This document shows positions 1 through 64,000 of a stretch of 64,000 nucleotides of DNA, one piece after another (positions within the stretch are counted from its first letter, which is position 1; each line of letters starts with the position of its first letter). Origin of the DNA: Rhodoblastus sp. 17X3 (GTDB lineage Bacteria > Pseudomonadota > Alphaproteobacteria > Rhizobiales > Beijerinckiaceae); contig NZ_JASHHX010000017.1 of the NCBI RefSeq assembly GCF_030056575.1, positions 1-64,000 of the forward strand, read 5' to 3'. Below the pieces are notes generated by a model. The model ran no database searches. It was given only the letters and a program-made list of their open reading frames with translations, and was not told where the DNA came from. The translations under genes and the position numbers were made by a program.

Positions 1-31
1 AGCCCGGACTCCTCAAAGTGTTTCAGATGCT

Positions 32-2107
<2,076 letters not shown>

Positions 2108-2137
2108 GGTAGAAAGTCCTTGGCTCTGGCTACGGGC

Positions 2138-2623
<486 letters not shown>

Positions 2624-2628
2624 CTATC

Positions 2629-3000
2629 TTACTTCGGACGCTTGGCGCCGTATTTCGAACGGCGCTGCTTGCGATCCTTGACGCCCTGGGTGTCGAGAAC
2701 GCCACGCAGGATGTGATAGCGCACGCCGGGCAAATCCTTGACGCGGCCGCCGCGGATCATGACCACGGAATGCTCCTGAAGGTTGTGACCTTCGCCCGGA
2801 ATGTAGCCGATGACTTCGAAGCCATTGGTCAGACGAACCTTCGCGACCTTGCGGAGCGCGGAGTTCGGCTTCTTCGGCGTCGTCGTATAGACGCGGGTGC
2901 AAACGCCGCGCTTCTGCGGCGAGGCCTGCAGATGGCGGGCCTTTTCGCGGTAGGTTTTCGGTTGCCGCGGTTTGCGGATCAACTGGGAAATTGTCGGCAT
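2629..3000 (-). CDS. rpsL: 30S ribosomal protein S12
   Basis: S12 sits at the decoding centre and controls accuracy. I chose the ATG at 3000 because it gives the standard 123-residue protein beginning [10 protein letters not shown]. The open frame runs upstream to 3345 but that part has no S12 homology and includes the promoter. TPKKPNS (41-47) and the VKDLPG loop are wild type, with lysines at positions 43 and 88, the sites that mutate to streptomycin resistance, so the allele looks streptomycin-sensitive (established knowledge of this family). First gene of the str operon. Confidence 0.98.
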
Positions 3001-3316
3001 CCTTCGCCTTTCCGAAGCGAAATAGTGAAACATTTGCAGCCAGGACGATTCCGCCCCGCGCCCACCTCGCCGCAAGCCCGAATGGCTTACTGCGAAGCAA
3101 ACGAGCGCCTTCAGCCCAAGGAGGCTTCCGGCGCTTGCCAGACAGAGGATCAACGCCTTCACGCCAATCGTGTCGATGAACGATTCCGCCGAGAAGGTCC
3201 CGTTCAGAATCGGATGACTGTTAAGTCGCAAAGCTGATCGACAGCGTTTAGACTGCGTGGGTTTCCGGCGAGGCGCCAGAAAACATGCCCGTCTACGGCC
3301 TGTCTGAGTGCGGCGG
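3001..3316 (-). other. Untranslated leader of the str operon
   Basis: About 310 bp between the predicted promoter and rpsL hold no convincing gene. The rpsL frame stays open through part of it, but the translated sequence is rich in Ser and Arg and resembles no family I know. I see no known riboswitch and no strong hairpin followed by a T-run. A leader of this length could carry attenuation or ribosomal-protein feedback sites, but that is inference. Confidence 0.35.
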
Positions 3317-3345
3317 AACATAGATGCGGGACTCGCGCCCGTCAA
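3317..3345 (-). promoter_or_regulatory. Probable sigma-70 promoter of the str operon
   Basis: On the minus strand TTGACG (3345-3340) and TATGTT (3322-3317) are separated by exactly 17 bp, a good housekeeping promoter facing rpsL. Transcription would start near 3310, leaving about 310 nt of leader before the rpsL ATG. The divergent AHSA1-domain gene begins at 3456, so the promoter sits between the two units. Confidence 0.6.
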
Positions 3346-3455
3346 CCGTTTTTTCGGCGGTTTCGACCGTTAAATTCGCATTAAAACCGCTGGAAAGCGA
3401 CCCGTTTCGCGGCGCGGCTTCACAATACCGCAAGAACAGTCAAAAGGGACCACCC

Positions 3456-3953
3456 ATGTCCGCCAACCTATGCAGAACCTGGACTGAAGATCGGGAACTG
3501 GGGCTTGAGCGGCCCTTTTCCTGTGCGCCGGAACGTCTGTTCGAAGCCTGGACCGAGCCAAGGATACTCACGAAATGGTTCGCGCCGAAGCCGTGGTCGG
3601 TAGCGGACGCCAGCTGCGACCTACGAATCGGCGGTTCGTCGCGAATCGTCATGCGGAGCCCGGACGGCGCCGAATTCCCCAATACCGGCGTTTATCTGGA
3701 AATCGATCCGGGCCGGCGACTCGTCGTCACCGACGCCTATGTGGACGGCTGGACGCCCTCCCGCCAGCCGTTCATGACTCTGGTGCTGGATTTCCTTCCG
3801 CAGGCAGGCGGCGCGCTCTATCGCGCCCGCGTGCTGCACTGGTCTGTCGCTGACCGCGAAAGGCACGAGGCGATGGGCTTCCACCAGGGCTGGCCCATCT
3901 GCACGGAGCAGCTCGCCGCTTTGGTCGCGGCCGCGCCAGATGGCCTCAGCTGA
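3456..3953 (+). CDS. SRPBCC / AHSA1-domain protein
   Basis: A 165-residue single-domain protein of the START-like AHSA1 (activator of Hsp90 ATPase homologue) group. These bind hydrophobic ligands in a helix-grip fold, and most bacterial members have no assigned function. Recognisable features are the early FSCAPERLFEAWTEP segment followed by WFAPKPW, the central strand region with GVYLEIDPGRRLVVTDA, and the late MGFHQGWP motif that typically closes the domain. The ATG at 3456 is preceded by AAAAGGGA, and the frame upstream of it has no family similarity. The gene is divergent from the str operon, and its last 8 bases overlap the 3' end of the convergent small Cys-rich gene. Confidence 0.8.
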   Translation: MSANLCRTWTEDRELGLERPFSCAPERLFEAWTEPRILTKWFAPKPWSVADASCDLRIGGSSRIVMRSPDGAEFPNTGVYLEIDPGRRLVVTDAYVDGWTPSRQPFMTLVLDFLPQAGGALYRARVLHWSVADRERHEAMGFHQGWPICTEQLAALVAAAPDGLS

Positions 3954-4221
3954 AATGCTCGCGTTTCATGCGCGAGCGGCCCGCCGGCTCGAACTCGGTG
4001 CGGCATGACGGCGAAAGCTCGTTGAGATTGCCTTTCAGGCAGGCTTCGATCGCTTCGACATTGGGAATGTCCGAGGCGCAGAACTTGAAGGCGTCGCCCA
4101 TGCAGTCCGACCGCTCCTGCTGCGTGCCCTGCGCCTGCGCGACGGTTGCAGCCGGAATCGAAAACAGCGCGCCCAGCATGACCAGCCGCGCCGTCTGATA
4201 AAACAACTTCGTCGAATTCAT
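3946..4221 (-). CDS. Small secreted cysteine-rich protein
   Basis: A 91-residue protein. The ATG at 4221 is chosen because GGAGGGAGC lies just upstream and the sequence then starts with a clear signal peptide: basic n-region, hydrophobic stretch LVMLGALFSIPAATVA and an AQA cleavage site near residue 31. The mature part has four cysteines (DCMGDAFKFC, then EACLKG and SCRTEF), a pattern common in small alphaproteobacterial periplasmic proteins of unknown function with one or two disulfides. Its 3' end overlaps the convergent AHSA1 gene by 8 bp. I do not recognise a function. Confidence 0.65.
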   Translation of the reverse strand: MNSTKLFYQTARLVMLGALFSIPAATVAQAQGTQQERSDCMGDAFKFCASDIPNVEAIEACLKGNLNELSPSCRTEFEPAGRSRMKREHFS

Positions 4222-4394
4222 TGATGCTCCCTCCGCATTCGGCGGGCGGATGGTGAAGGAGCCTCGAAGCCCGCGCAAGTCCGATTCGCAGGCCCCGAGA
4301 GGCGGCAAGACGGCGCCTTGCGCGCAACGGCGATTCCCTGGAAGCTTCGCTCCCCGGCGCGTCTGGTCGTCGGGCCGCCACGGGAGGGCGCGCG

Positions 4395-4814
4395 ATGAAA
4401 TCCTGTCGCAAGGAACTATGGTTCGACACGCCGGGCCGCCGCGCCTTTCTCAACATCACGCCGCAGGTCAACGAGGTCCTGAGGGAGAGCGGCGTGCGCG
4501 AGGGCCTTGTTCTGGTCAACGCCATGCACATCACGGCCTCCGTCTTCATCAATGACGACGAGAGCGGACTGCATCGTGATTATGAAGTGTGGCTGGAAAA
4601 GCTCGCGCCGCACGAGCCCGTCTCGGGCTATTGGCACAATCGCACCGGCGAGGACAACGCCGACGCCCATATGAAGCGTCAGGTCATGGGACGCGAGGTG
4701 GTCGTCGCGATCACCAATGGCAAGCTCGACTTCGGTCCGTGGGAGCAGATCTTCTATGGCGAGTTCGACGGCGGGCGCCGGAAGCGGGTGCTGGTCAAGA
4801 TTATTGGGGAGTAA
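4395..4814 (+). CDS. YjbQ / UPF0047 family protein
   Basis: A 139-residue member of the YjbQ family, single-domain proteins annotated as secondary thiamine-phosphate synthases because E. coli YjbQ can weakly replace ThiE. Family hallmarks are present: [15 protein letters not shown] near residues 43-57, the central [19 protein letters not shown] block that carries the histidine and acidic residues, and the [11 protein letters not shown] segment near the C terminus. Length matches the family (130-140). It is followed after 76 bp by tyrS on the same strand. The true physiological role of the family is uncertain. thiL lies in this window but about 56 kb away. Confidence 0.88.
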
Positions 4815-4890
4815 GGCGGGCGGCGCAGGGCCGAACCGTCTTGCGCCCTGCCCCGCAAAAATCTAAACCTCGCGGAAAGCCGAGGGAAAG

Positions 4891-6150
4891 ATGACCGAAT
4901 ACAAGCCGAAATCCGATTTTCTGAACACTCTTTTCGCGCGGGGCTTCGTCCATCAATGCTCCGACGTTGAGGGGCTCGACCAGAAGGCCCTCGCGGGCGA
5001 TCTCATCGCCTATATCGGCTTCGACTGCACGGCCGCCTCGCTCCATGTCGGCTCGCTGCTGCCGATCATGATGCTGCATTGGCTGCAAAAGAGCGGCGGC
5101 AAGCCGATCACCCTCATGGGCGGCGGCACCACCCGGGTCGGCGACCCGTCCGGCAAGGACGAAAGCCGGAAGATGCTCACCGTCGGGCAGATCGAAGCCA
5201 ATAAGGATTCGATCAAGAAGGTGTTCGAGAAATTCCTTGCGTTCGGCCCCGGCAAGACCGACGCCCTGCTGACCGACAACGAGGAATGGCTCTGCAAGCT
5301 CAATTACATCGACTTCCTGCGCGACGTCGGAAAGCATTTTTCGGTCAATCGCATGATGGCGATGGATTCGGTCAAGCTGCGGCTGGAGCGCGAGCATGAG
5401 CTGTCCTTCATCGAATTTAACTATATGTGCCTGCAAGCCTATGATTTTGTGGAATTAAACCGCAGGCATGGCTGCCTGTTGCAGATGGGCGGCTCAGACC
5501 AGTGGGGCAATATCGTCACCGGCCTCGATCTCGGCCGCCGCATGGGAACGCCGCAGCTCTACGCCCTCACCTCGCCGCTGCTGACCACCGCCTCCGGCGC
5601 CAAGATGGGCAAGACCGCCGCGGGCGCCGTCTGGCTCAATTCCGATATGCTGCCCGTCTATGACTACTGGCAATTTTGGCGCAACGCCGAGGACGCCGAC
5701 GTCGCACGCTTCCTGAAGCTGTTCACCACCTTGCCGCTGGAAGAGGTCGCAAGGCTCGCCGCGCTGCAGGGCGCCGAGATCAACGAGGCGAAGAAGATCC
5801 TGGCCAATGAGGCCACGGCCCTGCTGCATGGCCGCGAGGCCGCCGAAGCCGCCGCCGAAACCGCGCGGAAAACCTTCGAGGAAGGCGTACTGGCGCAAAG
5901 CCTGCCGAGCGTGACCGTGGCGGCGGGCGAGATCGCCTCCGGGCTCGGCGTGCTCGCCGCATTCGTCAAGGCCGGCCTGACGCCCTCGACCGGCGAGGCC
6001 CGGCGGCAGATCAAGGGCGGCGGGCTGAAGCTGAACGACGTCACGATCACAGACGAGCGTTATGTGCTCGGCCAGACCGATTTCGAGCAGGAAGGCGTCG
6101 CCAAGCTGTCCGTCGGCAAGAAAAAGCATGTGTTGCTGAAGGTGGAGTAG
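4891..6150 (+). CDS. tyrS: Tyrosyl-tRNA synthetase
   Basis: Class I aminoacyl-tRNA synthetase that charges tRNA-Tyr. Of its 419 residues, the HIGH-type signature appears as HVGS at 52-55 and the KMSKS-type loop as KMGKT at about 238-242. The GSDQWGN tyrosine-binding motif is near residue 200. The C-terminal S4-like RNA-binding domain ([16 protein letters not shown]) ends the protein. Length and order of domains match TyrRS of the bacterial main type. The DUF72 gene begins 10 bp after the stop and may be cotranscribed. Confidence 0.97.
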
Positions 6151-6160
6151 ACGAGACGCA

Positions 6161-6958
6161 ATGAGCGGAGGGGGAAAGATCAGGATCGGGATCGGCGGCT
6201 GGAGCTATGAGCCCTGGCGCGGGATGTTTTATCCCGACAAGCTGCCGCAAAAGCTGGAACTGGACTACGCCAGCCGCCGCCTGACCTCAATCGAGATCAA
6301 CGCCACTTATTACGGCTCGCAAAAGCCCGAGACCTTCGCGAAATGGCGCGCCGAGACGCCGGATGATTTCGTGTTTTCGCTCAAGGCGCCCCGCTTCGCG
6401 ACGAATCGCCGGGCGCTGGCCGAAGCAGGCGCGAGCATCGACCGCTTTTTCGCCAGCGGCGTCATGGAGCTTAGGCACAAGCTCGGCCCGATCAATTGGC
6501 AATTCATGGCGACCAAGAAATTCGATCCAACGGATTTCGAGGCGTTCCTCGCGCTTTTGCCTCAATCGATCGACGGCGTCGCGTTGCGCCACGTTGTCGA
6601 ACCGCGCCATGACAGCTTCCGGACGCCTGAATTCCTCGCGTTAGCGAGAAAGTTCAGAGCCGGTATTGTGATGGCCGGCGACAGCAACTACCCGCAAATC
6701 GCCGATCCGACCACATCCTTCATCTATGCCCGCGTCATGGGCTCCCGCGAAAGCGAAGAGCGGGGCTATTCGGACGCCGATCTCGATAAATGGGCTGAGC
6801 GCGCGAAGATCTGGTCGGCGGGAGGGACACCCGAGGGGTTGGCCTATGTCGGCGCGACGCCGCCCGTCGAACCCCGCGATGTATTTCTCTATGTCATCAG
6901 TGGCCACAAGGCGCACAATCCCCTCGCCGCTTTGGCGCTGATCGAACGGACTCGATAG
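6161..6958 (+). CDS. DUF72 (YecE-like) protein
   Basis: A 265-residue DUF72 domain protein, which has a TIM-barrel fold and no established biochemical activity. The opening GIGGWSYEPWRGMFYP, the LTSIEINATYYGSQKPETF segment and the later YARVMG motif are typical of the family, and length is standard. It starts 10 bp downstream of tyrS and ends before a 260-bp intergenic stretch that separates it from the convergent SDR gene. In that stretch (6959-7218) I see no gene and no clear terminator. Confidence 0.88.
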   Translation: MSGGGKIRIGIGGWSYEPWRGMFYPDKLPQKLELDYASRRLTSIEINATYYGSQKPETFAKWRAETPDDFVFSLKAPRFATNRRALAEAGASIDRFFASGVMELRHKLGPINWQFMATKKFDPTDFEAFLALLPQSIDGVALRHVVEPRHDSFRTPEFLALARKFRAGIVMAGDSNYPQIADPTTSFIYARVMGSRESEERGYSDADLDKWAERAKIWSAGGTPEGLAYVGATPPVEPRDVFLYVISGHKAHNPLAALALIERTR

Positions 6959-7218
6959 TGGTCCAAATTATGCGCTCGGCGCGGTCGCATATATCGAAAA
7001 AGGGCGAAACGCAGTCGCAGACCGGATGGCTGGAGACGGCCCAAAAGCGGATGCTCGCTCGATTTGGCTCTTGGATGTTGTTCGCCGGCTGGGCCGCGCT
7101 CGCTGGCCGCCAAGCGGTTTGCAATTTTGGTTCCCGCGCGGCTTGCTGAATCAGGGTTCAATTTTGCAACCGCGTTCACTCGATCCGGACGCGTTCGCGC
7201 GCCCGGACGCGGCGTTGA

Positions 7219-8034
7219 TCAGGCCGGCAGACCAAACTGCTTGCGCAGGCTCCGGTCGAACATCCCGGCCGGCACGAAACGACGCAGGACGCCGATTTGC
7301 TTCGCGGCCTTGCCTGCAGGATAGCGGCGCCCCGGCCGCGAGGCGGTGGCGGCGACGACCACGGTCTCAGCGACCACTTCCGGGTCGTCTCCAGTGGTCA
7401 TCGCCTGCTGAACGAGCTTGTCCACGCCGGCCCGCGCTTCATCATATTCGTTCAACACGGCGTCCGGCTTGAGCGCAGCCTGATCGAAGGAGGTCTTGGT
7501 GAACGCCGGCTCGATCAGCGTTACGCGGACGCCAAACGCGCGCGTCTCGTGGTCGAGCGATTCCGAATATCCTTCCACCGCGTGCTTGGTCGCACCGTAA
7601 TATGCAGAAAAAGGCGCGGGAATGAAGCCAAGGACCGAGCTGATATTGATGATATGCCCGCCGCCATTCTTCCTCATATACGGCAAGACGGCGTTGGTCA
7701 TGCGCACGAGGCCAAAGAAATTGACCTCGAACAGGGACTTCGCCTGCGCCATCGAGGACTCCTCGGCTCCGCCAAAAAGACCGAGGCCGGCGTTATTCAC
7801 CAGCAGATCGATCCGGCCGGCCCGCATGAGCACTTCGGAGACGAGTTGTTTGACCGAGGCGTCATCGGTCACGTCAGCCACCAGCATAGTGACGTTCTTA
7901 GGCCTGTTTTCAACTGTGCGACGGCTTGTCCCGTAGACCGTGAATCCCGCCCGCCCCAGCGCCTCGGCGGTGGCTTTGCCGATGCCCGAGGAGGCGCCGG
8001 TGACGATCGCGACTTTTCCCGATTGCATGTTCAT
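7219..8034 (-). CDS. Short-chain dehydrogenase/reductase
   Basis: A 271-residue classical SDR oxidoreductase. The NAD(P)-binding TGASSGIG motif lies at about residues 11-18, NNAG near 83, and the catalytic serine with YYGATK (Tyr-x3-Lys) near 140-155. The C-terminal half varies with substrate, which I cannot assign. I prefer the ATG at 8034 because the TGASSGIG motif then lies at the usual distance. An in-frame ATG at 8079 is possible. Transcribed divergently from a TetR-type repressor across a region with two identical operators, so this enzyme is the likely target of that regulator. Confidence 0.88.
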   Translation of the reverse strand: MNMQSGKVAIVTGASSGIGKATAEALGRAGFTVYGTSRRTVENRPKNVTMLVADVTDDASVKQLVSEVLMRAGRIDLLVNNAGLGLFGGAEESSMAQAKSLFEVNFFGLVRMTNAVLPYMRKNGGGHIINISSVLGFIPAPFSAYYGATKHAVEGYSESLDHETRAFGVRVTLIEPAFTKTSFDQAALKPDAVLNEYDEARAGVDKLVQQAMTTGDDPEVVAETVVVAATASRPGRRYPAGKAAKQIGVLRRFVPAGMFDRSLRKQFGLPA

Positions 8035-8100
8035 TGTATCACCATGTGGCGCCAGCAAAATCGCCAGCTTTGCGAACATCCGCGTCGATTAAGACGCTTA

Positions 8101-8145
8101 TTCATGATGAGTATCATGTAATGCATTCATGATATGAATCATGTA
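8101..8145. promoter_or_regulatory. Twin TetR-type operators
   Basis: Two copies of TTCATGAT-N4-ATCATGTA lie at 8101-8120 and 8126-8145, centred 25 bp apart. The inner CATGAT/ATCATG arms (8103-8118 and 8128-8143) are perfect inverted repeats. They sit between the divergent SDR and TetR genes. The right-hand copy abuts the candidate -10 hexamer of the regulator gene. Dyads of this form are typical of TetR dimers. The pairing of these sites with this regulator is inferred from position. Confidence 0.75.
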
Positions 8146-8149
8146 TAAT
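8144..8149 (+). promoter_or_regulatory. Candidate -10 element of the TetR gene
   Basis: A perfect TATAAT hexamer 27 bp upstream of the regulator ATG, touching the right-hand operator. No good -35 hexamer lies 16-18 bp upstream, where the operator sits. On the opposite strand TTGACA (8154-8149) could serve as a -35 for the SDR gene, but I find no matching -10 at proper spacing. Confidence 0.45.
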
Positions 8150-8176
8150 GTCAAGCGGGAATCTGAGGAGACAGCG

Positions 8177-8731
8177 ATGAGAGTGACCCGGGAGCAGGTC
8201 CAGGAGAACAAGCGGACCATTCTGGAAGCCGCGGGCCGGCTGTTCCGCGCGCGCGGCTACGAGGCCGTCACAGTGACGGATGTCATGAAATCGGCCGGGC
8301 TCACGCACGGCGGATTCTATGGCTATTTCAAGTCCAAGGATGATCTGATTGCCCAGACATTGGCCCAAATGCTGGGGGCGACCGAGCCGCTATCCGCCGG
8401 TTTAGAGAATATTGCGGCGCAATATCTTGCTCCGGAGCACCGAGACAATTTCGCGTCCGGCTGTCCGGTCGCGGCGCTGGCGTCGGAGACGATCCGTCAT
8501 CCCGGCGGCGCCCGTGCAGAGATGACAGCGGGACTCAACCGTCAAATCGAGCGCCTCAGCAAGGTCGCCCCTGGCGCTGACGAGGCGGAAAGGCGTCGCG
8601 CTGCGATCGGCAGCTGGGCTGCGATGGTTGGCGCCTTGATCCTGGCGCGTATGAGTGACGATTCAGATCTATCGGACGAGATCCTGAGTGAGACACGAAC
8701 CTGGCTTGCCGCACGTGGGCGGCAAGCGTGA
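8177..8731 (+). CDS. TetR/AcrR family transcriptional repressor
   Basis: A 184-residue one-component regulator. The N-terminal helix-turn-helix is clear: AAGRLFRARGYEAVTV followed by TDVMKSAGLTHGGFYGYFKSKDDL, the most conserved stretch of the family. The C-terminal ligand domain has no recognisable specificity. The ATG at 8177 is chosen for the GAGGAG ribosome site at 8165-8170. An in-frame ATG at 8141 lies inside the operator. Divergent to an SDR gene with twin palindromes between them, so it probably represses both itself and the SDR until an unknown small molecule binds. Confidence 0.9.
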   Translation: MRVTREQVQENKRTILEAAGRLFRARGYEAVTVTDVMKSAGLTHGGFYGYFKSKDDLIAQTLAQMLGATEPLSAGLENIAAQYLAPEHRDNFASGCPVAALASETIRHPGGARAEMTAGLNRQIERLSKVAPGADEAERRRAAIGSWAAMVGALILARMSDDSDLSDEILSETRTWLAARGRQA

Positions 8732-8952
8732 ATCGACGGGCCTCGACTCACGTCGAAATCGGCTCACTGCCAAGTGTAGACCTCGCGAAGGAGAGCATCG
8801 GATCGCGCGCACGAATTCAGGTTGCTCGGGTAAGGTCCGCCGCCAGCTCTGCCGCGGCCTTTCGTGAATGGCCATCTTGCGCCCGCTTCGGGTCGATTAC
8901 GGTCCTAGGCAGCCGAACAGCAGGCTGCCGAGCGTTCGACTTGGCGCCCATG

Positions 8953-10143
8953 TCACCGCCCTGCCAGAAAATCCTTCAGCCGCTTGACCGCCTCGATCAT
9001 ATCCGCCTCGGCGCCGGCATAGGACAGGCGCAGCGCCAAATGACCGCGAACCGGGTCGAAATCGACGCCAGGCGTCGCCGCAATGCCCGCGCGATGCAGC
9101 AGATCGTGGCAGAAGCGCGCGGAATCATCGGCGAACCGGCTCACATCGGCATAGATGTAGAAAGCGCCGTCGGCAGGCGCGAGTTCGTCCCAGCCCAACC
9201 CCGGCAGTCCGTCCAGCAGGATCTCGCGATTGCGCCGGTAGCCCGCCTTCACGATCTCCAGTTCGTCGGTGGCGTCGAAGGCGGCCTCGGCGGCAATCTG
9301 CGACAAGGTGGGCGGAGAAATCGCCAGCGATTGCTGCAACCGCTCGACAGTTCGAACCAGTTCTGGCGGCACGACCAGCCAGCCGACGCGCCAGCCAGTC
9401 ATGCAATAATATTTGGAGAAGGAATTGACGATCACCGCCCGATCGGAAAAAGCCAGCGCCGTCTGCGCCGGCTTGTCATAGGTCAGGCCGTGGTAAATCT
9501 CGTCGGAGATGAACTTGATCCCCCGCCGCGCACAGGCTTCGGCGATTTCCCGAAGGGATTCGGCGCTCTGCAACACGCCGGTCGGATTGGCCGGGCTCAT
9601 CAGCAGCAGGCCGTCGAGCTTTTGCGCCTTGTCGGCTTGTTCAACCGCCGCCGCCGTGACAGCGAAGCCGTTGGAGGCGTTGACCGGCAGGTCCACGGCC
9701 TCGATGCCCAGCGCGCCAAAGATGTTGCGATAGGCCGGATAGCCGGGGTTCTGGATCGCGACGCGGGCGCCCGCGTCGAACAGCGCCAGAAAGGCCATGA
9801 TGAAGCCGCCGGACGAGCCGGTCGTCACCGCCACACGCTGCGGATCGAGCGCGACGCCATAGGTCTCGCGATAATGACGCGCGATGCGCGCGCGCAGCGA
9901 GGCGAGGCCCAGCGCGTCGGTATAGCCCACCGGCTGGCCGCCGAGCGCGGCGATCGCCGCCTCGCGCACCCGGCGCGGCGGCGGCGCGCAAGGCTCGCCG
10001 ACCTCCATATGGACGATTTGCGCGCCCGCCTGCTCCATCAGGCCCGCCTCGCGCTTCACATCCATGGCGATGAAGGGGGCGATGGCCGCGCGTCTGGCGG
10101 GGGTCAGGGTCAGGTTCAGGGTCTGGGCGGTGTCTGTCATCAT
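8953..10143 (-). CDS. PLP-dependent class I/II aminotransferase
   Basis: A 396-residue fold-type I aminotransferase, aspartate aminotransferase superfamily. The segments SPANPTG (near residue 170), DEIYHGLTY (near 205) and the PLP lysine in NSFSKYYCMTGWRVGW (near 235) are all present. The arginine that binds the substrate carboxylate is expected in LALRLSYA near the C terminus. The amino donor cannot be told from sequence. The start is one of two adjacent ATGs at 10143 and 10140. The gene is divergent from the DsbA-like gene with an 84-bp gap. The 221 bp between its 3' end and the convergent TetR gene hold no gene. Confidence 0.9.
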   Translation of the reverse strand: MMTDTAQTLNLTLTPARRAAIAPFIAMDVKREAGLMEQAGAQIVHMEVGEPCAPPPRRVREAAIAALGGQPVGYTDALGLASLRARIARHYRETYGVALDPQRVAVTTGSSGGFIMAFLALFDAGARVAIQNPGYPAYRNIFGALGIEAVDLPVNASNGFAVTAAAVEQADKAQKLDGLLLMSPANPTGVLQSAESLREIAEACARRGIKFISDEIYHGLTYDKPAQTALAFSDRAVIVNSFSKYYCMTGWRVGWLVVPPELVRTVERLQQSLAISPPTLSQIAAEAAFDATDELEIVKAGYRRNREILLDGLPGLGWDELAPADGAFYIYADVSRFADDSARFCHDLLHRAGIAATPGVDFDPVRGHLALRLSYAGAEADMIEAVKRLKDFLAGR

Positions 10144-10227
10144 ATTTTCTTGTAAGGGCGCGCCGCAATTCGACCCCAGGGCCAAATTAGTGCTAAGCAG
10201 GGTTAGATTTTTCCGTCGGAGTTGTCC

Positions 10228-10995
10228 ATGTTCGTCCAGAGCCGCAAGGCGATTTTAGCCGCCTTCCTGAGCCTGACCGCCTTCGCTTTGCCCGCTTCGG
10301 CCGCCGAGTTCAGCGCCGCGCAGAAGACAGAGATCGAGTCGATCATCCACTCTTACCTCGTCGATCATCCGGAAGTGCTGCGCGAGGCCGCGATCGCGCT
10401 GGAGAAAAAGCAGCAGGTGGAAGAAGCGGAGCTGCACAGCCGCGCCATCACGAAGAACAAGGACGCCTTGTTCAATTCTTCCTTTGACGCCGTGATCGGC
10501 AATCCGAAGGGCAAGATCACTTTGGTCGAGTTTTTCGACTATAATTGCGGCTATTGCAAAAGAGCACTCGGCGATGTCGTGACCCTGATGAAGTCCGAGC
10601 CCGATCTGCGCGTCGTGCTCAAGGATTTCCCGGTGCTCGGCCCGGATTCGGTCGAGGCGGCGCAAGTCGCATCCGCCGTGCGCAAGCAGACCTCCGGCGA
10701 GAAATTCTTCGAATACCATCAGAAGCTGCTGGGCAGCCGCGGCCATGTCGGGCGCGAACAGGCGCTCGCCGTCGCCAAGGACATGGGCCTCGACATGGAC
10801 AAGCTGCAGAAGGATCTCAAGGATCCCTCGATCCACGCCGGCATCGAAGAGACGATGAAGGTCGCCGACTCCCTCAACCTCACCGGCACCCCGTCCTATG
10901 TGGTGGGCGACGAGGCGGTGGTCGGCGCCGTCGGCGTCGAGCAGCTCAAGAAGCGCGTCAATTCAATGGCCAAATGCGGCAAGACCGCTTGCTGA
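10228..10995 (+). CDS. DsbA-family thiol:disulfide protein
   Basis: A 255-residue exported thioredoxin-fold protein. The first 25 residues form a signal peptide ending ASA. An N-terminal helical segment (about 27-85) precedes the thioredoxin-like core, as in the ScsC/BDB class of DsbA relatives. The redox motif CGYC sits in EFFDYNCGYCKR and the cis-proline motif is TGTPSYVVG. Two further cysteines close the protein (KCGKTAC). The ATG at 10228 follows a weak CGGAG. A TTG two codons upstream is also open. Likely role: periplasmic disulfide oxidation or isomerisation. The ABC-F gene follows after 26 bp. Confidence 0.88.
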   Translation: MFVQSRKAILAAFLSLTAFALPASAAEFSAAQKTEIESIIHSYLVDHPEVLREAAIALEKKQQVEEAELHSRAITKNKDALFNSSFDAVIGNPKGKITLVEFFDYNCGYCKRALGDVVTLMKSEPDLRVVLKDFPVLGPDSVEAAQVASAVRKQTSGEKFFEYHQKLLGSRGHVGREQALAVAKDMGLDMDKLQKDLKDPSIHAGIEETMKVADSLNLTGTPSYVVGDEAVVGAVGVEQLKKRVNSMAKCGKTAC

Positions 10996-11021
10996 GGCGC
11001 CGCGTCGCGCTATAAGGCGGC

Positions 11022-12911
11022 ATGCTTACTGTCACCGACCTCACCTATCGGCTCGGGCCGCGCCTGCTGTTCGAGTCAGCCAGCGCGGCGCTGCCTGAGC
11101 GCGCCAAGGTCGGCTTCGTCGGCCGCAACGGCGCCGGCAAAACCACCCTCTTCCGCCTGATTTGCGGCGAAATCTCCGCCGAGGGCGGCTCGATCTACCT
11201 TCCGCGCGGCGCGCGCATCGGCCGCGTCGAGCAAGAGGCGCCGGGCGGCGACGGCAAGCTGATCGATTTCGTGCTCGCGGCGGATGTCGAGCGCGCCGCC
11301 TTGCTGGAAGAAGCCGAAACGGCCCATGACCCGCATCGAATCGCGGAAATCCATGTCCGCCTCGCCGATATCGAGGCCCATGCCGCGCCCGCCCGCGCCG
11401 CGGAAATCCTCTCCGGCCTCGGTTTCAATGAAGAAGCGCAAAATCGCGCCCTCAAAGAATTTTCCGGCGGCTGGCGCATGCGCGTCGCTCTCGCCGCCGT
11501 GCTGTTCTCCAAGCCGGACCTGCTGCTGCTCGACGAGCCGACCAATTATCTCGATCTCGAAGGGTCGCTCTGGCTGATCGACTATCTCGCGAAATATCCC
11601 GCGACCATCGTTGTCATCAGCCATGACCGCGACATGCTGAACGACGTCTGCGACCATATCGTCCATCTCGATCGCGGCAAGTTGCAGCTCTATCGCGGCA
11701 ATTATGATTCCTTCGCCCGCCAGCGCGCCGAGGCGCGGATGCTGCAGGCGAAGTTCCTGAAAAAGCAGGAAGAGAAACGCGCCCATCTGCAGGACTTCGT
11801 CGATCGCTTCCGCGCCAAGGCGACCAAGGCCCGCCAGGCGCAGTCCCGCCTGAAAATGCTGGAGAAGATGGAGAGCGTCGCGGCGGTGGTGGATGACGAA
11901 GTCCTGCCTTTCGTCTTCCCCTCGCCGGAAAAGCCGCTCTCGCCGCCGATCATCGCCATGGAGAATGTCTCCGCCGGCTATGGCGAGCGGGTCGTCCTGT
12001 CGAAACTCAGCCTGACTCTTTCCAATGACGACCGCATCGGGTTGCTCGGCTCGAACGGCAACGGCAAATCCACGTTCGCCAAATTGCTCGGCGGGCGCCT
12101 GGAGCCGCTGGCGGGCCAGCTTCGCAAGTCCTCGAAGCTCGAAGCCGGCTTCTTCGCCCAGCATCAGGTCGACGACCTCAATCTCGAAGACACGCCTTAT
12201 CTGGCCGTGCAGCGGCTGATGACCGACGCGCCCGAGGCAAGAGTCCGCGCCCGCGCGGCGCAGATCGGCTTTCCCAATGTGAAGGCCGACACCAAGGTCG
12301 CCAATCTTTCCGGCGGCGAGAAGGCGCGCCTGCTGATGGGCCTCGCGACCTTCTCCGGCCCGCATCTGCTCATTCTCGACGAGCCGACCAACCATCTCGA
12401 CATCGACAGCCGCGCCGCCCTGATCGAAGCGATCAATGATTACGAGGGCGCTGTGATCCTCGTTTCACACGACCAATATCTGCTGGAAGCCTGCGCCGAC
12501 CGGCTGTGGCTCGTCGCGGACGGCCGCGTGCAGAACTTTGATGGCGACATGGCGGATTACCGCAAATTCGTGCTCGATTCCGCGCGGAAAAGCCAGAAGG
12601 ACGGCGCGGAAAAGAAGCGCGACGCCAACCCGGCCGCCGCGCCCGACGCCCGGCGCGACGCGGCCAAGGCCCGCAAGGACGCCGCGCCGCTCGCCCGCAA
12701 GGTCAAGGCGGCCGAGGAAAAGATGACGAGATTCAGCGACCTCATCGCCCGCGTCGATCTCATGCTGGCCGACCCGCGCGCCTTCGAGCGCAGCCCGGCC
12801 GAGGCGACCCGGCTGTCGCAGCAGCGGGCGGAGCTGCAGCGGGCGCTCGATGCGGCGGAAGAGGAATGGCTGGAGCTTTCCTCCGAGCTGGAGGCCCTGA
12901 CGGGCGGCTGA
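11022..12911 (+). CDS. ABC-F family ATPase (Uup-like)
   Basis: A 629-residue soluble ATPase with two ABC cassettes and no membrane segments, so a ribosome-acting ABC-F protein rather than a transporter. Walker A motifs are GRNGAGKTT near residue 35 and GSNGNGKST near 345. Signatures FSGGW and LSGGE and Walker B DEPTNYLD and DEPTNHLD are intact. A long charged linker lies between cassettes, and the C-terminal 100 residues are a Lys/Ala/Arg-rich coiled coil like that of Uup, which binds nucleic acid. Best guess is a Uup-type housekeeping factor. Antibiotic-resistance members look different in the linker. Confidence 0.9.
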   Translation: MLTVTDLTYRLGPRLLFESASAALPERAKVGFVGRNGAGKTTLFRLICGEISAEGGSIYLPRGARIGRVEQEAPGGDGKLIDFVLAADVERAALLEEAETAHDPHRIAEIHVRLADIEAHAAPARAAEILSGLGFNEEAQNRALKEFSGGWRMRVALAAVLFSKPDLLLLDEPTNYLDLEGSLWLIDYLAKYPATIVVISHDRDMLNDVCDHIVHLDRGKLQLYRGNYDSFARQRAEARMLQAKFLKKQEEKRAHLQDFVDRFRAKATKARQAQSRLKMLEKMESVAAVVDDEVLPFVFPSPEKPLSPPIIAMENVSAGYGERVVLSKLSLTLSNDDRIGLLGSNGNGKSTFAKLLGGRLEPLAGQLRKSSKLEAGFFAQHQVDDLNLEDTPYLAVQRLMTDAPEARVRARAAQIGFPNVKADTKVANLSGGEKARLLMGLATFSGPHLLILDEPTNHLDIDSRAALIEAINDYEGAVILVSHDQYLLEACADRLWLVADGRVQNFDGDMADYRKFVLDSARKSQKDGAEKKRDANPAAAPDARRDAAKARKDAAPLARKVKAAEEKMTRFSDLIARVDLMLADPRAFERSPAEATRLSQQRAELQRALDAAEEEWLELSSELEALTGG

Positions 12912-12967
12912 CGTCAGAAAGACGTCGCCTGTCCGTTTTAAGCAGGGCTGTTTCCTTGGAGCCGACC

Positions 12968-13618
12968 ATGCCGACCCAAAAGCCTTTTCCGACCGGCGCG
13001 GTCCTCGCCTTCGCCCTGCTCGGCGCGATCGTCACGGCCTATGTCTTTCTGGACCGCCCGCTGGCCTTGTTCGCCTTCGGCAACTTCCACGAATCGCGCG
13101 GCCCCTTCGTCGCCATCACCCATTTCCTCGACTGGATGGAGGCTGCCGCCGTGGCCTCCCTCGTCTGGGCTAGCTGGATGGTCGCGCGCGGAAAACCCTT
13201 CGGCGGAAAGGGCCTGATCGCCTTGCGGACAACCCTCGCCCTGTTCCTGGCCATGGGCGCCAAGGAGCTGGCGAAGCTGGCCTTCGGGCGAACCTGGCCG
13301 GAAACCTGGACCGGCGGCAACCCGTCGTTTATCCGCGACGGCGCCTATGGCTTTTCGCCCTTCCACGGCGGAGCGGGATGGTCGTCGTTCCCCTCGGGAC
13401 ACGAAACCCTGGTCTGCGCCGTCGCCGGCTGCCTCTGGGTGCTGACCCCGCGCCTGCGCCCGCTTTGCGTCGTCGCGGCCCTCGCCATGGCCGTGGGCCT
13501 GCTCGGCGCTGATTATCACTGGCTCAGCGACGTACTCGCCGGCGGCTTGATGGGCTGGATGATCGGCGTGTTCGTGGCCAAGCTCGAGTTACCGCGAACC
13601 GTGACCGCCTCGGCCTGA
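12968..13618 (+). CDS. PAP2-family membrane phosphatase
   Basis: A 216-residue integral membrane phosphatase. The three PAP2 motifs are visible: KELAKLAFGRTW (Lys...Arg), PSGHETL, and DYHWLSDVLAG (His...Asp). About five hydrophobic segments surround them. Substrates of the family include undecaprenyl pyrophosphate, phosphatidylglycerol phosphate and lipid A phosphates, and sequence alone does not decide. The ATG at 12968 has GGAG at 12958-12961. It ends 2 bp before the convergent hflX stop codon, leaving no room for a separate terminator. Confidence 0.85.
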   Translation: MPTQKPFPTGAVLAFALLGAIVTAYVFLDRPLALFAFGNFHESRGPFVAITHFLDWMEAAAVASLVWASWMVARGKPFGGKGLIALRTTLALFLAMGAKELAKLAFGRTWPETWTGGNPSFIRDGAYGFSPFHGGAGWSSFPSGHETLVCAVAGCLWVLTPRLRPLCVVAALAMAVGLLGADYHWLSDVLAGGLMGWMIGVFVAKLELPRTVTASA

Positions 13619-13620
13619 AT

Positions 13621-14994
13621 CTATTGCACGCTGGCGGCCATCCCCGGAAAGCGCCGAAGCACCCTGTCCTGCTGTTCTGGCGCGACGCGGACAGCGAAAA
13701 AGGCGTGGCCTTCGTCGTCGTTCTCGCGCGACAAGACTTCGGTGTGGGAATAAAGCCAGGCTTGGCCTTCGCCGTCGCCTGCTTCGAGCCGCAGGCTCAG
13801 CACCGGGCGCCCGCGCGCCAGCCGCGTCTCGATGGCTTCCAGCAGAATGTCCAAGCCCTCGCCGGTCGTCGATGAGACCGCGCAGGGCCTCTCGTCTTCC
13901 GGGCGCAACGCCGCCTTGTTCCTGACCCGCTCGCGTTCTTCAGGCGGCAGCAGGTCGGTCTTGTTCCAGACCTCGATCAGACGGTCGCGGTCGTGAACAT
14001 CGATCTCCAGCTCGGCCAGAATTTTCTCGACATCCGCGCTCTGCGCTTCCGCGTCCTCATGGGCGATATCGCGCACGTGCAGGATGATGTCGGCCTCCTG
14101 CACCTCTTCCAGCGTGGCGCGGAAGGCCGAAACCAGCATGTGCGGCAGGTCGGAGATGAAACCCACCGTGTCGGAGAGGATGACCCTGCCGCCATGCGGC
14201 AGCTTCATGCCGCGCAAGGTCGGGTCCAGCGTGGCGAACAGCAGGTCCTTGGCGAAGACTTCCGCATTCGTCAGCCGATTGAACAGTGTCGATTTCCCGG
14301 CATTGGTGTAGCCGACCAGAGCCACGATGGGGAAAGGCACGTCGCGCCGGCTCTTGCGATGCAGGCCGCGCGTTTTCTTGACAGTTTCGAGATCGCGCTC
14401 GATCCGGGTCATCCGCTCCTGGATCAGGCGGCGGTCCGTTTCGATCTGGGTTTCGCCGGGGCCGCCGAGGAAGCCGAAGCCGCCGCGCTGGCGCTCAAGA
14501 TGGGTCCAGGACCGCACGAGCCGCGATTTCTGATAGGTCAGATGGGCGAGTTCGACCTGAAGCGCGCCCTCGGCGGTGCGGGCGCGCTCGCCGAAGATTT
14601 CCAGGATCAGGCCGGTGCGGTCGATCACCTTGGCGCCGAAGGCCTTTTCGAGATTGCGCTGCTGCACCGGCGACAAGGCGCAATCGACCGCCACCAGTTC
14701 GGCTTCGAGCTCCTTGACTTTCTCGGCCAGCTCCTCGACCTTGCCCTTGCCGAGGAACGTCGCCGGACGGATCTGCGAGAGCGGAACGACCTCCTGCCCC
14801 ACGATCTCGACGTCAATGGCAAGGGCGAGCCCGACAGCCTCGGCCATCCGGGCCTCACGCGAGCGCATCGACGTCTCGCCTGCCGCATGGGATGCGGCGC
14901 GGTCGGTCAGATAGGGGCCTATCACCAGGACGCGGGTCTTTGTTTTCCGCCCCAATGGGGACGCGCCTTCGAGGGACGCCGTTTTTTCGTTCAA
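13621..14994 (-). CDS. hflX: GTPase HflX
   Basis: Ribosome-splitting GTPase of the TRAFAC class. The N-terminal HflX domain (RVLVIGPYL onward) leads to [14 protein letters not shown] (G1, near residue 220), [10 protein letters not shown] (G3) and NKTDLL (G4). There is no ATG between the hfq stop and the start of the conserved domain, so I take the TTG at 14994, preceded by GGTGGTGAG, giving 457 residues and a 26-bp gap from hfq. The later ATGs would delete the first strands of the domain. Co-location with hfq is classical and suggests cotranscription. Confidence 0.93.
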
Positions 14995-15020
14995 GCTCGT
15001 CTCACCACCATCTTGGAATG

Positions 15021-15272
15021 TTATTTTTCCGCGCCCTCTTCCGTCGGATCGAACATCTGGATCGGATGGCCGGGCATGATGGTGGATATGGCGTGCTTGT
15101 ACACCAATTGCGAGTGGCCATCGCGGCGCAAAAGCACACAAAAATTATCGAACCAGCTCACGACGCCTTGCAGCTTGACGCCATTGACGAGAAAAATCGT
15201 GAGTGGGATTTTGTTCTTTCGCACGTAGTTGAGGAAAGTATCCTGAAGATTGGGTGTGCGTTCGACCGCCAT
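15021..15272 (-). CDS. hfq: RNA chaperone Hfq
   Basis: Sm-like hexameric RNA chaperone that pairs small RNAs with mRNAs. The 83-residue protein starts at the ATG at 15272 with a TAGGAAT ribosome site. Sm1 motif residues ([19 protein letters not shown]) and the Sm2 motif with YKHAIST are intact. The tail after HPIQMF is short, as in other alphaproteobacteria. A possible promoter is TTGCTT (15406-15401) with TCTAAT (15382-15377), 18-bp spacing, in the 176-bp gap after the aminotransferase gene. The order ntrYX / transaminase / hfq / hflX is common in Hyphomicrobiales. Confidence 0.97.
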
Positions 15273-15376
15273 GTTTATTCCTATTCTCTTTTTTTCCTTG
15301 CGTCGGCCCCAAGACGCTGGCGAGGCTCCAATCCTGAGCTCATGCCAAAACAGGCGCGTTGGGCGCACTTTCGCCT

Positions 15377-15406
15377 ATTAGAGTCTCAAGCGCAGGAACT
15401 AAGCAA
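15377..15406 (-). promoter_or_regulatory. Candidate hfq promoter
   Basis: On the minus strand TTGCTT and TCTAAT are separated by 18 bp in the gap between the class IV aminotransferase and hfq. The -10 differs from consensus at its second base, which usually matters, so this is a weak call. A transcript would begin near 15370 and have about a 98-nt leader before the hfq ATG. Confidence 0.3.
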
Positions 15407-15448
15407 GAAGTTCTTTTGAACGGCCCCGTTTGGAAATGCGCAAGGGCC

Positions 15449-16309
15449 TCAAGGGCTGGCGGGAGCAAAATCATGAAAAACCGCGCGCAGGCCCAATGCG
15501 ACAGATCCCGGCGCGCCCGAGCCGATCTTCCGTCCATCCAGGGCGACAACGGGCATGACCAGCGTCGTCGCGCCGCTGATGAAGGCTTCCCGCGCGGCGA
15601 AAGCCTCATCCAGCGTGAAGGCCCGCTCAATCACGCGCAAACCCTTCGCGGCGGCGATTTGCAGCAGGCGGGCCCTTGTTATTCCACTCAGAATCGCCGA
15701 ATCGGCGGGATGGGTGACGAGAGCCCCCTCCTCGTCGACGATCCAGGCGTTGCTGGACGCGCCTTCGGTGACATAGCCCTTCGAATCGATCAGCCAGGCT
15801 TCATAGGCGCCGGCTTCCCGGGCCTGTTGCTTGGCGAGAACATTTGGCAGCAGGCTCGTGGTCTTGATATCCGGCCGCTTCCAGCGAATGTCCGGCATCG
15901 AAATGACCTTGATCCCGGCTTGCGCCTTGGCCTCCGCCGCCGCCCGGTCGCCGCGATGGGCGAAAGCGACCAGCGTCGCGGGCGTCCCCGCCCTGGGGAA
16001 GACATGGTCGCGGCGCGCCGCGCCGCGCGTCACCTGCAGATAGACATGGCCGTCCGTGACGCGATTGCGCGCGACGAGCTCGCGCAGGATCAGTCTGAGC
16101 GCGCCCTCGCCCGCCGGAAGATTGAGCCGCAACTCCCGCGCCGAGCGCTCCAGCCGCGCCAGATGCCCCGTCTCGTCGATCAATTCGCCGCCGAAGACCT
16201 CGATCACCTCGTAAATCCCGTCGGCGAAGAGAAAGGCGCGGTCGTCGATCGAGACGCCGGCGTCGGCGTGGCGGATATAACGGCCGTTGACGTAGGCGAT
16301 GCGGCTCAT
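15449..16309 (-). CDS. D-amino-acid transaminase-like (class IV)
   Basis: A 286-residue fold-type IV PLP aminotransferase. The opening AYVNGRYI and DRAFLFADGIYEVI, the PLP lysine in DIKTTSLLPNVLAKQQA near residue 148 and the phosphate-binding EGASSNAWIVD near residue 182 place it with D-alanine transaminases (Dat). Branched-chain enzymes of the class are related and cannot be fully excluded. D-amino-acid use would serve peptidoglycan supply. GAGG precedes the ATG by 7 bases, and a small hairpin (CCGTCC/GGACGG, 16328-16342) lies just upstream in the leader. Confidence 0.88.
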   Translation of the reverse strand: MSRIAYVNGRYIRHADAGVSIDDRAFLFADGIYEVIEVFGGELIDETGHLARLERSARELRLNLPAGEGALRLILRELVARNRVTDGHVYLQVTRGAARRDHVFPRAGTPATLVAFAHRGDRAAAEAKAQAGIKVISMPDIRWKRPDIKTTSLLPNVLAKQQAREAGAYEAWLIDSKGYVTEGASSNAWIVDEEGALVTHPADSAILSGITRARLLQIAAAKGLRVIERAFTLDEAFAAREAFISGATTLVMPVVALDGRKIGSGAPGSVALGLRAVFHDFAPASP

Positions 16310-16456
16310 TTTTTTTCCTCTTTATTTCCGTCCTTCGGACGGCGCTCCTCGCACGAGCCGCAGGGCGCCAACGGACGCCCGTCTTCCAACGGGCTATTGG
16401 TCGCATTCGCTCCTGGCCGCCCCGCTCGGTCCAGTGGCCCGCGCGAAACGGCGGTT

Positions 16457-16996
16457 TCATAACAGCCCTAATCTGCTGGCGACGACCGCCAGCGCAGCGG
16501 CGGCGGCCATGGCCCAAAGCGGGCTGCGCGGCGACAGCGCGACGAAAGCCGCTGCGGCCAAGGTGATGAACGTCGCGATGAGGCCGGAATCGGCCCCGCG
16601 CGCCAGAACATAGCCATTTGCCGCCATCAGGCCGATGGCGAGCGGAATCAGCGCCTTTTTCAGCCGCGCCAGCCAGGGCGCTTCGCCCGCCCGGCGCATG
16701 GTCCGCGCGGCGGCGAAGGCCAGCAGCGAGGACGGCCCCATAATGCCGAGCGTCGCGGCCAGAAGCCCGGCGAGCCCCGCCAACCGCCAGCCGAACAGGC
16801 TGAAGACGATGACATTCGGCCCGGGCGAGGTCTGCGCGATGGCGAAGGTCTCCGCGAATTCCGCGCCCGTCAACCAGTGCAATTCGCCGACCATCTGGCG
16901 CTGCGCCTCGGGCAACGCCGCCGTGGCGCCGCCGACCGCCAGCAGGGAAATGCCTGCGAAACGCAGGAAAATCTGCAGGAGGAGATCGTCCTTCAT
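16457..16996 (-). CDS. chrA: Chromate transporter, second half protein
   Basis: A 179-residue short CHR-domain membrane protein. It carries the family's early FLRFAGISLLAVGG and TGAEFAETFAIAQTSPGPN motifs, followed by about five hydrophobic segments. Short CHR proteins work as antiparallel pairs that export chromate. The ATG at 16996 overlaps the stop of the upstream partner as ATGA, so the two are translationally coupled and probably form a heterodimer. The 147 bp downstream, before the transaminase gene, has no strong terminator. Confidence 0.85.
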   Translation of the reverse strand: MKDDLLLQIFLRFAGISLLAVGGATAALPEAQRQMVGELHWLTGAEFAETFAIAQTSPGPNVIVFSLFGWRLAGLAGLLAATLGIMGPSSLLAFAAARTMRRAGEAPWLARLKKALIPLAIGLMAANGYVLARGADSGLIATFITLAAAAFVALSPRSPLWAMAAAAALAVVASRLGLL

Positions 16997-17514
16997 CGCC
17001 GCGCCCGCGCGAAGACGAAGCTCGTCGGGACCAGAACAGCGAGAATCAGCGGCAGAGGCAGGCGCAACAGTGCGGAGCCGACGAAAGCGGCGACGGCGAG
17101 CAGGACCACCAATGGTTCGAACGGGATCCTGGCTGTCATTTTCAAGGCCGTGCCGATGGCGAGGCCGGCCGCGGCGGCGGTCGCGCCGTAAAGCGCCGCG
17201 CGCACGTCGGGAAGCGTGGAAAAGGTCGTGAAAAGGCTGGCGACGGCGACGAGAAACGCCAGAGGCGCCGCGAGCAGCCCCGCCAGCGCGGCCGCCGCGC
17301 CGGCCGCCCCGCAAAATCGGTCGCCAAGCATGACCGCGAGGTTGCAGGTATTGGCGCCCGGAAGGGCCTGGCACAGGCCGAGCAGGGAGGCGAATTCGGC
17401 ATCGTCGAGCCAGCGCCGATCGTCGACAATGATCGCCCGCGAAATCGGCCCCGTGCCGCCGAACGCCAGCGCGCCGAGCTTGAAGAAGCCGAGGAACAGT
17501 TCGCGCCGCGTCAC
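16993..17514 (-). CDS. chrA: Chromate transporter, first half protein
   Basis: A 173-residue short CHR-domain membrane protein with FFKLGALAFGG near the start and LLGLCQALPGANTCNLA, the CHR signature region. It begins only 7 bp after the ntrX stop and overlaps the second chromate gene by 4 bp, so it probably lies on the ntrYX transcript. Whether chromate is the physiological substrate is unknown. The family also includes sulfate-related and uncharacterised members. No regulator of the ChrB type is nearby. Confidence 0.83.
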   Translation of the reverse strand: MTRRELFLGFFKLGALAFGGTGPISRAIIVDDRRWLDDAEFASLLGLCQALPGANTCNLAVMLGDRFCGAAGAAAALAGLLAAPLAFLVAVASLFTTFSTLPDVRAALYGATAAAAGLAIGTALKMTARIPFEPLVVLLAVAAFVGSALLRLPLPLILAVLVPTSFVFARARR

Positions 17515-17521
17515 GACGGGC

Positions 17522-18889
17522 TCAATCGATCGCGAGGGACTTGAGCTTGCGGTGCAGCGCCGAGCGCTCCATGCCGATGAATTCCGCCGTACGCGAGATA
17601 TTGCCGCCGAAGCGGTTGATCTGGGCCACCAGATATTCGCGCTCGAACACCTCGCGCGCGTCGCGGAGCGGCAGGCTCATCAGCTTTTCGCCGCCGGAGC
17701 CGGTCGGAGTCGAGGGCACCAGCGCGCCGATCTCGCGCGGCAGCATTTCGGCGGTGATCTCGGCTTCGGGGTCGCCGCCAGTCAGGATCATCAGGCGCTC
17801 GATATTATTGCGCAGCTGACGGATATTGCCCGGCCAGTCATGCGATTGCAGCACCGCCATGGCGTCGTCGCCGATCTTCCGCCGCGGCAGGCCGGAATTG
17901 GCGGCGAGCTGGTCCATGAAAAACGAGATCAGCTCAGGGATGTCCTCGCGCCGCTCGGCGAGCGAAGGCACCCGCACCGGCACCACGGAAAGACGATGGA
18001 ACAGGTCCTCGCGGAAGGTCCCCTCCGCGATGCAGCGCGGCAGGTCGCGCGCCGAGGACGAGATCACCCGCACGTCGACATGAACCCGCGTGGTGCCTTC
18101 GACGCGCGTAAAATTCTGGTCCACCAGCACGCGGAGAATCTTCGCCTGCGTGTCGCGTGGCATGTCGGCGACTTCATCGATATAGAGCGTGCCGCCATGG
18201 GCCTCTTCGAGCGCGCCGGTCTTGCGCGGGCGCCCGTCGCGCGCCTCGACGCCGAACAATTCCATTTCCATGGTCTCGGCGGCGATGGCGGCGGCGTTGA
18301 TGACGATGAATGGGCCGCCGGCGCGGGCGGAGGCTTCGTGAATGGCGCGCGCCGCCAGTTCCTTGCCGACGCCCGGCGCCCCGGTGATGAGAATGCGCGA
18401 ATTGGCCGGCGCCACGCGCTCGATCAGCTGCTTCAACTGCTGGAGCGCCTGCGAATGGCCGACAAGCGTGTTGGAGCCCGCCGAACGCGCCTTAAGTTCA
18501 GAAACCTCGCGGCGCAGGCGCGACGTTTCGAGCGCCCGCTCCGCCACCAGCACCAGACGATCCGCCTTGAACGGCTTCTCGATGAAGTCATAGGCGCCCT
18601 GGCGGATCGCCGTCACCGCCGTTTCGATGGTGCCGTGGCCGGAAATCATCACCACGGGAAGGCTCTCGTGGTGGCGCTTGATGGATTCGAGCAGCTGGAG
18701 GCCGTCGAGCTTCGATCCCTGCATCCAGATATCGAGAAAAATCAAATGCGGGCGGCGCGCCTCGATCGCGGCCAGCGCCTCGTCGGAATTGCGCGCGGTT
18801 CGGGTCGCAAAACCTTCGTCCTCCAGAATGCCGGAGACCAGTTCGCGAATGTCGGCTTCGTCGTCGACGATGAGAATGTCGTGCGCCAT
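17522..18889 (-). CDS. ntrX: Nitrogen/redox response regulator NtrX
   Basis: Response regulator partnered with NtrY. The receiver domain (residues 1-120) has the acidic pocket and phospho-acceptor aspartate in LIFLDIWMQG near 54 and the switch lysine in IEKPFKAD. The AAA+ domain has Walker A GAPGVGKE near 170. The sigma-54 contact loop GAFTGA is missing: the region reads VEARDGRPRKTGALEEA. This is known of NtrX and suggests it does not act through sigma-54 in the usual way. A Fis-type helix-turn-helix ends the 455-residue protein. The ATG at 18889 follows GAAGG. Confidence 0.95.
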   Translation of the reverse strand: MAHDILIVDDEADIRELVSGILEDEGFATRTARNSDEALAAIEARRPHLIFLDIWMQGSKLDGLQLLESIKRHHESLPVVMISGHGTIETAVTAIRQGAYDFIEKPFKADRLVLVAERALETSRLRREVSELKARSAGSNTLVGHSQALQQLKQLIERVAPANSRILITGAPGVGKELAARAIHEASARAGGPFIVINAAAIAAETMEMELFGVEARDGRPRKTGALEEAHGGTLYIDEVADMPRDTQAKILRVLVDQNFTRVEGTTRVHVDVRVISSSARDLPRCIAEGTFREDLFHRLSVVPVRVPSLAERREDIPELISFFMDQLAANSGLPRRKIGDDAMAVLQSHDWPGNIRQLRNNIERLMILTGGDPEAEITAEMLPREIGALVPSTPTGSGGEKLMSLPLRDAREVFEREYLVAQINRFGGNISRTAEFIGMERSALHRKLKSLAID

Positions 18890-18902
18890 GATCAACCTTC
18901 GC

Positions 18903-21149
18903 TCAAGCTTTGTCGGCGCGGTCAGCGCCCTCGCCCGCCGTGACCGGCGCGACGAGCGGGAAATGCAGGCGCACCAGCGCGCCCTGGCCGGAGGCGGCGT
19001 CGAGAAGCTCGATGCCGCCGCCGTGGTCTTCTAGAATTTTCGCCACGATGGGCAGGCCGAGACCCGTGCCCTCGGAGCGCGTCGTCATGTAGGGCTCCAG
19101 CAAGCGGGCGCGATTTTCGCGCGGAAAGCCTTTGCCATTGTCCTCGACGTCGATGATCACGTCGCCGTCCTCGATGCGCAGGCTCACGTCGATCTTCGGC
19201 GCGCGCCCTTCCATGTCCGTCGCGGCTATGCCTTCCGTCGCGTTTTTGACGATATTGGTCAAAGCCTGCGCCAGAAGTCGGCGGTCGAAGCGCGCCACGA
19301 CCGGCTCGGGCGGGCAGGAGCCGGTAATCGCGATCTCGGGATGTCCGACCCGCATCAGGAACAGCACCTGCTCGACGCAGGCGGTGAGCTCGTCCCGCGT
19401 GAGCTGCGCCTTGGGCATGCGCGAGAAGGATGAGAACTCGTCCACCATGCGCTTGATATCGTCGACCTGGCGGATGATCGTGTCCGTGCACTGGTCGAAC
19501 ACATCCTTGTCGACGGTGATGACCCGGCCATATTTGCGCTTGAGGCGCTCCGCCGAAAGCTGGATCGGCGTGAGCGGATTCTTGATCTCATGCGCGATGC
19601 GGCGGGCGACGTCGGCCCAGGCCGCCGTGCGCTGCGCGGTGACGAGATCGGTCATGTCGTCGAGCGTGGCGACGAAGGTGCGCTCGCCGCGATTGAGCGG
19701 TCCGGGCGTGATGCGGACGTTATAGGTGCGTTCGCGGCCGCCCCGGCTGAGCACGATCTGGCGCTGCGACATGCGCGAATAACCGCCGCGCGCCTCCTGC
19801 AGCATGGCGCTTAGCTCCGGCAACACCTCGGCCAGGGGCCGGCCGATCGCCTTGTCCGCCGCCTCTTCGCTCTCGGCGCCAACCAGCAGCCGCGCGGAAG
19901 GGTTGAGCACGGTGACGTCGCCGCGCGCGCCGATGCCGATCACCGCCGCCGGCACGCCGAACAGCACGGCTTCGGTAAAGACGCGGCGTTCGTCCATCAC
20001 CTGATTGGCGGCCATCAGACGGTTCTGCTGCTGGCGCAGCTCCGAGGTCATCTTGTTGAAGGTCGAGCCGAGATGCGCGAGATCGCCCTCCGCCTGCCGC
20101 ACCGGGACCTGGACATAGAAATTGCCCGCCGAAACCTGGTCTGTCGCCGCAATGAGGCGGCGGATCGGCGCGACGAGGCCATTGGTGAAGGCGAGGCCGA
20201 TCCAGACCGCCGAGAGCAGCATGATCGTGGCCAGAAGGCCGAACATGACCGCGAGCGTGATCTGGAACTGATGGCGGTGTTGCTCGAACGAGTCGAACAA
20301 ATGGTTCAGGGCCGCCGCCTGCTTGGGGAACTCCAGCGTGAAGGGATCGACCGGGCGGCTGGTGTAGAGGAACACGTCGCCGAAGGACGGCATCGGGCGC
20401 AAGGCGACGAAGGTCCGGCCCTCATTGAGGATGAGGCAAAGCGGCTCGTTCTTCAGCGAATCCGCAAAATCGACGTCCTGCGGCTTGACGACCGGGTCGC
20501 GGATCATCGACCCGGTTTCGACCTGCGCCAGGATCGCCCCGTCGCGCTTGATCATGGCGGCGGCGGAAAAGCCGAGGAAATGCGCGCGCGACGTGAAGAA
20601 TTCCTTGAACAGCTTCGGATCGGAATCGAACATCGGCTTGCCGCGATCGAGATCGGAGGCCGTGAGCTGCGATTCCTGCAGCAGCCAGAGGCACTGATTT
20701 TCGCGGAACAGATTTGCCGCCTCGGTCGCGCCGCCGATGAAGCCGCGCACATCGCGCATGAAGGCCGGGTTGAACAATTTATCGAGCGTGACCGAGCCGA
20801 CGATGGCCATGCTGATCGCCGGCACGGCGGCGATGACCGCGAACAGGGCCACAATGCGAATATGCAGCCCGGCGGCGGCTGTCTTGGAGCGCCAGGCGCG
20901 GACCAGCCCGAACGCCTCGAAAGCCACAAGAGCCGCGAGCAGCGCGGCGATCGCGGCGTCCACGATGAAGAGATACTGGACGTTCTGGTCCGTCGGCGTG
21001 AGCGGAGTCAGGCCCGCGAAAATCAGGAAGCTGCCGATGGCGCAGAGAATCGCGATCGCCACCACGAAGGGACCGATGCGCGACAGAAAGCTGCGCTCGC
21101 GGCGGCGCGATTTGCGGGAGTCGGGTCGGTTTTGCTTGTCTTGTGTCAT
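18903..21149 (-). CDS. ntrY: Sensor histidine kinase NtrY
   Basis: A 748-residue membrane sensor kinase. Four hydrophobic segments in the first 320 residues flank a large periplasmic part (about 140-300), followed by a HAMP linker (about 310-370), a PAS domain (about 385-490), the HisKA box RRIAHEIKNPLTPIQLSAER with the phosphorylated histidine near 520, and an HATPase domain with the N, G1 and G2 boxes (VEDNGKGFP, GTGLGLPIV). It is 13 bp upstream of ntrX. NtrYX is reported in alphaproteobacteria to respond to nitrogen, oxygen or redox and envelope state. The signal here is unknown. No ntrBC is present in the window. Confidence 0.95.
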   Translation of the reverse strand: MTQDKQNRPDSRKSRRRERSFLSRIGPFVVAIAILCAIGSFLIFAGLTPLTPTDQNVQYLFIVDAAIAALLAALVAFEAFGLVRAWRSKTAAAGLHIRIVALFAVIAAVPAISMAIVGSVTLDKLFNPAFMRDVRGFIGGATEAANLFRENQCLWLLQESQLTASDLDRGKPMFDSDPKLFKEFFTSRAHFLGFSAAAMIKRDGAILAQVETGSMIRDPVVKPQDVDFADSLKNEPLCLILNEGRTFVALRPMPSFGDVFLYTSRPVDPFTLEFPKQAAALNHLFDSFEQHRHQFQITLAVMFGLLATIMLLSAVWIGLAFTNGLVAPIRRLIAATDQVSAGNFYVQVPVRQAEGDLAHLGSTFNKMTSELRQQQNRLMAANQVMDERRVFTEAVLFGVPAAVIGIGARGDVTVLNPSARLLVGAESEEAADKAIGRPLAEVLPELSAMLQEARGGYSRMSQRQIVLSRGGRERTYNVRITPGPLNRGERTFVATLDDMTDLVTAQRTAAWADVARRIAHEIKNPLTPIQLSAERLKRKYGRVITVDKDVFDQCTDTIIRQVDDIKRMVDEFSSFSRMPKAQLTRDELTACVEQVLFLMRVGHPEIAITGSCPPEPVVARFDRRLLAQALTNIVKNATEGIAATDMEGRAPKIDVSLRIEDGDVIIDVEDNGKGFPRENRARLLEPYMTTRSEGTGLGLPIVAKILEDHGGGIELLDAASGQGALVRLHFPLVAPVTAGEGADRADKA

Positions 21150-21259
21150 CGACCGCGAGGTGCTGGGAATCGGAAGGGGAAACTACAGGAAGGCGATACG
21201 CGTGGCAATAATGCAACGCTGTTGCGCAATTGCGACAAAATTGCGAGGATTTGACGGCT

Positions 21260-22474
21260 TCAGCGAAGCACTAGCCGAAGGTCGGACGCGGGATCGGCGA
21301 CAAGGGCCGGATCAGGCGAGAGCCCGGCGTCGAGCAGCCTGCGCGCCAGAAGATGTTCGCCGGGGCGATTGACCGAATCGACCGCAATCAGCCTGCCTGA
21401 GCCATAATAGAACAGGGAAAAGGCGTTCGCGCCAGACGGCCTTTCGACGCAGAGGTCAAACCCCTCGCTTAGACCCGCCATCTGCAGCTTGACGTCATAT
21501 TGATCCGACCAGAACCAGGGCGCGGCGGCGAAGGGCTTGTCCCGGCCCATCAGCGCGGCGGCGGCAGCCTTGGCGCTTTCCACCGCATATTGCACGCTCT
21601 CGAACCGCAGCATCCGGCCGTCGGGGCGCCGCAACACCGTGCAATCGCCTGCTGCGACGATGTTTTCATGCGACGTTCGGCCGCAGGAGTCCACGACGAC
21701 CCCGCGCGAGGTCTCAACTCCCGCCGCCGCCGCCAGTTCGTCATTGGGGATGGCGCCGACGCCCAGCACCACGAGATCGGCGGGGAAGATCCGCCCCGAG
21801 GCTGTCGTGACGCCCGCGACCGCGCCACCCTGCCCCACGATCGCCGCGACCTGCTCGCCAAACAGCAGCTCCACGCCATGCGTGCGATGCAGATCGGCGA
21901 AAAAGGCGGAGATTTTCGGGGTCACGGCGCGGGCCATCAGCCGGTCCATCGCCTCGATCAAGGTCACGTCGCAGCCGCGCTTGCGCGCCGCCGCCGCAAC
22001 CTCCAGCCCGATGAACCCGCCTCCGATCACCACGACGTTCTTCGCGGAATCGAGGCGGCGGGAAATTTCGCGCGCGTCGTCGAGATCGCGCAACACGCAG
22101 ACGCCGGGAAGATGGGCGCCCGGCAGGTCGGGGCGGCGCGCGCGGGCGCCCGTCGCCAGCGCCAGCCCGCTCCACGGGAGCGCCGAACCATCAGAAAGCG
22201 TAATTCGCCGCTCCGCCGGCTCGATCGCCGCGACATCGACGCCGAGACGCAGGTCGACGCCCTTGGAGGCGAGGAATTCGGGGCCGCGAAAGGTGAGGCG
22301 GTCGTCCGCCGTTTCACCGGCGAGCCAGGCCTTGGACAAGGGCGGACGCTGATAGGGCGGAACCTTCTCATGGCCGAGCAGGACGACCTCGCCGCCAAAA
22401 CCTTCGGCGCGCAGGCTTTCCGCGACTTGCAGGCCAGCCTGGCCGGCGCCGACAATGATCATTCTCTCGCTCAT
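21260..22474 (-). CDS. Ferredoxin reductase-like FAD/NAD(P) flavoprotein
   Basis: A 404-residue pyridine-nucleotide-disulfide-type oxidoreductase without redox-active cysteines. The FAD-binding motif GAGQAG is at residues 8-13, the NAD-binding GGGFIGLEVA near 150, and the second FAD contact GDCTV near 275, with a C-terminal reductase domain. This is the pattern of ferredoxin/rubredoxin reductases serving Rieske oxygenases and P450s. No ferredoxin or oxygenase partner is adjacent, so its electron acceptor is unknown. I chose the ATG at 22474 because the FAD motif then sits at the usual position. Confidence 0.88.
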   Translation of the reverse strand: MSERMIIVGAGQAGLQVAESLRAEGFGGEVVLLGHEKVPPYQRPPLSKAWLAGETADDRLTFRGPEFLASKGVDLRLGVDVAAIEPAERRITLSDGSALPWSGLALATGARARRPDLPGAHLPGVCVLRDLDDAREISRRLDSAKNVVVIGGGFIGLEVAAAARKRGCDVTLIEAMDRLMARAVTPKISAFFADLHRTHGVELLFGEQVAAIVGQGGAVAGVTTASGRIFPADLVVLGVGAIPNDELAAAAGVETSRGVVVDSCGRTSHENIVAAGDCTVLRRPDGRMLRFESVQYAVESAKAAAAALMGRDKPFAAAPWFWSDQYDVKLQMAGLSEGFDLCVERPSGANAFSLFYYGSGRLIAVDSVNRPGEHLLARRLLDAGLSPDPALVADPASDLRLVLR

Positions 22475-22600
22475 CGGCCTTGCGTCCCCCCTGTCGCGTC
22501 GCGCGCAAATTTCGCACGAAGCCTTGCGCCGAAGCAATCGACCGGCTTTGCCATCGTTGGAACGGCGATGCTAGGCTCCGCCGCCAGGAAGGGAGCTTCC

Positions 22601-23554
22601 ATGCACAAGATCGTTTTTCTCGACGCGGCGACTCTGGCTGAGGGAGTCCAGCTGCCGCGGCCCGACTTTCCGCATCAATGGACCAATCATTCCGCCACTG
22701 CGCCGGATCAGATTGTCGCGCGCGCGGCGGAGGCGGACATCGTCGTCACCAACAAGGTCCGCATCGGCGCGGAGCAGATCGCCGCCCTGCCCGGATTGCG
22801 GCTGATCGCCGCCGCCGCGACAGGCTATGACAATATTGACGTCGACGCCGCCCGGGCGCGGGGAATCGCTGTGACCAATATCCGCGCCTACTCCGTGGAT
22901 TCCGTGCCGGAGCACACGTTTGCGCTGATCCTCGCCTTGCAGCGCCAGATCCTGCCCTATGTCGCGGACGTGCGCGCGGGCCAGTGGCAGGCTTCCGGCC
23001 AGTTTGCCTTCCATACCCACAAGATCCACGACCTTCACGGCAAGAGACTGGGCCTGTTCGGCTCCGGCGCTCTCGGGCAAAAAGTCGCTGCGCTCGCCGC
23101 CGCCTTCGGCATGGAGACGGTCTTTGCCGGCCGCAAGGGCGAGAAGGCGCGGCCCGGGACGCTGGATTTCGACGAGGTTCTGGCGACGTCCAACGTCATC
23201 TCGCTGCATTGTCCGCTGAACGCCACGACGGAAAACATGATCGGATGGGCCGAGTTTTCCGCGCTGCGCCGCAAGCCTCTGCTCATCAATACGGCGCGCG
23301 GCGGGCTGGTGGACGAAGAGGCGCTGGAGCGCGCGCTTGACGCCGGGCTCGTCGCCGGCGCGGGAATCGACGTGACGCGCCCCGAGCCTCCGCCCGCCGA
23401 CAGCGCCATCATGCGGCTGGCGCGCCGGCCCAATGTGCTGGTGACGCCCCATGTCGCCTGGGCCAGCCTCGAATCCCAGCAGACCCTCGCGGACCAACTC
23501 GGCGCCGTGCTGGCTTCTTTCGTCAAGGGAGAGCGGATGAACCGGCTGGATTAG
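22601..23554 (+). CDS. D-2-hydroxyacid dehydrogenase
   Basis: A 317-residue NAD(P)-dependent dehydrogenase of the glycerate/formate dehydrogenase-like superfamily. The nucleotide-binding GSGALG motif is near residue 155, catalytic Arg in NTARGGLVDE near 230, Glu in DVTRPEP near 260 and His in TPHVAW near 282. It most resembles glycerate/hydroxypyruvate reductases (HprA-like), which would fit serine-cycle C1 metabolism, but substrate is inference. The ATG follows AGGAAGGGAG. It is divergent from the flavoprotein gene and convergent, 11 bp apart, with the glycosyltransferase. Confidence 0.85.
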   Translation: MHKIVFLDAATLAEGVQLPRPDFPHQWTNHSATAPDQIVARAAEADIVVTNKVRIGAEQIAALPGLRLIAAAATGYDNIDVDAARARGIAVTNIRAYSVDSVPEHTFALILALQRQILPYVADVRAGQWQASGQFAFHTHKIHDLHGKRLGLFGSGALGQKVAALAAAFGMETVFAGRKGEKARPGTLDFDEVLATSNVISLHCPLNATTENMIGWAEFSALRRKPLLINTARGGLVDEEALERALDAGLVAGAGIDVTRPEPPPADSAIMRLARRPNVLVTPHVAWASLESQQTLADQLGAVLASFVKGERMNRLD

Positions 23555-23565
23555 GGCCGATCGCC

Positions 23566-24357
23566 CTAACCTTGGCGGTTCTTCTCGAACCACATCTGGT
23601 AATGCAGCGCCTCGCAGATCAACGAATAGATCGCGCCGGTCCAGGCGTGGATGAAGCCGGGGATTCCACAAAGGAACATCCGCCGCGAGACATAGACCCG
23701 AAGGAAATAAAGCGGCGGATTGACTACCAGTTTCAGAAGGCTTGGCTTCTTGCCGTTGGCGATGCGCTGCTGGGCCTTGAGCCGGGCGTAGGTGATTTCC
23801 TTGGCAAGCTGGGCGTCGAAACGCAGGGCGCGTTCATGCCGCAGCAAGCCCGTTCGGGCGTCGCGCACCTCGCCCTCGGCCAGCAGCCCCTCATGGACCA
23901 GCAAGGCCTCGTCGAAACGAACTTTTTCGCGCCGCGCCAGCCGCAGGATGCGTTCCGGCCTTGTGGCGCGCGGCGCCGGCGCCGTGCGGCCGAACAGGGT
24001 CAGGGCGCGCTGCAGCCGCCAGCCCGCGACCTCCGGCGGCGACTGCAACAGGCGCGGCAGGTCGCGGCGCAGATCATCGTCCAGCCATTCGTCGGCGTCG
24101 ATGCTCAGCACCCAATCCTGTGTCGCCTGCTCCAGCGCGAACTGCTTCTGCCTGGCGTAGCCGGGCCAGTCGCGCTCGATCAGCCGGATCGGCCAGCCCC
24201 GCGCGATGAAATCGCGGATGATCGCCAGCGTGGAATCCGTCGAGCCGGAATCGACCACGATAATCTCGGCGCAGGAATCGAGGCTGGCGAGACAGGCGGG
24301 AATGCAGGCCTCCTCGTTCTTGCAGATGACGGTGGCGGAAATCGGCAGTTTCGTCAC
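23566..24357 (-). CDS. Family 2 glycosyltransferase (WaaE/KdtX-like)
   Basis: A 263-residue GT-A fold glycosyltransferase. The N terminus ISATVICKNEEACIPACLAS, the VVDSGSTDST nucleotide-binding stretch and the acidic metal motif in SIDADEWL are clear, and the layout with ARQKQFALEQA between them matches LPS core beta-1,4-glucosyltransferases of the WaaE/KdtX type. There is no ATG near the start of the domain. The GTG at 24357, with AGGA about 10 bases upstream, is my choice. It is divergent from the GT25 gene. Precise sugar and acceptor are not determinable. Confidence 0.83.
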   Translation of the reverse strand: MTKLPISATVICKNEEACIPACLASLDSCAEIIVVDSGSTDSTLAIIRDFIARGWPIRLIERDWPGYARQKQFALEQATQDWVLSIDADEWLDDDLRRDLPRLLQSPPEVAGWRLQRALTLFGRTAPAPRATRPERILRLARREKVRFDEALLVHEGLLAEGEVRDARTGLLRHERALRFDAQLAKEITYARLKAQQRIANGKKPSLLKLVVNPPLYFLRVYVSRRMFLCGIPGFIHAWTGAIYSLICEALHYQMWFEKNRQG

Positions 24358-24480
24358 GGGTGGCGGTCCTGAAAGAATTTGCGTCGAAAAAGACCTTTTC
24401 CCGCCTTTTGTCAAAAGGGCGCCGCTGACAGGCGGCGCGCGGACAGCTAAAAGCGCGAGGGGACCGGCCGCGGCGAAACC

Positions 24481-25221
24481 ATGTCCGAATTGAAGGCATT
24501 CATCATCCATCTCGCACGGTCGACCCAGCGGCGCCCGCAGGTCGAACGCCTGCGCGCCGCGCTGCCCTGCCCGAGCGAGATCCTGGACGCGACCGACGGC
24601 GCCCGCCTCACGGCCGGAGAACTGGAACGCGCCTATGTCCGCCATGCGCGGCGCCCGCGCTATCCCTTCGGCCTGAACCGCGCGGAAATTGGCGTTTTCC
24701 TGAGCCATCGCGCGGCGTGGCGGCGGATATTGGCCGAGGGGCTGGATTACGCTCTCGTTTTCGAGGATGACGCCGAAATCGACGCGGCGGCTTTCGCGCG
24801 GACCTGCGCCCTCGCCCGCGAGACGCAAAAACTCTGGACCTACGCCCTCGCGCCGTCGGACAAGACCCGCATTCGCGGCGAGGTTCTGGCGCAAGGCGAG
24901 GGCCTCGCCTTGATCCGCCCGGAAAATCCGCCTTTACGCGCCATCGCGCAATTCGTGACCGCCGAGGCCGCGCGCAAACTGCTCGCCGTCACCGAGCCTT
25001 TCGACCGGCCGATCGACACTTTCCTGCAAATGTCATGGGTCACCGGGGTCGAACTGCTCGCCCTGACGCCTTCGGGCGTTCGCGACGCGTCGGCCGCGCT
25101 GGGCGGCTCGACCATTCAGGCCAGGAGCAAGCCGCTCGCCCACAAGCTCGCCCGCGAAATCGGACGGCCCTTTTACCGCGCCCAGGTGCGCCTCTGGCAC
25201 GCCTTCGCCAAAAGGCCCTGA
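24481..25221 (+). CDS. Family 25 glycosyltransferase
   Basis: A 246-residue LPS-type glycosyltransferase of family GT25. It has the opening FIIHLARSTQRR, the NRAEIGVFLSHRAAW motif near residue 75 and the VFEDDAEID acidic motif near residue 98. Family members add galactose or other sugars to lipooligosaccharide. It is divergent from the GT2 gene and ends 14 bp before the convergent acyltransferase. The three genes together suggest a small LPS-modification locus. The sugar is unknown. Confidence 0.85.
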   Translation: MSELKAFIIHLARSTQRRPQVERLRAALPCPSEILDATDGARLTAGELERAYVRHARRPRYPFGLNRAEIGVFLSHRAAWRRILAEGLDYALVFEDDAEIDAAAFARTCALARETQKLWTYALAPSDKTRIRGEVLAQGEGLALIRPENPPLRAIAQFVTAEAARKLLAVTEPFDRPIDTFLQMSWVTGVELLALTPSGVRDASAALGGSTIQARSKPLAHKLAREIGRPFYRAQVRLWHAFAKRP

Positions 25222-25235
25222 CAAAAAATCCCCCA

Positions 25236-26129
25236 TTACCTCCAGCGGTCGTGGGTCCACATCCATTGATCAGGATTCTGGCGAATGGATTTTTCCAGCT
25301 CCGCCTGCATCGCCGCCGTCGCGGCATAGATATCGGCGTTGCGGTCTTCGGTGCGCGGCACGTCGATCGGGGTGATGAACATCTTGAAGCGCACGCCCGG
25401 CATGCGATAGCCATGGATGAGCAGCAGCGGAATATTGCACTGCCGCGCCAGCATGGCCGGGAAGGGCGTGGTCTGCGCCGGACGGCCGAAGAACGGCGTC
25501 GGCAGCCCCATGAAGGCCTGCTGGTCGACCAGAACGCCGACCACCCCGCCGGCCCGGGCGTGGCGGATCAGCGCGACCGGCGTTTCGATGGCGTGCTTGG
25601 CCATCAGCCCGGCCGCGTAATATTTGCCGCGGCGGCGCAGCATGTCGGCGTCCACGAAGGGATTGCTCATCGGCCGATAGACGGCCATCGGGCTGAGGCC
25701 GAACTTGTTGACGACGGCGCTCGCCCCTTCCCAATTGGCCTGATGCGCCCCGCAGAGCACGGCGCCCTTGCCGCTTTTCGCCACCGCCTCGAGCAGTTCC
25801 GGATTGGCGACCTCCACGCGGTCGCGGACAATCTCGTCGATATGGAAAAACTCGCCGACGACGCAGCCGATATTATACCAGACCTGCAAGGCCAGCTTGT
25901 CGCGCTCTTCCTGGCTCATCTCGGGAAAGGCGGCGGCCAGATTGCGCATCAGCCGGGGATGGCGCTTCTTGGAATGCGGGCCAAGCTTCGCCATCAGCGC
26001 GCCCGCGATGTTCGACGCCCATTCGACCGGCATGATCGTGAAGATCACCCCAAGCAGCCGAAAGCCGAGATATTCGATCCAGTAGCGAAAACTGGGCTCT
26101 TTGGGACCCATCGAGTCAAAACCTTGCAT
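25236..26129 (-). CDS. Lipid A acyltransferase (LpxL/HtrB family)
   Basis: A 297-residue membrane-associated acyltransferase that adds a secondary acyl chain to Kdo-lipid A. The catalytic His-x4-Glu appears as HQANWE in GAHQANWEG near residue 135, and the later VDQQAFMGLPTPFFG stretch matches the family's substrate pocket. An N-terminal hydrophobic segment (FRLLGVIFTIMPVEW) anchors it. The start could be the ATG at 26129, a TTG at 26141 or the ATG at 26111. None has a strong ribosome site. Which acyl chain is added cannot be told. Confidence 0.88.
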   Translation of the reverse strand: MQGFDSMGPKEPSFRYWIEYLGFRLLGVIFTIMPVEWASNIAGALMAKLGPHSKKRHPRLMRNLAAAFPEMSQEERDKLALQVWYNIGCVVGEFFHIDEIVRDRVEVANPELLEAVAKSGKGAVLCGAHQANWEGASAVVNKFGLSPMAVYRPMSNPFVDADMLRRRGKYYAAGLMAKHAIETPVALIRHARAGGVVGVLVDQQAFMGLPTPFFGRPAQTTPFPAMLARQCNIPLLLIHGYRMPGVRFKMFITPIDVPRTEDRNADIYAATAAMQAELEKSIRQNPDQWMWTHDRWR

Positions 26130-26721
26130 ATTCGACGACAAAGGCCCCGGAGCCGTGCGCGGTCAGACCCGCGCGCGTCGCCGAAGCTTGATGATCGCTC
26201 GCGCCCGAAGCGCGAGCCGGATTGAGCGCCAGCATCCAGATTCGATCCTCATGCGCCCCCCGCTACGGGGGGGCCGGCGCAATTTCGCCAGCGCTCGTTT
26301 GCGGGGGCGCAAAAGCCGGGAGTCGCCGACTGGGGAGCCCATATGGGCCTTCAGGCCCGATCTGCCCGCAAAACAATGATTTCCCCGACGCTGGCGCCAA
26401 AAGGATCGAGTCTAAACCTTGACGTGCGCCGCTCTAGCCAAGGCCCGCCCCGCCGTCAAGACGCGAGGCCTCTGGCTTCGCCTGCGCAATTCCGCCACAG
26501 ATCGACAATATTGCCGGCCGGGACGTCGGGGGCCTTACGCAAGGTGGCGCGAATCATTAATGAATGGTTCATGCGCCGAAACCCACACAAGACGTCGGGA
26601 ATCGCTTCAAGGGCCAATCGGCGCGCGGGCAAAGGAATGGAGTTCTCATGCGGGCCAATTGGCGGCGCGTTTTCAGGCGGCTAACGGCGAAGGCCTCGGC
26701 GCCGCTGTCGAGGCTGCGCTG
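26130..26721. other. Long intergenic region before the RND efflux operon
   Basis: About 590 bp without a convincing gene between the divergent acyltransferase and efflux genes. The efflux frame stays open upstream to 26419 but its product there is Arg/Gly-rich with no similarity I know. A 10-bp perfect palindrome TCATTAATGA (26554-26563) is followed directly by TGAATGGTTCA (26561-26571), a short inverted repeat. These are candidate operators for a repressor encoded elsewhere. Short GGGCC/GGCCC hairpins occur around 26340-26360. No regulator gene is next to the operon. Confidence 0.4.
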
Positions 26722-28230
26722 ATGGCTCGATCTTCATTTCGCAAGCTTTCCGCCGCCGGCGGCGTTTCGCTCCTTCTGGCCGCCTGTACAGTCGGGCCGA
26801 ACTATGCGCCGCCCGAGGTGACAACGCCCGTCAATTTCAAAGAGCTGAAGGGCTGGCGCCAGGCGCGCCCGCGTGACGGCGTGGACCGCGGCGCCTGGTG
26901 GTCGGTCTATCGCGACCCCGAGCTGAACCGCCTGCTGCCGCAGGTCGAGGTCAACAACCAGAACGTCGCGGCCGCGCTCGCCGCCTACGAGCAGGCGCAG
27001 GCCCTGATCCGCGCGTCGCAGGCGAGCCTGCTGCCGGGCGTCGCCGCCACCTATCCCGTCACCCGCTCCGGCGCGGGCGCCAATGCTGGCGTAAGCACCG
27101 GCTCCGCCGTGTCGTCGGCGGTCAGCCGGGCCTTCGCCAAAACAGTCTTTTACCCGCAGGGGACTGCGAGCTGGACCATTGACGTCTGGGGCAAGATCCG
27201 CCGCCAGATCGAAAGCAATGTCGCGGGCGCGCAGGCGGATTCCGCCCTGCTCTCCAACGCCACGCTTTCCGCCCAGGCGCAGCTCGCCATCGCCTTTTTC
27301 AACCTGCGCTATGAGGATTCGCTGAAGGACCTGCTCGACCGCACGGTCAAGGTCTATCAGGAAACCGAGAAGATCACGCAGAACCAGTACAACAGCGGCA
27401 CCGTCTCCAAGGCGGATCTCATCACCGCCCAGACGCAGGTGCTGAACACGCAGGCGCAGTCCATCGCGACCGAGATTCCGCGCCAGCAATATGAACACGC
27501 CATCGCGGTCCTGATCGGCCGGCCGCCCGCGGATCTCGGCATTCGCCGGGGCTCCCTGCCCCAGTCTCCGCCCGCTGTCCCGGTCGGATTGCCCTCATCC
27601 CTGCTGGAGCGCCGGCCGGACGTCGCCGCGGCCGAGCGCGTGGTCGCGGAGCAGAACGCCTTGATCGGCGTCGCGGTCGCCGCCTATTACCCGAGCATAA
27701 CGCTCTCCGCCGCCGGCGGCTTCTCGGGACCCAACGCCTTCCCCTTCCTCGCGGCTTACCAGATCTGGTCAATTGGAGCCGCCGCCGCCGATCCCCTATT
27801 CGACGGCGGCCAGCGCCTCGCCCAGGTGGATTCCGCCAAGGCGAGCCATCGCCAGTCCGTCGCCAATTACCGCCAGACCGTGCTGTCCGCCTTCCAGCAG
27901 GTCGAGGACCAGCTGGTCGCTCTGCGCGTTCACGCCAAACAGCTCAAGGTGCAGGAAAAGGCGCGCGACGAGGCCGCCGAGGCGGTGAAGGTCTATCTCA
28001 ACCAATATAGCGCCGGCACCGTCGCCTTCACCACGGTCGTCGTCGCCGAGGCCACGCTGCTCGCCGACGAGGAAGCGGTGCTGGCGACGCGGCAGGCGAT
28101 GTTCGTGGCCAATGTCACGCTGATCGAGGCGCTGGGCGGCGGCTATGACGCCGCGAGTCTGGCCGCCGAGACGGCGCCGCCGCTGATCGAGGCGGTGGCG
28201 CGTTCGGCGCCAATTCCGCCGACGCCTTAA
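26722..28230 (+). CDS. RND efflux outer-membrane lipoprotein (OprM/NodT type)
   Basis: A 502-residue outer-membrane factor. The lipobox LLAAC places the lipidated cysteine near residue 21, followed by TVGPNYAPPEV, the typical start of the NodT/OprM family. Two repeats of the OEP domain form the trimeric channel and long helical tunnel: LLPQVEVNNQNVAAALAAYE is the first helical hairpin, and the motif LLERRPDVAAAERVVAEQN opens the second repeat. The ATG at 26722 has GAGG about 9 bases upstream. First gene of a four-gene tripartite efflux operon, with 117 bp before the adaptor. Confidence 0.9.
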   Translation: MARSSFRKLSAAGGVSLLLAACTVGPNYAPPEVTTPVNFKELKGWRQARPRDGVDRGAWWSVYRDPELNRLLPQVEVNNQNVAAALAAYEQAQALIRASQASLLPGVAATYPVTRSGAGANAGVSTGSAVSSAVSRAFAKTVFYPQGTASWTIDVWGKIRRQIESNVAGAQADSALLSNATLSAQAQLAIAFFNLRYEDSLKDLLDRTVKVYQETEKITQNQYNSGTVSKADLITAQTQVLNTQAQSIATEIPRQQYEHAIAVLIGRPPADLGIRRGSLPQSPPAVPVGLPSSLLERRPDVAAAERVVAEQNALIGVAVAAYYPSITLSAAGGFSGPNAFPFLAAYQIWSIGAAAADPLFDGGQRLAQVDSAKASHRQSVANYRQTVLSAFQQVEDQLVALRVHAKQLKVQEKARDEAAEAVKVYLNQYSAGTVAFTTVVVAEATLLADEEAVLATRQAMFVANVTLIEALGGGYDAASLAAETAPPLIEAVARSAPIPPTP

Positions 28231-28347
28231 AATCCGCCCTTCCGTCGCCTAAATCGACGGAAGGCGACTAGCCGGCCGGGGCCGCGATCCGCGAAGACCC
28301 GCAAGCCGTAAGTTCCGGAAAGCATCGACTCGATGGAAGAGAGCGAA

Positions 28348-29628
28348 ATGACCCTCACGCAGCGTCAGGCCGACAACGGCGGCGCCCGATCGACCGGAAC
28401 CCCGGCCCGCGAAAAGGCCGCCAACGGTCCCGGCGCGCCGCGGCCCTGGGGGCGCTGGCTTGTCCTGATCCTGATCGCCGCTCTGGCGTTCTGGGGCTGG
28501 AGACATTATCGGCAGCCGGATCAGGCGACGACGGCCGCGGATCAGGCTGCAAGCGCGACTTCCAAGGGCGGCAAACGCGGCGAAGCCGGGGGCAAGGCGC
28601 CGGTCGGCGTCGCCACCGTCTCGCCCCGCGATCTCCGCGTAACCCTCAACGCGCTCGGCACCGTGACGCCGCTGGCGACGGTGACGGTGGTGAGCCAGAT
28701 CTCGGGCTATTTGCAGGACGTCGGCTTCAAGGAAGGCCAGCATGTCAAAAAGGGCGACTTCCTCGCCCAGATCGACCCCCGCCCCTATGAGGCGCTGAAA
28801 GCCCAATATGAAGGCCAGCTCGCGCATGATCAGGGCCTGCTCGCCCAGGCCAAGGCGGACGACGCGCGCTACCAGACCCTGATGAAGCAGAATTCGATCG
28901 CGGCGCAGACGGCGCAGAACCAGAAATATGTCGTCCAGCAATATGAGGGCACGGTGCGCTCCGATCAGGCCCAGATCGACGCCCAGAGCCTCAATCTGAC
29001 CTATGCCCGCATCGTCTCCCCGGTGGACGGGCGCATCGGACTGCGGCTGGTGGACGCTGGCAATTATGTCCAGGCCGGGTCGACCACCGGCATTGCGGTC
29101 ATCACCCAGATGCAGCCGATCTCGGTGCTATTCTCGGTGCCGGAAGACGCGCTGGACAAGATCCTGCCGAAGATCCGCGAGGGCGCGAAACTCGAAGCCG
29201 TCGCCTACGACCGCGCCAATGTCAAAAAGCTCGCGACCGGCGAGGTCAGCGTGCTCGACAACCAGGTCGACACCACCACGGGCATGGTGAAGTTGCGCGC
29301 CAATTTCACCAATGAGGACGAGGCGCTCTTCCCCAATCAGTTCGTCAATATCCACTTGATGGTGTCAGTGTTGAAGGACGCCCTCGCCGCTCCGGTCGCC
29401 GCCGTGCAGCATGGCGCCCCGGGCGATTACGCCTATGTCGTCGTGGACGGCAAGGCCACAGTGCGCGTGCTGAAGCTCGGGCAGACCGACGGCGATCAGA
29501 TCCAGATCCTCTCGGGCCTCGCCCCGGGCGACCAGGTCGTGATTGACGGCGCCGACCGCCTTCGCGAGGGCGCCGAAGTCCGCGTCGTCGCGGACGGAGG
29601 AAAGGACGCCAATGGCCAGCGTCCCTGA
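28348..29628 (+). CDS. RND efflux periplasmic adaptor (MdtA-like)
   Basis: A 426-residue membrane fusion protein linking pump and outer-membrane channel. One inner-membrane anchor (WLVLILIAALAFWGW, about residues 37-51), then a lipoyl/barrel-sandwich half motif (GTVTPLATVTVVSQISGYLQ), an alpha-helical hairpin, the second lipoyl half (YARIVSPVDGRIGLRLVDAG) and a beta-barrel domain. The ATG at 28348 is preferred for the GGAAGAGAG ribosome site. An in-frame ATG at 28333 adds five residues. Resembles MdtA of MdtABC. Confidence 0.9.
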   Translation: MTLTQRQADNGGARSTGTPAREKAANGPGAPRPWGRWLVLILIAALAFWGWRHYRQPDQATTAADQAASATSKGGKRGEAGGKAPVGVATVSPRDLRVTLNALGTVTPLATVTVVSQISGYLQDVGFKEGQHVKKGDFLAQIDPRPYEALKAQYEGQLAHDQGLLAQAKADDARYQTLMKQNSIAAQTAQNQKYVVQQYEGTVRSDQAQIDAQSLNLTYARIVSPVDGRIGLRLVDAGNYVQAGSTTGIAVITQMQPISVLFSVPEDALDKILPKIREGAKLEAVAYDRANVKKLATGEVSVLDNQVDTTTGMVKLRANFTNEDEALFPNQFVNIHLMVSVLKDALAAPVAAVQHGAPGDYAYVVVDGKATVRVLKLGQTDGDQIQILSGLAPGDQVVIDGADRLREGAEVRVVADGGKDANGQRP

Positions 29629-29664
29629 GTCGGGAGCGCCTCCCCATCCGGGAGGCGCGCGCCG

Positions 29665-32600
29665 ATGAATATTTCCGAGCCCTTCATCCGGCGGCCCGTC
29701 GCGACGACGCTGCTGATGATCGCCATCCTGCTGTCCGGCCTAATGGCCTATCGCCTGCTGCCGCTGGCGACCCTGCCGTCGGTGGATTACCCGACCATCC
29801 AGGTCCAGACCTTCTATCCCGGCGCCAGCCCAGAGGTGATGACCTCCTCCGTCACGGCGCCGCTGGAGCGGCAGTTCGGCCAGATGCCGGGCCTCAACGA
29901 GATGACCTCGGCGAGTTCAGCCGGCGCCTCGATCATCACTTTGCAATTCGGACTTTCCCTTTCGCTCGACGTCGCCGAGCAGGAGGTGCAGGCCGCGATC
30001 AACGCCGCCAACAACCTGCTGCCCGCCGATCTTCCCGCGCCGCCGATCTATTTCAAGGTCAATCCCGCCGACGCGCCGATCCTGACCCTCGCGGTGACCT
30101 CCAGGACCATGCCGCTGACCGAGCTGGAGGATCTCAGCGAGACCCGGCTGGCGCAGAAGATTTCGCAGCAGCCCGGCGTCGGCCTCGTCAGCGTGGCGGG
30201 CGGGCAGCGGCCCGCGATCCGCGTCCAGCTCAATCCGACGGCGCTGGCGGCCTATGGCATGAACATCGACGACGTGCGGACCATTCTCGGCAACGCCAAC
30301 GTCAATATTCCCAAGGGCAGTTTCGACGGCCCGACGCAAAGCTCGACCATCGCCGCCAACGACCAGGTCACCAATGCCGAGGGCTTCGCCAAGGTGATCC
30401 TGGCCTTTCGCAATGGCGCGCCAGTCCGGCTCAGCGACGTCGCCACGGTCATTGGCGGCCCGGAGAACAGCAAGCTCGCGGCCTGGGCCAACCGCACGCC
30501 GGCGATCATTCTCAACGTGCAGCGCCAGCCGGGCGCCAATGTCATCGCGACGGTGGATTCGGTGCGCAAGCTGCTGCCGAAACTGCTGGCCGACCTGCCT
30601 GCGGCGGTGGACGTCGAGGTGCTGACCGACCGCACCGTGACGATCCGGGCGTCGGTTGCGGACGTGCAGTTCGAGCTGGTGCTTGCCATCGTGCTGGTCG
30701 TGCTGGTGATCTTCCTGTTCCTGCGCACGCTGCCCGCGACGCTCATCCCCAGCCTGTCGGCGCCGCTGTCGCTGATTGGCGCCTTCGGCGTGATGTATCT
30801 GCTGGGCTACAGCCTCGACAATCTCTCGCTGATGGCGTTGACCATCTCGACCGGCTTCGTCGTGGACGACGCCATTGTGATGATCGAGAACATCGCGCGC
30901 CACGTCGAGAACGGCATGAAGCCTTTCGACGCCGCGCTCAGGGGCTCGCGCGAGATTGGCTTCACCATTATTTCGCTGACTGTCTCGCTGATCGCGGTGT
31001 TGATTCCGCTGCTGTTCATGGGCGAGGTGGTGGGGCGGCTGTTCCATGAATTTGCGGTCACGCTGGCCGTCACCATCGTCATTTCCGCCTTCGTCTCGCT
31101 GACCCTGGTGCCGATGATGTGCGCGCGGCTGATCCGCCACCGTCCGGACAATGAGCGCGGGCGTTTCGATCTCGCCGCCGAGCGGGTATTCGACCGTATC
31201 ATCGCAGGTTACGCCCGCGCGCTCGATGTCGTGCTGCGCCACCAGTTCCTGACCCTGCTGGTCGCCATCGGCACGCTGGCGCTCACGGCCATGCTTTACA
31301 TGGCGATCCCCAAGGGCTTCTTCCCGTCGCAGGACACGGGCGTGATCCAGGCCATGTCCGAAGGGCCGCAGGACGTGTCGTTCAAGGAAATGGTCCGGCT
31401 GCAGGGCGCCCTTGCCGAGGTCCTGCTCAAGGACAAGGACGTCGCCTCCATCACTTCCTTCGTCGGCGTGGACGGCTCCAATCTCACGCTCAATTCCGGC
31501 CGATTCCTGATCAATCTGAAGGCGCAGGACCAGCGCACGGATAATGTCGCCGAGGTCATCCGCCGCCTGAGCCGCGAGTCGGGCGAGGTCGAGAGCGTCA
31601 AGCTCTATATGCAGCCCGCGCAGGATCTGACGATCGACGCCAGCGTCACCCGCGCGCAGTATAAATTCGTGCTGGAGAACGCCAATCCGGGCCTGTTCGC
31701 GGAATGGGCGCCCAAACTGACCGAACGCCTGCGCCAGCTGCCGGAACTGACCGACGTCGGCAGCGACTTGCAGCAGCAGGGCGCCGCGCTGGACATCACC
31801 ATCGACCGCGAAACCGCCGCGCGTTTCGGCATTACGCCGGCGACGGTGGACAATGTCCTCTACGATCTGTTCGGCCAGCGCATCATTTCGACCATCTACA
31901 CCCAGTCGAACCAATATCGCGTGATCCTGGAGGGCTCGCCCTCGGTGCAGGGCTCGTTGAAAGGCCTGGATTCGATCTATCTGCCGTCCAACGCCTCGAC
32001 CAGCGGCGGCCAGGTCCCGCTCTCGGCCATCGTCCATGTGAAAAAGCGCGCCGGACCTCTGGTCGTGACGCATTTCGGCCAGTTCCCGGCGACCACCATT
32101 TCCTTCAATATCGCCAAGGGAGTCTCGCTGGGCGAGGCGGTGGCGGCGATAGACCGCGCCCGGGCGGAGATCGGCTTGCCCGCATCCTTCGTCGTCGCCT
32201 GGCAGGGCGCGGCGGCGGCGTTCCAGTCCTCGCTGACCAATCAGCTGCTCCTGATCGCGGCGGCGGTGGTGACGATGTATATCGTGCTGGGCGTGCTCTA
32301 TGAGAGCTTCGTCCATCCGGTCACCATTCTCTCCACCCTGCCCTCGGCCAGCGTCGGCGCGCTGCTGACGCTGCTGGTGTTCGGCTATGAGCTGGACGTC
32401 ATCGCCATTATCGGCATCATCCTGCTGATCGGCATCGTCAAGAAGAACGCGATCATGATGATCGACTTCGCGCTGGAGGCCGAGCGCGTCGAGGGTCTCG
32501 GCCCGGTCGAGTCGATCCGTCAGGCCTGCCTGCTGCGCTTCCGGCCGATCCTGATGACCACCATGGCCGCCATTCTCGGCGCCCTGCCGCTGATGCTGGG

Positions 32601-32793
32601 AACCGGCGTCGGCTCGGAGCTGCGCCGGCCGCTCGGCTTCGCCATCGTCGGCGGCCTCGTCGTCAGCCAGGTCCTGACGCTCTTCACCACTCCGGTCATC
32701 TATCTCTATTTCGACCGGCTGGCGGTGCGTCTGGGCGGGCGCCGCGCCAACGCGCCGCTCAAGCCGGCGGCGGACGGGGAGCCGGCCGAATGA
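29665..32793 (+). CDS. RND efflux permease (MdtB-like)
   Basis: A 1042-residue inner-membrane proton/drug antiporter with the standard 12 TM helices and two large periplasmic loops. The proton-relay aspartates lie in FVVDDAIV at residues 401-402. It opens [20 protein letters not shown]. It overlaps the second pump gene by 4 bases (ATGA), so the two are coupled. In MdtABC of E. coli two non-identical permeases form a B2C heterotrimer, and the same is likely here. Substrates of that system include bile salts and novobiocin. Here they are unknown. Confidence 0.93.
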
Positions 32794-35700
32794 ATATTTC
32801 CGCGCCCTTCATCCGACGGCCGGTCGCGACCATCCTGCTGACCGCGGCCATCGCTCTGTCGGGCGCCCTCGCCTTTTTCATGCTGCCGGTCTCGCCGCTG
32901 CCACAGGTGCAGGTGCCCTATGTCACGGTCAGCGCCAGTTTGCCCGGCGCGAGCCCCGAGACCGTGGCCAACAGCGTGGCGCAGCCGCTCGAACGGCATC
33001 TCGGCCAGATCGCCGACGTCACGGAAATGACCTCGAAATCGAGCCTCGGCCAGACGCAGATCGTCATGCAGTTCGGCCTCAGCCGCGACATCGACGGCGC
33101 GTCGCGCGATGTTCAGGCGGCGATCAACGCCGCCCGCGCCGATCTGCCGACCGCCTTGCGCCAGAACCCGACCTACCGCAAGGTCAACCCGTCCGACGCG
33201 CCGATCCTGATCCTCAGCCTGACTTCCAAGACGCTCACGCGCGGCCAACTTTACGACGCCGCCAGCAACGTGCTCCAGCAGCGCATTTCACAGCTTCCGG
33301 GAATCGGACAGGTCATCGTCGGCGGCTCGACCCTGCCTGCCGTGCGCGTCGAGCTGAACCCGCAGGCCCTGTTCAAATATGGCATTGGCCTCGAAGACGT
33401 GCGCGCCGCGCTCGCCTCCGCCAACGCCAATGCGCCCAAGGGCGCGATCGAGCAGGACGAGCGCCATTACCAGATTTACACCAATGACCAGGCCTCGCAC
33501 GCCGAGGATTACAAACCGCTGGTCATCGCCTATCGCAATGGCGCGGCGGTGCGCCTGTCCGACGTCGCGACCGTGGTGGATTCGGTCGAGGATTTGCGCA
33601 ACGCCGGCTTCGCCAATGGCGTTCCGTCAGTGCTGGCGATCCTGACCGCCGAGCCCGGCGCCAATATCATCGAGACTGTCGATGCGGTGAAGGCGGAGCT
33701 GCCCTATCTCCAGGCCGCCCTGCAAGGCGACATCGCCCTGCAAACGGTCATCGACCGTTCGACGACAATCCGGGCCTCGCTTCACGACACCGAAATCACC
33801 TTGCTCATCGCTGTGGCGCTGGTGACTTTGGTGGTTTTCCTCTTTCTCGGCAACGCCCGCGCCACGCTTGCGCCGAGCATCGCCGTGCTCGTCTCAATCG
33901 TCGGAACCTTCGGCGCAATGTATCTGCTCGGCTACAGCCTCAACATGCTGTCGCTCATGGCGCTGACCATCGCCACCGGTTTCGTCGTCGACGACGCCAT
34001 TGTCGTGGTCGAAAATATCGAACGCCATATCGAATCGGGCATGGACGCGGTCGACGCCGCAATCCTCGGCGCCAGGGAAGTCGGCTTCACCGTCTTGTCC
34101 ATTACTCTTTCGCTGCTCGCGGTCTTCACGCCAATCCTGTTCATGGGCGGCATCATCGGACGTTTTTTCCGCGAATTCTCGATGACCCTGTCGATCGCGA
34201 TCATCATCTCGCTGGTCATTTCGCTGACCACGACGCCGATGCTCTGCGCCTTGTTCATGCGCCGCAGCCATGGCGTGAAGCGCCAGCATCTGCTCGAAGG
34301 CGCTTTCAACCGCGTTCAGGCCGCTTATGGCCGCAGCCTCACCACGGCCTTGCGTCATCCGCGCCTGGTCATGCTCGCGCTGATCGCGACCATCGGCCTG
34401 AATTTCATTCTTTTCGGAGCATTCCCCCGGCTTTACAGCGGCATCCCCAAGGGCCTGTTTCCGCAACAGGACACCGGCCGTATGATGGGCGTGCTGGAGG
34501 CGGATCAGAGCATTTCCTTCGAGAGCATCAAGGACAAGCTCGCGGAAATGATCGCAATCGTGAAAGCCGACCCGGCGGTGGACAATGTCGTCGGCTTCAC
34601 CGGCTCCGGCGGAGGACCGAGCGGCGGCACCAATTCCGCGCGGGTTTTCGCTGCGCTGAAACCGCTCTCCGAGCGCAAAATCGGCATTGAGGACGTAATC
34701 GGCCGTTTGCGGGGCAAGCTTAGCCATGTGCCGGGCGGACGGCTTTTCTTTCAGGCGTTTCAGGACTTCAAACCGGGCGGGCGCCAATCGTCATCGCAAT
34801 ATCAATACACGGTCTACGCCGACAAAACTTCCGAGCTTTACGAATGGTCGGAAAAGCTGACCGACGCGCTGATCCGCCGCGGAAAGCTGAAGGACGTGAC
34901 CTCGGACCAGAAGATCAACGCGCTCGAAACCGATCTTGTCATCGACCGCGACGCCGCCTCGCGCCTGGGGCTGACGGCGGCGATGATCGACAACACGCTC
35001 TATGACGCCTTCGGCCAGCGCCAGGTCTCAACCATATTTTCAGCCATCAACCAATACCACGTCATCATGGAGATCGACCCGCGCTACACGCAGCGTCCCT
35101 CCATGCTCGATGACATCTACATCTCCACCGCCGGCGGCGCGGCCAACGCGGTCGCCTCCACCAGCCTGCCCGGCGGCGCGGTGACAAAGAAAACGGAAGC
35201 CGGCGCCAGCGCGACGGCGCAGGCTGGCGCGGCCAGCCTCGATTCCGCCCGCAACGCTGCTATCAATGCGCTGGCGGCCTCCGGCAAAAGCTCGGCCTCC
35301 GCCGGCGCCGCCGTGAGCACGACCAAGGAGACGATGATTCCGCTCTCCGCGATCAGCCACTACGAGCGCGGCAACGCGCCGCTGGCGGTCAATCACGAAG
35401 GTCCATTCGTCACCACCACTATTTCCTTCAACCTTGACCCGAAGGATTCGCTCAGCGACGGCATTGCCGAGATCCACGCCGCCGAAGCGGAAATCCACAT
35501 GCCGATCACCGTGCATGGCGCGGCGTCCGGCTCAGCCCTCGTCTTCGTCGGCTCGTTCAACACCCTCCCCCTGCTGTTCGCGGCGGCCATTCTGGCGATC
35601 TATATCGTGCTGGGCATCCTCTACGAGAGCACGATCCATCCGATCACCATTCTCTCGACTCTGCCTTCGGCTGGCGTCGGCGCCCTGCTCAGCCTGTGGC

Positions 35701-36125
35701 TGTTCGGAATCCAGTTCGACATCATCGCGGCAATCGGCGTAATTCTGCTCATTGGTCTGGTGAAGAAGAACGCGATCATGATGGTCGATTTCGCCATCAC
35801 CGCGAAAAGGGACCACAATGCCAGTTCCTATGACGCGATCTACGAGGCCTGCCTGCTGCGCCTGCGGCCGATTCTGATGACCACATTCGCGGCCTTGCTC
35901 GGCGCCCTGCCGCTGGCGATTTCCTTTGGCGAAGGCGGCGAAATGCGCCGTCCGCTCGGCGTTTCAATTATCGGCGGCCTGATCGTCAGCCAGATCCTTA
36001 CGCTCTACACGACGCCGGTCGTCTATCTCTATCTCGACCGTTTCAGTCTTTGGTTGGAGGCCAGGCGCCGGAACCTCTTCGGCCCTCGCGCAGCGCCGGA
36101 CGCCGAGGCCGCGCAAAACGGCTGA
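32790..36125 (+). CDS. RND efflux permease (MdtC-like) with a periplasmic insertion
   Basis: A 1111-residue second RND permease, starting [20 protein letters not shown], closely similar in plan to its neighbour, with the relay pair again at 401-402 (FVVDDAIV). It is about 70 residues longer, and much of the difference is an Ala/Ser/Gly-rich stretch at about 783-847 in the second periplasmic loop (motifs [20 protein letters not shown] and [14 protein letters not shown]), absent from the first pump, which has only a short SNASTSGG loop there. The insertion would lie near the docking face that meets the adaptor or channel. Last gene of the efflux operon. Confidence 0.92.
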
Positions 36126-36348
36126 CCGGGCCTCTTGTTTGCGCGAATAACCTCCCCATCTCAAAGAATTGGCGCTATGCGCCATCGCCGCACGGAATGT
36201 TTTGCACCGCGAAACGCCTTGGCATGGCCTTTGGCCAGATAGATTTTATCTATCAATTCTTCAGAAAAAATAATTTGCGCCCATCAGGGGCGTAACGCAC
36301 AAATTATCCCTACCTGCACTTATAAAAAGCAGGATCTGGAGGATGCGC
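36126..36348 (+). promoter_or_regulatory. Upstream region of the formate dehydrogenase operon
   Basis: This 223-bp AT-richer gap holds the fds promoter. I see no clear sigma-70 pair. A TGGCAT...TTGG arrangement at 36220-36234 resembles a sigma-54 site but has G where the essential -12 C should be. GGAGG at 36338-36342 is the ribosome site of fdsG and decides its start at 36349. Confidence 0.35.
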
Positions 36349-36837
36349 ATGACTGTTCCGGTCGCCTGGGACGAAAATCTGGCCAATGAGCTGATCAACG
36401 AACGATCCGGGCTCGAAGGCGCGATGCTGCCTATCCTGCACGCGTTGCAGGAAAAATTCGGCTATGTCGATTCGCGCGCGGTCGCGATCGTCGCCAATAC
36501 GCTGAATGTCTCGCGCGCCGAGGTTTTCGGCACGATTTCCTTCTATCACGACTTCAAGCGCCAGCCGCCGCTCGGCCGCACGATCAAGCTCTGCCGCGCC
36601 GAAGCCTGCCAGGCGCGCGGCGCCGAGGAACTGGCCGCCCATCTCGAAAAGTCCGAGGGCGTGCAAATCGACGGCGGCTATCACAATGGCGTGCGAGTCG
36701 AGACCGCCTTTTGCCTCGGCAATTGCGCGCTCGGCCCCAACGCCCTTTTTGACGGCGAACTCTTCGGGAAGCTCGATCCGCAAAGTCTGCGCGAGCTTTT
36801 CGCCGCCGCCTCGCGCAAGGCGGGAGCCCGGCAATGA
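36349..36837 (+). CDS. fdsG: Formate dehydrogenase gamma subunit
   Basis: A 162-residue NuoE-like subunit of soluble NAD-dependent formate dehydrogenase. It carries one [2Fe-2S] cluster: the four ligands are CRAEAC (Cys-x4-Cys) and FCLGNC (Cys-x3-Cys), near residues 81-86 and 122-126. The upstream half has the LHALQEKFGYVDSRAV helix and the GTISFYHDF motif of the family. GGAGG directly before the ATG at 36343 leaves no spacing, whereas 36349 sits 6 bases away, so I use 36349. First gene of an operon in the order fdsGBACD, as in Cupriavidus necator. It overlaps fdsB by 4 bp. Confidence 0.95.
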   Translation: MTVPVAWDENLANELINERSGLEGAMLPILHALQEKFGYVDSRAVAIVANTLNVSRAEVFGTISFYHDFKRQPPLGRTIKLCRAEACQARGAEELAAHLEKSEGVQIDGGYHNGVRVETAFCLGNCALGPNALFDGELFGKLDPQSLRELFAAASRKAGARQ

Positions 36838-38390
36838 GCATTCGGGTCTATATTCCCCGCGACGCCGCCGCCCTTTCGGTGGGCGCGGAAGCCGTGGCCG
36901 AAGCCTTTCGGCGCGAGGCCGCGGCGCGCGGGCAAACGGTCGAAATCATCCGCAACGGGTCGCGCGGCATGTTGTGGCTGGAGCCGCTGGTTGAAGTCGA
37001 GACCGCCCAAGGCCGCATCGCCTATGGCCCGGTCTCGGCGCGCGACGTCGCCTCCCTGCTCGAATCCGGCGCGCTCCAGGGCGGCGACCATGCGTTGCGC
37101 CTCGGCCCGACGGACCAGCTCGACTGGATGAAGCGCCAGCAGCGCCTCACCTTTGAGCGCATTGGCGTCATCGATCCGCTTTCTCTCTCAGATTATTGCG
37201 CCCATGGCGGCCTCAAGGGCCTCAAGGCCGCGCTGACCATGGCGCCCGCCGACGTGGTCGAGCAGGTCCGCCTCTCCGGCCTGCGCGGGCGCGGCGGCGC
37301 CGGCTTCCCCGCCGGCATCAAATGGAAGACCGTCCACGACGCAGCCGCCGACCGCAAATATGTCGTCTGCAACGCCGACGAGGGCGACAGCGGCACTTTC
37401 GCCGACCGCATGATTTTCGAAGGCGACCCCTTCATGCTCATCGAGGGCATGGCGATCGCGGCATACGCCGTCGGCGCGGCGAAGGGCTTCATCTATCTCC
37501 GCTCGGAATATCCGCACGCGGCGACCGCCATGGAAAGCGCGATCCGCAGCGCGGAAAAAGCCGGCTGGATCGGGCGCGACGCCTTCGGCAAGGGCAGGAA
37601 CTTCGATCTCGAACTGCGGATCGGCGCCGGCGCCTATATCTGCGGCGAAGAGACGTCGCTGCTTGAGAGCCTCGAAGGCAAGCGCGGCCTTGTTCGCGCC
37701 AAGCCGCCGCTGCCGGCGCTGTCCGGCCTGTTCGGCAAGCCGACTCTCATCAACAATGTGCTGACCCTCGCCGCCGTCCCCTATATTCTGGCGGAAGGCG
37801 CAAAAAGCTATGCCGATTTCGGCATGGGCCGCTCGCGCGGCACCCTGCCCGTCCAGCTCGGCGGCAATGTCTTGCACGGCGGATTGATCGAGCTGGCCTT
37901 CGGCATTTCGCTTCGCGAGATCATCGAGGGCTTCGGCGGCGGAACAGCCAGCGGGCGCCCGATCCGCGCCGTTCAGGTGGGAGGTCCGCTCGGCGCCTAT
38001 CTCGCCGAAAAAGAACTCGACATGCCGATGGACTACGAGACCCTGGCCGCGAACCGCGCCATGCTCGGCCATGGTGGGATCGTGGTGTTCGACGACACCG
38101 TCGACATGGCCAAAATGGCGCGTTTCGCCTTCCATTTCTGCGCCAAGGAAAGCTGCGGCAAATGCACGCCCTGCCGCATCGGGGCGACCCGCGGCGAGGA
38201 AACCGTCGACAAGATCATCGCCGGGACCAATGTCGAGGCCAATATCGCCATCGTGCGCGACCTCTGCGACGTCATGACCGCCGGCTCGCTCTGCGCCCAC
38301 GGCGGCCTCACCCCCATGCCCGTTTTGTCGGCCATCGACCGCTTTCCCGAGGATTTCATCCCGGCCGAGCGCAAGACCGCAGCCGAATAG
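36834..38390 (+). CDS. fdsB: Formate dehydrogenase beta subunit
   Basis: A 518-residue NuoF-like diaphorase subunit that passes electrons from FdsA to NAD+. The N-terminal 120 residues form a thioredoxin-like extension usual for FdsB. The glycine-rich GLRGRGGAGFPAG near residue 145 binds FMN and NADH, the NADEGDSGTFADR segment follows near 180, and ESCGKCTPCRIG near 438-449 with a later cysteine (LCAHGG) ligates the [4Fe-4S] cluster. It begins with an ATGA overlap on fdsG. No anomalies seen. Confidence 0.96.
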   Translation: MSIRVYIPRDAAALSVGAEAVAEAFRREAAARGQTVEIIRNGSRGMLWLEPLVEVETAQGRIAYGPVSARDVASLLESGALQGGDHALRLGPTDQLDWMKRQQRLTFERIGVIDPLSLSDYCAHGGLKGLKAALTMAPADVVEQVRLSGLRGRGGAGFPAGIKWKTVHDAAADRKYVVCNADEGDSGTFADRMIFEGDPFMLIEGMAIAAYAVGAAKGFIYLRSEYPHAATAMESAIRSAEKAGWIGRDAFGKGRNFDLELRIGAGAYICGEETSLLESLEGKRGLVRAKPPLPALSGLFGKPTLINNVLTLAAVPYILAEGAKSYADFGMGRSRGTLPVQLGGNVLHGGLIELAFGISLREIIEGFGGGTASGRPIRAVQVGGPLGAYLAEKELDMPMDYETLAANRAMLGHGGIVVFDDTVDMAKMARFAFHFCAKESCGKCTPCRIGATRGEETVDKIIAGTNVEANIAIVRDLCDVMTAGSLCAHGGLTPMPVLSAIDRFPEDFIPAERKTAAE

Positions 38391-38399
38391 GAGCGCCTT

Positions 38400-41246
38400 A
38401 TGAGCCTCATTCAGGAAATCGATTTCGGCACGCCGATCCGCATCGCTGAGCGGACCGTCACCCTCACCATCGACGGCGAGCAGGTGAGCGTTCCGGAAGG
38501 AACCTCGGTCATGGCGGCCGCCATGTCGCGCGGCGTCAAGATCCCCAAACTCTGCGCCAGCGACAATCTGGAGCCGTTCGGCTCCTGCCGCCTTTGCCTC
38601 GTCGAGATCGAGGGGCGGCGCGGAACGCCCGCCTCCTGCACGACGCCGGCTGAAAACGGCATGGTCGTGCATACCCAGAACGAGCGCCTCGCCAAGCTGC
38701 GGCGCGGCGTGATGGAGCTTTACATCTCCGACCATCCGCTCGACTGCCTGACCTGCTCGGCCAATGGCAATTGCGAGTTGCAGGACGCCGCCGGCGAAGT
38801 CGGCCTGCGCGAGGTGCGCTACGGCTACAAGGGCGAGAACCATCTCGACGACGTCAAGGACGAGTCCAATCCCTATTTCTCCTATGACCCGTCGAAATGC
38901 ATCGTTTGCAGCCGCTGCGTGCGCGCCTGCGAGGAAGTGCAAGGCACCTTCGCCCTGACCATCGAGGGCCGCGGCTTTGACTCGCGTGTAAAGCCCGGAC
39001 CGACCAATTTCATCGAGTCGGAATGCGTCTCCTGCGGCGCCTGCGTGCAGGCCTGCCCGACAGCGACCCTGATCGAGAAGAGCGTCATCGAGCGCGGCCA
39101 ACCGGAACATTCGCTGGTCACAACCTGCGCCTATTGCGGCGTCGGCTGTTCCTTCAAGGCGGAAATGCGCGGCGACGAGCTGGTCCGCATGGTTCCCTAC
39201 AAGGCCGGTCAGGCCAATGAAGGCCATTCCTGCGTGAAGGGCCGCTTCGCCTATGGCTACGCCACGCACAAGGACCGCATGCTGAAGCCGATGATCCGCG
39301 CCCGGATCACCGACCCGTGGCGCGAAGTGAGCTGGGAAGAGGCGATTTCCCATACCGCCAGCGAGCTGAAGCGCCTTCAGGCGCAATATGGCCGGGATTC
39401 GATCGGAGCCATCACCTCCTCGCGCTGCACCAATGAAGAAGTGTTCGTGCTGCAGAAGCTGGTTCGCGCCGCCTTCGGCAACAACAATGTCGACACCTGC
39501 GCCCGCGTCTGCCATTCGCCGACCGGCTACGGCCTCAAAATGACGCTCGGCACCTCGGCCGGCACGCAGGATTTCGCATCCGTCGATTACGCCGACGTCA
39601 TGCTCGTCATCGGCGCCAATCCGACCGACGGCCATCCGGTGTTCGGCTCGCGCATGAAGAAGCGCCTGCGCGCCGGGGCGAAGCTTATCGTCGCGGACCC
39701 GCGCTCGATCGACCTCGTCCGCACGCCGCATGTGCAGGCTGATTTCCATCTCCAGCTCAAGCCGGGGACCAATGTCGCGCTGGTGAATTCGCTGGCCCAT
39801 GTAATCGTCACCGAAGGCCTCGTGAACGAAGCCTTTGTGCGCGAGCGCTGCGATCTCGACGAATTCGAAACCTGGGCGCGTTTCATCGCGCTGGCGCAAA
39901 ACTCGCCCGAGGAGATGGAGCAATATACCGGCGTCCCGGCCAAGGACGTGCGCGCCGCCGCGCGGCTTTACGCCAGCGTGAAGAACGCCGCGATCTATTA
40001 CGGCCTGGGCGTCACCGAACACAGCCAGGGCTCGACCACCGTCATGGCGCTGGCCAATCTGGCCATGGCCACCGGCAATATCGGCCATGTCGGCGCCGGC
40101 GTGAACCCGCTGCGCGGCCAGAACAATGTGCAGGGCTCCTGCGACATGGGCTCCTTCCCGCACGAACTGCCGGGCTATCGCCATGTTTCGGACGATGCGA
40201 CCCGCGAGACGTTCCAGGCCCTTTGGGGCGTGGAGATCGACGACGAGCCGGGACTGCGAATCCCCAACATGATCGACGAGGCGGTCGCTGGCAATTACAA
40301 GGGCCTGTTCGTTCAGGGCGAGGACATCGCCCAGTCGGACCCCAACACCCAGCACATCACCTCGGGCCTTCTGGCGATGGAATGCGTGATCGTTCAGGAC
40401 CTGTTCCTGAACGAGACCGCCAAATACGCCCATGTCTTCCTGCCGGGCTGCTCCTTCCTGGAAAAGGACGGCACCTTCACCAATGCCGAGCGGCGCATCA
40501 ATCGCGTCCGCAAGGTCATGGCGCCCCTGTGCGGCAAGGATGAATGGCGGGTCTTCATCGAGCTTGCTCACGCGATGGGCTATGAGATGGATTATTCCCA
40601 TCCGTCCGAGATCATGGACGAGATCGCCGCGCTGACCCCCACCTTCGCCGGCGTCAGCTATGCGAAGCTCGACGAGATGGGCTCGGTGCAATGGCCGTGC
40701 AACGAGGCGGCGCCTTATGGCACGCCGTTGATGCATGTCGACCGCTTCGTCGGCGGCAAGGGCCATTTCATGCTGACCGAATATGTTCCGACCCGCGAGC
40801 GCAGCGGACCGCGTTTCCCGCTCATCCTCACCACCGGGCGCATCCTGTCGCAATATAACGTCGGGGCGCAGACGCGCCGGACCGAGAACGGCTTTTGGCA
40901 CAAGGAGGACGTACTGGAAATCCACCCGTTCGACGCCGAACAGCGCGGGATCGTGGATGGCGACCTGGTGTCCGTCGTTAGTCGCTCCGGCGACACGGCG
41001 CTGCGGGCGAAGATCTCGGACCGCATGCAGCCGGGCGTGGTCTACACCACCTTCCACCATCCGGGCTCCGGGGCCAATGTCGTGACCACCGACAATTCCG
41101 ACTGGGCGACCAATTGCCCGGAATACAAGGTCACGGCGGTCGAGGCGCGGCGCGTCAATTCGCTCTCCACCTGGCAGGAGCGCAACGCCGAAGAGGATGT
41201 GAGCCTGCGGAGAGTCCTGGAGGCGACCCCGGATGCCGCAGAATGA
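38400..41246 (+). CDS. fdsA: Formate dehydrogenase alpha (catalytic) subunit
   Basis: A 948-residue molybdenum (bis-MGD) formate dehydrogenase. The NuoG-like N terminus holds a [2Fe-2S] site (CASDNLEPFGSCRLC), the His/Cys [4Fe-4S] site (DHPLDCLTCSANGNC), two ferredoxin-type sites (CIVCSRCVRAC, CVSCGACVQAC) and the catalytic-domain cluster (CAYCGVGC, near 243). The Mo ligand is a cysteine, not selenocysteine, in VCHSPTG at about residue 371. The C-terminal molybdopterin-binding domain ends the chain. It oxidises formate to CO2 and in related enzymes also reduces CO2. FdhD overlaps its last 14 bases. Confidence 0.96.
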   Translation: MSLIQEIDFGTPIRIAERTVTLTIDGEQVSVPEGTSVMAAAMSRGVKIPKLCASDNLEPFGSCRLCLVEIEGRRGTPASCTTPAENGMVVHTQNERLAKLRRGVMELYISDHPLDCLTCSANGNCELQDAAGEVGLREVRYGYKGENHLDDVKDESNPYFSYDPSKCIVCSRCVRACEEVQGTFALTIEGRGFDSRVKPGPTNFIESECVSCGACVQACPTATLIEKSVIERGQPEHSLVTTCAYCGVGCSFKAEMRGDELVRMVPYKAGQANEGHSCVKGRFAYGYATHKDRMLKPMIRARITDPWREVSWEEAISHTASELKRLQAQYGRDSIGAITSSRCTNEEVFVLQKLVRAAFGNNNVDTCARVCHSPTGYGLKMTLGTSAGTQDFASVDYADVMLVIGANPTDGHPVFGSRMKKRLRAGAKLIVADPRSIDLVRTPHVQADFHLQLKPGTNVALVNSLAHVIVTEGLVNEAFVRERCDLDEFETWARFIALAQNSPEEMEQYTGVPAKDVRAAARLYASVKNAAIYYGLGVTEHSQGSTTVMALANLAMATGNIGHVGAGVNPLRGQNNVQGSCDMGSFPHELPGYRHVSDDATRETFQALWGVEIDDEPGLRIPNMIDEAVAGNYKGLFVQGEDIAQSDPNTQHITSGLLAMECVIVQDLFLNETAKYAHVFLPGCSFLEKDGTFTNAERRINRVRKVMAPLCGKDEWRVFIELAHAMGYEMDYSHPSEIMDEIAALTPTFAGVSYAKLDEMGSVQWPCNEAAPYGTPLMHVDRFVGGKGHFMLTEYVPTRERSGPRFPLILTTGRILSQYNVGAQTRRTENGFWHKEDVLEIHPFDAEQRGIVDGDLVSVVSRSGDTALRAKISDRMQPGVVYTTFHHPGSGANVVTTDNSDWATNCPEYKVTAVEARRVNSLSTWQERNAEEDVSLRRVLEATPDAAE

Positions 41247-42075
41247 CCGTCCGCCTGCGTCGCATCTGACGCCGGCGCTCCGTATCGACGCGACGAGCGG
41301 CCTCGCGATCCCGACGCAGCGGGCCATCGCCAAGGAAATCCCCGTGAGCTTCGTCTATGGCGACGCGCCCTATGCGGTGATGATGGCGAGCCCCGGCGAT
41401 GCGGAGGATTTCGCCTACGGCTTCAGCCTGACCGAGGGAATTATCCGCGCGGCGGGCGAGATCCGCGCGGTGAAGATCGGACCGCAAGCCAAGGGCCTCT
41501 CGGTCGAGATCGAGCTTGCCCCAGGGCGCTTCCGCGATCATCTTGCGCGCCGCCGCGCGATCATCGGGCGAACGTCGTGCGGCTTGTGCGGCGTGGAAAC
41601 AGTGGAGCAATTGCCCCAGGCCGAGAAGCTCAGTCCGTCCCCGCCCGTCCCGGCGCGCGCGATCTTCTCCGCGTTGGCCAATCTCGACAGGAACCAGCGG
41701 CTCAACGCCGCAACCCACGCTGTCCACGCCGCCGCCTTCTGCTCGCGCGACGGCGCGATAAGGGCCGTGCGCGAGGACGTCGGGCGCCATAACGCGCTCG
41801 ACAAGCTGATCGGCGCCTTGATCCGCGAAGGAGTGTCGCCGCGCGAGGGCTTCATTCTCGTCACCAGCCGCGCCTCGTTCGAAATGGTCGAGAAAGCCGC
41901 AATTTTCGGCGCGTCCACGCTCGTCGCCATCTCGGCGCCGACCTCGCTGGCGATCGAACGGGCGCAGGCTTTGGGCCTGACGCTCGCGGCCATCGCCCGC
42001 GCCGACAGCATGATGATTTTTTCCGGCGCGCTTGAAGCACAGGGCGGCGCAGGATCGGAGGCCGCCGCGTCATGA
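41233..42075 (+). CDS. fdsC: Formate dehydrogenase accessory sulfurtransferase FdhD
   Basis: A 280-residue FdhD/FdsC homologue. It carries sulfur from the cysteine desulfurase to the molybdenum cofactor before insertion into the enzyme. The catalytic CGLCG (Cys116, Cys119) is intact within RTSCGLCGVE, and the later VGRHNALDKLIGAL and TSRASFEMVEKA segments are the family's binding face for bis-MGD. It overlaps fdsA by 14 bases and fdsD by 4, so it is translated from the same message. Confidence 0.95.
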   Translation: MPQNDRPPASHLTPALRIDATSGLAIPTQRAIAKEIPVSFVYGDAPYAVMMASPGDAEDFAYGFSLTEGIIRAAGEIRAVKIGPQAKGLSVEIELAPGRFRDHLARRRAIIGRTSCGLCGVETVEQLPQAEKLSPSPPVPARAIFSALANLDRNQRLNAATHAVHAAAFCSRDGAIRAVREDVGRHNALDKLIGALIREGVSPREGFILVTSRASFEMVEKAAIFGASTLVAISAPTSLAIERAQALGLTLAAIARADSMMIFSGALEAQGGAGSEAAAS

Positions 42076-42326
42076 ATCAGGATACGCATATTTTCGCCCA
42101 CGAGGACAACGGCGCCAAGCTGATCCACATGGCGCAGGAAATCGCCGATTATTTCCACGCCTATCCTCAAGAGAGGGCGGTCGAGTCGATCGCCAGCCAC
42201 ATCAACCATTTCTGGACGCCGAAAATGCGTGAGGATTTCCTCGCCGCCGCCGACGCGCCAGGGCAGACTTTGACGCCGCTGCTGCAAGCCGCGCGCGGCG
42301 GAATCAAGAGAAAAAAGATCAAGTAA
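42072..42326 (+). CDS. fdsD: Formate dehydrogenase delta subunit
   Basis: An 84-residue FdsD protein. It has the family's compact all-helical form with IHMAQEIADYFHAYP near residue 22, then HINHFWTPKMREDFL, which is the most conserved region, and a basic tail GGIKRKKIK. It is needed for full activity of FdsABG, probably by assisting maturation. It overlaps fdsC by 4 bp and is followed after 36 bp by the transporter gene. Confidence 0.93.
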   Translation: MNQDTHIFAHEDNGAKLIHMAQEIADYFHAYPQERAVESIASHINHFWTPKMREDFLAAADAPGQTLTPLLQAARGGIKRKKIK

Positions 42327-42362
42327 AAATCAAAGATAAAACAATGTCCTGGGGAGGACTCT

Positions 42363-44012
42363 ATGACAAATACATTGAGGCTCGACGCGCCCTCCGCGCC
42401 GGGCTTGTTCGACCGTGAAGCCACCATCGCCAAGCCCGGATTCAACCGCTGGCTGGTGCCGCCGGCGGCCTTGGCGATCCATCTCTGCATCGGCATGGCC
42501 TACGGCTTCTCTGTGTTCTGGCTGCCGCTGAGCCAGTCCATCGGCATCAGCAAGGCCGTCGCCTGTCCCGCCGATTCCGGCCTGATGACGGCCCTGTTCA
42601 CCACGAGTTGCGACTGGAAGGTTGCCGACCTCGGCTGGATGTTCACCTTGTTTTTCGTCCTGCTCGGCTCCTCGGCCGCGATCTGGGGCGGCTGGCTGGA
42701 GCGGGCAGGCCCGCGCAAGGCCGGCGTCGTCGCGGCCCTGTGCTGGGCCGGCGGCTTGTTCATCGGCGCGCTGGGCGTCTATCTGCACCAGCTCTGGCTG
42801 CTCTGGCTCGGACCGGGCATCATCGGCGGCGTCGGCCTCGGCCTTGGCTATATCTCGCCCGTCTCGACCCTGATCAAATGGTTCCCCGACCGCCGCGGCA
42901 TGGCGACCGGCATGGCCATCATGGGCTTCGGCGGCGGCGCGATGATCGGCTCGCCGCTCGCGGCCATGCTGATGAACTATTTCAAGACCCCGCAATCGGT
43001 GGGCGTCTGGCAGACCTTCCTCGTGCTCGGCTGCCTCTATTTCGTCTATATGATGGCGGGCGCGTTCGGCTATCGCGTGCCGCCGCACGGCTGGCGGCCA
43101 GCGGGATGGGCGCCTCCCGCGACCGGCAAGAAAATGGTTTCGACCGGCAACGTCCATCTCAATGACGCGCTGAAAACCCCGCAATTCTGGCTGATCTGGG
43201 CCGTGCTCTGCCTGAACGTCTCGGCCGGCATTGGCGTGATCGGCATGGCCTCGCCCATGTTGCAGGAGATTTTTGGCGGCTCCCTCATCGGCAAGCCTGA
43301 ACTGGGCTTCGCCGCGCTGGACGCCAGTCAGAAATCGGCCATTGCGGTGATCGCGGCGGGCTTCGCCGGCCTGCTGTCGCTGTTCAACATCGCCGGCCGC
43401 ATCGGCTGGGCCACGATGTCGGACCAACTCGGGCGCAAGGCGACCTATTTCGTCTTCTTCGCGCTCGGCATCGCGCTTTACGCCAGCGTGCCGACCTTCG
43501 CCCATATAGGATCGAAACCACTGTTCGTCGGGGCGCTCTGCGTGATCCTGTCGATGTATGGCGGGGGCTTCGCCACCGTCCCGGCCTATCTCGCGGATAT
43601 TTTCGGCACGCAATATGTCGGCGCGATCCACGGCCGCCTGCTGACCGCCTGGTCAACGGCGGGCATCGTCGGCCCGGTCGTTGTCAATTACATCCGCGAA
43701 TTCAACAAGGCCGCGGGCGTTCCGGCGGACCGGCTCTATGACGTGACCATGTATGTGCTGGCGGGCTTTCTGGTTCTCGGCCTGATCTGCAACGCCATGG
43801 TGCGGCCGGTCGATCCCAAATGGCTGATGCCGGAAAAGGAAGTCGAGAAGCTCGAATCCGCACACGCCATTCCGTCTGGTCCGGTTGGCGCCTATGGCAT
43901 CGGCGGAGGAGCTTTCGACTGGCGCACCGTGCTGGCCTGGCTGGCCGTCGGCGTTCCACTCGCCTGGGGCGTGCAGCAGACCTTCGCCAAGGCGCTGGCG
44001 ATTTTTCACTGA
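42363..44012 (+). CDS. MFS transporter, oxalate/formate antiporter family
   Basis: A 549-residue major facilitator of the OFA (OxlT-like) family with 12 predicted TM helices. The family's N-terminal IHLCIGMAYGFSVFWLPLS and the MSDQLGRKATYF motif between helices 8 and 9 support the call. It is longer than OxlT (about 420), with a cytoplasmic-type loop near 210-240 and a C-terminal extra segment ending in a hydrophobic helix. GGGGAGGAC precedes the ATG. It lies 36 bp after fdsD and before a strong terminator, so formate, oxalate or a related carboxylate is the likely cargo. Confidence 0.88.
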   Translation: MTNTLRLDAPSAPGLFDREATIAKPGFNRWLVPPAALAIHLCIGMAYGFSVFWLPLSQSIGISKAVACPADSGLMTALFTTSCDWKVADLGWMFTLFFVLLGSSAAIWGGWLERAGPRKAGVVAALCWAGGLFIGALGVYLHQLWLLWLGPGIIGGVGLGLGYISPVSTLIKWFPDRRGMATGMAIMGFGGGAMIGSPLAAMLMNYFKTPQSVGVWQTFLVLGCLYFVYMMAGAFGYRVPPHGWRPAGWAPPATGKKMVSTGNVHLNDALKTPQFWLIWAVLCLNVSAGIGVIGMASPMLQEIFGGSLIGKPELGFAALDASQKSAIAVIAAGFAGLLSLFNIAGRIGWATMSDQLGRKATYFVFFALGIALYASVPTFAHIGSKPLFVGALCVILSMYGGGFATVPAYLADIFGTQYVGAIHGRLLTAWSTAGIVGPVVVNYIREFNKAAGVPADRLYDVTMYVLAGFLVLGLICNAMVRPVDPKWLMPEKEVEKLESAHAIPSGPVGAYGIGGGAFDWRTVLAWLAVGVPLAWGVQQTFAKALAIFH

Positions 44013-44019
44013 ACCTCTG

Positions 44020-44058
44020 GCCGGCCCGGAAATTTTCCCCTCCGGGCCGGCTCTTTTT
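44020..44058 (+). terminator. Rho-independent terminator of the fds/OFA operon
   Basis: An 11-bp perfect stem GCCGGCCCGGA (44020-44030) with TCCGGGCCGGC (44041-44051), a 10-base loop and TCTTTTT directly after. It begins 8 bp past the transporter stop codon, closing the fdsGBACD-transporter unit. Confidence 0.9.
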
Positions 44059-44077
44059 ATTCCCAGGCGCGCAGCAG

Positions 44078-44094
44078 TTTAGAATCCATCTAAC
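44078..44094. promoter_or_regulatory. Irr-box-like palindrome upstream of bfd
   Basis: TTTAGAA-TCC-ATCTAAC matches the rhizobial Irr (ICE) palindrome TTTAGAA-N3-TTCTAAA at 12 of the 14 arm positions. It lies 73 bp upstream of the bfd ATG. Irr senses iron through haem and is common in Hyphomicrobiales. That family knowledge and the flanking iron genes support the call, but no irr gene is in this window. Confidence 0.55.
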
Positions 44095-44167
44095 AAACGC
44101 CAAAATGCTTCCTTAATCCTCGATCCCATTGCTTACTGGGTTTGTCGAAGTCAGCGACGGGCGTGAA

Positions 44168-44404
44168 ATGATCCTCTGTTCCTGCAATCAGATCTCGGAT
44201 CGGGATGTTAAGGCCAGCGTGAAGCCTTGCGGCGCCTCCGCCGAACGGGCGCGCGAAGTGTTCCGCGGCAAGGGCTGCCTGCCGAAATGCGGCCGCTGCG
44301 TCAAGAACATCCAGGCCATTTGCGACCGCGAGGCGGACGCCAAGGTCGAGAAACGTCTCCGGGCCCAGTCGAACGTCCAGCAATTCGCCGTGGCGGCGGA
44401 ATGA
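44168..44404 (+). CDS. bfd: Bacterioferritin-associated ferredoxin
   Basis: A 78-residue (2Fe-2S)-binding BFD-like protein. The ligands are CSC near residues 4-6 and CGRC near 41-44, with an additional cysteine and KGCLPKC segment between, as in Bfd. In other bacteria Bfd docks on bacterioferritin and reduces its ferric core so that iron is released. The chosen ATG at 44168 is the first that gives the normal MILCSC start. An upstream in-frame ATG at 44129 is within the leader. Followed by bfr after 123 bp. Confidence 0.9.
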   Translation: MILCSCNQISDRDVKASVKPCGASAERAREVFRGKGCLPKCGRCVKNIQAICDREADAKVEKRLRAQSNVQQFAVAAE

Positions 44405-44480
44405 CCGAGGGCGGGATTTTTTCCCGGTGATATTTTCCAGGCATGACATTAATTTGAGCATGGCTCGGCGACCGCTCTGC

Positions 44481-44486
44481 TATAAA
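44481..44486 (+). promoter_or_regulatory. Candidate bfr -10 element
   Basis: TATAAA followed by TA lies 42 bp upstream of the bfr ATG. The best upstream hexamer, TTGAGC, is 21 bp away, too far for an ordinary -35, so only the -10 is offered. bfr may therefore have its own promoter besides read-through from bfd. Confidence 0.35.
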
Positions 44487-44527
44487 TAGGCAATCGGGAT
44501 CTTCCCTGACGCCGAAAGGAAAAGAAC

Positions 44528-45007
44528 ATGCGCGGCGACGCAAAGGTGATTGAATATCTCAACAAAGCCCTGCGCAGCGAACTCACCGCCATCAACCAAT
44601 ATTGGCTGCATTTTCGCATCCTCGACAATTGGGGCTACAAGGAACTCGCCAAGAAGTGGCGCAAGGAATCCATCGAAGAGATGGAGCATGCCGACAAGGT
44701 CACGGCGCGCATCCTGTTCCTTGAAGGCTTCCCCAACATGCAGGAGCTGAACGGCCTGCGGATCGGGGAGAATATCAAGGAGATCATCGAAGCCGATCTC
44801 GCCGCCGAGCTCGAAGCCCGCGCGCTTTACCTCGAAGCGGCCGCCCATTGCCTATCCGTCAACGACCGCGTGACGCAGAATCTTTTCGAGCAGTTGGCCC
44901 ATGACGAGGAAGAGCATATCGACTTCCTCGAAACCCAGCTCGAACTGATCAGCCAGGTTGGCGTGCAGCTTTACGCTCAGAAGCACATCGGCGAATTGTC
45001 GTCGTAA
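44528..45007 (+). CDS. bfr: Bacterioferritin
   Basis: A 159-residue haem-containing ferritin subunit that forms the 24-mer iron-storage shell. Ferroxidase ligands are visible: Glu in LRSELTAINQY near 18, the EEMEHADK motif near 51-54, the ARALYLEAA glutamate near 94 and DEEEHIDFLE near 127-130. The haem-ligand methionine is Met52 in EEMEH. GAAAGGA precedes the ATG. It pairs with the neighbouring bfd in storing and releasing iron. Confidence 0.96.
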   Translation: MRGDAKVIEYLNKALRSELTAINQYWLHFRILDNWGYKELAKKWRKESIEEMEHADKVTARILFLEGFPNMQELNGLRIGENIKEIIEADLAAELEARALYLEAAAHCLSVNDRVTQNLFEQLAHDEEEHIDFLETQLELISQVGVQLYAQKHIGELSS

Positions 45008-45011
45008 GGGC

Positions 45012-45032
45012 CGGGCGGATTTACTCCGCCCG
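45012..45032. terminator. Hairpin between bfr and the convergent YceI gene
   Basis: CGGGCGGA/TCCGCCCG, 8 bp with a 5-base loop, beginning just after the bfr stop and spanning the stop codon of the convergent YceI gene. The plus-strand tail is only TTCCCCTTT, so termination may be partial. Confidence 0.45.
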
Positions 45033-45572
45033 TTCCCCTTTCAGGTCAAAATCGACGCCGACCTCGAGGGCGACCCATTCCCCGGTCGCCCATTCCCCCT
45101 GCCCCACGCCGAAGACGTCGCGTTTCAGATCGACATGGCCTTTCGCCTGGGCCTTGCGCCCGTCGATCGCCAGCGTGAAAGGCAGGCGAATCTCCTTTGT
45201 CACGCCGCGCAAGGTCAAGTCGCCCAGCGCTTCATAGCCATTGGCCGCGCGGCTCACCTTGCGGGACTCGAACCGCGCCTGCGGAAAGCGCGCCGCGTCG
45301 AACCATTCCTTCGACGGCATCGCCGTGTCGCGCTGCTTGTCTCCGGTGGCGGCGCTGGCGATATCTACCGTCACGACGATCTTGGCGTCGTCGAGCCTGT
45401 CCGGGTCGAGCGAGACCTGGGCGTCGAAGCGGCTGAACTTGCCCACGAATTTGTCTCCGGTCTGCGTCCCGGAGAAGGTCAGAGCCCTTTCTCCGGGCGC
45501 GAGTTTCCAGTCCGCCGCATGGGAGGCGGACGTCGCCAGAACGAGTGCGGCGAAAGCGGCGGCGAATTTCAT
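45021..45572 (-). CDS. YceI-family periplasmic protein (distal copy)
   Basis: A 183-residue lipocalin-like barrel with a signal peptide (cleavage near AADW, about residue 20). YceI proteins bind polyprenyl chains of quinones, and some are induced by acid or base stress. The pattern SGTQTGDKFVGKFSRFDAQVSLDPD, then MPSKEWFDAARFPQARFES and the LTLRGVTKEIRLPFTLAI motif is the YceI signature. The ATG at 45572 overlaps the cytochrome b561 stop by 4 bases. Last gene of a three-gene operon with two YceI copies around a b-type cytochrome. Confidence 0.9.
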   Translation of the reverse strand: MKFAAAFAALVLATSASHAADWKLAPGERALTFSGTQTGDKFVGKFSRFDAQVSLDPDRLDDAKIVVTVDIASAATGDKQRDTAMPSKEWFDAARFPQARFESRKVSRAANGYEALGDLTLRGVTKEIRLPFTLAIDGRKAQAKGHVDLKRDVFGVGQGEWATGEWVALEVGVDFDLKGERAE

Positions 45573-46153
45573 TTGGCGTTCTCCTTGCGGCCGCCAGACA
45601 GCGACATGCGGGACAGAGGCGCATCGCCCTTGAATGCATGGCGCAAGGCCGCGCCGATATGGATCGCGAGAACGGCGATAAGGGCGAAGGCGCCGTAATC
45701 ATGTGCAAGCTTGAACGCTGCTGCAACAGGCGCCTTGTCGGTCAGTTCGGCCAGGAAGGGAATATGCGGCCAGGACAGAAGCCCGAACAGCACGGTCGGA
45801 ATGTTCAGCGGCGAGGCAGAAACGAAGGCCCAACCGCTCAGCGGCAGCGCGAACATGAAGAGATAGAGCAGGACATGCCCGGCATGGGCGGCCGTCCGCT
45901 CCAGCGCCGGCATCGTCTCCGGCAGCGGCGGCGCACGATGCGTCAACCGCCACGCCAGCCGCACGACGGCCAGAAGCAGAATGACGACGCCAATGGATTT
46001 ATGCAGCTGAAAGAGCTGAAACACGCGCATCTTGGGCAGATCCGCGTGTTTCATCGCCAGTCCGACGCCGATCAAGACGATGATTCCGAGCGCCATCGTC
46101 CAATGCAGGACGACGGCGACCACGTCATAGCGCTGGATCGGCGGCTTGCTCAT
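45569..46153 (-). CDS. Cytochrome b561
   Basis: A 194-residue four-helix membrane cytochrome b. Haem-ligating histidines are expected in VVLHWTMALGI, MKHADLPKMRVFQLFQLHKSIGV, HAGHVLLYLFMFALPLSGW and AHDYGAFALIAVLAIHIGAAL, positions usual for two b haems. It moves electrons between the quinone pool and a periplasmic acceptor. Sitting between two YceI genes (overlap of 4 bp with one, 1 bp gap to the other) makes a YceI/b561 electron-transfer role likely, as in the E. coli yceJ-yceI pair. Confidence 0.92.
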   Translation of the reverse strand: MSKPPIQRYDVVAVVLHWTMALGIIVLIGVGLAMKHADLPKMRVFQLFQLHKSIGVVILLLAVVRLAWRLTHRAPPLPETMPALERTAAHAGHVLLYLFMFALPLSGWAFVSASPLNIPTVLFGLLSWPHIPFLAELTDKAPVAAAFKLAHDYGAFALIAVLAIHIGAALRHAFKGDAPLSRMSLSGGRKENAK

Positions 46154-46154
46154 A

Positions 46155-46763
46155 TTACTGTTGAAGTTCGAAAGCGGCGTTGATGGTCACATGGACCTCG
46201 TCGCCGATCATCGGCGCATATTTCGAGACGCCAAAGTCCGTGCGCTTGATCACGCCTGTTCCCTCAAAGCCGACCGTATAGGCCTTGTCGATCGGATTGA
46301 CACCGGCGCCGACGAAATGCGCCTTGAGCGTCAAGGGCTTGGTCACGCCATGAAGGGTCAGTTCGCCGGCGATGGTCGCCTCATTGGCGCCGGTCGGCGT
46401 CACCTTGGTCGAAACAAACGTCGCCTTGGGATATTTCGCGGCGTCCAGCCATTCCGGGTCCTTCAGCTCGTCGGTAAGCTTCTGCACCGTGGTCAGAATG
46501 GTGGCGGCGTCGACGGAAACTTCAAGTTTCGAGTTTTCCGGCTTGGCGGGGTCAAGCTTCAGCGATCCGGAGGCGCCGGACAGGACGCCGGAGAAATTCG
46601 ACAGGCCGAAATGCGAAACCGTGAAATTGATCTGGGTGTGATAGGGCTCGACCTTGTAAACGCCGGCCTTGACGTCCTTGCCAGCAGCCTCGGCAAGAAC
46701 GGCGGAGCCGGCCCCGGCGAGCAGAAGAGCGCCGATAGCGCCGGCGGCGAGAATGCGATTCAT
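46155..46763 (-). CDS. YceI-family periplasmic protein (first copy)
   Basis: A 202-residue YceI barrel with a signal peptide (about 24 residues, cleavage near VLAEA). YKVEPYHTQINFTVSHFG, then LSGASGSLKLDPAKPE, EWLDAAKYPKATFVS and LTLHGVTKPLTLKAHF are the conserved stretches. It is the first gene of the operon, divergent from a LysR regulator with a 153-bp gap. It differs clearly in sequence from the other YceI here, so the pair may have different ligands or arise from an old duplication. Confidence 0.92.
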   Translation of the reverse strand: MNRILAAGAIGALLLAGAGSAVLAEAAGKDVKAGVYKVEPYHTQINFTVSHFGLSNFSGVLSGASGSLKLDPAKPENSKLEVSVDAATILTTVQKLTDELKDPEWLDAAKYPKATFVSTKVTPTGANEATIAGELTLHGVTKPLTLKAHFVGAGVNPIDKAYTVGFEGTGVIKRTDFGVSKYAPMIGDEVHVTINAAFELQQ

Positions 46764-46886
46764 GGGAGTTTTCCTTTTCGTGGAAGCAGTTCATGGAGCC
46801 AAGCGACATTGGCGGAAAAATCCGCCTGACTTGCGCCTAGATTGCCGCCGGGCTCCCCTCCCCGTCTAGCCGTTGGTTTACGATAT

Positions 46887-46911
46887 ATTCCATCTGATTT
46901 TCAGATAGAAT
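46887..46911. promoter_or_regulatory. Inverted repeat before the LysR gene
   Basis: ATTCCATCTGA (46887-46897), a TTT spacer, then TCAGATAGAAT (46901-46911): 11-bp arms with one mismatch, ending 5 bp before the LysR ATG. It is in the shared promoter region with the YceI operon and is the natural candidate for a LysR autoregulatory site. As RNA it could also fold over the start codon. Confidence 0.6.
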
Positions 46912-46916
46912 GCGTC

Positions 46917-47816
46917 ATGCACGACCGCCTTTCGCTCGATCAGATCCGCACCTTCATCGCCGCCGCCGAAGAAGGCAGCTTCTCCGCCGCCGCGCGCAAG
47001 CTCGGGCGCGCGCAATCGGCGGTGAGCGACCTTGTCCGCCGGATGGAAGAACAGCTTGGCGTCGCCCTGTTCGACCGCGCCAGCCGCTCGCCGACCCTCA
47101 CGGCGGCGGGGCGCCTGCTGCTGAAGGACGCCCGCGTCATCGGCGGCGCGGTCGACTTCCTGAATTTCCGCGCCAAAGGCCTGTCGCAGGGGCTCGAGCC
47201 GGAGCTCTGCGCCGTCATCGACGTCTATTTTCCGTTCCATGCGATCACCGAGGCGGCGAAACATTTTCGCCAGGAGTTCCCCGCCACGCCGCTGCGCCTC
47301 TATGTCGAGGTGTTGGGCGGCGCCACGGAGCCGGTGCTGGATGGCCGCGCCAGCCTCGCCGTCGTCGGCGGCCCCGCGCCCCTTCCCGAGGGCTTAAGCA
47401 GCGAACCGCTCAACGGCGTCGACATCGTCATGGTCGCTGCGCCCGACCACCCGCTCGCAGCTTACGAGGGCGTCATCCCACAAAGCGAACTGGCCAGACA
47501 TGTGCAGCTCGTGCTGACCGAACGCTCCAACCGTTCCGCTGGGCTGGAATATGGCGTGATGTCGCCGACGACCTGGCGGCTGGCTGATCTCTATGCCAAA
47601 CATTCCTTCCTGCTCGGCGGCCTCGGCTGGGGCTCGATGCCGCTGCACGCCGTGGAGCGCGACCTGGCAGAAGGGCGGCTGACGCGGCTCGCGACGCCGG
47701 AAAGCCCGATCACCGGACGGATCGTGCCCATGTCGGCGGTCTATCGCGCCTCGGCGCCGCCCGGACCGGCGGGGCGCTGGCTGATCGACAGGCTGAAGGG
47801 CTGCCCCTCGAATTGA
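46917..47816 (+). CDS. LysR-family transcriptional regulator
   Basis: A 299-residue LysR protein. The winged helix-turn-helix is in the first 65 residues (LDQIRTFIAAAEEGSFSAAA, then VSDLVRRMEEQLGVALFDR). The remaining part is the periplasmic-binding-protein-like effector domain. The ATG at 46917 fits the domain start. A possible upstream extension has no similarity. Divergent to the YceI / cytochrome b561 / YceI operon, which is therefore its probable target. The effector is unknown. Confidence 0.92.
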   Translation: MHDRLSLDQIRTFIAAAEEGSFSAAARKLGRAQSAVSDLVRRMEEQLGVALFDRASRSPTLTAAGRLLLKDARVIGGAVDFLNFRAKGLSQGLEPELCAVIDVYFPFHAITEAAKHFRQEFPATPLRLYVEVLGGATEPVLDGRASLAVVGGPAPLPEGLSSEPLNGVDIVMVAAPDHPLAAYEGVIPQSELARHVQLVLTERSNRSAGLEYGVMSPTTWRLADLYAKHSFLLGGLGWGSMPLHAVERDLAEGRLTRLATPESPITGRIVPMSAVYRASAPPGPAGRWLIDRLKGCPSN

Positions 47817-47836
47817 GCTGGCGCGGCATATCCCAG

Positions 47837-47853
47837 TTTTGAATTATTCTAAT
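47837..47853. promoter_or_regulatory. Irr-box-like palindrome upstream of the OMP/cupredoxin/FTR1 operon
   Basis: TTTTGAA-TTA-TTCTAAT matches the Irr (ICE) arms TTTAGAA / TTCTAAA at 12 of 14 positions. It lies 84 bp upstream of the first gene. Together with the similar site before bfd it suggests shared iron control. The identity of the binding protein is inference. Confidence 0.55.
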
Positions 47854-47937
47854 GAGCAATATTTCGTTTGCGTCTTTTTTGCGACGCAGCAAGAAAGGAT
47901 GGGCAAGCTCATTCACAAGCAGCGCCGGAACGCTTTC

Positions 47938-48828
47938 ATGATCAAGTCCCTGTCCCGCATCGCCTTTTGTTCGGCGGCGTTCTGCGCGCTGGTCGGCGCC
48001 GCGCACGCGCAGGAAGCTTTCTCTGGCCGCTATTACGAGCTTGAGACAAAATATCTGTTCGGCTTTACCCAGGGCACGGATATCGGCGCGGAAGGCGAGA
48101 AGGAATTCGAGTCGGAAACCACCGGCGCCTTCGGCAAGAGAGGCGGGAGCTATCGCGCGATCGAGCAGGAACTGGAATTCGAACACGTCCCCTCGCAATA
48201 TTGGGGCTATGAATTGTCGATCCACGGCCTGTCGCAGCAGATCAATGGCGTAGCGGGCCTGGACGATTTCAACCGGGCGGATTTCGCCGGTCTCTCGTGG
48301 AAGCCCAAATGGCTGATCATCGGGCGCGGCCCCGGCAATCCCATTGGCCTGTCGCTCTCGGTTCAGCCGGAATGGGGCCGCAGCGTCGGACCCAATGGCG
48401 TCCACGCCAATAGTTTCGCCATGGAGACGCGCCTCGCCGCCGATACCGAGCTGATTCCGAATATGCTTTATGCAGCGGCGAACCTGATCTACGCCCCGGA
48501 GGTCGAGCGCGCGCCCGGCGATCCGAGCTGGAGCCGGTCCTCTGGCTTCGGAGCCACCGCCGCCATGGCCTATCGTGTGACGCCCCAGGCCACGCTCGGC
48601 GGCGAAGTGGAATATTACCGCGCCTATGACGGCTTCGGCTTCAATACTTACAGTGGCGGCGCCTTGTATCTGGGACCGACCTTGCACATCCAGTTCAGTC
48701 CGAAGATATTCCTCGCCGCCGCCTGGTCGTTCCAGGTCGCGGGCCGCGCGCAGGGCGAGACCGGAAGTCTCGACCTGACCAATTTCGAACGCCAATACGC
48801 GAATTTGAAGGTCGGCTTCGAATTCTGA
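47938..48828 (+). CDS. Outer-membrane beta-barrel protein of an iron operon
   Basis: A 296-residue exported protein of a family I do not recognise. The signal peptide is clear (hydrophobic stretch with AFCALVGAAHAQ, cleavage near residue 25). Alternating aromatic and polar strands and the final phenylalanine (LKVGFEF) mark a BAM-inserted outer-membrane barrel. The ATG at 47938 gives a normal signal peptide. An upstream ATG at 47899 would add 13 residues. A cupredoxin and FTR1 permease follow at 32 and 10 bp spacing, so it probably helps iron or another metal pass the outer membrane. This role is inferred from context only. Confidence 0.7.
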   Translation: MIKSLSRIAFCSAAFCALVGAAHAQEAFSGRYYELETKYLFGFTQGTDIGAEGEKEFESETTGAFGKRGGSYRAIEQELEFEHVPSQYWGYELSIHGLSQQINGVAGLDDFNRADFAGLSWKPKWLIIGRGPGNPIGLSLSVQPEWGRSVGPNGVHANSFAMETRLAADTELIPNMLYAAANLIYAPEVERAPGDPSWSRSSGFGATAAMAYRVTPQATLGGEVEYYRAYDGFGFNTYSGGALYLGPTLHIQFSPKIFLAAAWSFQVAGRAQGETGSLDLTNFERQYANLKVGFEF

Positions 48829-48860
48829 CCCTTTGGCCCGCCTATCACTGGGAGAAGAAA

Positions 48861-49193
48861 ATGAAAGCTGCACGCAATTCCGCCCTTATCGCCCTCGCGC
48901 TGCTGTTCGCCGCGCCCGCACTGGCGCAGCAGGCAAGCGTGCGCCTGACGATCAAGGACCATAAGTTCTCGCCTGCCGAAGCGCGCGCCCCGGCCAACCA
49001 GGCCTTCACCATCGTTGTGAAAAACCTGGACTCGACCGCCGCCGAATTCGAGAGCAAGAGCTTGCGCGTCGAAAAGATCATCGCGCCCGGCGGCGAAGTC
49101 TCGATGCAGATCCGTCCGCTCAACGCCGGCCGCTATCGCTTCTTCGACGATTTCCATCAGGCCACGACCGAAGGCGAACTCGTCGTCGAATAG
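48861..49193 (+). CDS. Periplasmic cupredoxin-domain protein (FtrB-like)
   Basis: A 110-residue periplasmic protein with a signal peptide (cleavage near PALAQ) and a plastocyanin-like beta-sandwich: VRLTIKDHKFSPAEARAPAN, the FTIVVKNLDSTAAEFES strand and the late GRYRFFDDFHQ. It belongs to the cupredoxin_1/EfeO-like group that accompanies FTR1 ferrous-iron permeases. It contains no cysteine, so it cannot form an ordinary type 1 copper site. It keeps the acidic EFES and VEK region that in the group may bind metal. It is 10 bp upstream of the permease. Confidence 0.82.
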   Translation: MKAARNSALIALALLFAAPALAQQASVRLTIKDHKFSPAEARAPANQAFTIVVKNLDSTAAEFESKSLRVEKIIAPGGEVSMQIRPLNAGRYRFFDDFHQATTEGELVVE

Positions 49194-49203
49194 GAATCAG
49201 GAA

Positions 49204-50025
49204 ATGCTGGGCGCGCTGATCATTGTCTTTCGTGAAGTCATCGAGGCCGGCCTGATCGTCGGCATCGTGCTTGCGGTCACGCGCGGCGTGCCGGGCCGCG
49301 GCGCCTATGTCGGCGGCGGATTGGCCGCTGGCCTGCTCGGCGCCGCGATGGTCGCGGTTTTCGCCGGCGCGCTCGCCGACGCCTTTTCGGGCGCGGGGCA
49401 GGAATTGTTCAACGCCGGCATCCTCGCCCTCGCGGTCGTCATGCTCGCTTGGCACAACATCTGGATGGCGAGCCACGGCCGCGAAATGGCCGCCAACCTG
49501 CGCAGTGTCGGCGTCGCGGTCGCGGAAGGCTCGCAGAGCATGACGGCTTTGGCCGTGGTCGTCGCCGTCGCGGTCCTGCGCGAAGGCTCGGAGGTCGTGC
49601 TGTTTCTCTACGGGATCGCGGCTTCGGGAACGGCCGGATTCGGCCAGTTGCTGCTCGGCGGCCTGATCGGGCTCGCGCTCGGCGGCGCGCTGTCCCTGTT
49701 GATGTTCTATGGCCTCGTCGCAATACCGGCCCGCTATCTTTTCACCGTGACCACCGCGCTCATCACCTTCCTCGCCGCCGGCATGGCGTCGCAATGCGTG
49801 GTGTTCCTCCAGCAGGCGGGCCTCGTCACCGCTCTCTCTGGCACGCTATGGGACACGTCGGCGATCCTGCCCGACGATTCCATCGCCGGCCGCATCGCCC
49901 ATGTTCTGTTCGGCTATGTGGATCAGCCCTCGGGCGCGCAGGCGCTTGTCTATTTCCTGGCGCTTGCCGGCATTTTCATCGCCACCCGCCTTGCCGCGCC
50001 CGCGCGCCGGCCCGCCGCCGCCTGA
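49204..50025 (+). CDS. FTR1-family iron permease
   Basis: A 273-residue membrane permease with about seven TM helices. The two REXXE iron motifs are present: REVIE near residue 10 in IVFREVIEAG and REGSE near residue 125 in LREGSEVVLF. These carry ferric iron in FTR1/EfeU proteins. Iron is oxidised outside and passed through. With the cupredoxin it corresponds to the FtrB-FtrC core of FtrABCD, but FtrA (P19-like) and FtrD (polyferredoxin) are not here. A barrel protein lies upstream instead. Confidence 0.9.
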   Translation: MLGALIIVFREVIEAGLIVGIVLAVTRGVPGRGAYVGGGLAAGLLGAAMVAVFAGALADAFSGAGQELFNAGILALAVVMLAWHNIWMASHGREMAANLRSVGVAVAEGSQSMTALAVVVAVAVLREGSEVVLFLYGIAASGTAGFGQLLLGGLIGLALGGALSLLMFYGLVAIPARYLFTVTTALITFLAAGMASQCVVFLQQAGLVTALSGTLWDTSAILPDDSIAGRIAHVLFGYVDQPSGAQALVYFLALAGIFIATRLAAPARRPAAA

Positions 50026-50212
50026 AACCCCGCGAAACCGCATTTAAATTGACGCGCATCATGGCGGCGAGGCCCGGCGTCGCCTATGTTCAAACATGGC
50101 GGAGGAAACCAAAGGCGCCGGCCCGAGCGCTGGCCCCGGGGTGCAACAACCGCCCCGCCTCCGGCAAGCCGCGCCAAAAGCGGCGGTCCACCCGAAAGTC
50201 GGGAGCAGTATC

Positions 50213-50665
50213 GTGAGCAAAATCGCCCTTCCACATGACGCATTCGTCTTCGTCGGCGACGGTCGCAAGGCGCTATTCCTGCGCAATGAGGGGGATGAGA
50301 AATTCGCCAATCTGGTCACGGAGCGCGTGTTGAACGGAGAGGAAAATCCGCCGACGCACGAGCAAGGCAGCGACCGCCCCGGTCGCGCTTATACAAGCGC
50401 TGGATTGGGCGCGCGCAGTTCTGTCGAAATGACCGACTGGCATGAAATTGAAGAGCATCGTTTCGCCCAGCGCGCCGCCGAAGCGCTCGAAGTTCTCGTG
50501 CGCGAACGCGGAACCCGGGTTCTGGTGATCGCAGCGCCCGCCAGGACGCTCGCCGACTTGCGGCGCACTCTCCACGCTGACGTCAAGAGCAAGGTGATCG
50601 CCGAGATCGACAAGGATTTCACCAAGATCCCCGTCTGGGAGATCGAAAAACATATCCTCGGCTGA
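50213..50665 (+). CDS. Host-attachment family protein
   Basis: A 150-residue cytoplasmic protein of the group annotated 'protein required for attachment to host cells', described from Agrobacterium and structurally close to eRF1/baeRF fold proteins. The conserved start HDAFVFVGDGRKALFLRN, the middle HEIEEHRFAQRAAEAL and RVLVIAAPARTLADLR are visible. I chose the GTG at 50213 with GGGAG 7 bases upstream. An ATG at 50096 would add a Pro/Ala-rich 39-residue extension lacking family similarity and ribosome site. Actual biochemical function is not established. Confidence 0.82.
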   Translation: MSKIALPHDAFVFVGDGRKALFLRNEGDEKFANLVTERVLNGEENPPTHEQGSDRPGRAYTSAGLGARSSVEMTDWHEIEEHRFAQRAAEALEVLVRERGTRVLVIAAPARTLADLRRTLHADVKSKVIAEIDKDFTKIPVWEIEKHILG

Positions 50666-50687
50666 TTTTTGGTCGGCTGACCGTGTA

Positions 50688-50715
50688 TGCGCCGCCCTCC
50701 GGGCGGCGCATTTTT
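50688..50715 (+). terminator. Rho-independent terminator
   Basis: A 10-bp stem TGCGCCGCCC/GGGCGGCGCA with a TCC loop and TTTTT directly after, 22 bp beyond the stop of the host-attachment gene. The stem is perfect. Confidence 0.92.
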
Positions 50716-50745
50716 CATGCGCGCGGCGAAGTCACCGCCCGGCCA

Positions 50746-50925
50746 TTACGAACGGACTTTGCCCGATCGTGACGCAGCCGCATTTGTTTTCCCCGCATCG
50801 GCGCCGTATTCAACGCGCCGGCCGGAAAAATTCTCGCCCGACGCATTCGGCAGCAGCCCGGAATAAAGGCCTGGCGCGCCGTCGTCATACAGGACCGCGC
50901 GCAAAATCTTACGCCATAACTCCAT
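50746..50925 (-). CDS. Small ORF of unknown function
   Basis: A 59-residue open frame beginning MELWRKILRAVLYDDGAP and ending SRSGKVRS. Support is a strong ribosome site (TGGGGAGGGAACC before the ATG at 50925) and an intact frame in a region otherwise without genes. It shows no membrane helix or signal peptide and matches nothing I know. The N-terminal Trp and aromatic content make it look like a real small protein, but there is no homology evidence here. Confidence 0.45.
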   Translation of the reverse strand: MELWRKILRAVLYDDGAPGLYSGLLPNASGENFSGRRVEYGADAGKTNAAASRSGKVRS

Positions 50926-51059
50926 GGTTCCCTCCCCAGGTCGCCGTGAGCCAGCAAAGGATATAGTTCAGACGAAAAGAATAACCAGAGGGTTAACAGC
51001 CTTATCCGACCTTCGATAAGGGCGCAGATCCGGTTTCTCCGTTCTTCCAGCTGATTTCT

Positions 51060-51085
51060 GGAACGCGACGCCGCGTCCGAGCGTT
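51060..51085 (+). promoter_or_regulatory. EcfG-type (general stress) promoter candidate
   Basis: GGAAC (51060-51064), 17-bp spacer, CGTT (51082-51085): an exact match to the alphaproteobacterial sigma-EcfG consensus GGAAC-N16/17-CGTT. Transcription would start near 51092, about 50 nt before phhB. The consensus is established for the family. Use at this gene is inference. Confidence 0.5.
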
Positions 51086-51142
51086 TCCGAAATGCGAGCG
51101 GCGGCGCACACGACCCGCCCGATCATTCGGGGAACAGGGCAG

Positions 51143-51493
51143 ATGAACGAATCCCTTCAAGAAAAATCATGCACGCCCTGCCGCGGAGGCGCGCCGCCGC
51201 TGACGCGGGAGGAAGCCGAACATTTCCACGCGGAGGCGCGTGACTGGCGGCTGGACCAGGACGCGCGCCGGATCGAACGCAGCTTTCATTTCACCAATTT
51301 CCGGACAGCGCTTGCTTTCGTTGACGCCATCGGCGCACTCGCCGAAGCCGAAGGCCATCATCCGGACATCCACTTTGGCTGGGGCTACGCGACTGTGTTT
51401 CTCCAGACCAAGAAGATCAAGGGCCTGCATGAGAACGACTTCATCATGGCGGCAAAGATCGATCGCCTGTTTGCGCAAAGCTCAGCCGCGTGA
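51143..51493 (+). CDS. phhB: 4a-hydroxytetrahydrobiopterin dehydratase
   Basis: A 116-residue pterin-4a-carbinolamine dehydratase (PCD/DCoH family) that regenerates tetrahydropterin after aromatic hydroxylation. The active-site stretch EAEGHHPDIHFGWGYATV near residue 77 is diagnostic. An N-terminal segment with two cysteines (CTPCRGG) is normal for the family. AGGG precedes the ATG at 51143, and the earlier part of the frame has no family similarity. No phenylalanine hydroxylase gene is in the window, so the pterin user is elsewhere or the protein has another job (a Moco-related role is proposed for some). Confidence 0.92.
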   Translation: MNESLQEKSCTPCRGGAPPLTREEAEHFHAEARDWRLDQDARRIERSFHFTNFRTALAFVDAIGALAEAEGHHPDIHFGWGYATVFLQTKKIKGLHENDFIMAAKIDRLFAQSSAA

Positions 51494-51673
51494 GGCCACG
51501 CCGCGCCTCAATCGCCCGTTGAAAGCGGATGCCCAAACGCTCGCCCAGGTCATCGCGCGGGCGCTGTCAGACGCGGGCGCGCTAAAGCCAAGTTCTATCA
51601 CAAATAGCAAACGTCGGAGCTTGCCTGGCTTTTGAGCCAACTCGAACCTCGAAGGGTCGTGAAACTCAGTACG

Positions 51674-52021
51674 TCATGTTGTGTCCCGCATCGATGGGGC
51701 GGGGACCGCTCCCATGCACTGCTGCACCTCGCCCGGCACGTCATAGTCGCACATGATTGCACGGCTGTCGCGCAGGCCACACGCCTCTCGTTGCACCACG
51801 AACATCCAGAGGGCTTGGCCGGCCTCCGTCACCAGGATGCGCCGCGCCTGTTTTGACGCCGGCGCGCCCGAGCGCGGGTGAGCGGCGTCGAACTCTCGCA
51901 GCTTGGCGAGCGCCTCTTCCAGCGCTCGTCCCATCCGCCCGAGCGCAAAAGCCTTCTCCTGAGCGATCTCATAGTTGAGAACGTCAATGGGAGCGCGATC
52001 AAGGCGAAAATCGCGGGACAT
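51674..52021 (-). CDS. Small DUF6665-like protein
   Basis: A 115-residue soluble protein. The stretch LNYEIAQEKAFALGRMGRALEEALAKLREF, a long amphipathic helix with alternating charge, resembles DUF6665 proteins, which are small and uncharacterised. The middle ARRILVTEAGQALWMFVVQRE and the late CDYDVPGEV segment look like ordinary folded sequence. The ATG at 52021 lacks a strong ribosome site. It lies in the only gene-poor part of the window, between phhB and tRNA-Pro. Confidence 0.6.
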   Translation of the reverse strand: MSRDFRLDRAPIDVLNYEIAQEKAFALGRMGRALEEALAKLREFDAAHPRSGAPASKQARRILVTEAGQALWMFVVQREACGLRDSRAIMCDYDVPGEVQQCMGAVPAPSMRDTT

Positions 52022-52673
52022 CCGTCACGTATAGCTCCACATCGGTCGCCTGCGCAACGATGCGCTCCGCTGCGGCGCCTTCCGAGGGCGCCTTGCTGGG
52101 TCACTTCCGGCGGCAAGCGGAAGGCCGCGTGGGCGTCCGCTCGCAACTTTTCAGCGCGGGCAATGCGGTCGACGCAATCAACTTCGCAAGGCCATCGGCC
52201 AATGCAAACCGCTCGTCGAACCAGTCGAGGACCTGATCTGCTCTCGGCTTCGTCGAACACCTTATCTCGATGTCCACGAAACCGGCAGCAGCTCAGTCGC
52301 CCTTGCCATGCCATCGCACCACGGCAACTGGAACCGTGAAGGGTCTGCGCTGCGCGCCTCACCAACCGAACCACACTCACACCATCGCACGCGCGCACCG
52401 TCTGGCAGGCCAGAGCGAAAGCCCTTGGCGTCGGCGTCGGCGCTGTCCAAGGTGCGGGGAGCGCAACCGAGGCAAGCCCGCGACCATTGCACTGTGACGC
52501 CCTGCCGCACTTGATCGGGCGTGGGTGAGACGTTGCTCGGGTTTTAAGGTGGAAGCGTGTCAGGTCGGCAGGGTGCTGGCGGAGCGGCGAAGGCGATTCG
52601 GGCGCCCTCGCTTCCGATATGCTTCCGAAATTAGGTCTACCGGAAGCAGCAAGGCTCTAAGCCCTTGATTAAA
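52022..52673. other. Gene-poor, apparently decayed region beside tRNA-Pro
   Basis: About 650 bp without an intact gene. On the minus strand a protein-like fragment (VLDWFDERFALADGLAKLIA, from about 52230 down to 52170) runs into a stop, and further coding-like sequence continues in another frame, as expected of a broken gene. Base use is more even than in neighbours. It abuts the 3' end of tRNA-Pro, a common integration site, but I found no repeat of the tRNA tail and no integrase. Confidence 0.4.
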
Positions 52674-52751
52674 TGGTCGGAGTGGCGGGATTCGAACCCA
52701 CGACCCCTAGTCCCCCAGACTAGTGCGCTAACCGGACTGCGCTACACTCCG
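52674..52751 (-). tRNA. tRNA-Pro (GGG)
   Basis: A complete cloverleaf on the minus strand: acceptor CGGAGTG/CACTCCG, D arm GCGC/GCGC, anticodon stem ACTAG-type with loop CTGGGGG giving anticodon GGG, T loop TTCGAAT in a GTGGG/CCCGC stem, and an encoded CCA end (52676-52674). It reads CCC and, by wobble, CCU codons. The MerR gene lies 70 bp upstream of its 5' end. Confidence 0.96.
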
Positions 52752-52821
52752 ACTGCCCGCCTTATAGACAAGGCTTGTCAGGCTGGCAACGCCGCAGCGA
52801 AAAAAACGTCGCAAAACCGGG

Positions 52822-53343
52822 TCAGCGTCCCCGGGCTTCTTCGAGAATTCGCGCGCCTTCGGCGAGTTCCGCCAGAATGGCTTCCATCCGATGACGATCC
52901 TGGGCGGAAAGGCGCGTGGCGCCTGGAGATCCATCGCCCGATGCGCGGACCGATTCGTCCGGCTCTGAGGCGCGATCCATGTCCAGTTCGGTCAGGAACT
53001 CGGCGCCCGGGCCCGCCTGCGTCGGATCGAATTTGGCGAGCGCTCGTTCGGCGTCCGCCGGCGCCGCCCCCTTGGCGCGCGACGCCGCGACCACCGCGCG
53101 CGCGCCCTGTTCCTTCAGGATGCGCTGCACGCCGCGAATCGTATAGCCCTCGCTATAGAGCAGCACGCGAATCGCGCCGACAAGCTGGATGTCCTCAGGG
53201 CGGTAATAGCGCCGTCCGCCGACGCGCTTCACCGGGCGGATCTGGCTGAACTTTGTTTCCCAGAATCGCAGGACATGCTGGGGAAGATCCAGCGCCTCGG
53301 CGACTTCTCCAATCGTGCGAAATGCGTCCTGGGTCTTGTCCAT
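52822..53343 (-). CDS. MerR-family transcriptional regulator
   Basis: A 173-residue MerR regulator. The winged helix-turn-helix begins [20 protein letters not shown], followed by [20 protein letters not shown]. It has no cysteine metal site, and the C-terminal half is charged and low in structure, so the inducer is unknown. This gene type sits just downstream of ihfA in many alphaproteobacteria. The ATG at 53343 has GGAG 7 bases upstream. It is separated from ihfA by 109 bp. Confidence 0.9.
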
Positions 53344-53452
53344 CAAGCGCTCCGGCGGGACATTCCGTCGCGCCGCGAATCCCCGCGACGGCGCAATGGA
53401 GATTTTCGGCCAAACCGGGGACTTGTCCAGAAAAATGATCGCCCGGCGCTAT

Positions 53453-53815
53453 TCAGCCGTTGTTGATGCGCTCGCGCATGATGTGCGACGCCTTGAAGAC
53501 CAGCACCTTGCGCGGGGAAATCGTCGCTTCGACGCCAGTCTTCGGGTTGCGGCCAATGCGTTCCCGCTTGGAGCGCTGGAGGAATGTGCCGAAGCTCGAC
53601 AGCTTCACGTTCTCGCCGCGCAGAATGGCGTCGCTGATCTCGTCGATCACCGTTTCAACCAGCTGCGCCGATTCGAGCCGCGACAATCCGATGCGCCGGA
53701 AGACGGCCTCCGCGAGATCGGAGCGGGTCAGCGTCCGCCGATGTTCCGCGCTCTCGCTATGCGCGGCCGCGACTGCGGGTTCGTTCGTTTTCGGGATCAA
53801 GGTGTCCGTGGTCAT
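53453..53815 (-). CDS. ihfA: Integration host factor alpha subunit
   Basis: A 120-residue DNA-bending protein of the HU/IHF family. The core starts at about residue 26 ([20 protein letters not shown]) and includes the DNA-contact arm GRNPKTG near 90. The extra N-terminal 25 residues are not in E. coli IhfA but are usual in alphaproteobacteria. GGGAG about 10 bases upstream supports the ATG at 53815. It forms a heterodimer with IhfB, which is encoded elsewhere. Confidence 0.94.
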
Positions 53816-54006
53816 GGAATGGGTCTCCCAAAAAGAATTCGTCTTCGCAAATTCCCACAGGGCCAGGTTCAAGCCCGGCTCCCAAACTGGCACTATACGC
53901 TAAAAATGGAGGATTCCGAGTAAAAACAAAGCCTTTGCCGCCGAGATCGGGGCGCAGACGCCGCCAGCGACCCTATTTTTGATCTAGATCAGGCAGGGGC
54001 AAAGCC

Positions 54007-55005
54007 TCACCAGCGGATCAGGGCCGCCCCCCAGGCGAAGCCGCCGCCGATCGCCTCGATCATTACGAGGTCGCCGGGCTTGATTCGTCCGTCCTCGCAA
54101 GCGACCGCGAGCGCCAGCGGAATCGAGGCCGCCGAGGTGTTGCCATGCGATTGCACGGTTTTGACCACCTTGTGCGGCGCGATATGCAGCTTCTGCGCCG
54201 AGGCGTCGATGATGCGCTGATTGGCCTGATGCGGCACGAACCAGTCGAGATCGTCCGCCGTCAGCCCGGTAGCCGCAAAAGAATCGGTCATCACGTCGGT
54301 CACGTGGCCCACCGCGAAGCGGAAGACTTCCTTGCCCTCCATGCGGAGATGGCCGGCCGTTCCGGTCGTCGAGGGTCCGCCGTCGACATAGAGCTTCGCG
54401 CGATGGCGGCCGTCCGACCGCAAATGGCTGGTCAGGACGCCGCGGTCGGCGTTGGCGCCCGTTCCCTCCTGCGCCTCGAGCACCAGGGCGCCGGCGCCGT
54501 CGCCGAACAGCACGCAGGTGGTGCGGTCGCTCCAGTCCATGATGCGCGAAAAGGTCTCGGCGCCGATCACGAGCGCGCGCTTGTGCGAGCCGGAGGTCAG
54601 GAACTTGTCCGCGGTCGCCACCGCGAAGACGAAGCCGGCGCAAACCGCCTGCAGATCGAAGGCGACGCCGCCGGTGACGCCAAGCTCGGCCTGGATCATG
54701 GTCGCGACGGAAGGAAAGGTATAGTCCGGCGTCGAAGTGGCGCAAATGATGAGGTCGATATCCTCGGGCGCCAGGTTCGCCTTGGCCAGAGCCGCGCGCG
54801 CCGCCGCCGCGCCGAGGGTCGAGGTGGTTTCCCCCTCGCCCGCGATATAGCGCTGCGTGATTCCGGTGCGCTGGACGATCCATTCGTCGGAGGTCTCGAC
54901 CTCCTTCTCCAGCTCGCGATTCGTCACGCAACGGCGCGGCAAAGCGGAGCCCACGCCTTTAACTACCGAGCGCAGGCGCTTGTTTTCTTGCGTTTGTCCC
55001 GTCAC
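54007..55005 (-). CDS. fabH: 3-oxoacyl-ACP synthase III
   Basis: A 332-residue thiolase-fold enzyme that starts fatty-acid synthesis by condensing acetyl-CoA with malonyl-ACP. Catalytic Cys in AVCAGFVFA near residue 120, His in [10 protein letters not shown] near 255 and Asn in SHGNTSAAS near 285 are intact. There is no ATG upstream of the conserved start ([11 protein letters not shown]). GTG at 55005 is my choice, inside three 12-bp repeats, with another GTG at 55017. The preceding gene plsX ends 46 bp upstream, a common lipid-synthesis pairing. Confidence 0.94.
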
Positions 55006-55027
55006 GTGTCCCGTCACTTGTCCCGTC
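54992..55027 (-). repeat. Three 12-bp tandem repeats at the fabH start
   Basis: On the minus strand GACGGGACAAGT (55027-55016), GACGGGACACGT (55015-55004) and GACGGGACAAAC (55003-54992) are in tandem. The first two each end in GT and run into the G of the next unit, creating in-frame GTG codons at 55017 and 55005, each preceded by GGGAC. Twelve bases is four codons, so gain or loss of a unit keeps the frame. Confidence 0.85.
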
Positions 55028-55051
55028 GCCTGGCGTTTTCGGTGGTTATTA

Positions 55052-56152
55052 TCAAGCCGGATCGGGCTTTGGAGCTTCGAGCCGATCTTCATCCTGAAGG
55101 ATCGGCGGGGCGCCTTCGAGCGCCGCCGCATGTTCGTTGGCGAGCACCATCATGTCGCGGATCTTGTCGAGCAGGCCGTGGCGGACCATGTTGCTGCCCA
55201 GCTCGATGGCGCCTGAGAAGCCGTCGGCGTCGAGCCCGCCATGTCCCTTGATAACCACGCCGTCGAGGCCGAGGAAGACGGCGCCGGTGGTTTCGCGCGG
55301 CGACAGCCGGGCCTTGAGATCTTCAAAAGCGCCGCGCGCCAGCAGCGCGCCGAGCCGGGTGAGCCAGCTCCGGTTCAGCGATTGCTTGAGATAGGAGCGG
55401 ATCTGCTTGACCGTGCCCTCGGCCGTCTTGAGCGCAATGTTGCCGCTGAAGCCCTCGGTCACCACCACGTCCACCGCGCCCCGCCCGATATCGTCGCCTT
55501 CGACGAAGCCGCGATAATCGAGCAGAGGCGAGTCGATCGCCTGGAGCAAGCGAGAAGCCGCCTTGACCTCCTCGATGCCCTTGACCTCCTCGACGCCGAC
55601 ATTGAGCAGGCCGACGGTCGGGCGTTCAAGCTCGAACAGGCTGCGCGCCATGGCCGCGCCCATGATGGCGAGATCGACGTAATGCTGCGCGTCCGCGCCG
55701 ATGGTCGCGCCGACGTCGAGTACGATCGAGCGGCCGCGCAGCGTCGGCCACAGCGCCGCGAGCGCGGGACGGTCGATCTGCGCCATGGTCCGCAGGCAGA
55801 TCTTGGACATCGCCATGAGCGCGCCGGTATTGCCCGACGAGATCGCGCAATCGGCGTCGCCATTGCGCACAGCCTCGATCGCCTTCCACATGGAGGAATT
55901 GCGCCGGCCGGCGCGCAGGGCCTGGCTCGGCTTGTCGGCCATGCCGACCGCGACGCTGGTGTGGCGCACGCTCGTCACCGCCGCGAGCTGCGGCAGCGCC
56001 TGCAGCAAAGGCGCGATCTTCTCCTGGTCGCCAAACATCAGGAACTCGACGTCGGGATAACGCTCCAGGAATATGGCCGCGCCCGGAACGACGACGGAGG
56101 GACCAAAATCCCCGCCCATGGCGTCCAGCGCGATCCGCACAGGCTTTTCCAT
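55052..56152 (-). CDS. plsX: Phosphate acyltransferase PlsX
   Basis: A 366-residue peripheral membrane enzyme that makes acyl-phosphate from acyl-ACP for PlsY, the first step of phospholipid synthesis in most bacteria. It starts [20 protein letters not shown], has the [19 protein letters not shown] segment near 105 and ends with a short C-terminal tail after NEHAAALEG. Length is normal. Gene order DUF177 / plsX / fabH is widespread. No rpmF is next to DUF177 here. Confidence 0.96.
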
Positions 56153-56255
56153 TCCTCTCCAGACTCCGATATCGACCGGCTCCTACAGGAGCGCGGGACA
56201 ATAGCTTTTGCGCGGCGCTTGGCAAGCCCCACGTAGCGACCGCCGCTTGCGTTTA

Positions 56256-56831
56256 TCAGTCTTTTTTGAGTTTGGCTAAAGCCGCGAAGGGCTTGGGAAG
56301 GGGTTCGCCGGCGTCCTCGGTGAGCGACCCGAATTCCACGCCGGGCTTGCGGGGATAGGGATCGAGGCCAAGCGCCAGGAATTCGGCCGCGAGGGCGCCG
56401 ATATCGACCTTGCCGTCGATGATCGGGTCCGGCGGGTCGGGCTGTTCGGCCAGAGCCGCCGCCTTGTCGCGTGCGGCCTCGATATCGGCCATGGCCTTGG
56501 CGTAAGCCTCCTCGGCCTCGGATTGCGGGGCGAATTCGACCTCGAAAGGCTCGTCGACCGCCGTGTCGAACGGCTCGAGCGTCACAACGCAGATTTGCGC
56601 GACGATGGCCTTCACCCGGCCCCTGACGAGCAGGCGGTCGCGGCCGCGCCGGATCACATCGGCCTCCACCGCCAGTTTGCGGATGGCGTCGAGGCCGTCA
56701 AGCTCGGCGAGGGCGGCGCATTCCTCCGCGCTCGCCTCGAGATTGAGGCGCAGGCCGTTATCGCCGACAGAAGCGACGACCAGGGGGCGTGAGAAGGGCA
56801 GCGCGCCTTCCGGATCATGGGTCTGCATCAT
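56256..56831 (-). CDS. DUF177 (YceD-like) protein
   Basis: A 191-residue YceD/DUF177 protein, a family tied to accumulation of 23S rRNA. The central stretch RGRVKAIVAQICVVTLEPF and the late DLGALAAEFLALGLDPYPRKPG-type segment (here VDIGALAAEFLALGLDPYP) are family-typical. The two cysteines of the usual metal motif are reduced to one visible Cys in this copy. The start is at adjacent ATGs 56831 and 56828 with only a weak ribosome site. It lies between the CBP3-like gene and plsX. Confidence 0.85.
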   Translation of the reverse strand: MMQTHDPEGALPFSRPLVVASVGDNGLRLNLEASAEECAALAELDGLDAIRKLAVEADVIRRGRDRLLVRGRVKAIVAQICVVTLEPFDTAVDEPFEVEFAPQSEAEEAYAKAMADIEAARDKAAALAEQPDPPDPIIDGKVDIGALAAEFLALGLDPYPRKPGVEFGSLTEDAGEPLPKPFAALAKLKKD

Positions 56832-56893
56832 ATTGGTCACCGAATAGCTTGACTTTGGGCGTTCGCCTCGCACGGATTTGAGGCCAAAACGCG

Positions 56894-57412
56894 TCAGGGC
56901 TCGGGAAAAGGAGCTTCCCCGCGCAGAAAAACGTCCAGCGGCGCCTGGTCGAGCGCGGCCTTGGCGCGCAGGAAATAGCCCGCCAGGGCCTTGCCGTCGC
57001 CCTCGCCGCCGAGGACATTGCGCGCCAGCGCGGCGGCAAGCGCCGCTTCGCCCTGCGCGAGCGCTTCGAAATAGGCGTTGCCGCGCCCCATGAAGGCGCC
57101 GGCGAGCTTCTTCATCTTTTTCGGCACCCCGGCGTCGGAAATGCCGACTTCCCTCAAGGCGTCGTCGAAATGGGAGAAGATGGCGTTGGAAAGGTCCTGC
57201 GACAGCCCCGGCGCCGGATCGGGCAGCAGGCTAAGTCGCCGCAGAATCAGCCCGGCGTTGAGCGTGAGGATCTCGAAGCGGCCTTCGAACGTGTCCGCCA
57301 CGCCATAGGGCGGCAGAAAAAACGCCGGGAGTCGGGACTGCGCCACCACCGCCTCGTGCAGGCGCGCGATCTGATCTTCCAGCGGTTTCGGACGGAAAAG
57401 ACCGAAAATCAT
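56894..57412 (-). CDS. Ubiquinol-cytochrome c chaperone-like protein
   Basis: A 172-residue protein of the CBP3/UQCC1 family, which in mitochondria helps cytochrome b assemble. The bacterial relatives are little studied. The opening MIFGLFRPK, LHEAVVAQSR and PAFFLPPYGVADTFEGRFEIL, and the later VGISDAGVPKKMKKLAGAFMGR, identify it. The ATG at 57412 has GGAGGG about 10 bases upstream. The upstream gap (195 bp) to the divergent bamE contains repeated TACAAGACTT. It lies in a conserved alphaproteobacterial cluster with DUF177. Confidence 0.87.
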   Translation of the reverse strand: MIFGLFRPKPLEDQIARLHEAVVAQSRLPAFFLPPYGVADTFEGRFEILTLNAGLILRRLSLLPDPAPGLSQDLSNAIFSHFDDALREVGISDAGVPKKMKKLAGAFMGRGNAYFEALAQGEAALAAALARNVLGGEGDGKALAGYFLRAKAALDQAPLDVFLRGEAPFPEP

Positions 57413-57465
57413 AGAGTTCGACCCTCCGCCAGCCTCCGCCGGCGCGAAGCGCGGCGGGGACCGGA

Positions 57466-57499
57466 TACAAGACTTCAACCAAGCCCTTGTACAAGACTT
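57466..57499. repeat. Direct repeats and palindrome in the CBP3/bamE divergent promoter
   Basis: TACAAGACTT occurs at 57466-57475 and 57490-57499. Between and overlapping the second copy is the perfect 10-bp palindrome CTTGTACAAG (57486-57495). These lie in the only 195 bp shared by the two divergent genes and could be regulator sites. Confidence 0.45.
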
Positions 57500-57607
57500 G
57501 AAGCAACACTTGTTGTAACTCTTGGCCTTGCTTTTGCCTTCCCCCGGGGTTAGGCGTGAGCGCGACGGGATGCAAGGGCAAACTTGCGGAAAGAGCGGAG
57601 ATTCTGA

Positions 57608-58105
57608 ATGCGAGCGACAATCCAGCGGCGCAAGGCGACGAACGACACGCGCCAGGCATTCGCCCGCGGCGCTTTCGCACTCGCGGCCGCGCTTGCGCTG
57701 GCGCCGCTCTCGGGCTGCTCCACGCTTGACGAAAACGTCGTTCATCGCGGCTATGTCTTCGACGATCAGACCATCGCCCAGGTGCGCCCCGGCATGCCGG
57801 CGGAACAGGTGCTGATCATGCTCGGCACGCCCTCCACCACCTCCACCGTCGGCGGCGAAGCCTGGTATTACATCAGCCAGCGGGTCGAGCGCATGATGCC
57901 GGCCATGCCCTCCCGCGTGACGGACCAACGCGTTTTCGCGGTCTATTTCGACGCCAACAAGAAGGTGACCCGGACCGGCAATTACGCTCTGCAGGACGGC
58001 AAGGTGGTCGATTTCACTACGCGCCAGACCGTCACTGCCGGCGGGGAAAGCCGACTGTTGCAGACCCTGCTCAGCCAGATGGGCAAGTTCCAGTACAAGT
58101 TCTGA
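57608..58105 (+). CDS. bamE: Outer-membrane assembly factor BamE (SmpA/OmlA)
   Basis: A 165-residue lipoprotein of the BAM complex, which inserts beta-barrel proteins into the outer membrane. The lipobox is PLSGC, lipidated cysteine near residue 37, so the signal peptide has a long basic n-region. The domain motif VRPGMPAEQVLIMLGTPS is diagnostic of the SmpA/OmlA fold. It ends before a strong two-way terminator. Alphaproteobacterial length is normal. Confidence 0.92.
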   Translation: MRATIQRRKATNDTRQAFARGAFALAAALALAPLSGCSTLDENVVHRGYVFDDQTIAQVRPGMPAEQVLIMLGTPSTTSTVGGEAWYYISQRVERMMPAMPSRVTDQRVFAVYFDANKKVTRTGNYALQDGKVVDFTTRQTVTAGGESRLLQTLLSQMGKFQYKF

Positions 58106-58130
58106 CCCCAACACACTCATTCAAAACGAA

Positions 58131-58160
58131 AAAACCCGCGGATCGCCTCCGCGGGTTTTT
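58131..58160. terminator. Bidirectional terminator between bamE and hppA
   Basis: A 12-bp perfect stem AAAACCCGCGGA/TCCGCGGGTTTT with a TCGCC loop, T-runs on both strands. It serves bamE (plus) and hppA (minus), which converge here. A second GC-rich hairpin near 58192-58212 has no T-run. Confidence 0.93.
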
Positions 58161-58228
58161 GTTTTTCAGGGCGCTGGTTATCGAAGCGCTTGCCGGCCGG
58201 GATCCCCGGCCGGAGTCTGGCTTTGCCG

Positions 58229-60367
58229 TCAGAGCCCCTGGTGCGCCAGGATGGCGAGCAGCAGCAGCGCGACGATATTGGTGATCTTGATCGCCGGGTT
58301 CACGGCCGGCCCGGCAGTGTCCTTGTAGGGGTCGCCGACGGTGTCGCCCGTCACCGAGGCCTTGTGCGCCTCGCTGCCCTTGAAGTGCTTCACGCCGTCC
58401 TTGTCGATGAAGCCGTCCTCGAAGCTCTTCTTGGCGTTATCCCAGGCGCCGCCGCCCGAGGTCATCGAAATGGCGACGAACAGGCCATTAACGATCACGC
58501 CGAGCAGCGAGGCGCCGAGCGCCGCAAAGGCCGAGGCCTTGCTGCCCGAAATCAGCAGCACGCCGAAATAGACCACCAGCGGCGCCAGCACCGGCAGCAG
58601 CGAGGGAATGATCATTTCCCGAATCGCGGCCTTGGTCAGCATGTCCACGGCGCGGCCGTAATCGGGCCGGGTCGTGCCTTCCATGATGCCGGGCATTTCG
58701 CGGAACTGCCGGCGCACTTCCTCGACCACCGAGCCCGCCGCGCGGCCCACCGCCGTCATGGCGATGCCGCCAAACAGATAGGGGATGAGGCCGCCGAAAA
58801 TCAGGCCCGCTACGACATAGGGGTTGGACAGGTCGAAATTGACCTGCCCGACATCCTTGAAATAAGGCAGGCCCTGATCGATGAACGAGCGCAGATCGTT
58901 GGTATAGGCCGCAAACAGCACCAGCGCGCCAAGGCCGGCCGAGCCGATGGCGTAGCCCTTGGTCACGGCCTTGGTGGTGTTGCCGACCGCGTCGAGCGCG
59001 TCGGTGGACTGGCGCACTTCCTTGGGCAGGCCTGCCATTTCGGCGATGCCGCCGGCGTTGTCGGTGACCGGGCCGAAGGCGTCGAGCGCCACGATCATGC
59101 CGGCGAGGCCGAGCATGGTGGTGACCGCGATCGCCGTGCCGAACAGACCGGCGAGCTGGTAGGTGGAAATGATGCCCGCCACGATCACGAGCGCCGGCAG
59201 AGCCGTCGATTCCAGCGAAATCGCGAGGCCCTGGATGACGTTCGTGCCATGGCCGGTGACCGAGGCCTGGGCGATGGACACCACCGGACGCTTGCCCGTG
59301 GCGGTATAATATTCAGTGATATAGACGATGGCCCCCGTCACCGCGAGGCCGACGAGGCCGCAGACGAAGAGATTGGCGCCGGTCACGGCTTGTCCCGCGA
59401 CGACGCCGATGGAGCCCCAGCCGACCAGGAAGTGGGTGGCCACGGCAAGGCCAACGATCGACAGGAGGCCCGTTGCGATCAGGCCCTTGTAGAGAGCGCC
59501 CATGATGGAGTTATTGGCGCCGAGCTTGACGAAGGTCGTGCCCGCGATCGAGGTGACGATGCAGGCCGCGCAGATCGCCAGCGGATAGAGCATGGTGGCG
59601 CCGAGCGCCGCCGAGGCCTTGAAGAAGATCGCGGCCAGCACCATCGTCGCGACCACGGTCACGGCATAGGTTTCGAACAGATCGGCCGCCATGCCCGCGC
59701 AGTCGCCGACATTGTCGCCGACATTGTCCGCGATGGTCGCCGGATTGCGCGGGTCATCCTCGGGAATGCCCGCCTCGACCTTGCCGACGAGGTCGGCGCC
59801 GACGTCCGCGCCCTTGGTGAAAATGCCGCCGCCAAGACGAGCGAAAATCGAGATCAGCGAGGCGCCGAAGCCCAGCGCCACCAGCGAATCGATGACTTCG
59901 CGATTATCGACGGAAAGGCCCATCGGGCCGGTCAGGACCCAGAAATAGACCGACACGCCGAGCAGCGCCAGGCCGGCGACCAGCAGGCCGGTGACCGCGC
60001 CCGCCTTGAAGGCGATATCGAGGCCGCCAGCGAGCGACTTGGTCGCTGCCTGGGCGGTGCGGACATTGGCGCGGACCGAGACATTCATGCCGATGAAGCC
60101 GGCCGCGCCCGAAAGAACCGCGCCGATCAGGAAGCCGATGCCCGTCTTAATGCCGAGCAGAAAGATCAGCAGGACGAAAATCGCCGCGCCGACGACGCCG
60201 ATTGTGATGTATTGCCGATAAAGATAGGCCTGCGCGCCTTCCGCGATCGCAGCTGAAATTTCCTGCATCCGCGCCGAACCGGCGTCCGCCGCCATAACTT
60301 TCTGGATGGTGACGATTCCATAGGCGACGGACAGTAGTCCGCCCAGGATGATGAGCCAAATAGCCAT
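58229..60367 (-). CDS. hppA: Proton-translocating membrane pyrophosphatase
   Basis: A 712-residue integral membrane pyrophosphatase with about 16 TM helices that pumps H+ while splitting PPi. Pyrophosphate- and Mg-binding segments are intact: [20 protein letters not shown] and [18 protein letters not shown]. The residue that distinguishes classes is lysine in [16 protein letters not shown], which in this family marks the K+-independent, H+-pumping type. Found in many alphaproteobacteria, where it recovers PPi energy under low energy or acid conditions. The upstream region holds phased repeats. Confidence 0.95.
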
Positions 60368-60504
60368 TAATTCCGCCCCTTCATTTTTGGATTCCTTATG
60401 TCTGAGACTGCCGTCAAGCGTGGGTCGCCGGCATTGTTCAGGATCAATCCGTTCTTATAGGGGGCAATCTTCCACAAAGGCGCGGGACCCGCAATGGCGG
60501 CCAA

Positions 60505-60609
60505 GCCGACGCTAGTCCCCAAAAAGCCGACGCTAGTCCCAAAAAAGCCGACGCTCTTCCCAAAAAAACTGACGCGCATCCCAAAAAAGCTGACGCTCGG
60601 ACCTGAAAA
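60505..60609 (+). repeat. Five 21-bp tandem repeats with phased A-tracts
   Basis: Units of 21 bp, consensus GCCGACGCTAGTCCCAAAAAA, at 60505-60525, 60526-60546, 60547-60567, 60568-60588 and 60589-60609. The first three are near identical and the last two are decayed. Each ends in an A-tract of 5-7 bases, so A-tracts recur every two helical turns. It sits 138 bp upstream of the hppA ATG. On the minus strand the unit encodes seven-residue repeats such as SVGFFGT, but that frame has no start or ribosome site of quality. Confidence 0.85.
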
Positions 60610-60647
60610 ATGGAAGCCGGCGTCAGCAGGATGGACGCGTCGCAAAG

Positions 60648-61643
60648 CTAAAAATGGCTGAACCGCTCCTGGCGGAACATCACGGGCTCGCCGTCGGGCC
60701 CGATGAAAATATCGCCCGTCAGAGCCGGGCCGACCGTCCCGATCGTCGTGACGGGAACCCCCGCCGACGCTGCGAGGGCCTCGAAACGCGCCGCCGCCCC
60801 AGTCGGGACGGCGCAGAGCACTTCATAATCGTCGCCGCCGCAGAAAATCCGCTCAAACAGGCGCGAATCGGCTCGCAAGGCAGCCATGACGGCCTCCGAC
60901 TGCGGCGCCTTGCGCAGGTCGATCTTCGCGCTCGCGCCGCTTGCGCGCATCATGGCGCGCAGATCGCCGACAAGGCCGTCGGAAACGTCCATCGCGGCGC
61001 TGGCGCAGGCGCGCAGGGCTAGCACCAGCGGAAGGCGCGCGCGCGGCGCAAGATAGCGGGTGACCAGCCACGCCTGTTGCGATGTCGAAAGCGCGGCGGC
61101 CCAATCCGGCGCCGGGGCGCCGTCGATTTGCGCCTGCCGCAGGATGAGGCCGAGCGCGGCGTCGCCGATGGTTCCGGACACATAGAGCGCGTCGCCAGGC
61201 TTCGCGCCCGTGCGGGGCGTCATCTTGCCGGCGGTGACCGCCCCCAGCGCCGTAATCGACAGCATCAGCGGCCCCGGCGTCGACACTGTGTCGCCGCCAA
61301 GCAGAGGGCAACGAAATTCGCGCGAAACTTCCCCGAGACCTAGGGCGAACGACTCCAGCCAGTCTGGCGTCCAGTCGCGCGGCAGGGCGAGCGTGAGCAG
61401 GAAGCCCAGCGGGTCGGCGGCCTTGGCGGCGAGGTCGGAGAGATTGACCGCGAGCGCCTTGGCGGCGATGCGGTCCGGCGGGTCCGCCGTAAAAAAATGG
61501 ACGCCCTCGATCAAGGCGTCGGCGGTGACGACGATCTCGGCGCCCGGCGGCGGCGCGAGCAGGGCCGCGTCGTCGCGCAGGCCAAGGCCGCCCGCCCCGG
61601 CCAGAGGCGCGAAATAGCGGGCGATCAGTTCTGCTTCGTTCAA
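60648..61643 (-). CDS. thiL: Thiamine-monophosphate kinase
   Basis: A 331-residue PurM-like ATP-dependent kinase that makes thiamine diphosphate from thiamine monophosphate. The motifs LRDDAALL near 30, FRCPLLGGDTVST near 120, MDVSDGLVGDLR near 215 and CGGDDYEVL near 270 bind Mg-ATP. I use the TTG at 61643: GGGAG lies 8 bases upstream and the protein then starts NEAELIARYFAPLAG like other ThiL. The in-frame ATG at 61673 is the alternative. It follows nusB by 39 bp and is the last gene of ribH-nusB-thiL. Confidence 0.92.
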   Translation of the reverse strand: MNEAELIARYFAPLAGAGGLGLRDDAALLAPPPGAEIVVTADALIEGVHFFTADPPDRIAAKALAVNLSDLAAKAADPLGFLLTLALPRDWTPDWLESFALGLGEVSREFRCPLLGGDTVSTPGPLMLSITALGAVTAGKMTPRTGAKPGDALYVSGTIGDAALGLILRQAQIDGAPAPDWAAALSTSQQAWLVTRYLAPRARLPLVLALRACASAAMDVSDGLVGDLRAMMRASGASAKIDLRKAPQSEAVMAALRADSRLFERIFCGGDDYEVLCAVPTGAAARFEALAASAGVPVTTIGTVGPALTGDIFIGPDGEPVMFRQERFSHF

Positions 61644-61682
61644 GAGCGCCTCTCCCGTGACCCGGCGCGGCATCTCTTCGCG

Positions 61683-62138
61683 TCAGGCCGAAAATTCCTC
61701 GGCGCGGCTCTTGCGCGCCAGCGCGTCGAGCACGGCGTTGATCATGCCCGCTTCGTCGCGTGCGAAAAAGGCGCCCGCGACATCGACATATTCCTTGATC
61801 GCCACCCGCGCGGGAATGTCGGCGCGGCGCAAGAGCTCGAAGGCGCCGGCGCGCAAGATGGCGCGCATCAGAGCCTCGATCCGGCGCAGCGGCCAGCCTT
61901 CGGTCAGCGTCTTGTCCACGGCGCGGTCGATCTGGACCTGATTTTCGACAACGCCGGAAACGATGGAGCGGAAAAAGGCGATTTCCGCCGGCTTGTATTG
62001 CTCGCCGTCGACCTCCTGGCCGATCCACCAGGTCTCGAATTCGGCGAGGATCTCCGCGAGTCCCTTGCCGCCGAGCTCCATCTGGTAGAGCGCCTGGACC
62101 GCCGCGAGGCGCGCGGCGGAACGATTTTCGGCCGCCAT
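61683..62138 (-). CDS. nusB: Transcription antitermination factor NusB
   Basis: A 151-residue all-helical protein that binds boxA RNA with S10 in rRNA antitermination. SAARLAAVQALYQMELGG near the start and the closing PARVAIKEYVDVAGAFFAR are typical. The start codon overlaps the ribH stop by one base (TGATG), so the two are translationally coupled. Length is normal. Confidence 0.95.
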   Translation of the reverse strand: MAAENRSAARLAAVQALYQMELGGKGLAEILAEFETWWIGQEVDGEQYKPAEIAFFRSIVSGVVENQVQIDRAVDKTLTEGWPLRRIEALMRAILRAGAFELLRRADIPARVAIKEYVDVAGAFFARDEAGMINAVLDALARKSRAEEFSA

Positions 62139-62620
62139 CAGCGCGCCCCCTGTTTCAAACGATACATGGCGAGAGCCGCGCGCGCCGCGTCGCCGCCCTT
62201 GTCGAGGCGCGCGCGGTCGGCGCGCTCCACGGCCTGAGCCTCGTTTTCGGTGGTGAGAATGCCATTGCCGAGCGGTATTTTGCGCGCGACGGAAAAATCC
62301 ATCAAGGCGCGGGCGCTTTCGCCGGCCACAATCTCAAAATGATAGGTTTCGCCGCGAATGACGCAGCCCAGCGCGACGACTCCATCATAGGGCGTCCCGG
62401 ACTGTTCGGCGGCGTCGAGCAGGATCGCGGCGGCGGCGGGAATTTCCAGCGCGCCCGGAGCGCGCGCGACGGTCCAGCGGGCCTGCGCCCCGGCGAATGC
62501 CGCGGTCGCCCCTTCCAGCAGCATTTCGCCGATGGAATCGTAAAACCGCGCCTCGACGATGAGAAAATGCGCGCCTGCGACGGATGTCTGCAATTCTGGC
62601 GCTCGGCTTGGCTCCGCCAT
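62138..62620 (-). CDS. ribH: 6,7-dimethyl-8-ribityllumazine synthase
   Basis: A 160-residue lumazine synthase, the penultimate step of riboflavin synthesis, which forms icosahedral or pentameric shells. [20 protein letters not shown] and [19 protein letters not shown] contain the active-site residues, including the catalytic histidine in GETYHF. The end of ribE lies 1.2 kb upstream on the same strand, with glsB and a yidB-like gene between them. No FMN riboswitch is in the window. Confidence 0.95.
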
Positions 62621-62826
62621 GGGGCTTCCTGTGGTCTGACTGTCTTGCCGGAAAGGCGAGTTGAATAGGACGGGCGGCGCCCCCGCGCAACATATAATGC
62701 TCGCGCGCGAAAGCCGGCGCGCGGAAAAAGCCCCGACGCGCCAGCGTTCGATGCAAGATTTTCAGGAAAGAAAAAACGGGACCCGGCGCGTCGCCGCGCC
62801 GGACGCCCTGGCGGCCAAAAGGACGC

Positions 62827-63084
62827 TTACAGCCTGCTGCTGCCGGTCAGCGCGCGATAGATCACCTGCACAACGACCGCGCCGCCGACGGCGATCAGGA
62901 GACTGTAAAGGTTGAAGCCGCTGACGCCGCCCAGGCCCAGCAGGGTGGCGAGATAGCCGCCGACGATCGCGCCGAAAATGCCGAGCACGATGTTCATCAG
63001 CATGCCCTGCCCGGTCTTGTTGACCAGCTTGCTGCCGATATAGCCCGCGATGAGGCCGAAAATGATCCAGCTGAGGATACCCAT
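62827..63084 (-). CDS. GlsB/YeaQ/YmgE small membrane protein
   Basis: An 85-residue protein of three TM helices from the transglycosylase-associated (Tag) family linked to stress. It opens MGILSWIIFGLIAGYIGSKL, and the glycine-rich MLMNIVLGIFGAIVGGYLA is typical. The ATG at 63084 is chosen since GGGAG lies 8 bases upstream and matches the family start. ATGs at 63090 and 63099 give longer forms. Its upstream region has GGAAC but no clear CGTT. Function is unknown. Confidence 0.9.
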   Translation of the reverse strand: MGILSWIIFGLIAGYIGSKLVNKTGQGMLMNIVLGIFGAIVGGYLATLLGLGGVSGFNLYSLLIAVGGAVVVQVIYRALTGSSRL

Positions 63085-63280
63085 GACCATGTCTCCCATT
63101 TCGGAGGTTCAATTCGGCGGCGGCGCGACGCCGTAGCGGCAAGCAAGAGCCATCAGCGCGCAGTTGAGCGCAAACTTGGCGCTTGTAAAAGAGAAATTCG
63201 TCACTTGCGCGAATGTTCCGGCGCAGCGAGACTGGCCCCGCCGTCAAACGGGACGGCGCGCCTCATACGAGGAGGGTATG

Positions 63281-63775
63281 ATGAGTTCTCTCGACGACGC
63301 CGTTAACGAAGCGGTCCCCGGCGGCAATTTCGCCAAGCCGTTGCTGATCGCGGTCGGCGCGCTGATCCTCGGCCGCATGTTCGGCGGAAGCAAGGAAGAG
63401 CCGCCCCCGCAAATTCCCCAGTCCGCGCCGCAGCCTGCGCCACAGCAGCAGGAGTCCGGCGGCGGCCTGCTCGGCCAGCTCGGCGGCCTGCTGGCCGGCG
63501 CGGCGGGCGGAGCCGCGGTCTCCGGCGGGCTCGGCTCTCTGTTGGAACAATTTCGCAATTCCGGCCTCGGCCAGCAGGCCGATTCCTGGGTCGGCACGGG
63601 ACAGAACCATCCGATCACGCCGGATCAGATCAATTCTGTAATCGGCCACGGCAAGCTCGCCGAAATCGCGCAGCAGGCCGGCCTTGACCCCGCCCAATTG
63701 TCCCAGCTGCTGGCTCAGGCGCTGCCCACCATCGTGGACAAGCTGACGCCCGGCGGCCAGTTGCCGAAGGCCTAA
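63281..63775 (+). CDS. YidB-like / DUF937 protein
   Basis: A 164-residue protein with an N-terminal membrane segment (LLIAVGALILGRMF), a Pro/Gln-rich linker, a Gly/Ala/Leu-rich part and the YidB C-terminal domain (ITPDQINSVIGHGKLAEIAQ, then LPTIVDKLTPGG). Family function is unknown. AGGAGG at 63270-63275 favours the ATG at 63281, 5 bases away, over the one at 63278. The terminator follows 8 bp past the stop. Confidence 0.87.
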   Translation: MSSLDDAVNEAVPGGNFAKPLLIAVGALILGRMFGGSKEEPPPQIPQSAPQPAPQQQESGGGLLGQLGGLLAGAAGGAAVSGGLGSLLEQFRNSGLGQQADSWVGTGQNHPITPDQINSVIGHGKLAEIAQQAGLDPAQLSQLLAQALPTIVDKLTPGGQLPKA

Positions 63776-63783
63776 AATCCTGG

Positions 63784-63810
63784 AAAAGGCCCGGTTCGCC
63801 GGGCCTTTTT
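63784..63810. terminator. Bidirectional UUCG terminator
   Basis: An 11-bp perfect stem AAAAGGCCCGG/CCGGGCCTTTT with a TTCG loop and a T-run on each strand. It serves the YidB-like gene (plus) and ribE (minus), which converge here. Confidence 0.95.
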
Positions 63811-63822
63811 GCTTCTTTCGCC

Positions 63823-64000
63823 TTATTCCGCCGCCGCCTCGACCAGCCGGGCGGCGTAGCGGGCCATCGTGTCCACTTCGAGATTGATCCGGTCGCCCGC
63901 CTTGCGCCCGCCCCAGATGGTGACGTCCAGCGTGTGCGGGATGAGCAGGATGGTGAAGCGCGTCTTGTCCACCTTGTTGACCGTCAACGAGGTTCCGTCG
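63823..64000 (-). CDS. ribE: Riboflavin synthase alpha chain, 3' end only
   Basis: The last 58 residues of riboflavin synthase: DGTSLTVNKVDKTRF, then FTILLIPHTLDVT and AGDRINLEVDTMARYAARL, the closing part of the second lumazine-binding repeat. The gene starts outside the window. It dismutates two molecules of the RibH product to riboflavin. The stop is TAA at 63823-63825. Confidence 0.93.
   Translation of the reverse strand, partial: DGTSLTVNKVDKTRFTILLIPHTLDVTIWGGRKAGDRINLEVDTMARYAARLVEAAAE

Follow-up and report, generated by a model that had tools for sequence, protein, structure and literature searches.

A candidate ferrous-iron importer in Rhodoblastus that joins an outer-membrane barrel to an FtrB-like cupredoxin and an FTR1 permease

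Passage of Fe2+ across the outer membrane is usually ascribed to general porins. Among described systems comparable to the locus presented here, FtrABCD of Brucella and Bordetella consists of FtrA (P19), the cupredoxin FtrB, in which five residues are conserved, FtrC, a permease of the FTR1 type, and FtrD. In Brucella FtrB the conserved residues are E84, E86, E93, D118 and H121, and the protein binds Cu2+ in vitro, according to the available part of the report (PMC11966278). Irr has been linked to Brucella ftrA (PMC10374146, in the accessible text). The EfeUOB and EfeUOB-M systems also have an FTR1-family permease; EfeUOB adds EfeO (M75) and the DyP peroxidase EfeB. At the outer membrane, the COG4313/Phenol_MetA_deg channels (Pput2725, SphA, TcpY) are 12-stranded barrels encoded with degradation or sphingosine genes and implicated in the uptake of hydrophobic molecules; although Pput2725 passes ions in vitro, a role for it with hydrophilic molecules was considered improbable (PMC4493636, available portion). 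FapF, another barrel, exports amyloid. MnoP (blr0095), the manganese channel of Bradyrhizobium japonicum, is a dedicated divalent-metal channel of the outer membrane in a member of the same order (PMC6011978, available portion); we liken it to our locus by description, not by sequence, and in idea only.

The locus lies in a 64,000-nucleotide stretch (the window) from the purple bacterium Rhodoblastus. It comprises a palindrome and three genes in tandem:

47837-47853, no strand assigned: Irr/ICE-like palindrome TTTTGAATTATTCTAAT, in the 121-bp gap that follows a LysR gene
47938-48828, + strand: putative outer-membrane barrel, 296 aa; signal peptide judged by eye; 12 predicted strands, residues 55-295
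48861-49193, + strand: FtrB-like periplasmic cupredoxin, 110 aa; E62, E64, E71, D96, H99
49204-50025, + strand: FTR1-family inner-membrane permease, FtrC-like, 273 aa; REVIE 10-14, REGSE 126-130

The open reading frames bear out the close packing of the three genes given in the preliminary description, with intergenic gaps of 32 and 10 bp. A Pfam scan of five neighbouring genes, two of which directly flank the trio, identified the LysR gene on one side and a baeRF12/Host_attach gene on the other, and found neither FtrA (P19-type, PF10634) nor FtrD, whose absence had been noted before. The absence holds for this locus; elsewhere the genome carries a complete FtrABCD set, FtrA included, on another contig (C55), where a Fer4_5 protein comes after FTR1. 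The trio resembles FtrABCD in its cupredoxin, its permease and a putative Irr link, and differs from it by the lack of FtrA and FtrD and by the presence of a barrel. In contrast to EfeUOB, neither an EfeO M75 domain nor an EfeB peroxidase occurs among the five scanned neighbours, and these include no Fap genes either.

The cupredoxin belongs to PF13473 (E 5e-31) and matches 8vuk (E 5e-16), an entry whose name places it in the EfeO-type cupredoxin group. Its residues E62, E64, E71, D96 and H99 have a spacing identical to that of the five conserved residues of Brucella FtrB. The permease matches PF03239 (E 3.8e-27), and the R and E positions of its REVIE and REGSE segments are invariant in all eight aligned rows; REXXE is the motif that we take to define the FTR1 family. 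The permease scores far under the cut-off of the EfeU equivalog NF041756 (124.3 vs 255 bits), a further difference from EfeUOB, and it matches TIGR00145 under the cut-off. A role of the cupredoxin as carrier in the import of a different metal, such as copper or manganese, would accommodate the copper binding of Brucella FtrB, the position of some barrel relatives beside CusA/CzcA pumps, PQQ alcohol dehydrogenase or a lanmodulin-like gene, and one locus (L119) at which a barrel-cupredoxin pair without FTR1 follows a CusA-type pump. We consider this quite improbable, since an FTR1 permease with both REXXE motifs points to iron, as does an Irr-type box that is common to irr, FtrABCD and a TonB-dependent receptor operon (see below).

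The barrel had been described as belonging to no recognised family. It just reaches Pfam PF13557, Phenol_MetA_deg (22.0 bits, cut-off 22, E 1.8e-4), and at E 0.01 PF13557 is found in 20 and PF20367 (DUF6662) in 18 of its 67 homologues. The AlphaFold2 model has 12 strands (pLDDT 90.3, pTM 0.83), and a structure search revealed a FapF/COG4313-like fold, so that a barrel wholly new to the databases is ruled out. The best match is FapF (Z 23.5, rmsd 2.8 over 238 residues, 10% identity); the Pput2725/COG4313 structure 4rl8 is close behind (Z 22.4, rmsd 2.8 over 239 residues, 11% identity). The family cannot be assigned from the fold alone, because autotransporter barrels score nearly as well (Z 21.5) and 4rl8 ranks only 27th by Foldseek E-value. 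Searches of PDB sequences with the 67-row profile returned no relatives at E up to 1, and a search with the barrel sequence by itself yielded one match, at chance level (E 2.6). The COG4313 channels share with the trio barrel a similar length and a segment preceding strand 1. In our family this stretch (about residues 40-54) is conserved and confidently modelled, and the alignments show a conserved pre-strand motif, FGFTxGxDIGxxGE.

The barrel differs from the COG4313 channels in sequence, in being encoded with iron genes, and in its predicted lumen. Strand positions classed as facing inward from their hydrophobicity, and not from coordinates, have 18 acidic residues against 6 basic ones; the groups used in this analysis are rows by locus number, L115-L146 (30) and L154-L194 (29), rather than exact clades. 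E56, D169, E171 and E223 are conserved acidic residues of the barrel. A lumen of the predicted composition would be better suited to cations. This bears on an alternative in which the barrel imports an organic helper instead of bare Fe2+, for example a hydrophobic ligand of iron, phenolic or otherwise, or the complex of such a ligand with iron; the cupredoxin and FTR1 would then take up iron freed in the periplasm. Such a role would fit the fold and the borderline Pfam match to a family associated with hydrophobic uptake (available part of PMC4493636), as well as the separability of the barrel from the cupredoxin-FTR1 pair described below. The acid-rich lumen, within the limits of facing assigned in this way, favours cations instead, and we regard the organic helper as unlikely.

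To examine the linkage of the barrel across genomes, barrel loci were gathered by a scan of named genomes that required one short peptide pattern, so that relatives without the pattern escape it, and the best 80 of 111 were kept. Linkage was scored by profiles on open frames, because our home-made gene caller had missed some short cupredoxins. The barrel, cupredoxin and FTR1 form a single run at 27 of these 80 loci, in Rhodoblastus, Methylocella, Methylocapsa, Bradyrhizobium and other genera. Methylocapsa acidiphila B2 and Bradyrhizobium strain ARR65 are two bacteria that carry the trio. Twenty-six have the order barrel-cupredoxin-FTR1, and at L145 a barrel-cupredoxin pair precedes FtrA-FtrB-FtrD-FtrC on one strand. 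Eight further loci of the 80 have barrel and cupredoxin without FTR1, two of which run into a contig end (about 0.4 kb from the cupredoxin in L125, inside it in L169). At the remaining 45 of the 80 no cupredoxin adjoins the barrel; one of these, L135, was scored as barrel alone with its contig ending inside the barrel. Among close copies of the barrel, 2 of 9 are barrel-cupredoxin pairs without FTR1, a count that excludes a 54%-identical fragment of 61 residues, half of a split paralog. The order barrel-cupredoxin-FTR1 persists in different families and where barrel identity has fallen to 38-43%.

In the phylogenetic tree, from which L169 was dropped because its barrel match is in two pieces, one supported branch (100/99) of 42 barrels holds all 28 linked ones, the window and L145 included, together with all 7 cupredoxin-only barrels and 7 of the 45 unlinked ones, the remaining 38 lying outside it. 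The linkage at 27 of the best 80 loci and this clustering rule out a chance neighbourhood, bearing in mind that the loci share ancestry, so that p-values for the tree and for the box counts given below overstate independence. The inclusion of the barrel in the unit, proposed from the window, is thus upheld by conserved co-occurrence.

Across 219 sampled genomes from the family, 19 of the best 51 barrel rows adjoin one of the best 100 FTR1 rows, in 18 genomes, and in 15 genomes the two are present but apart, again among these best rows. The 30 FTR1 loci retrieved from this family include 17 at which a cupredoxin is present and a barrel is lacking within about 1.5 kb, and three (L062, L063, L064) that have neither. 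In R. acidophilus, the barrel-less cupredoxin-FTR1 pair occurs only in strain MO, and DSM 142 has FTR1 without the cupredoxin. In a class-wide sample of 337 genomes, FTR1 was detected in 43 and the barrel in 4 (E 1e-20), which rules out a class-wide spread of the barrel; by the places listed, the two adjoin only in the window's own genome. The barrel-less loci indicate that the cupredoxin-FTR1 core does not need the barrel, and since this core is common without it, the barrel is a lineage-specific addition. For the same reason, and with a full FtrABCD set in the genome, the term "minimal route" used in the preliminary description is too strong.

These distributions also bear on whether the barrel is a mere neighbour, functionally unrelated to the cupredoxin and FTR1. 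The many barrel loci without a cupredoxin and the cupredoxin-FTR1 pairs without a barrel would agree with this. Against it, the order of the trio survives considerable divergence of the barrel and crosses family boundaries, the palindrome in trio operons lies upstream of the barrel, and in R. acidophilus strain MO, whose barrel gene stands apart, a box is found both at the barrel (L173) and at the cupredoxin-FTR1 pair (L061). We therefore find a mere neighbour scarcely credible.

The palindrome TTTTGAATTATTCTAAT agrees at 12 of 14 positions with TTTAGAA-N3-TTCTAAA, which we take to be the Irr/ICE consensus and used to score palindromes. The pattern TTTNGAANNNTTCTAA has four matches in the whole 4.18-Mb genome (none for the reversed control), and these precede the barrel trio, the complete FtrABCD set, irr, and a TonB-dependent receptor operon. 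The candidate Irr gene (L204:2105-2605) exceeds the cut-off of NCBIfam IrrA NF045678 (152.4 bits, cut-off 150) and is under that of a second Irr model, NF045677 (147.5 vs 170). A score of at least 11 of 14 against the assumed consensus is reached upstream of 16 of 26 full operons vs 2 of 45 unlinked barrels, and in 9 of 551 other upstream regions from the same loci. The enrichment rests on this background of 551 regions, which was adopted because the first box scan had used single-base shuffles. Barrel-less cupredoxin-FTR1 pairs reach a score of 11 in 2 of 17 cases. A blind count of palindromes in the full operons ranked TTAGAA-N3 first (9 of 26). The same kind of count in the upstream regions of unlinked barrels yielded no consistent motif, and a Mur-type manganese box, searched there as a regular expression from an assumed pattern, was rejected with matches at 2 of 45.

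The link to iron that had been read from the box in the window is thus reinforced by the company it keeps in the genome, and the operon is most likely under Irr control, as judged from these sites. The direction of such control matters for a further alternative, in which the unit serves iron release or detoxification and is repressed by Irr under iron scarcity. Irr is described as repressing its targets when iron is depleted (PMC3413700), and reports on Brucella ftrA conflict on direction (PMC10374146), both according to the available text; the FtrABCD set and the TonB-dependent receptor operon that share the box are, however, uptake genes by family, and we deem release or detoxification very improbable.

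Some barrel relatives occupy other neighbourhoods. One clade, which is not sister to the linked clade in the tree, is found near methanol-oxidation genes and is possibly related to lanthanides; its members lie with PQQ alcohol dehydrogenase and NMT1-type ABC genes and, in a single case, with a lanmodulin-like gene. Others adjoin CusA/CzcA heavy-metal pumps, and at L119 the barrel-cupredoxin pair comes after the CusA-type pump. Tentatively, the barrel could belong to a hitherto unrecognised class of metal channels in the outer membranes of Hyphomicrobiales, with FtrB-FTR1 iron members, a lanthanide branch and members that accompany CusA/CzcA pumps, a generalisation that we hold to be somewhat doubtful. 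If true, it would mean that scarce metals have dedicated TonB-independent channels beyond the general porins, and the methanol-oxidation branch would be a candidate lanthanide entry in methanol-oxidising bacteria.

Taken together, the trio is most likely an iron importer of the known FtrB-FTR1 type with an added barrel. In its specific form, our preferred reading (probability roughly 0.6) is an Irr-regulated FtrBC-type importer of ferrous iron that has gained its own outer-membrane channel. The 12-stranded barrel with its acid-rich lumen would admit Fe2+ or a small iron complex to the periplasm; there the FtrB-like cupredoxin would bind the iron and, as in the FtrABCD model, aid its oxidation; and the iron would cross the inner membrane via the REXXE sites of FTR1. 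Irr would set the expression of the operon, presumably by activation and not by repression. We count against this importer the hydrophobic cargo ascribed to COG4313 channels, the barrel-less FTR1 loci and the low box scores of most of their cupredoxin-FTR1 pairs, the barrel-cupredoxin pairs without FTR1, the 15 genomes with barrel and FTR1 apart, and the presence of the barrel in only 4 of 337 genomes class-wide. Since many related bacteria retain the trio, it probably serves as a dedicated route for iron across both membranes. The available portions of the literature searched contain no description of a barrel-cupredoxin-FTR1 operon, in agreement with the earlier suggestion that the system may be undescribed. 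A conserved operon of a barrel and an iron pump would make the outer-membrane step of Fe2+ uptake testable, and it would furnish a hypothesis on the cargo of a channel superfamily otherwise tied to hydrophobic molecules.

The preliminary description had proposed a three-gene iron importer behind an Irr-like box, and all three ORFs were found on the + strand with the spacing it gave. The layout of the locus is as follows.

46917–47816, LysR gene, upstream of the barrel gene (Pfam)
47837–47853, palindrome TTTTGAATTATTCTAAT, inside the 121-bp gap 3' of the LysR gene
47938–48828, + strand, outer-membrane barrel (ORF and Pfam)
48861–49193, + strand, cupredoxin, 32 bp after the barrel gene (ORF and Pfam)
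49204–50025, + strand, FTR1 permease, 10 bp after the cupredoxin gene (ORF and Pfam)
50096–50665, Host_attach/baeRF12 gene, downstream of the FTR1 gene (Pfam)

The genome comprises 4.18 Mb in 68 contigs, the window being contig 9. Judged by the barrel, the closest named relative is Rhodoblastus sp. BP08 (88% identity; scan of named genomes, best 80 of 111). A YceI–cytochrome b561–YceI set (45021–46763, − strand) is divergent from the LysR gene, and similar-looking YceI/b561-type genes occupy the same place in two relatives (loci L035 and L054).

The cupredoxin matches Pfam PF13473 and Brucella FtrB (8vuk, E 5e-16). Its residues E62, E64, E71, D96 and H99 correspond, with identical spacing, to E84, E86, E93, D118 and H121, reported as conserved in FtrB (PMC11966278). 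The first four are invariant in all 10 aligned cupredoxin rows and H99 is present in nine. The permease matches PF03239, and its score is well below the cut-off of the EfeU model. Its REVIE (10–14) and REGSE (126–130) segments, whose R and E residues do not vary across 8/8 rows, conform to REXXE, which we take to be the iron motif of the FTR1 permease family.

The barrel was described as belonging to an unrecognised family. A 67-row barrel profile found no PDB sequence match at E up to 1, but the predicted fold has known relatives. In Pfam, the barrel scores 22.0 bits against PF13557, exactly the cut-off of 22, and matches BBP2 only weakly. At E 0.01, PF13557 is matched by 20 of 67 homologues and DUF6662 (PF20367) by 18. 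An AlphaFold2 model built from the 67-homologue alignment has 12 strands over residues 55–295 (pLDDT 90.3, pTM 0.83). In a Foldseek search with this model, FapF fills the top 18 rows (E 2e-9 and weaker), followed by EstA, NanC, NalP and others, with Pput2725 of COG4313 (4rl8) ranked 27th (E 7e-6). VIA-align gave Z 23.5 for FapF (rmsd 2.8, 238 residues, 10% identity), Z 22.4 for 4rl8 (rmsd 2.8, 239 residues, 11% identity), and Z 21.5 and below for autotransporter barrels. The predicted fold is thus a barrel of 12 strands whose closest relatives are FapF and COG4313, by a margin that is not wide. When strand residues are called inward or outward by hydrophobicity, a rough measure, the inward face of the window barrel carries 18 acidic and 6 basic residues; the acidic/basic means are 18.0/7.4 for 30 rows, most of them from the clade that holds the linked barrels, versus 12.6/9.1 for 29 other rows. 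Such an acid-rich inward face would suit a cation path, as far as so rough a measure can tell. COG4313 channels are implicated in the uptake of hydrophobic molecules (PMC4493636). The barrel's superfamily would thus point to the main rival explanation, entry of an organic ligand, or of its iron complex, through the barrel, which we consider unlikely.

A barrel paralog in the same genome (L006:6385–7319; contig C3, about 14387–15285) is split over two reading frames, reflecting either a sequencing error or a pseudogene. It adjoins genes that by eye resemble hydrogenase genes; a relative (L039) has an unbroken copy in the same setting.

Barrel matches were present in 22 of 60 genomes (own and related). 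All nine full-length copies with at least 50% identity, including that of the window, have an adjacent cupredoxin, followed by FTR1 in seven; no cupredoxin was found in the locus of any remaining barrel row of this set, which includes a 61-residue fragment at 54%. The named-genome scan required one short peptide pattern and kept the best 80 of 111 relatives, with linkage scored by profiles on open frames. At these 80 loci, the proposed grouping recurs as a direct barrel–cupredoxin–FTR1 operon in 26, and also at L145. There, barrel, cupredoxin, FtrA, FtrB, FtrD and FtrC lie on a single strand (L145:4393–9005); since the barrel–cupredoxin pair precedes a whole FtrA–FtrB–FtrD–FtrC run, this locus has two cupredoxins. 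Eight loci have barrel and cupredoxin with FTR1 not found (two of these are cut short by the contig end), and at the other 45 the barrel lacks a cupredoxin. Carriers of the trio include Methylocella tundrae, Methylocapsa acidiphila, Methylocapsa palsarum, several Bradyrhizobium and many metagenome genomes. Of 219 genomes sampled from the window's family, 143 have an FTR1 match and 92 a barrel match. When the top 100 FTR1 rows, from 92 genomes, were compared with the top 51 barrel rows, from 44 genomes, 19 pairs in 18 genomes proved to be adjacent; in 15 genomes both are present yet apart. Within about 1.5 kb of 30 fetched FTR1 loci, 10 have barrel and cupredoxin, 17 cupredoxin only and three neither; class-wide (337 genomes, E 1e-20), the barrel is found in four genomes versus 43 for FTR1. 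The barrel is therefore a lineage-limited partner of a more widespread cupredoxin–FTR1 core.

One barrel–cupredoxin pair without FTR1 (L119:1017–6199; box 13/14) stands 3' of a DUF3240 gene and of genes for a CusB/CusA-type heavy-metal pump, all in one orientation.

In a tree of 80 barrels (L169 dropped; midpoint root, for drawing only), one starred branch (100/99) of 42 rows holds all 28 linked barrels, the window and L145 included, all seven cupredoxin-only barrels and seven that stand alone; the 38 barrels outside it all stand alone. The tree suggests a single old linkage with later losses, plus one unlinked Rhodoblastus side branch.

Upstream regions were scored out of 14 against TTTAGAA-N3-TTCTAAA, which we take to be the Irr/ICE consensus. 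In a blind palindrome count, TTAGAA-N3 ranked first upstream of the 26 full operons (9/26), and the same count gave no motif of this type for the 45 unlinked barrels. Scores of at least 11 were reached by 16/26 full operons, 4/9 barrel–cupredoxin loci (L145 counted there), 2/45 unlinked barrels and 9/551 other upstream regions of the same loci (full operons versus this background, Fisher p 1.6e-18, not corrected for shared ancestry). Both unlinked exceptions are lone barrels of R. acidophilus, strains MO and DSM 142, with a 14/14 box (L173, L174). Strain MO carries a barrel-less cupredoxin–FTR1 pair elsewhere, at a LysR/Host_attach locus (L061), with its own 13/14 box; at the same locus in DSM 142 (L062), FTR1 occurs without cupredoxin and a 12/14 box lies in the repeat-rich gap before it. 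Only 2 of 17 barrel-less cupredoxin–FTR1 loci reach 11, so the box tracks the barrel more than the core. Three such loci (L075, L076, L082) share, by eye, a palindrome near CTGGA-N5-TCCAG upstream of the cupredoxin, which another regulator may recognise. The genome of the window has four matches to TTTNGAANNNTTCTAA, against none for the reversed control:

before the barrel operon
before a complete FtrABCD set, on the FtrA side
before irr
before an ORF of 79 residues, after which comes a TonB-dependent receptor

The irr product scores 152.4 bits against the IrrA model (cut-off 150). In several species Irr acts as a repressor when iron is scarce (PMC3413700), and reports conflict on the direction of its control of ftrA in Brucella (PMC10374146).

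The unlinked barrels have other neighbours. In a starred clade of 12 from Bradyrhizobium, Afipia and kin (L155, L157, L158, L160–L166, L168, L171), most with the barrel near the locus middle, an NMT1-type ABC protein is found at 12/12 loci and a PQQ alcohol dehydrogenase at 7/12 (family models for L158 and L166, BLAST to their genes for the others). The setting is methanol oxidation. At L163:3740–4911, the barrel is directly preceded by a lanmodulin-like protein with four EF hands and by a short ORF resembling PqqA; the names lanmodulin, PqqA and XoxF for neighbours in this clade are our assignments by eye. From this gene context, the barrel of the clade is a candidate lanthanide or PQQ channel. 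Other unlinked barrels adjoin CusA/CzcA-family heavy-metal efflux pumps (L154, L188 by family model; L167, L189, L190 by BLAST). These two settings make it likelier that the whole barrel family serves metals; methanol oxidation also offers other cargoes.

FtrABCD, EfeUOB and the COG4313 fold are each known separately; a full-text literature search, covering few subscription papers, found no description of FtrABCD/EfeUOB-type genes and a COG4313-fold barrel in one Irr-boxed operon. The genes, conserved residues, predicted fold, linkage and box are what was directly seen. The trio is probably (about 0.6) an Irr-controlled FtrB–FTR1 iron importer that has a dedicated channel in the outer membrane: the barrel would act as the channel, iron would be the cargo, transport would be inward, and a ferroxidase step would take part.
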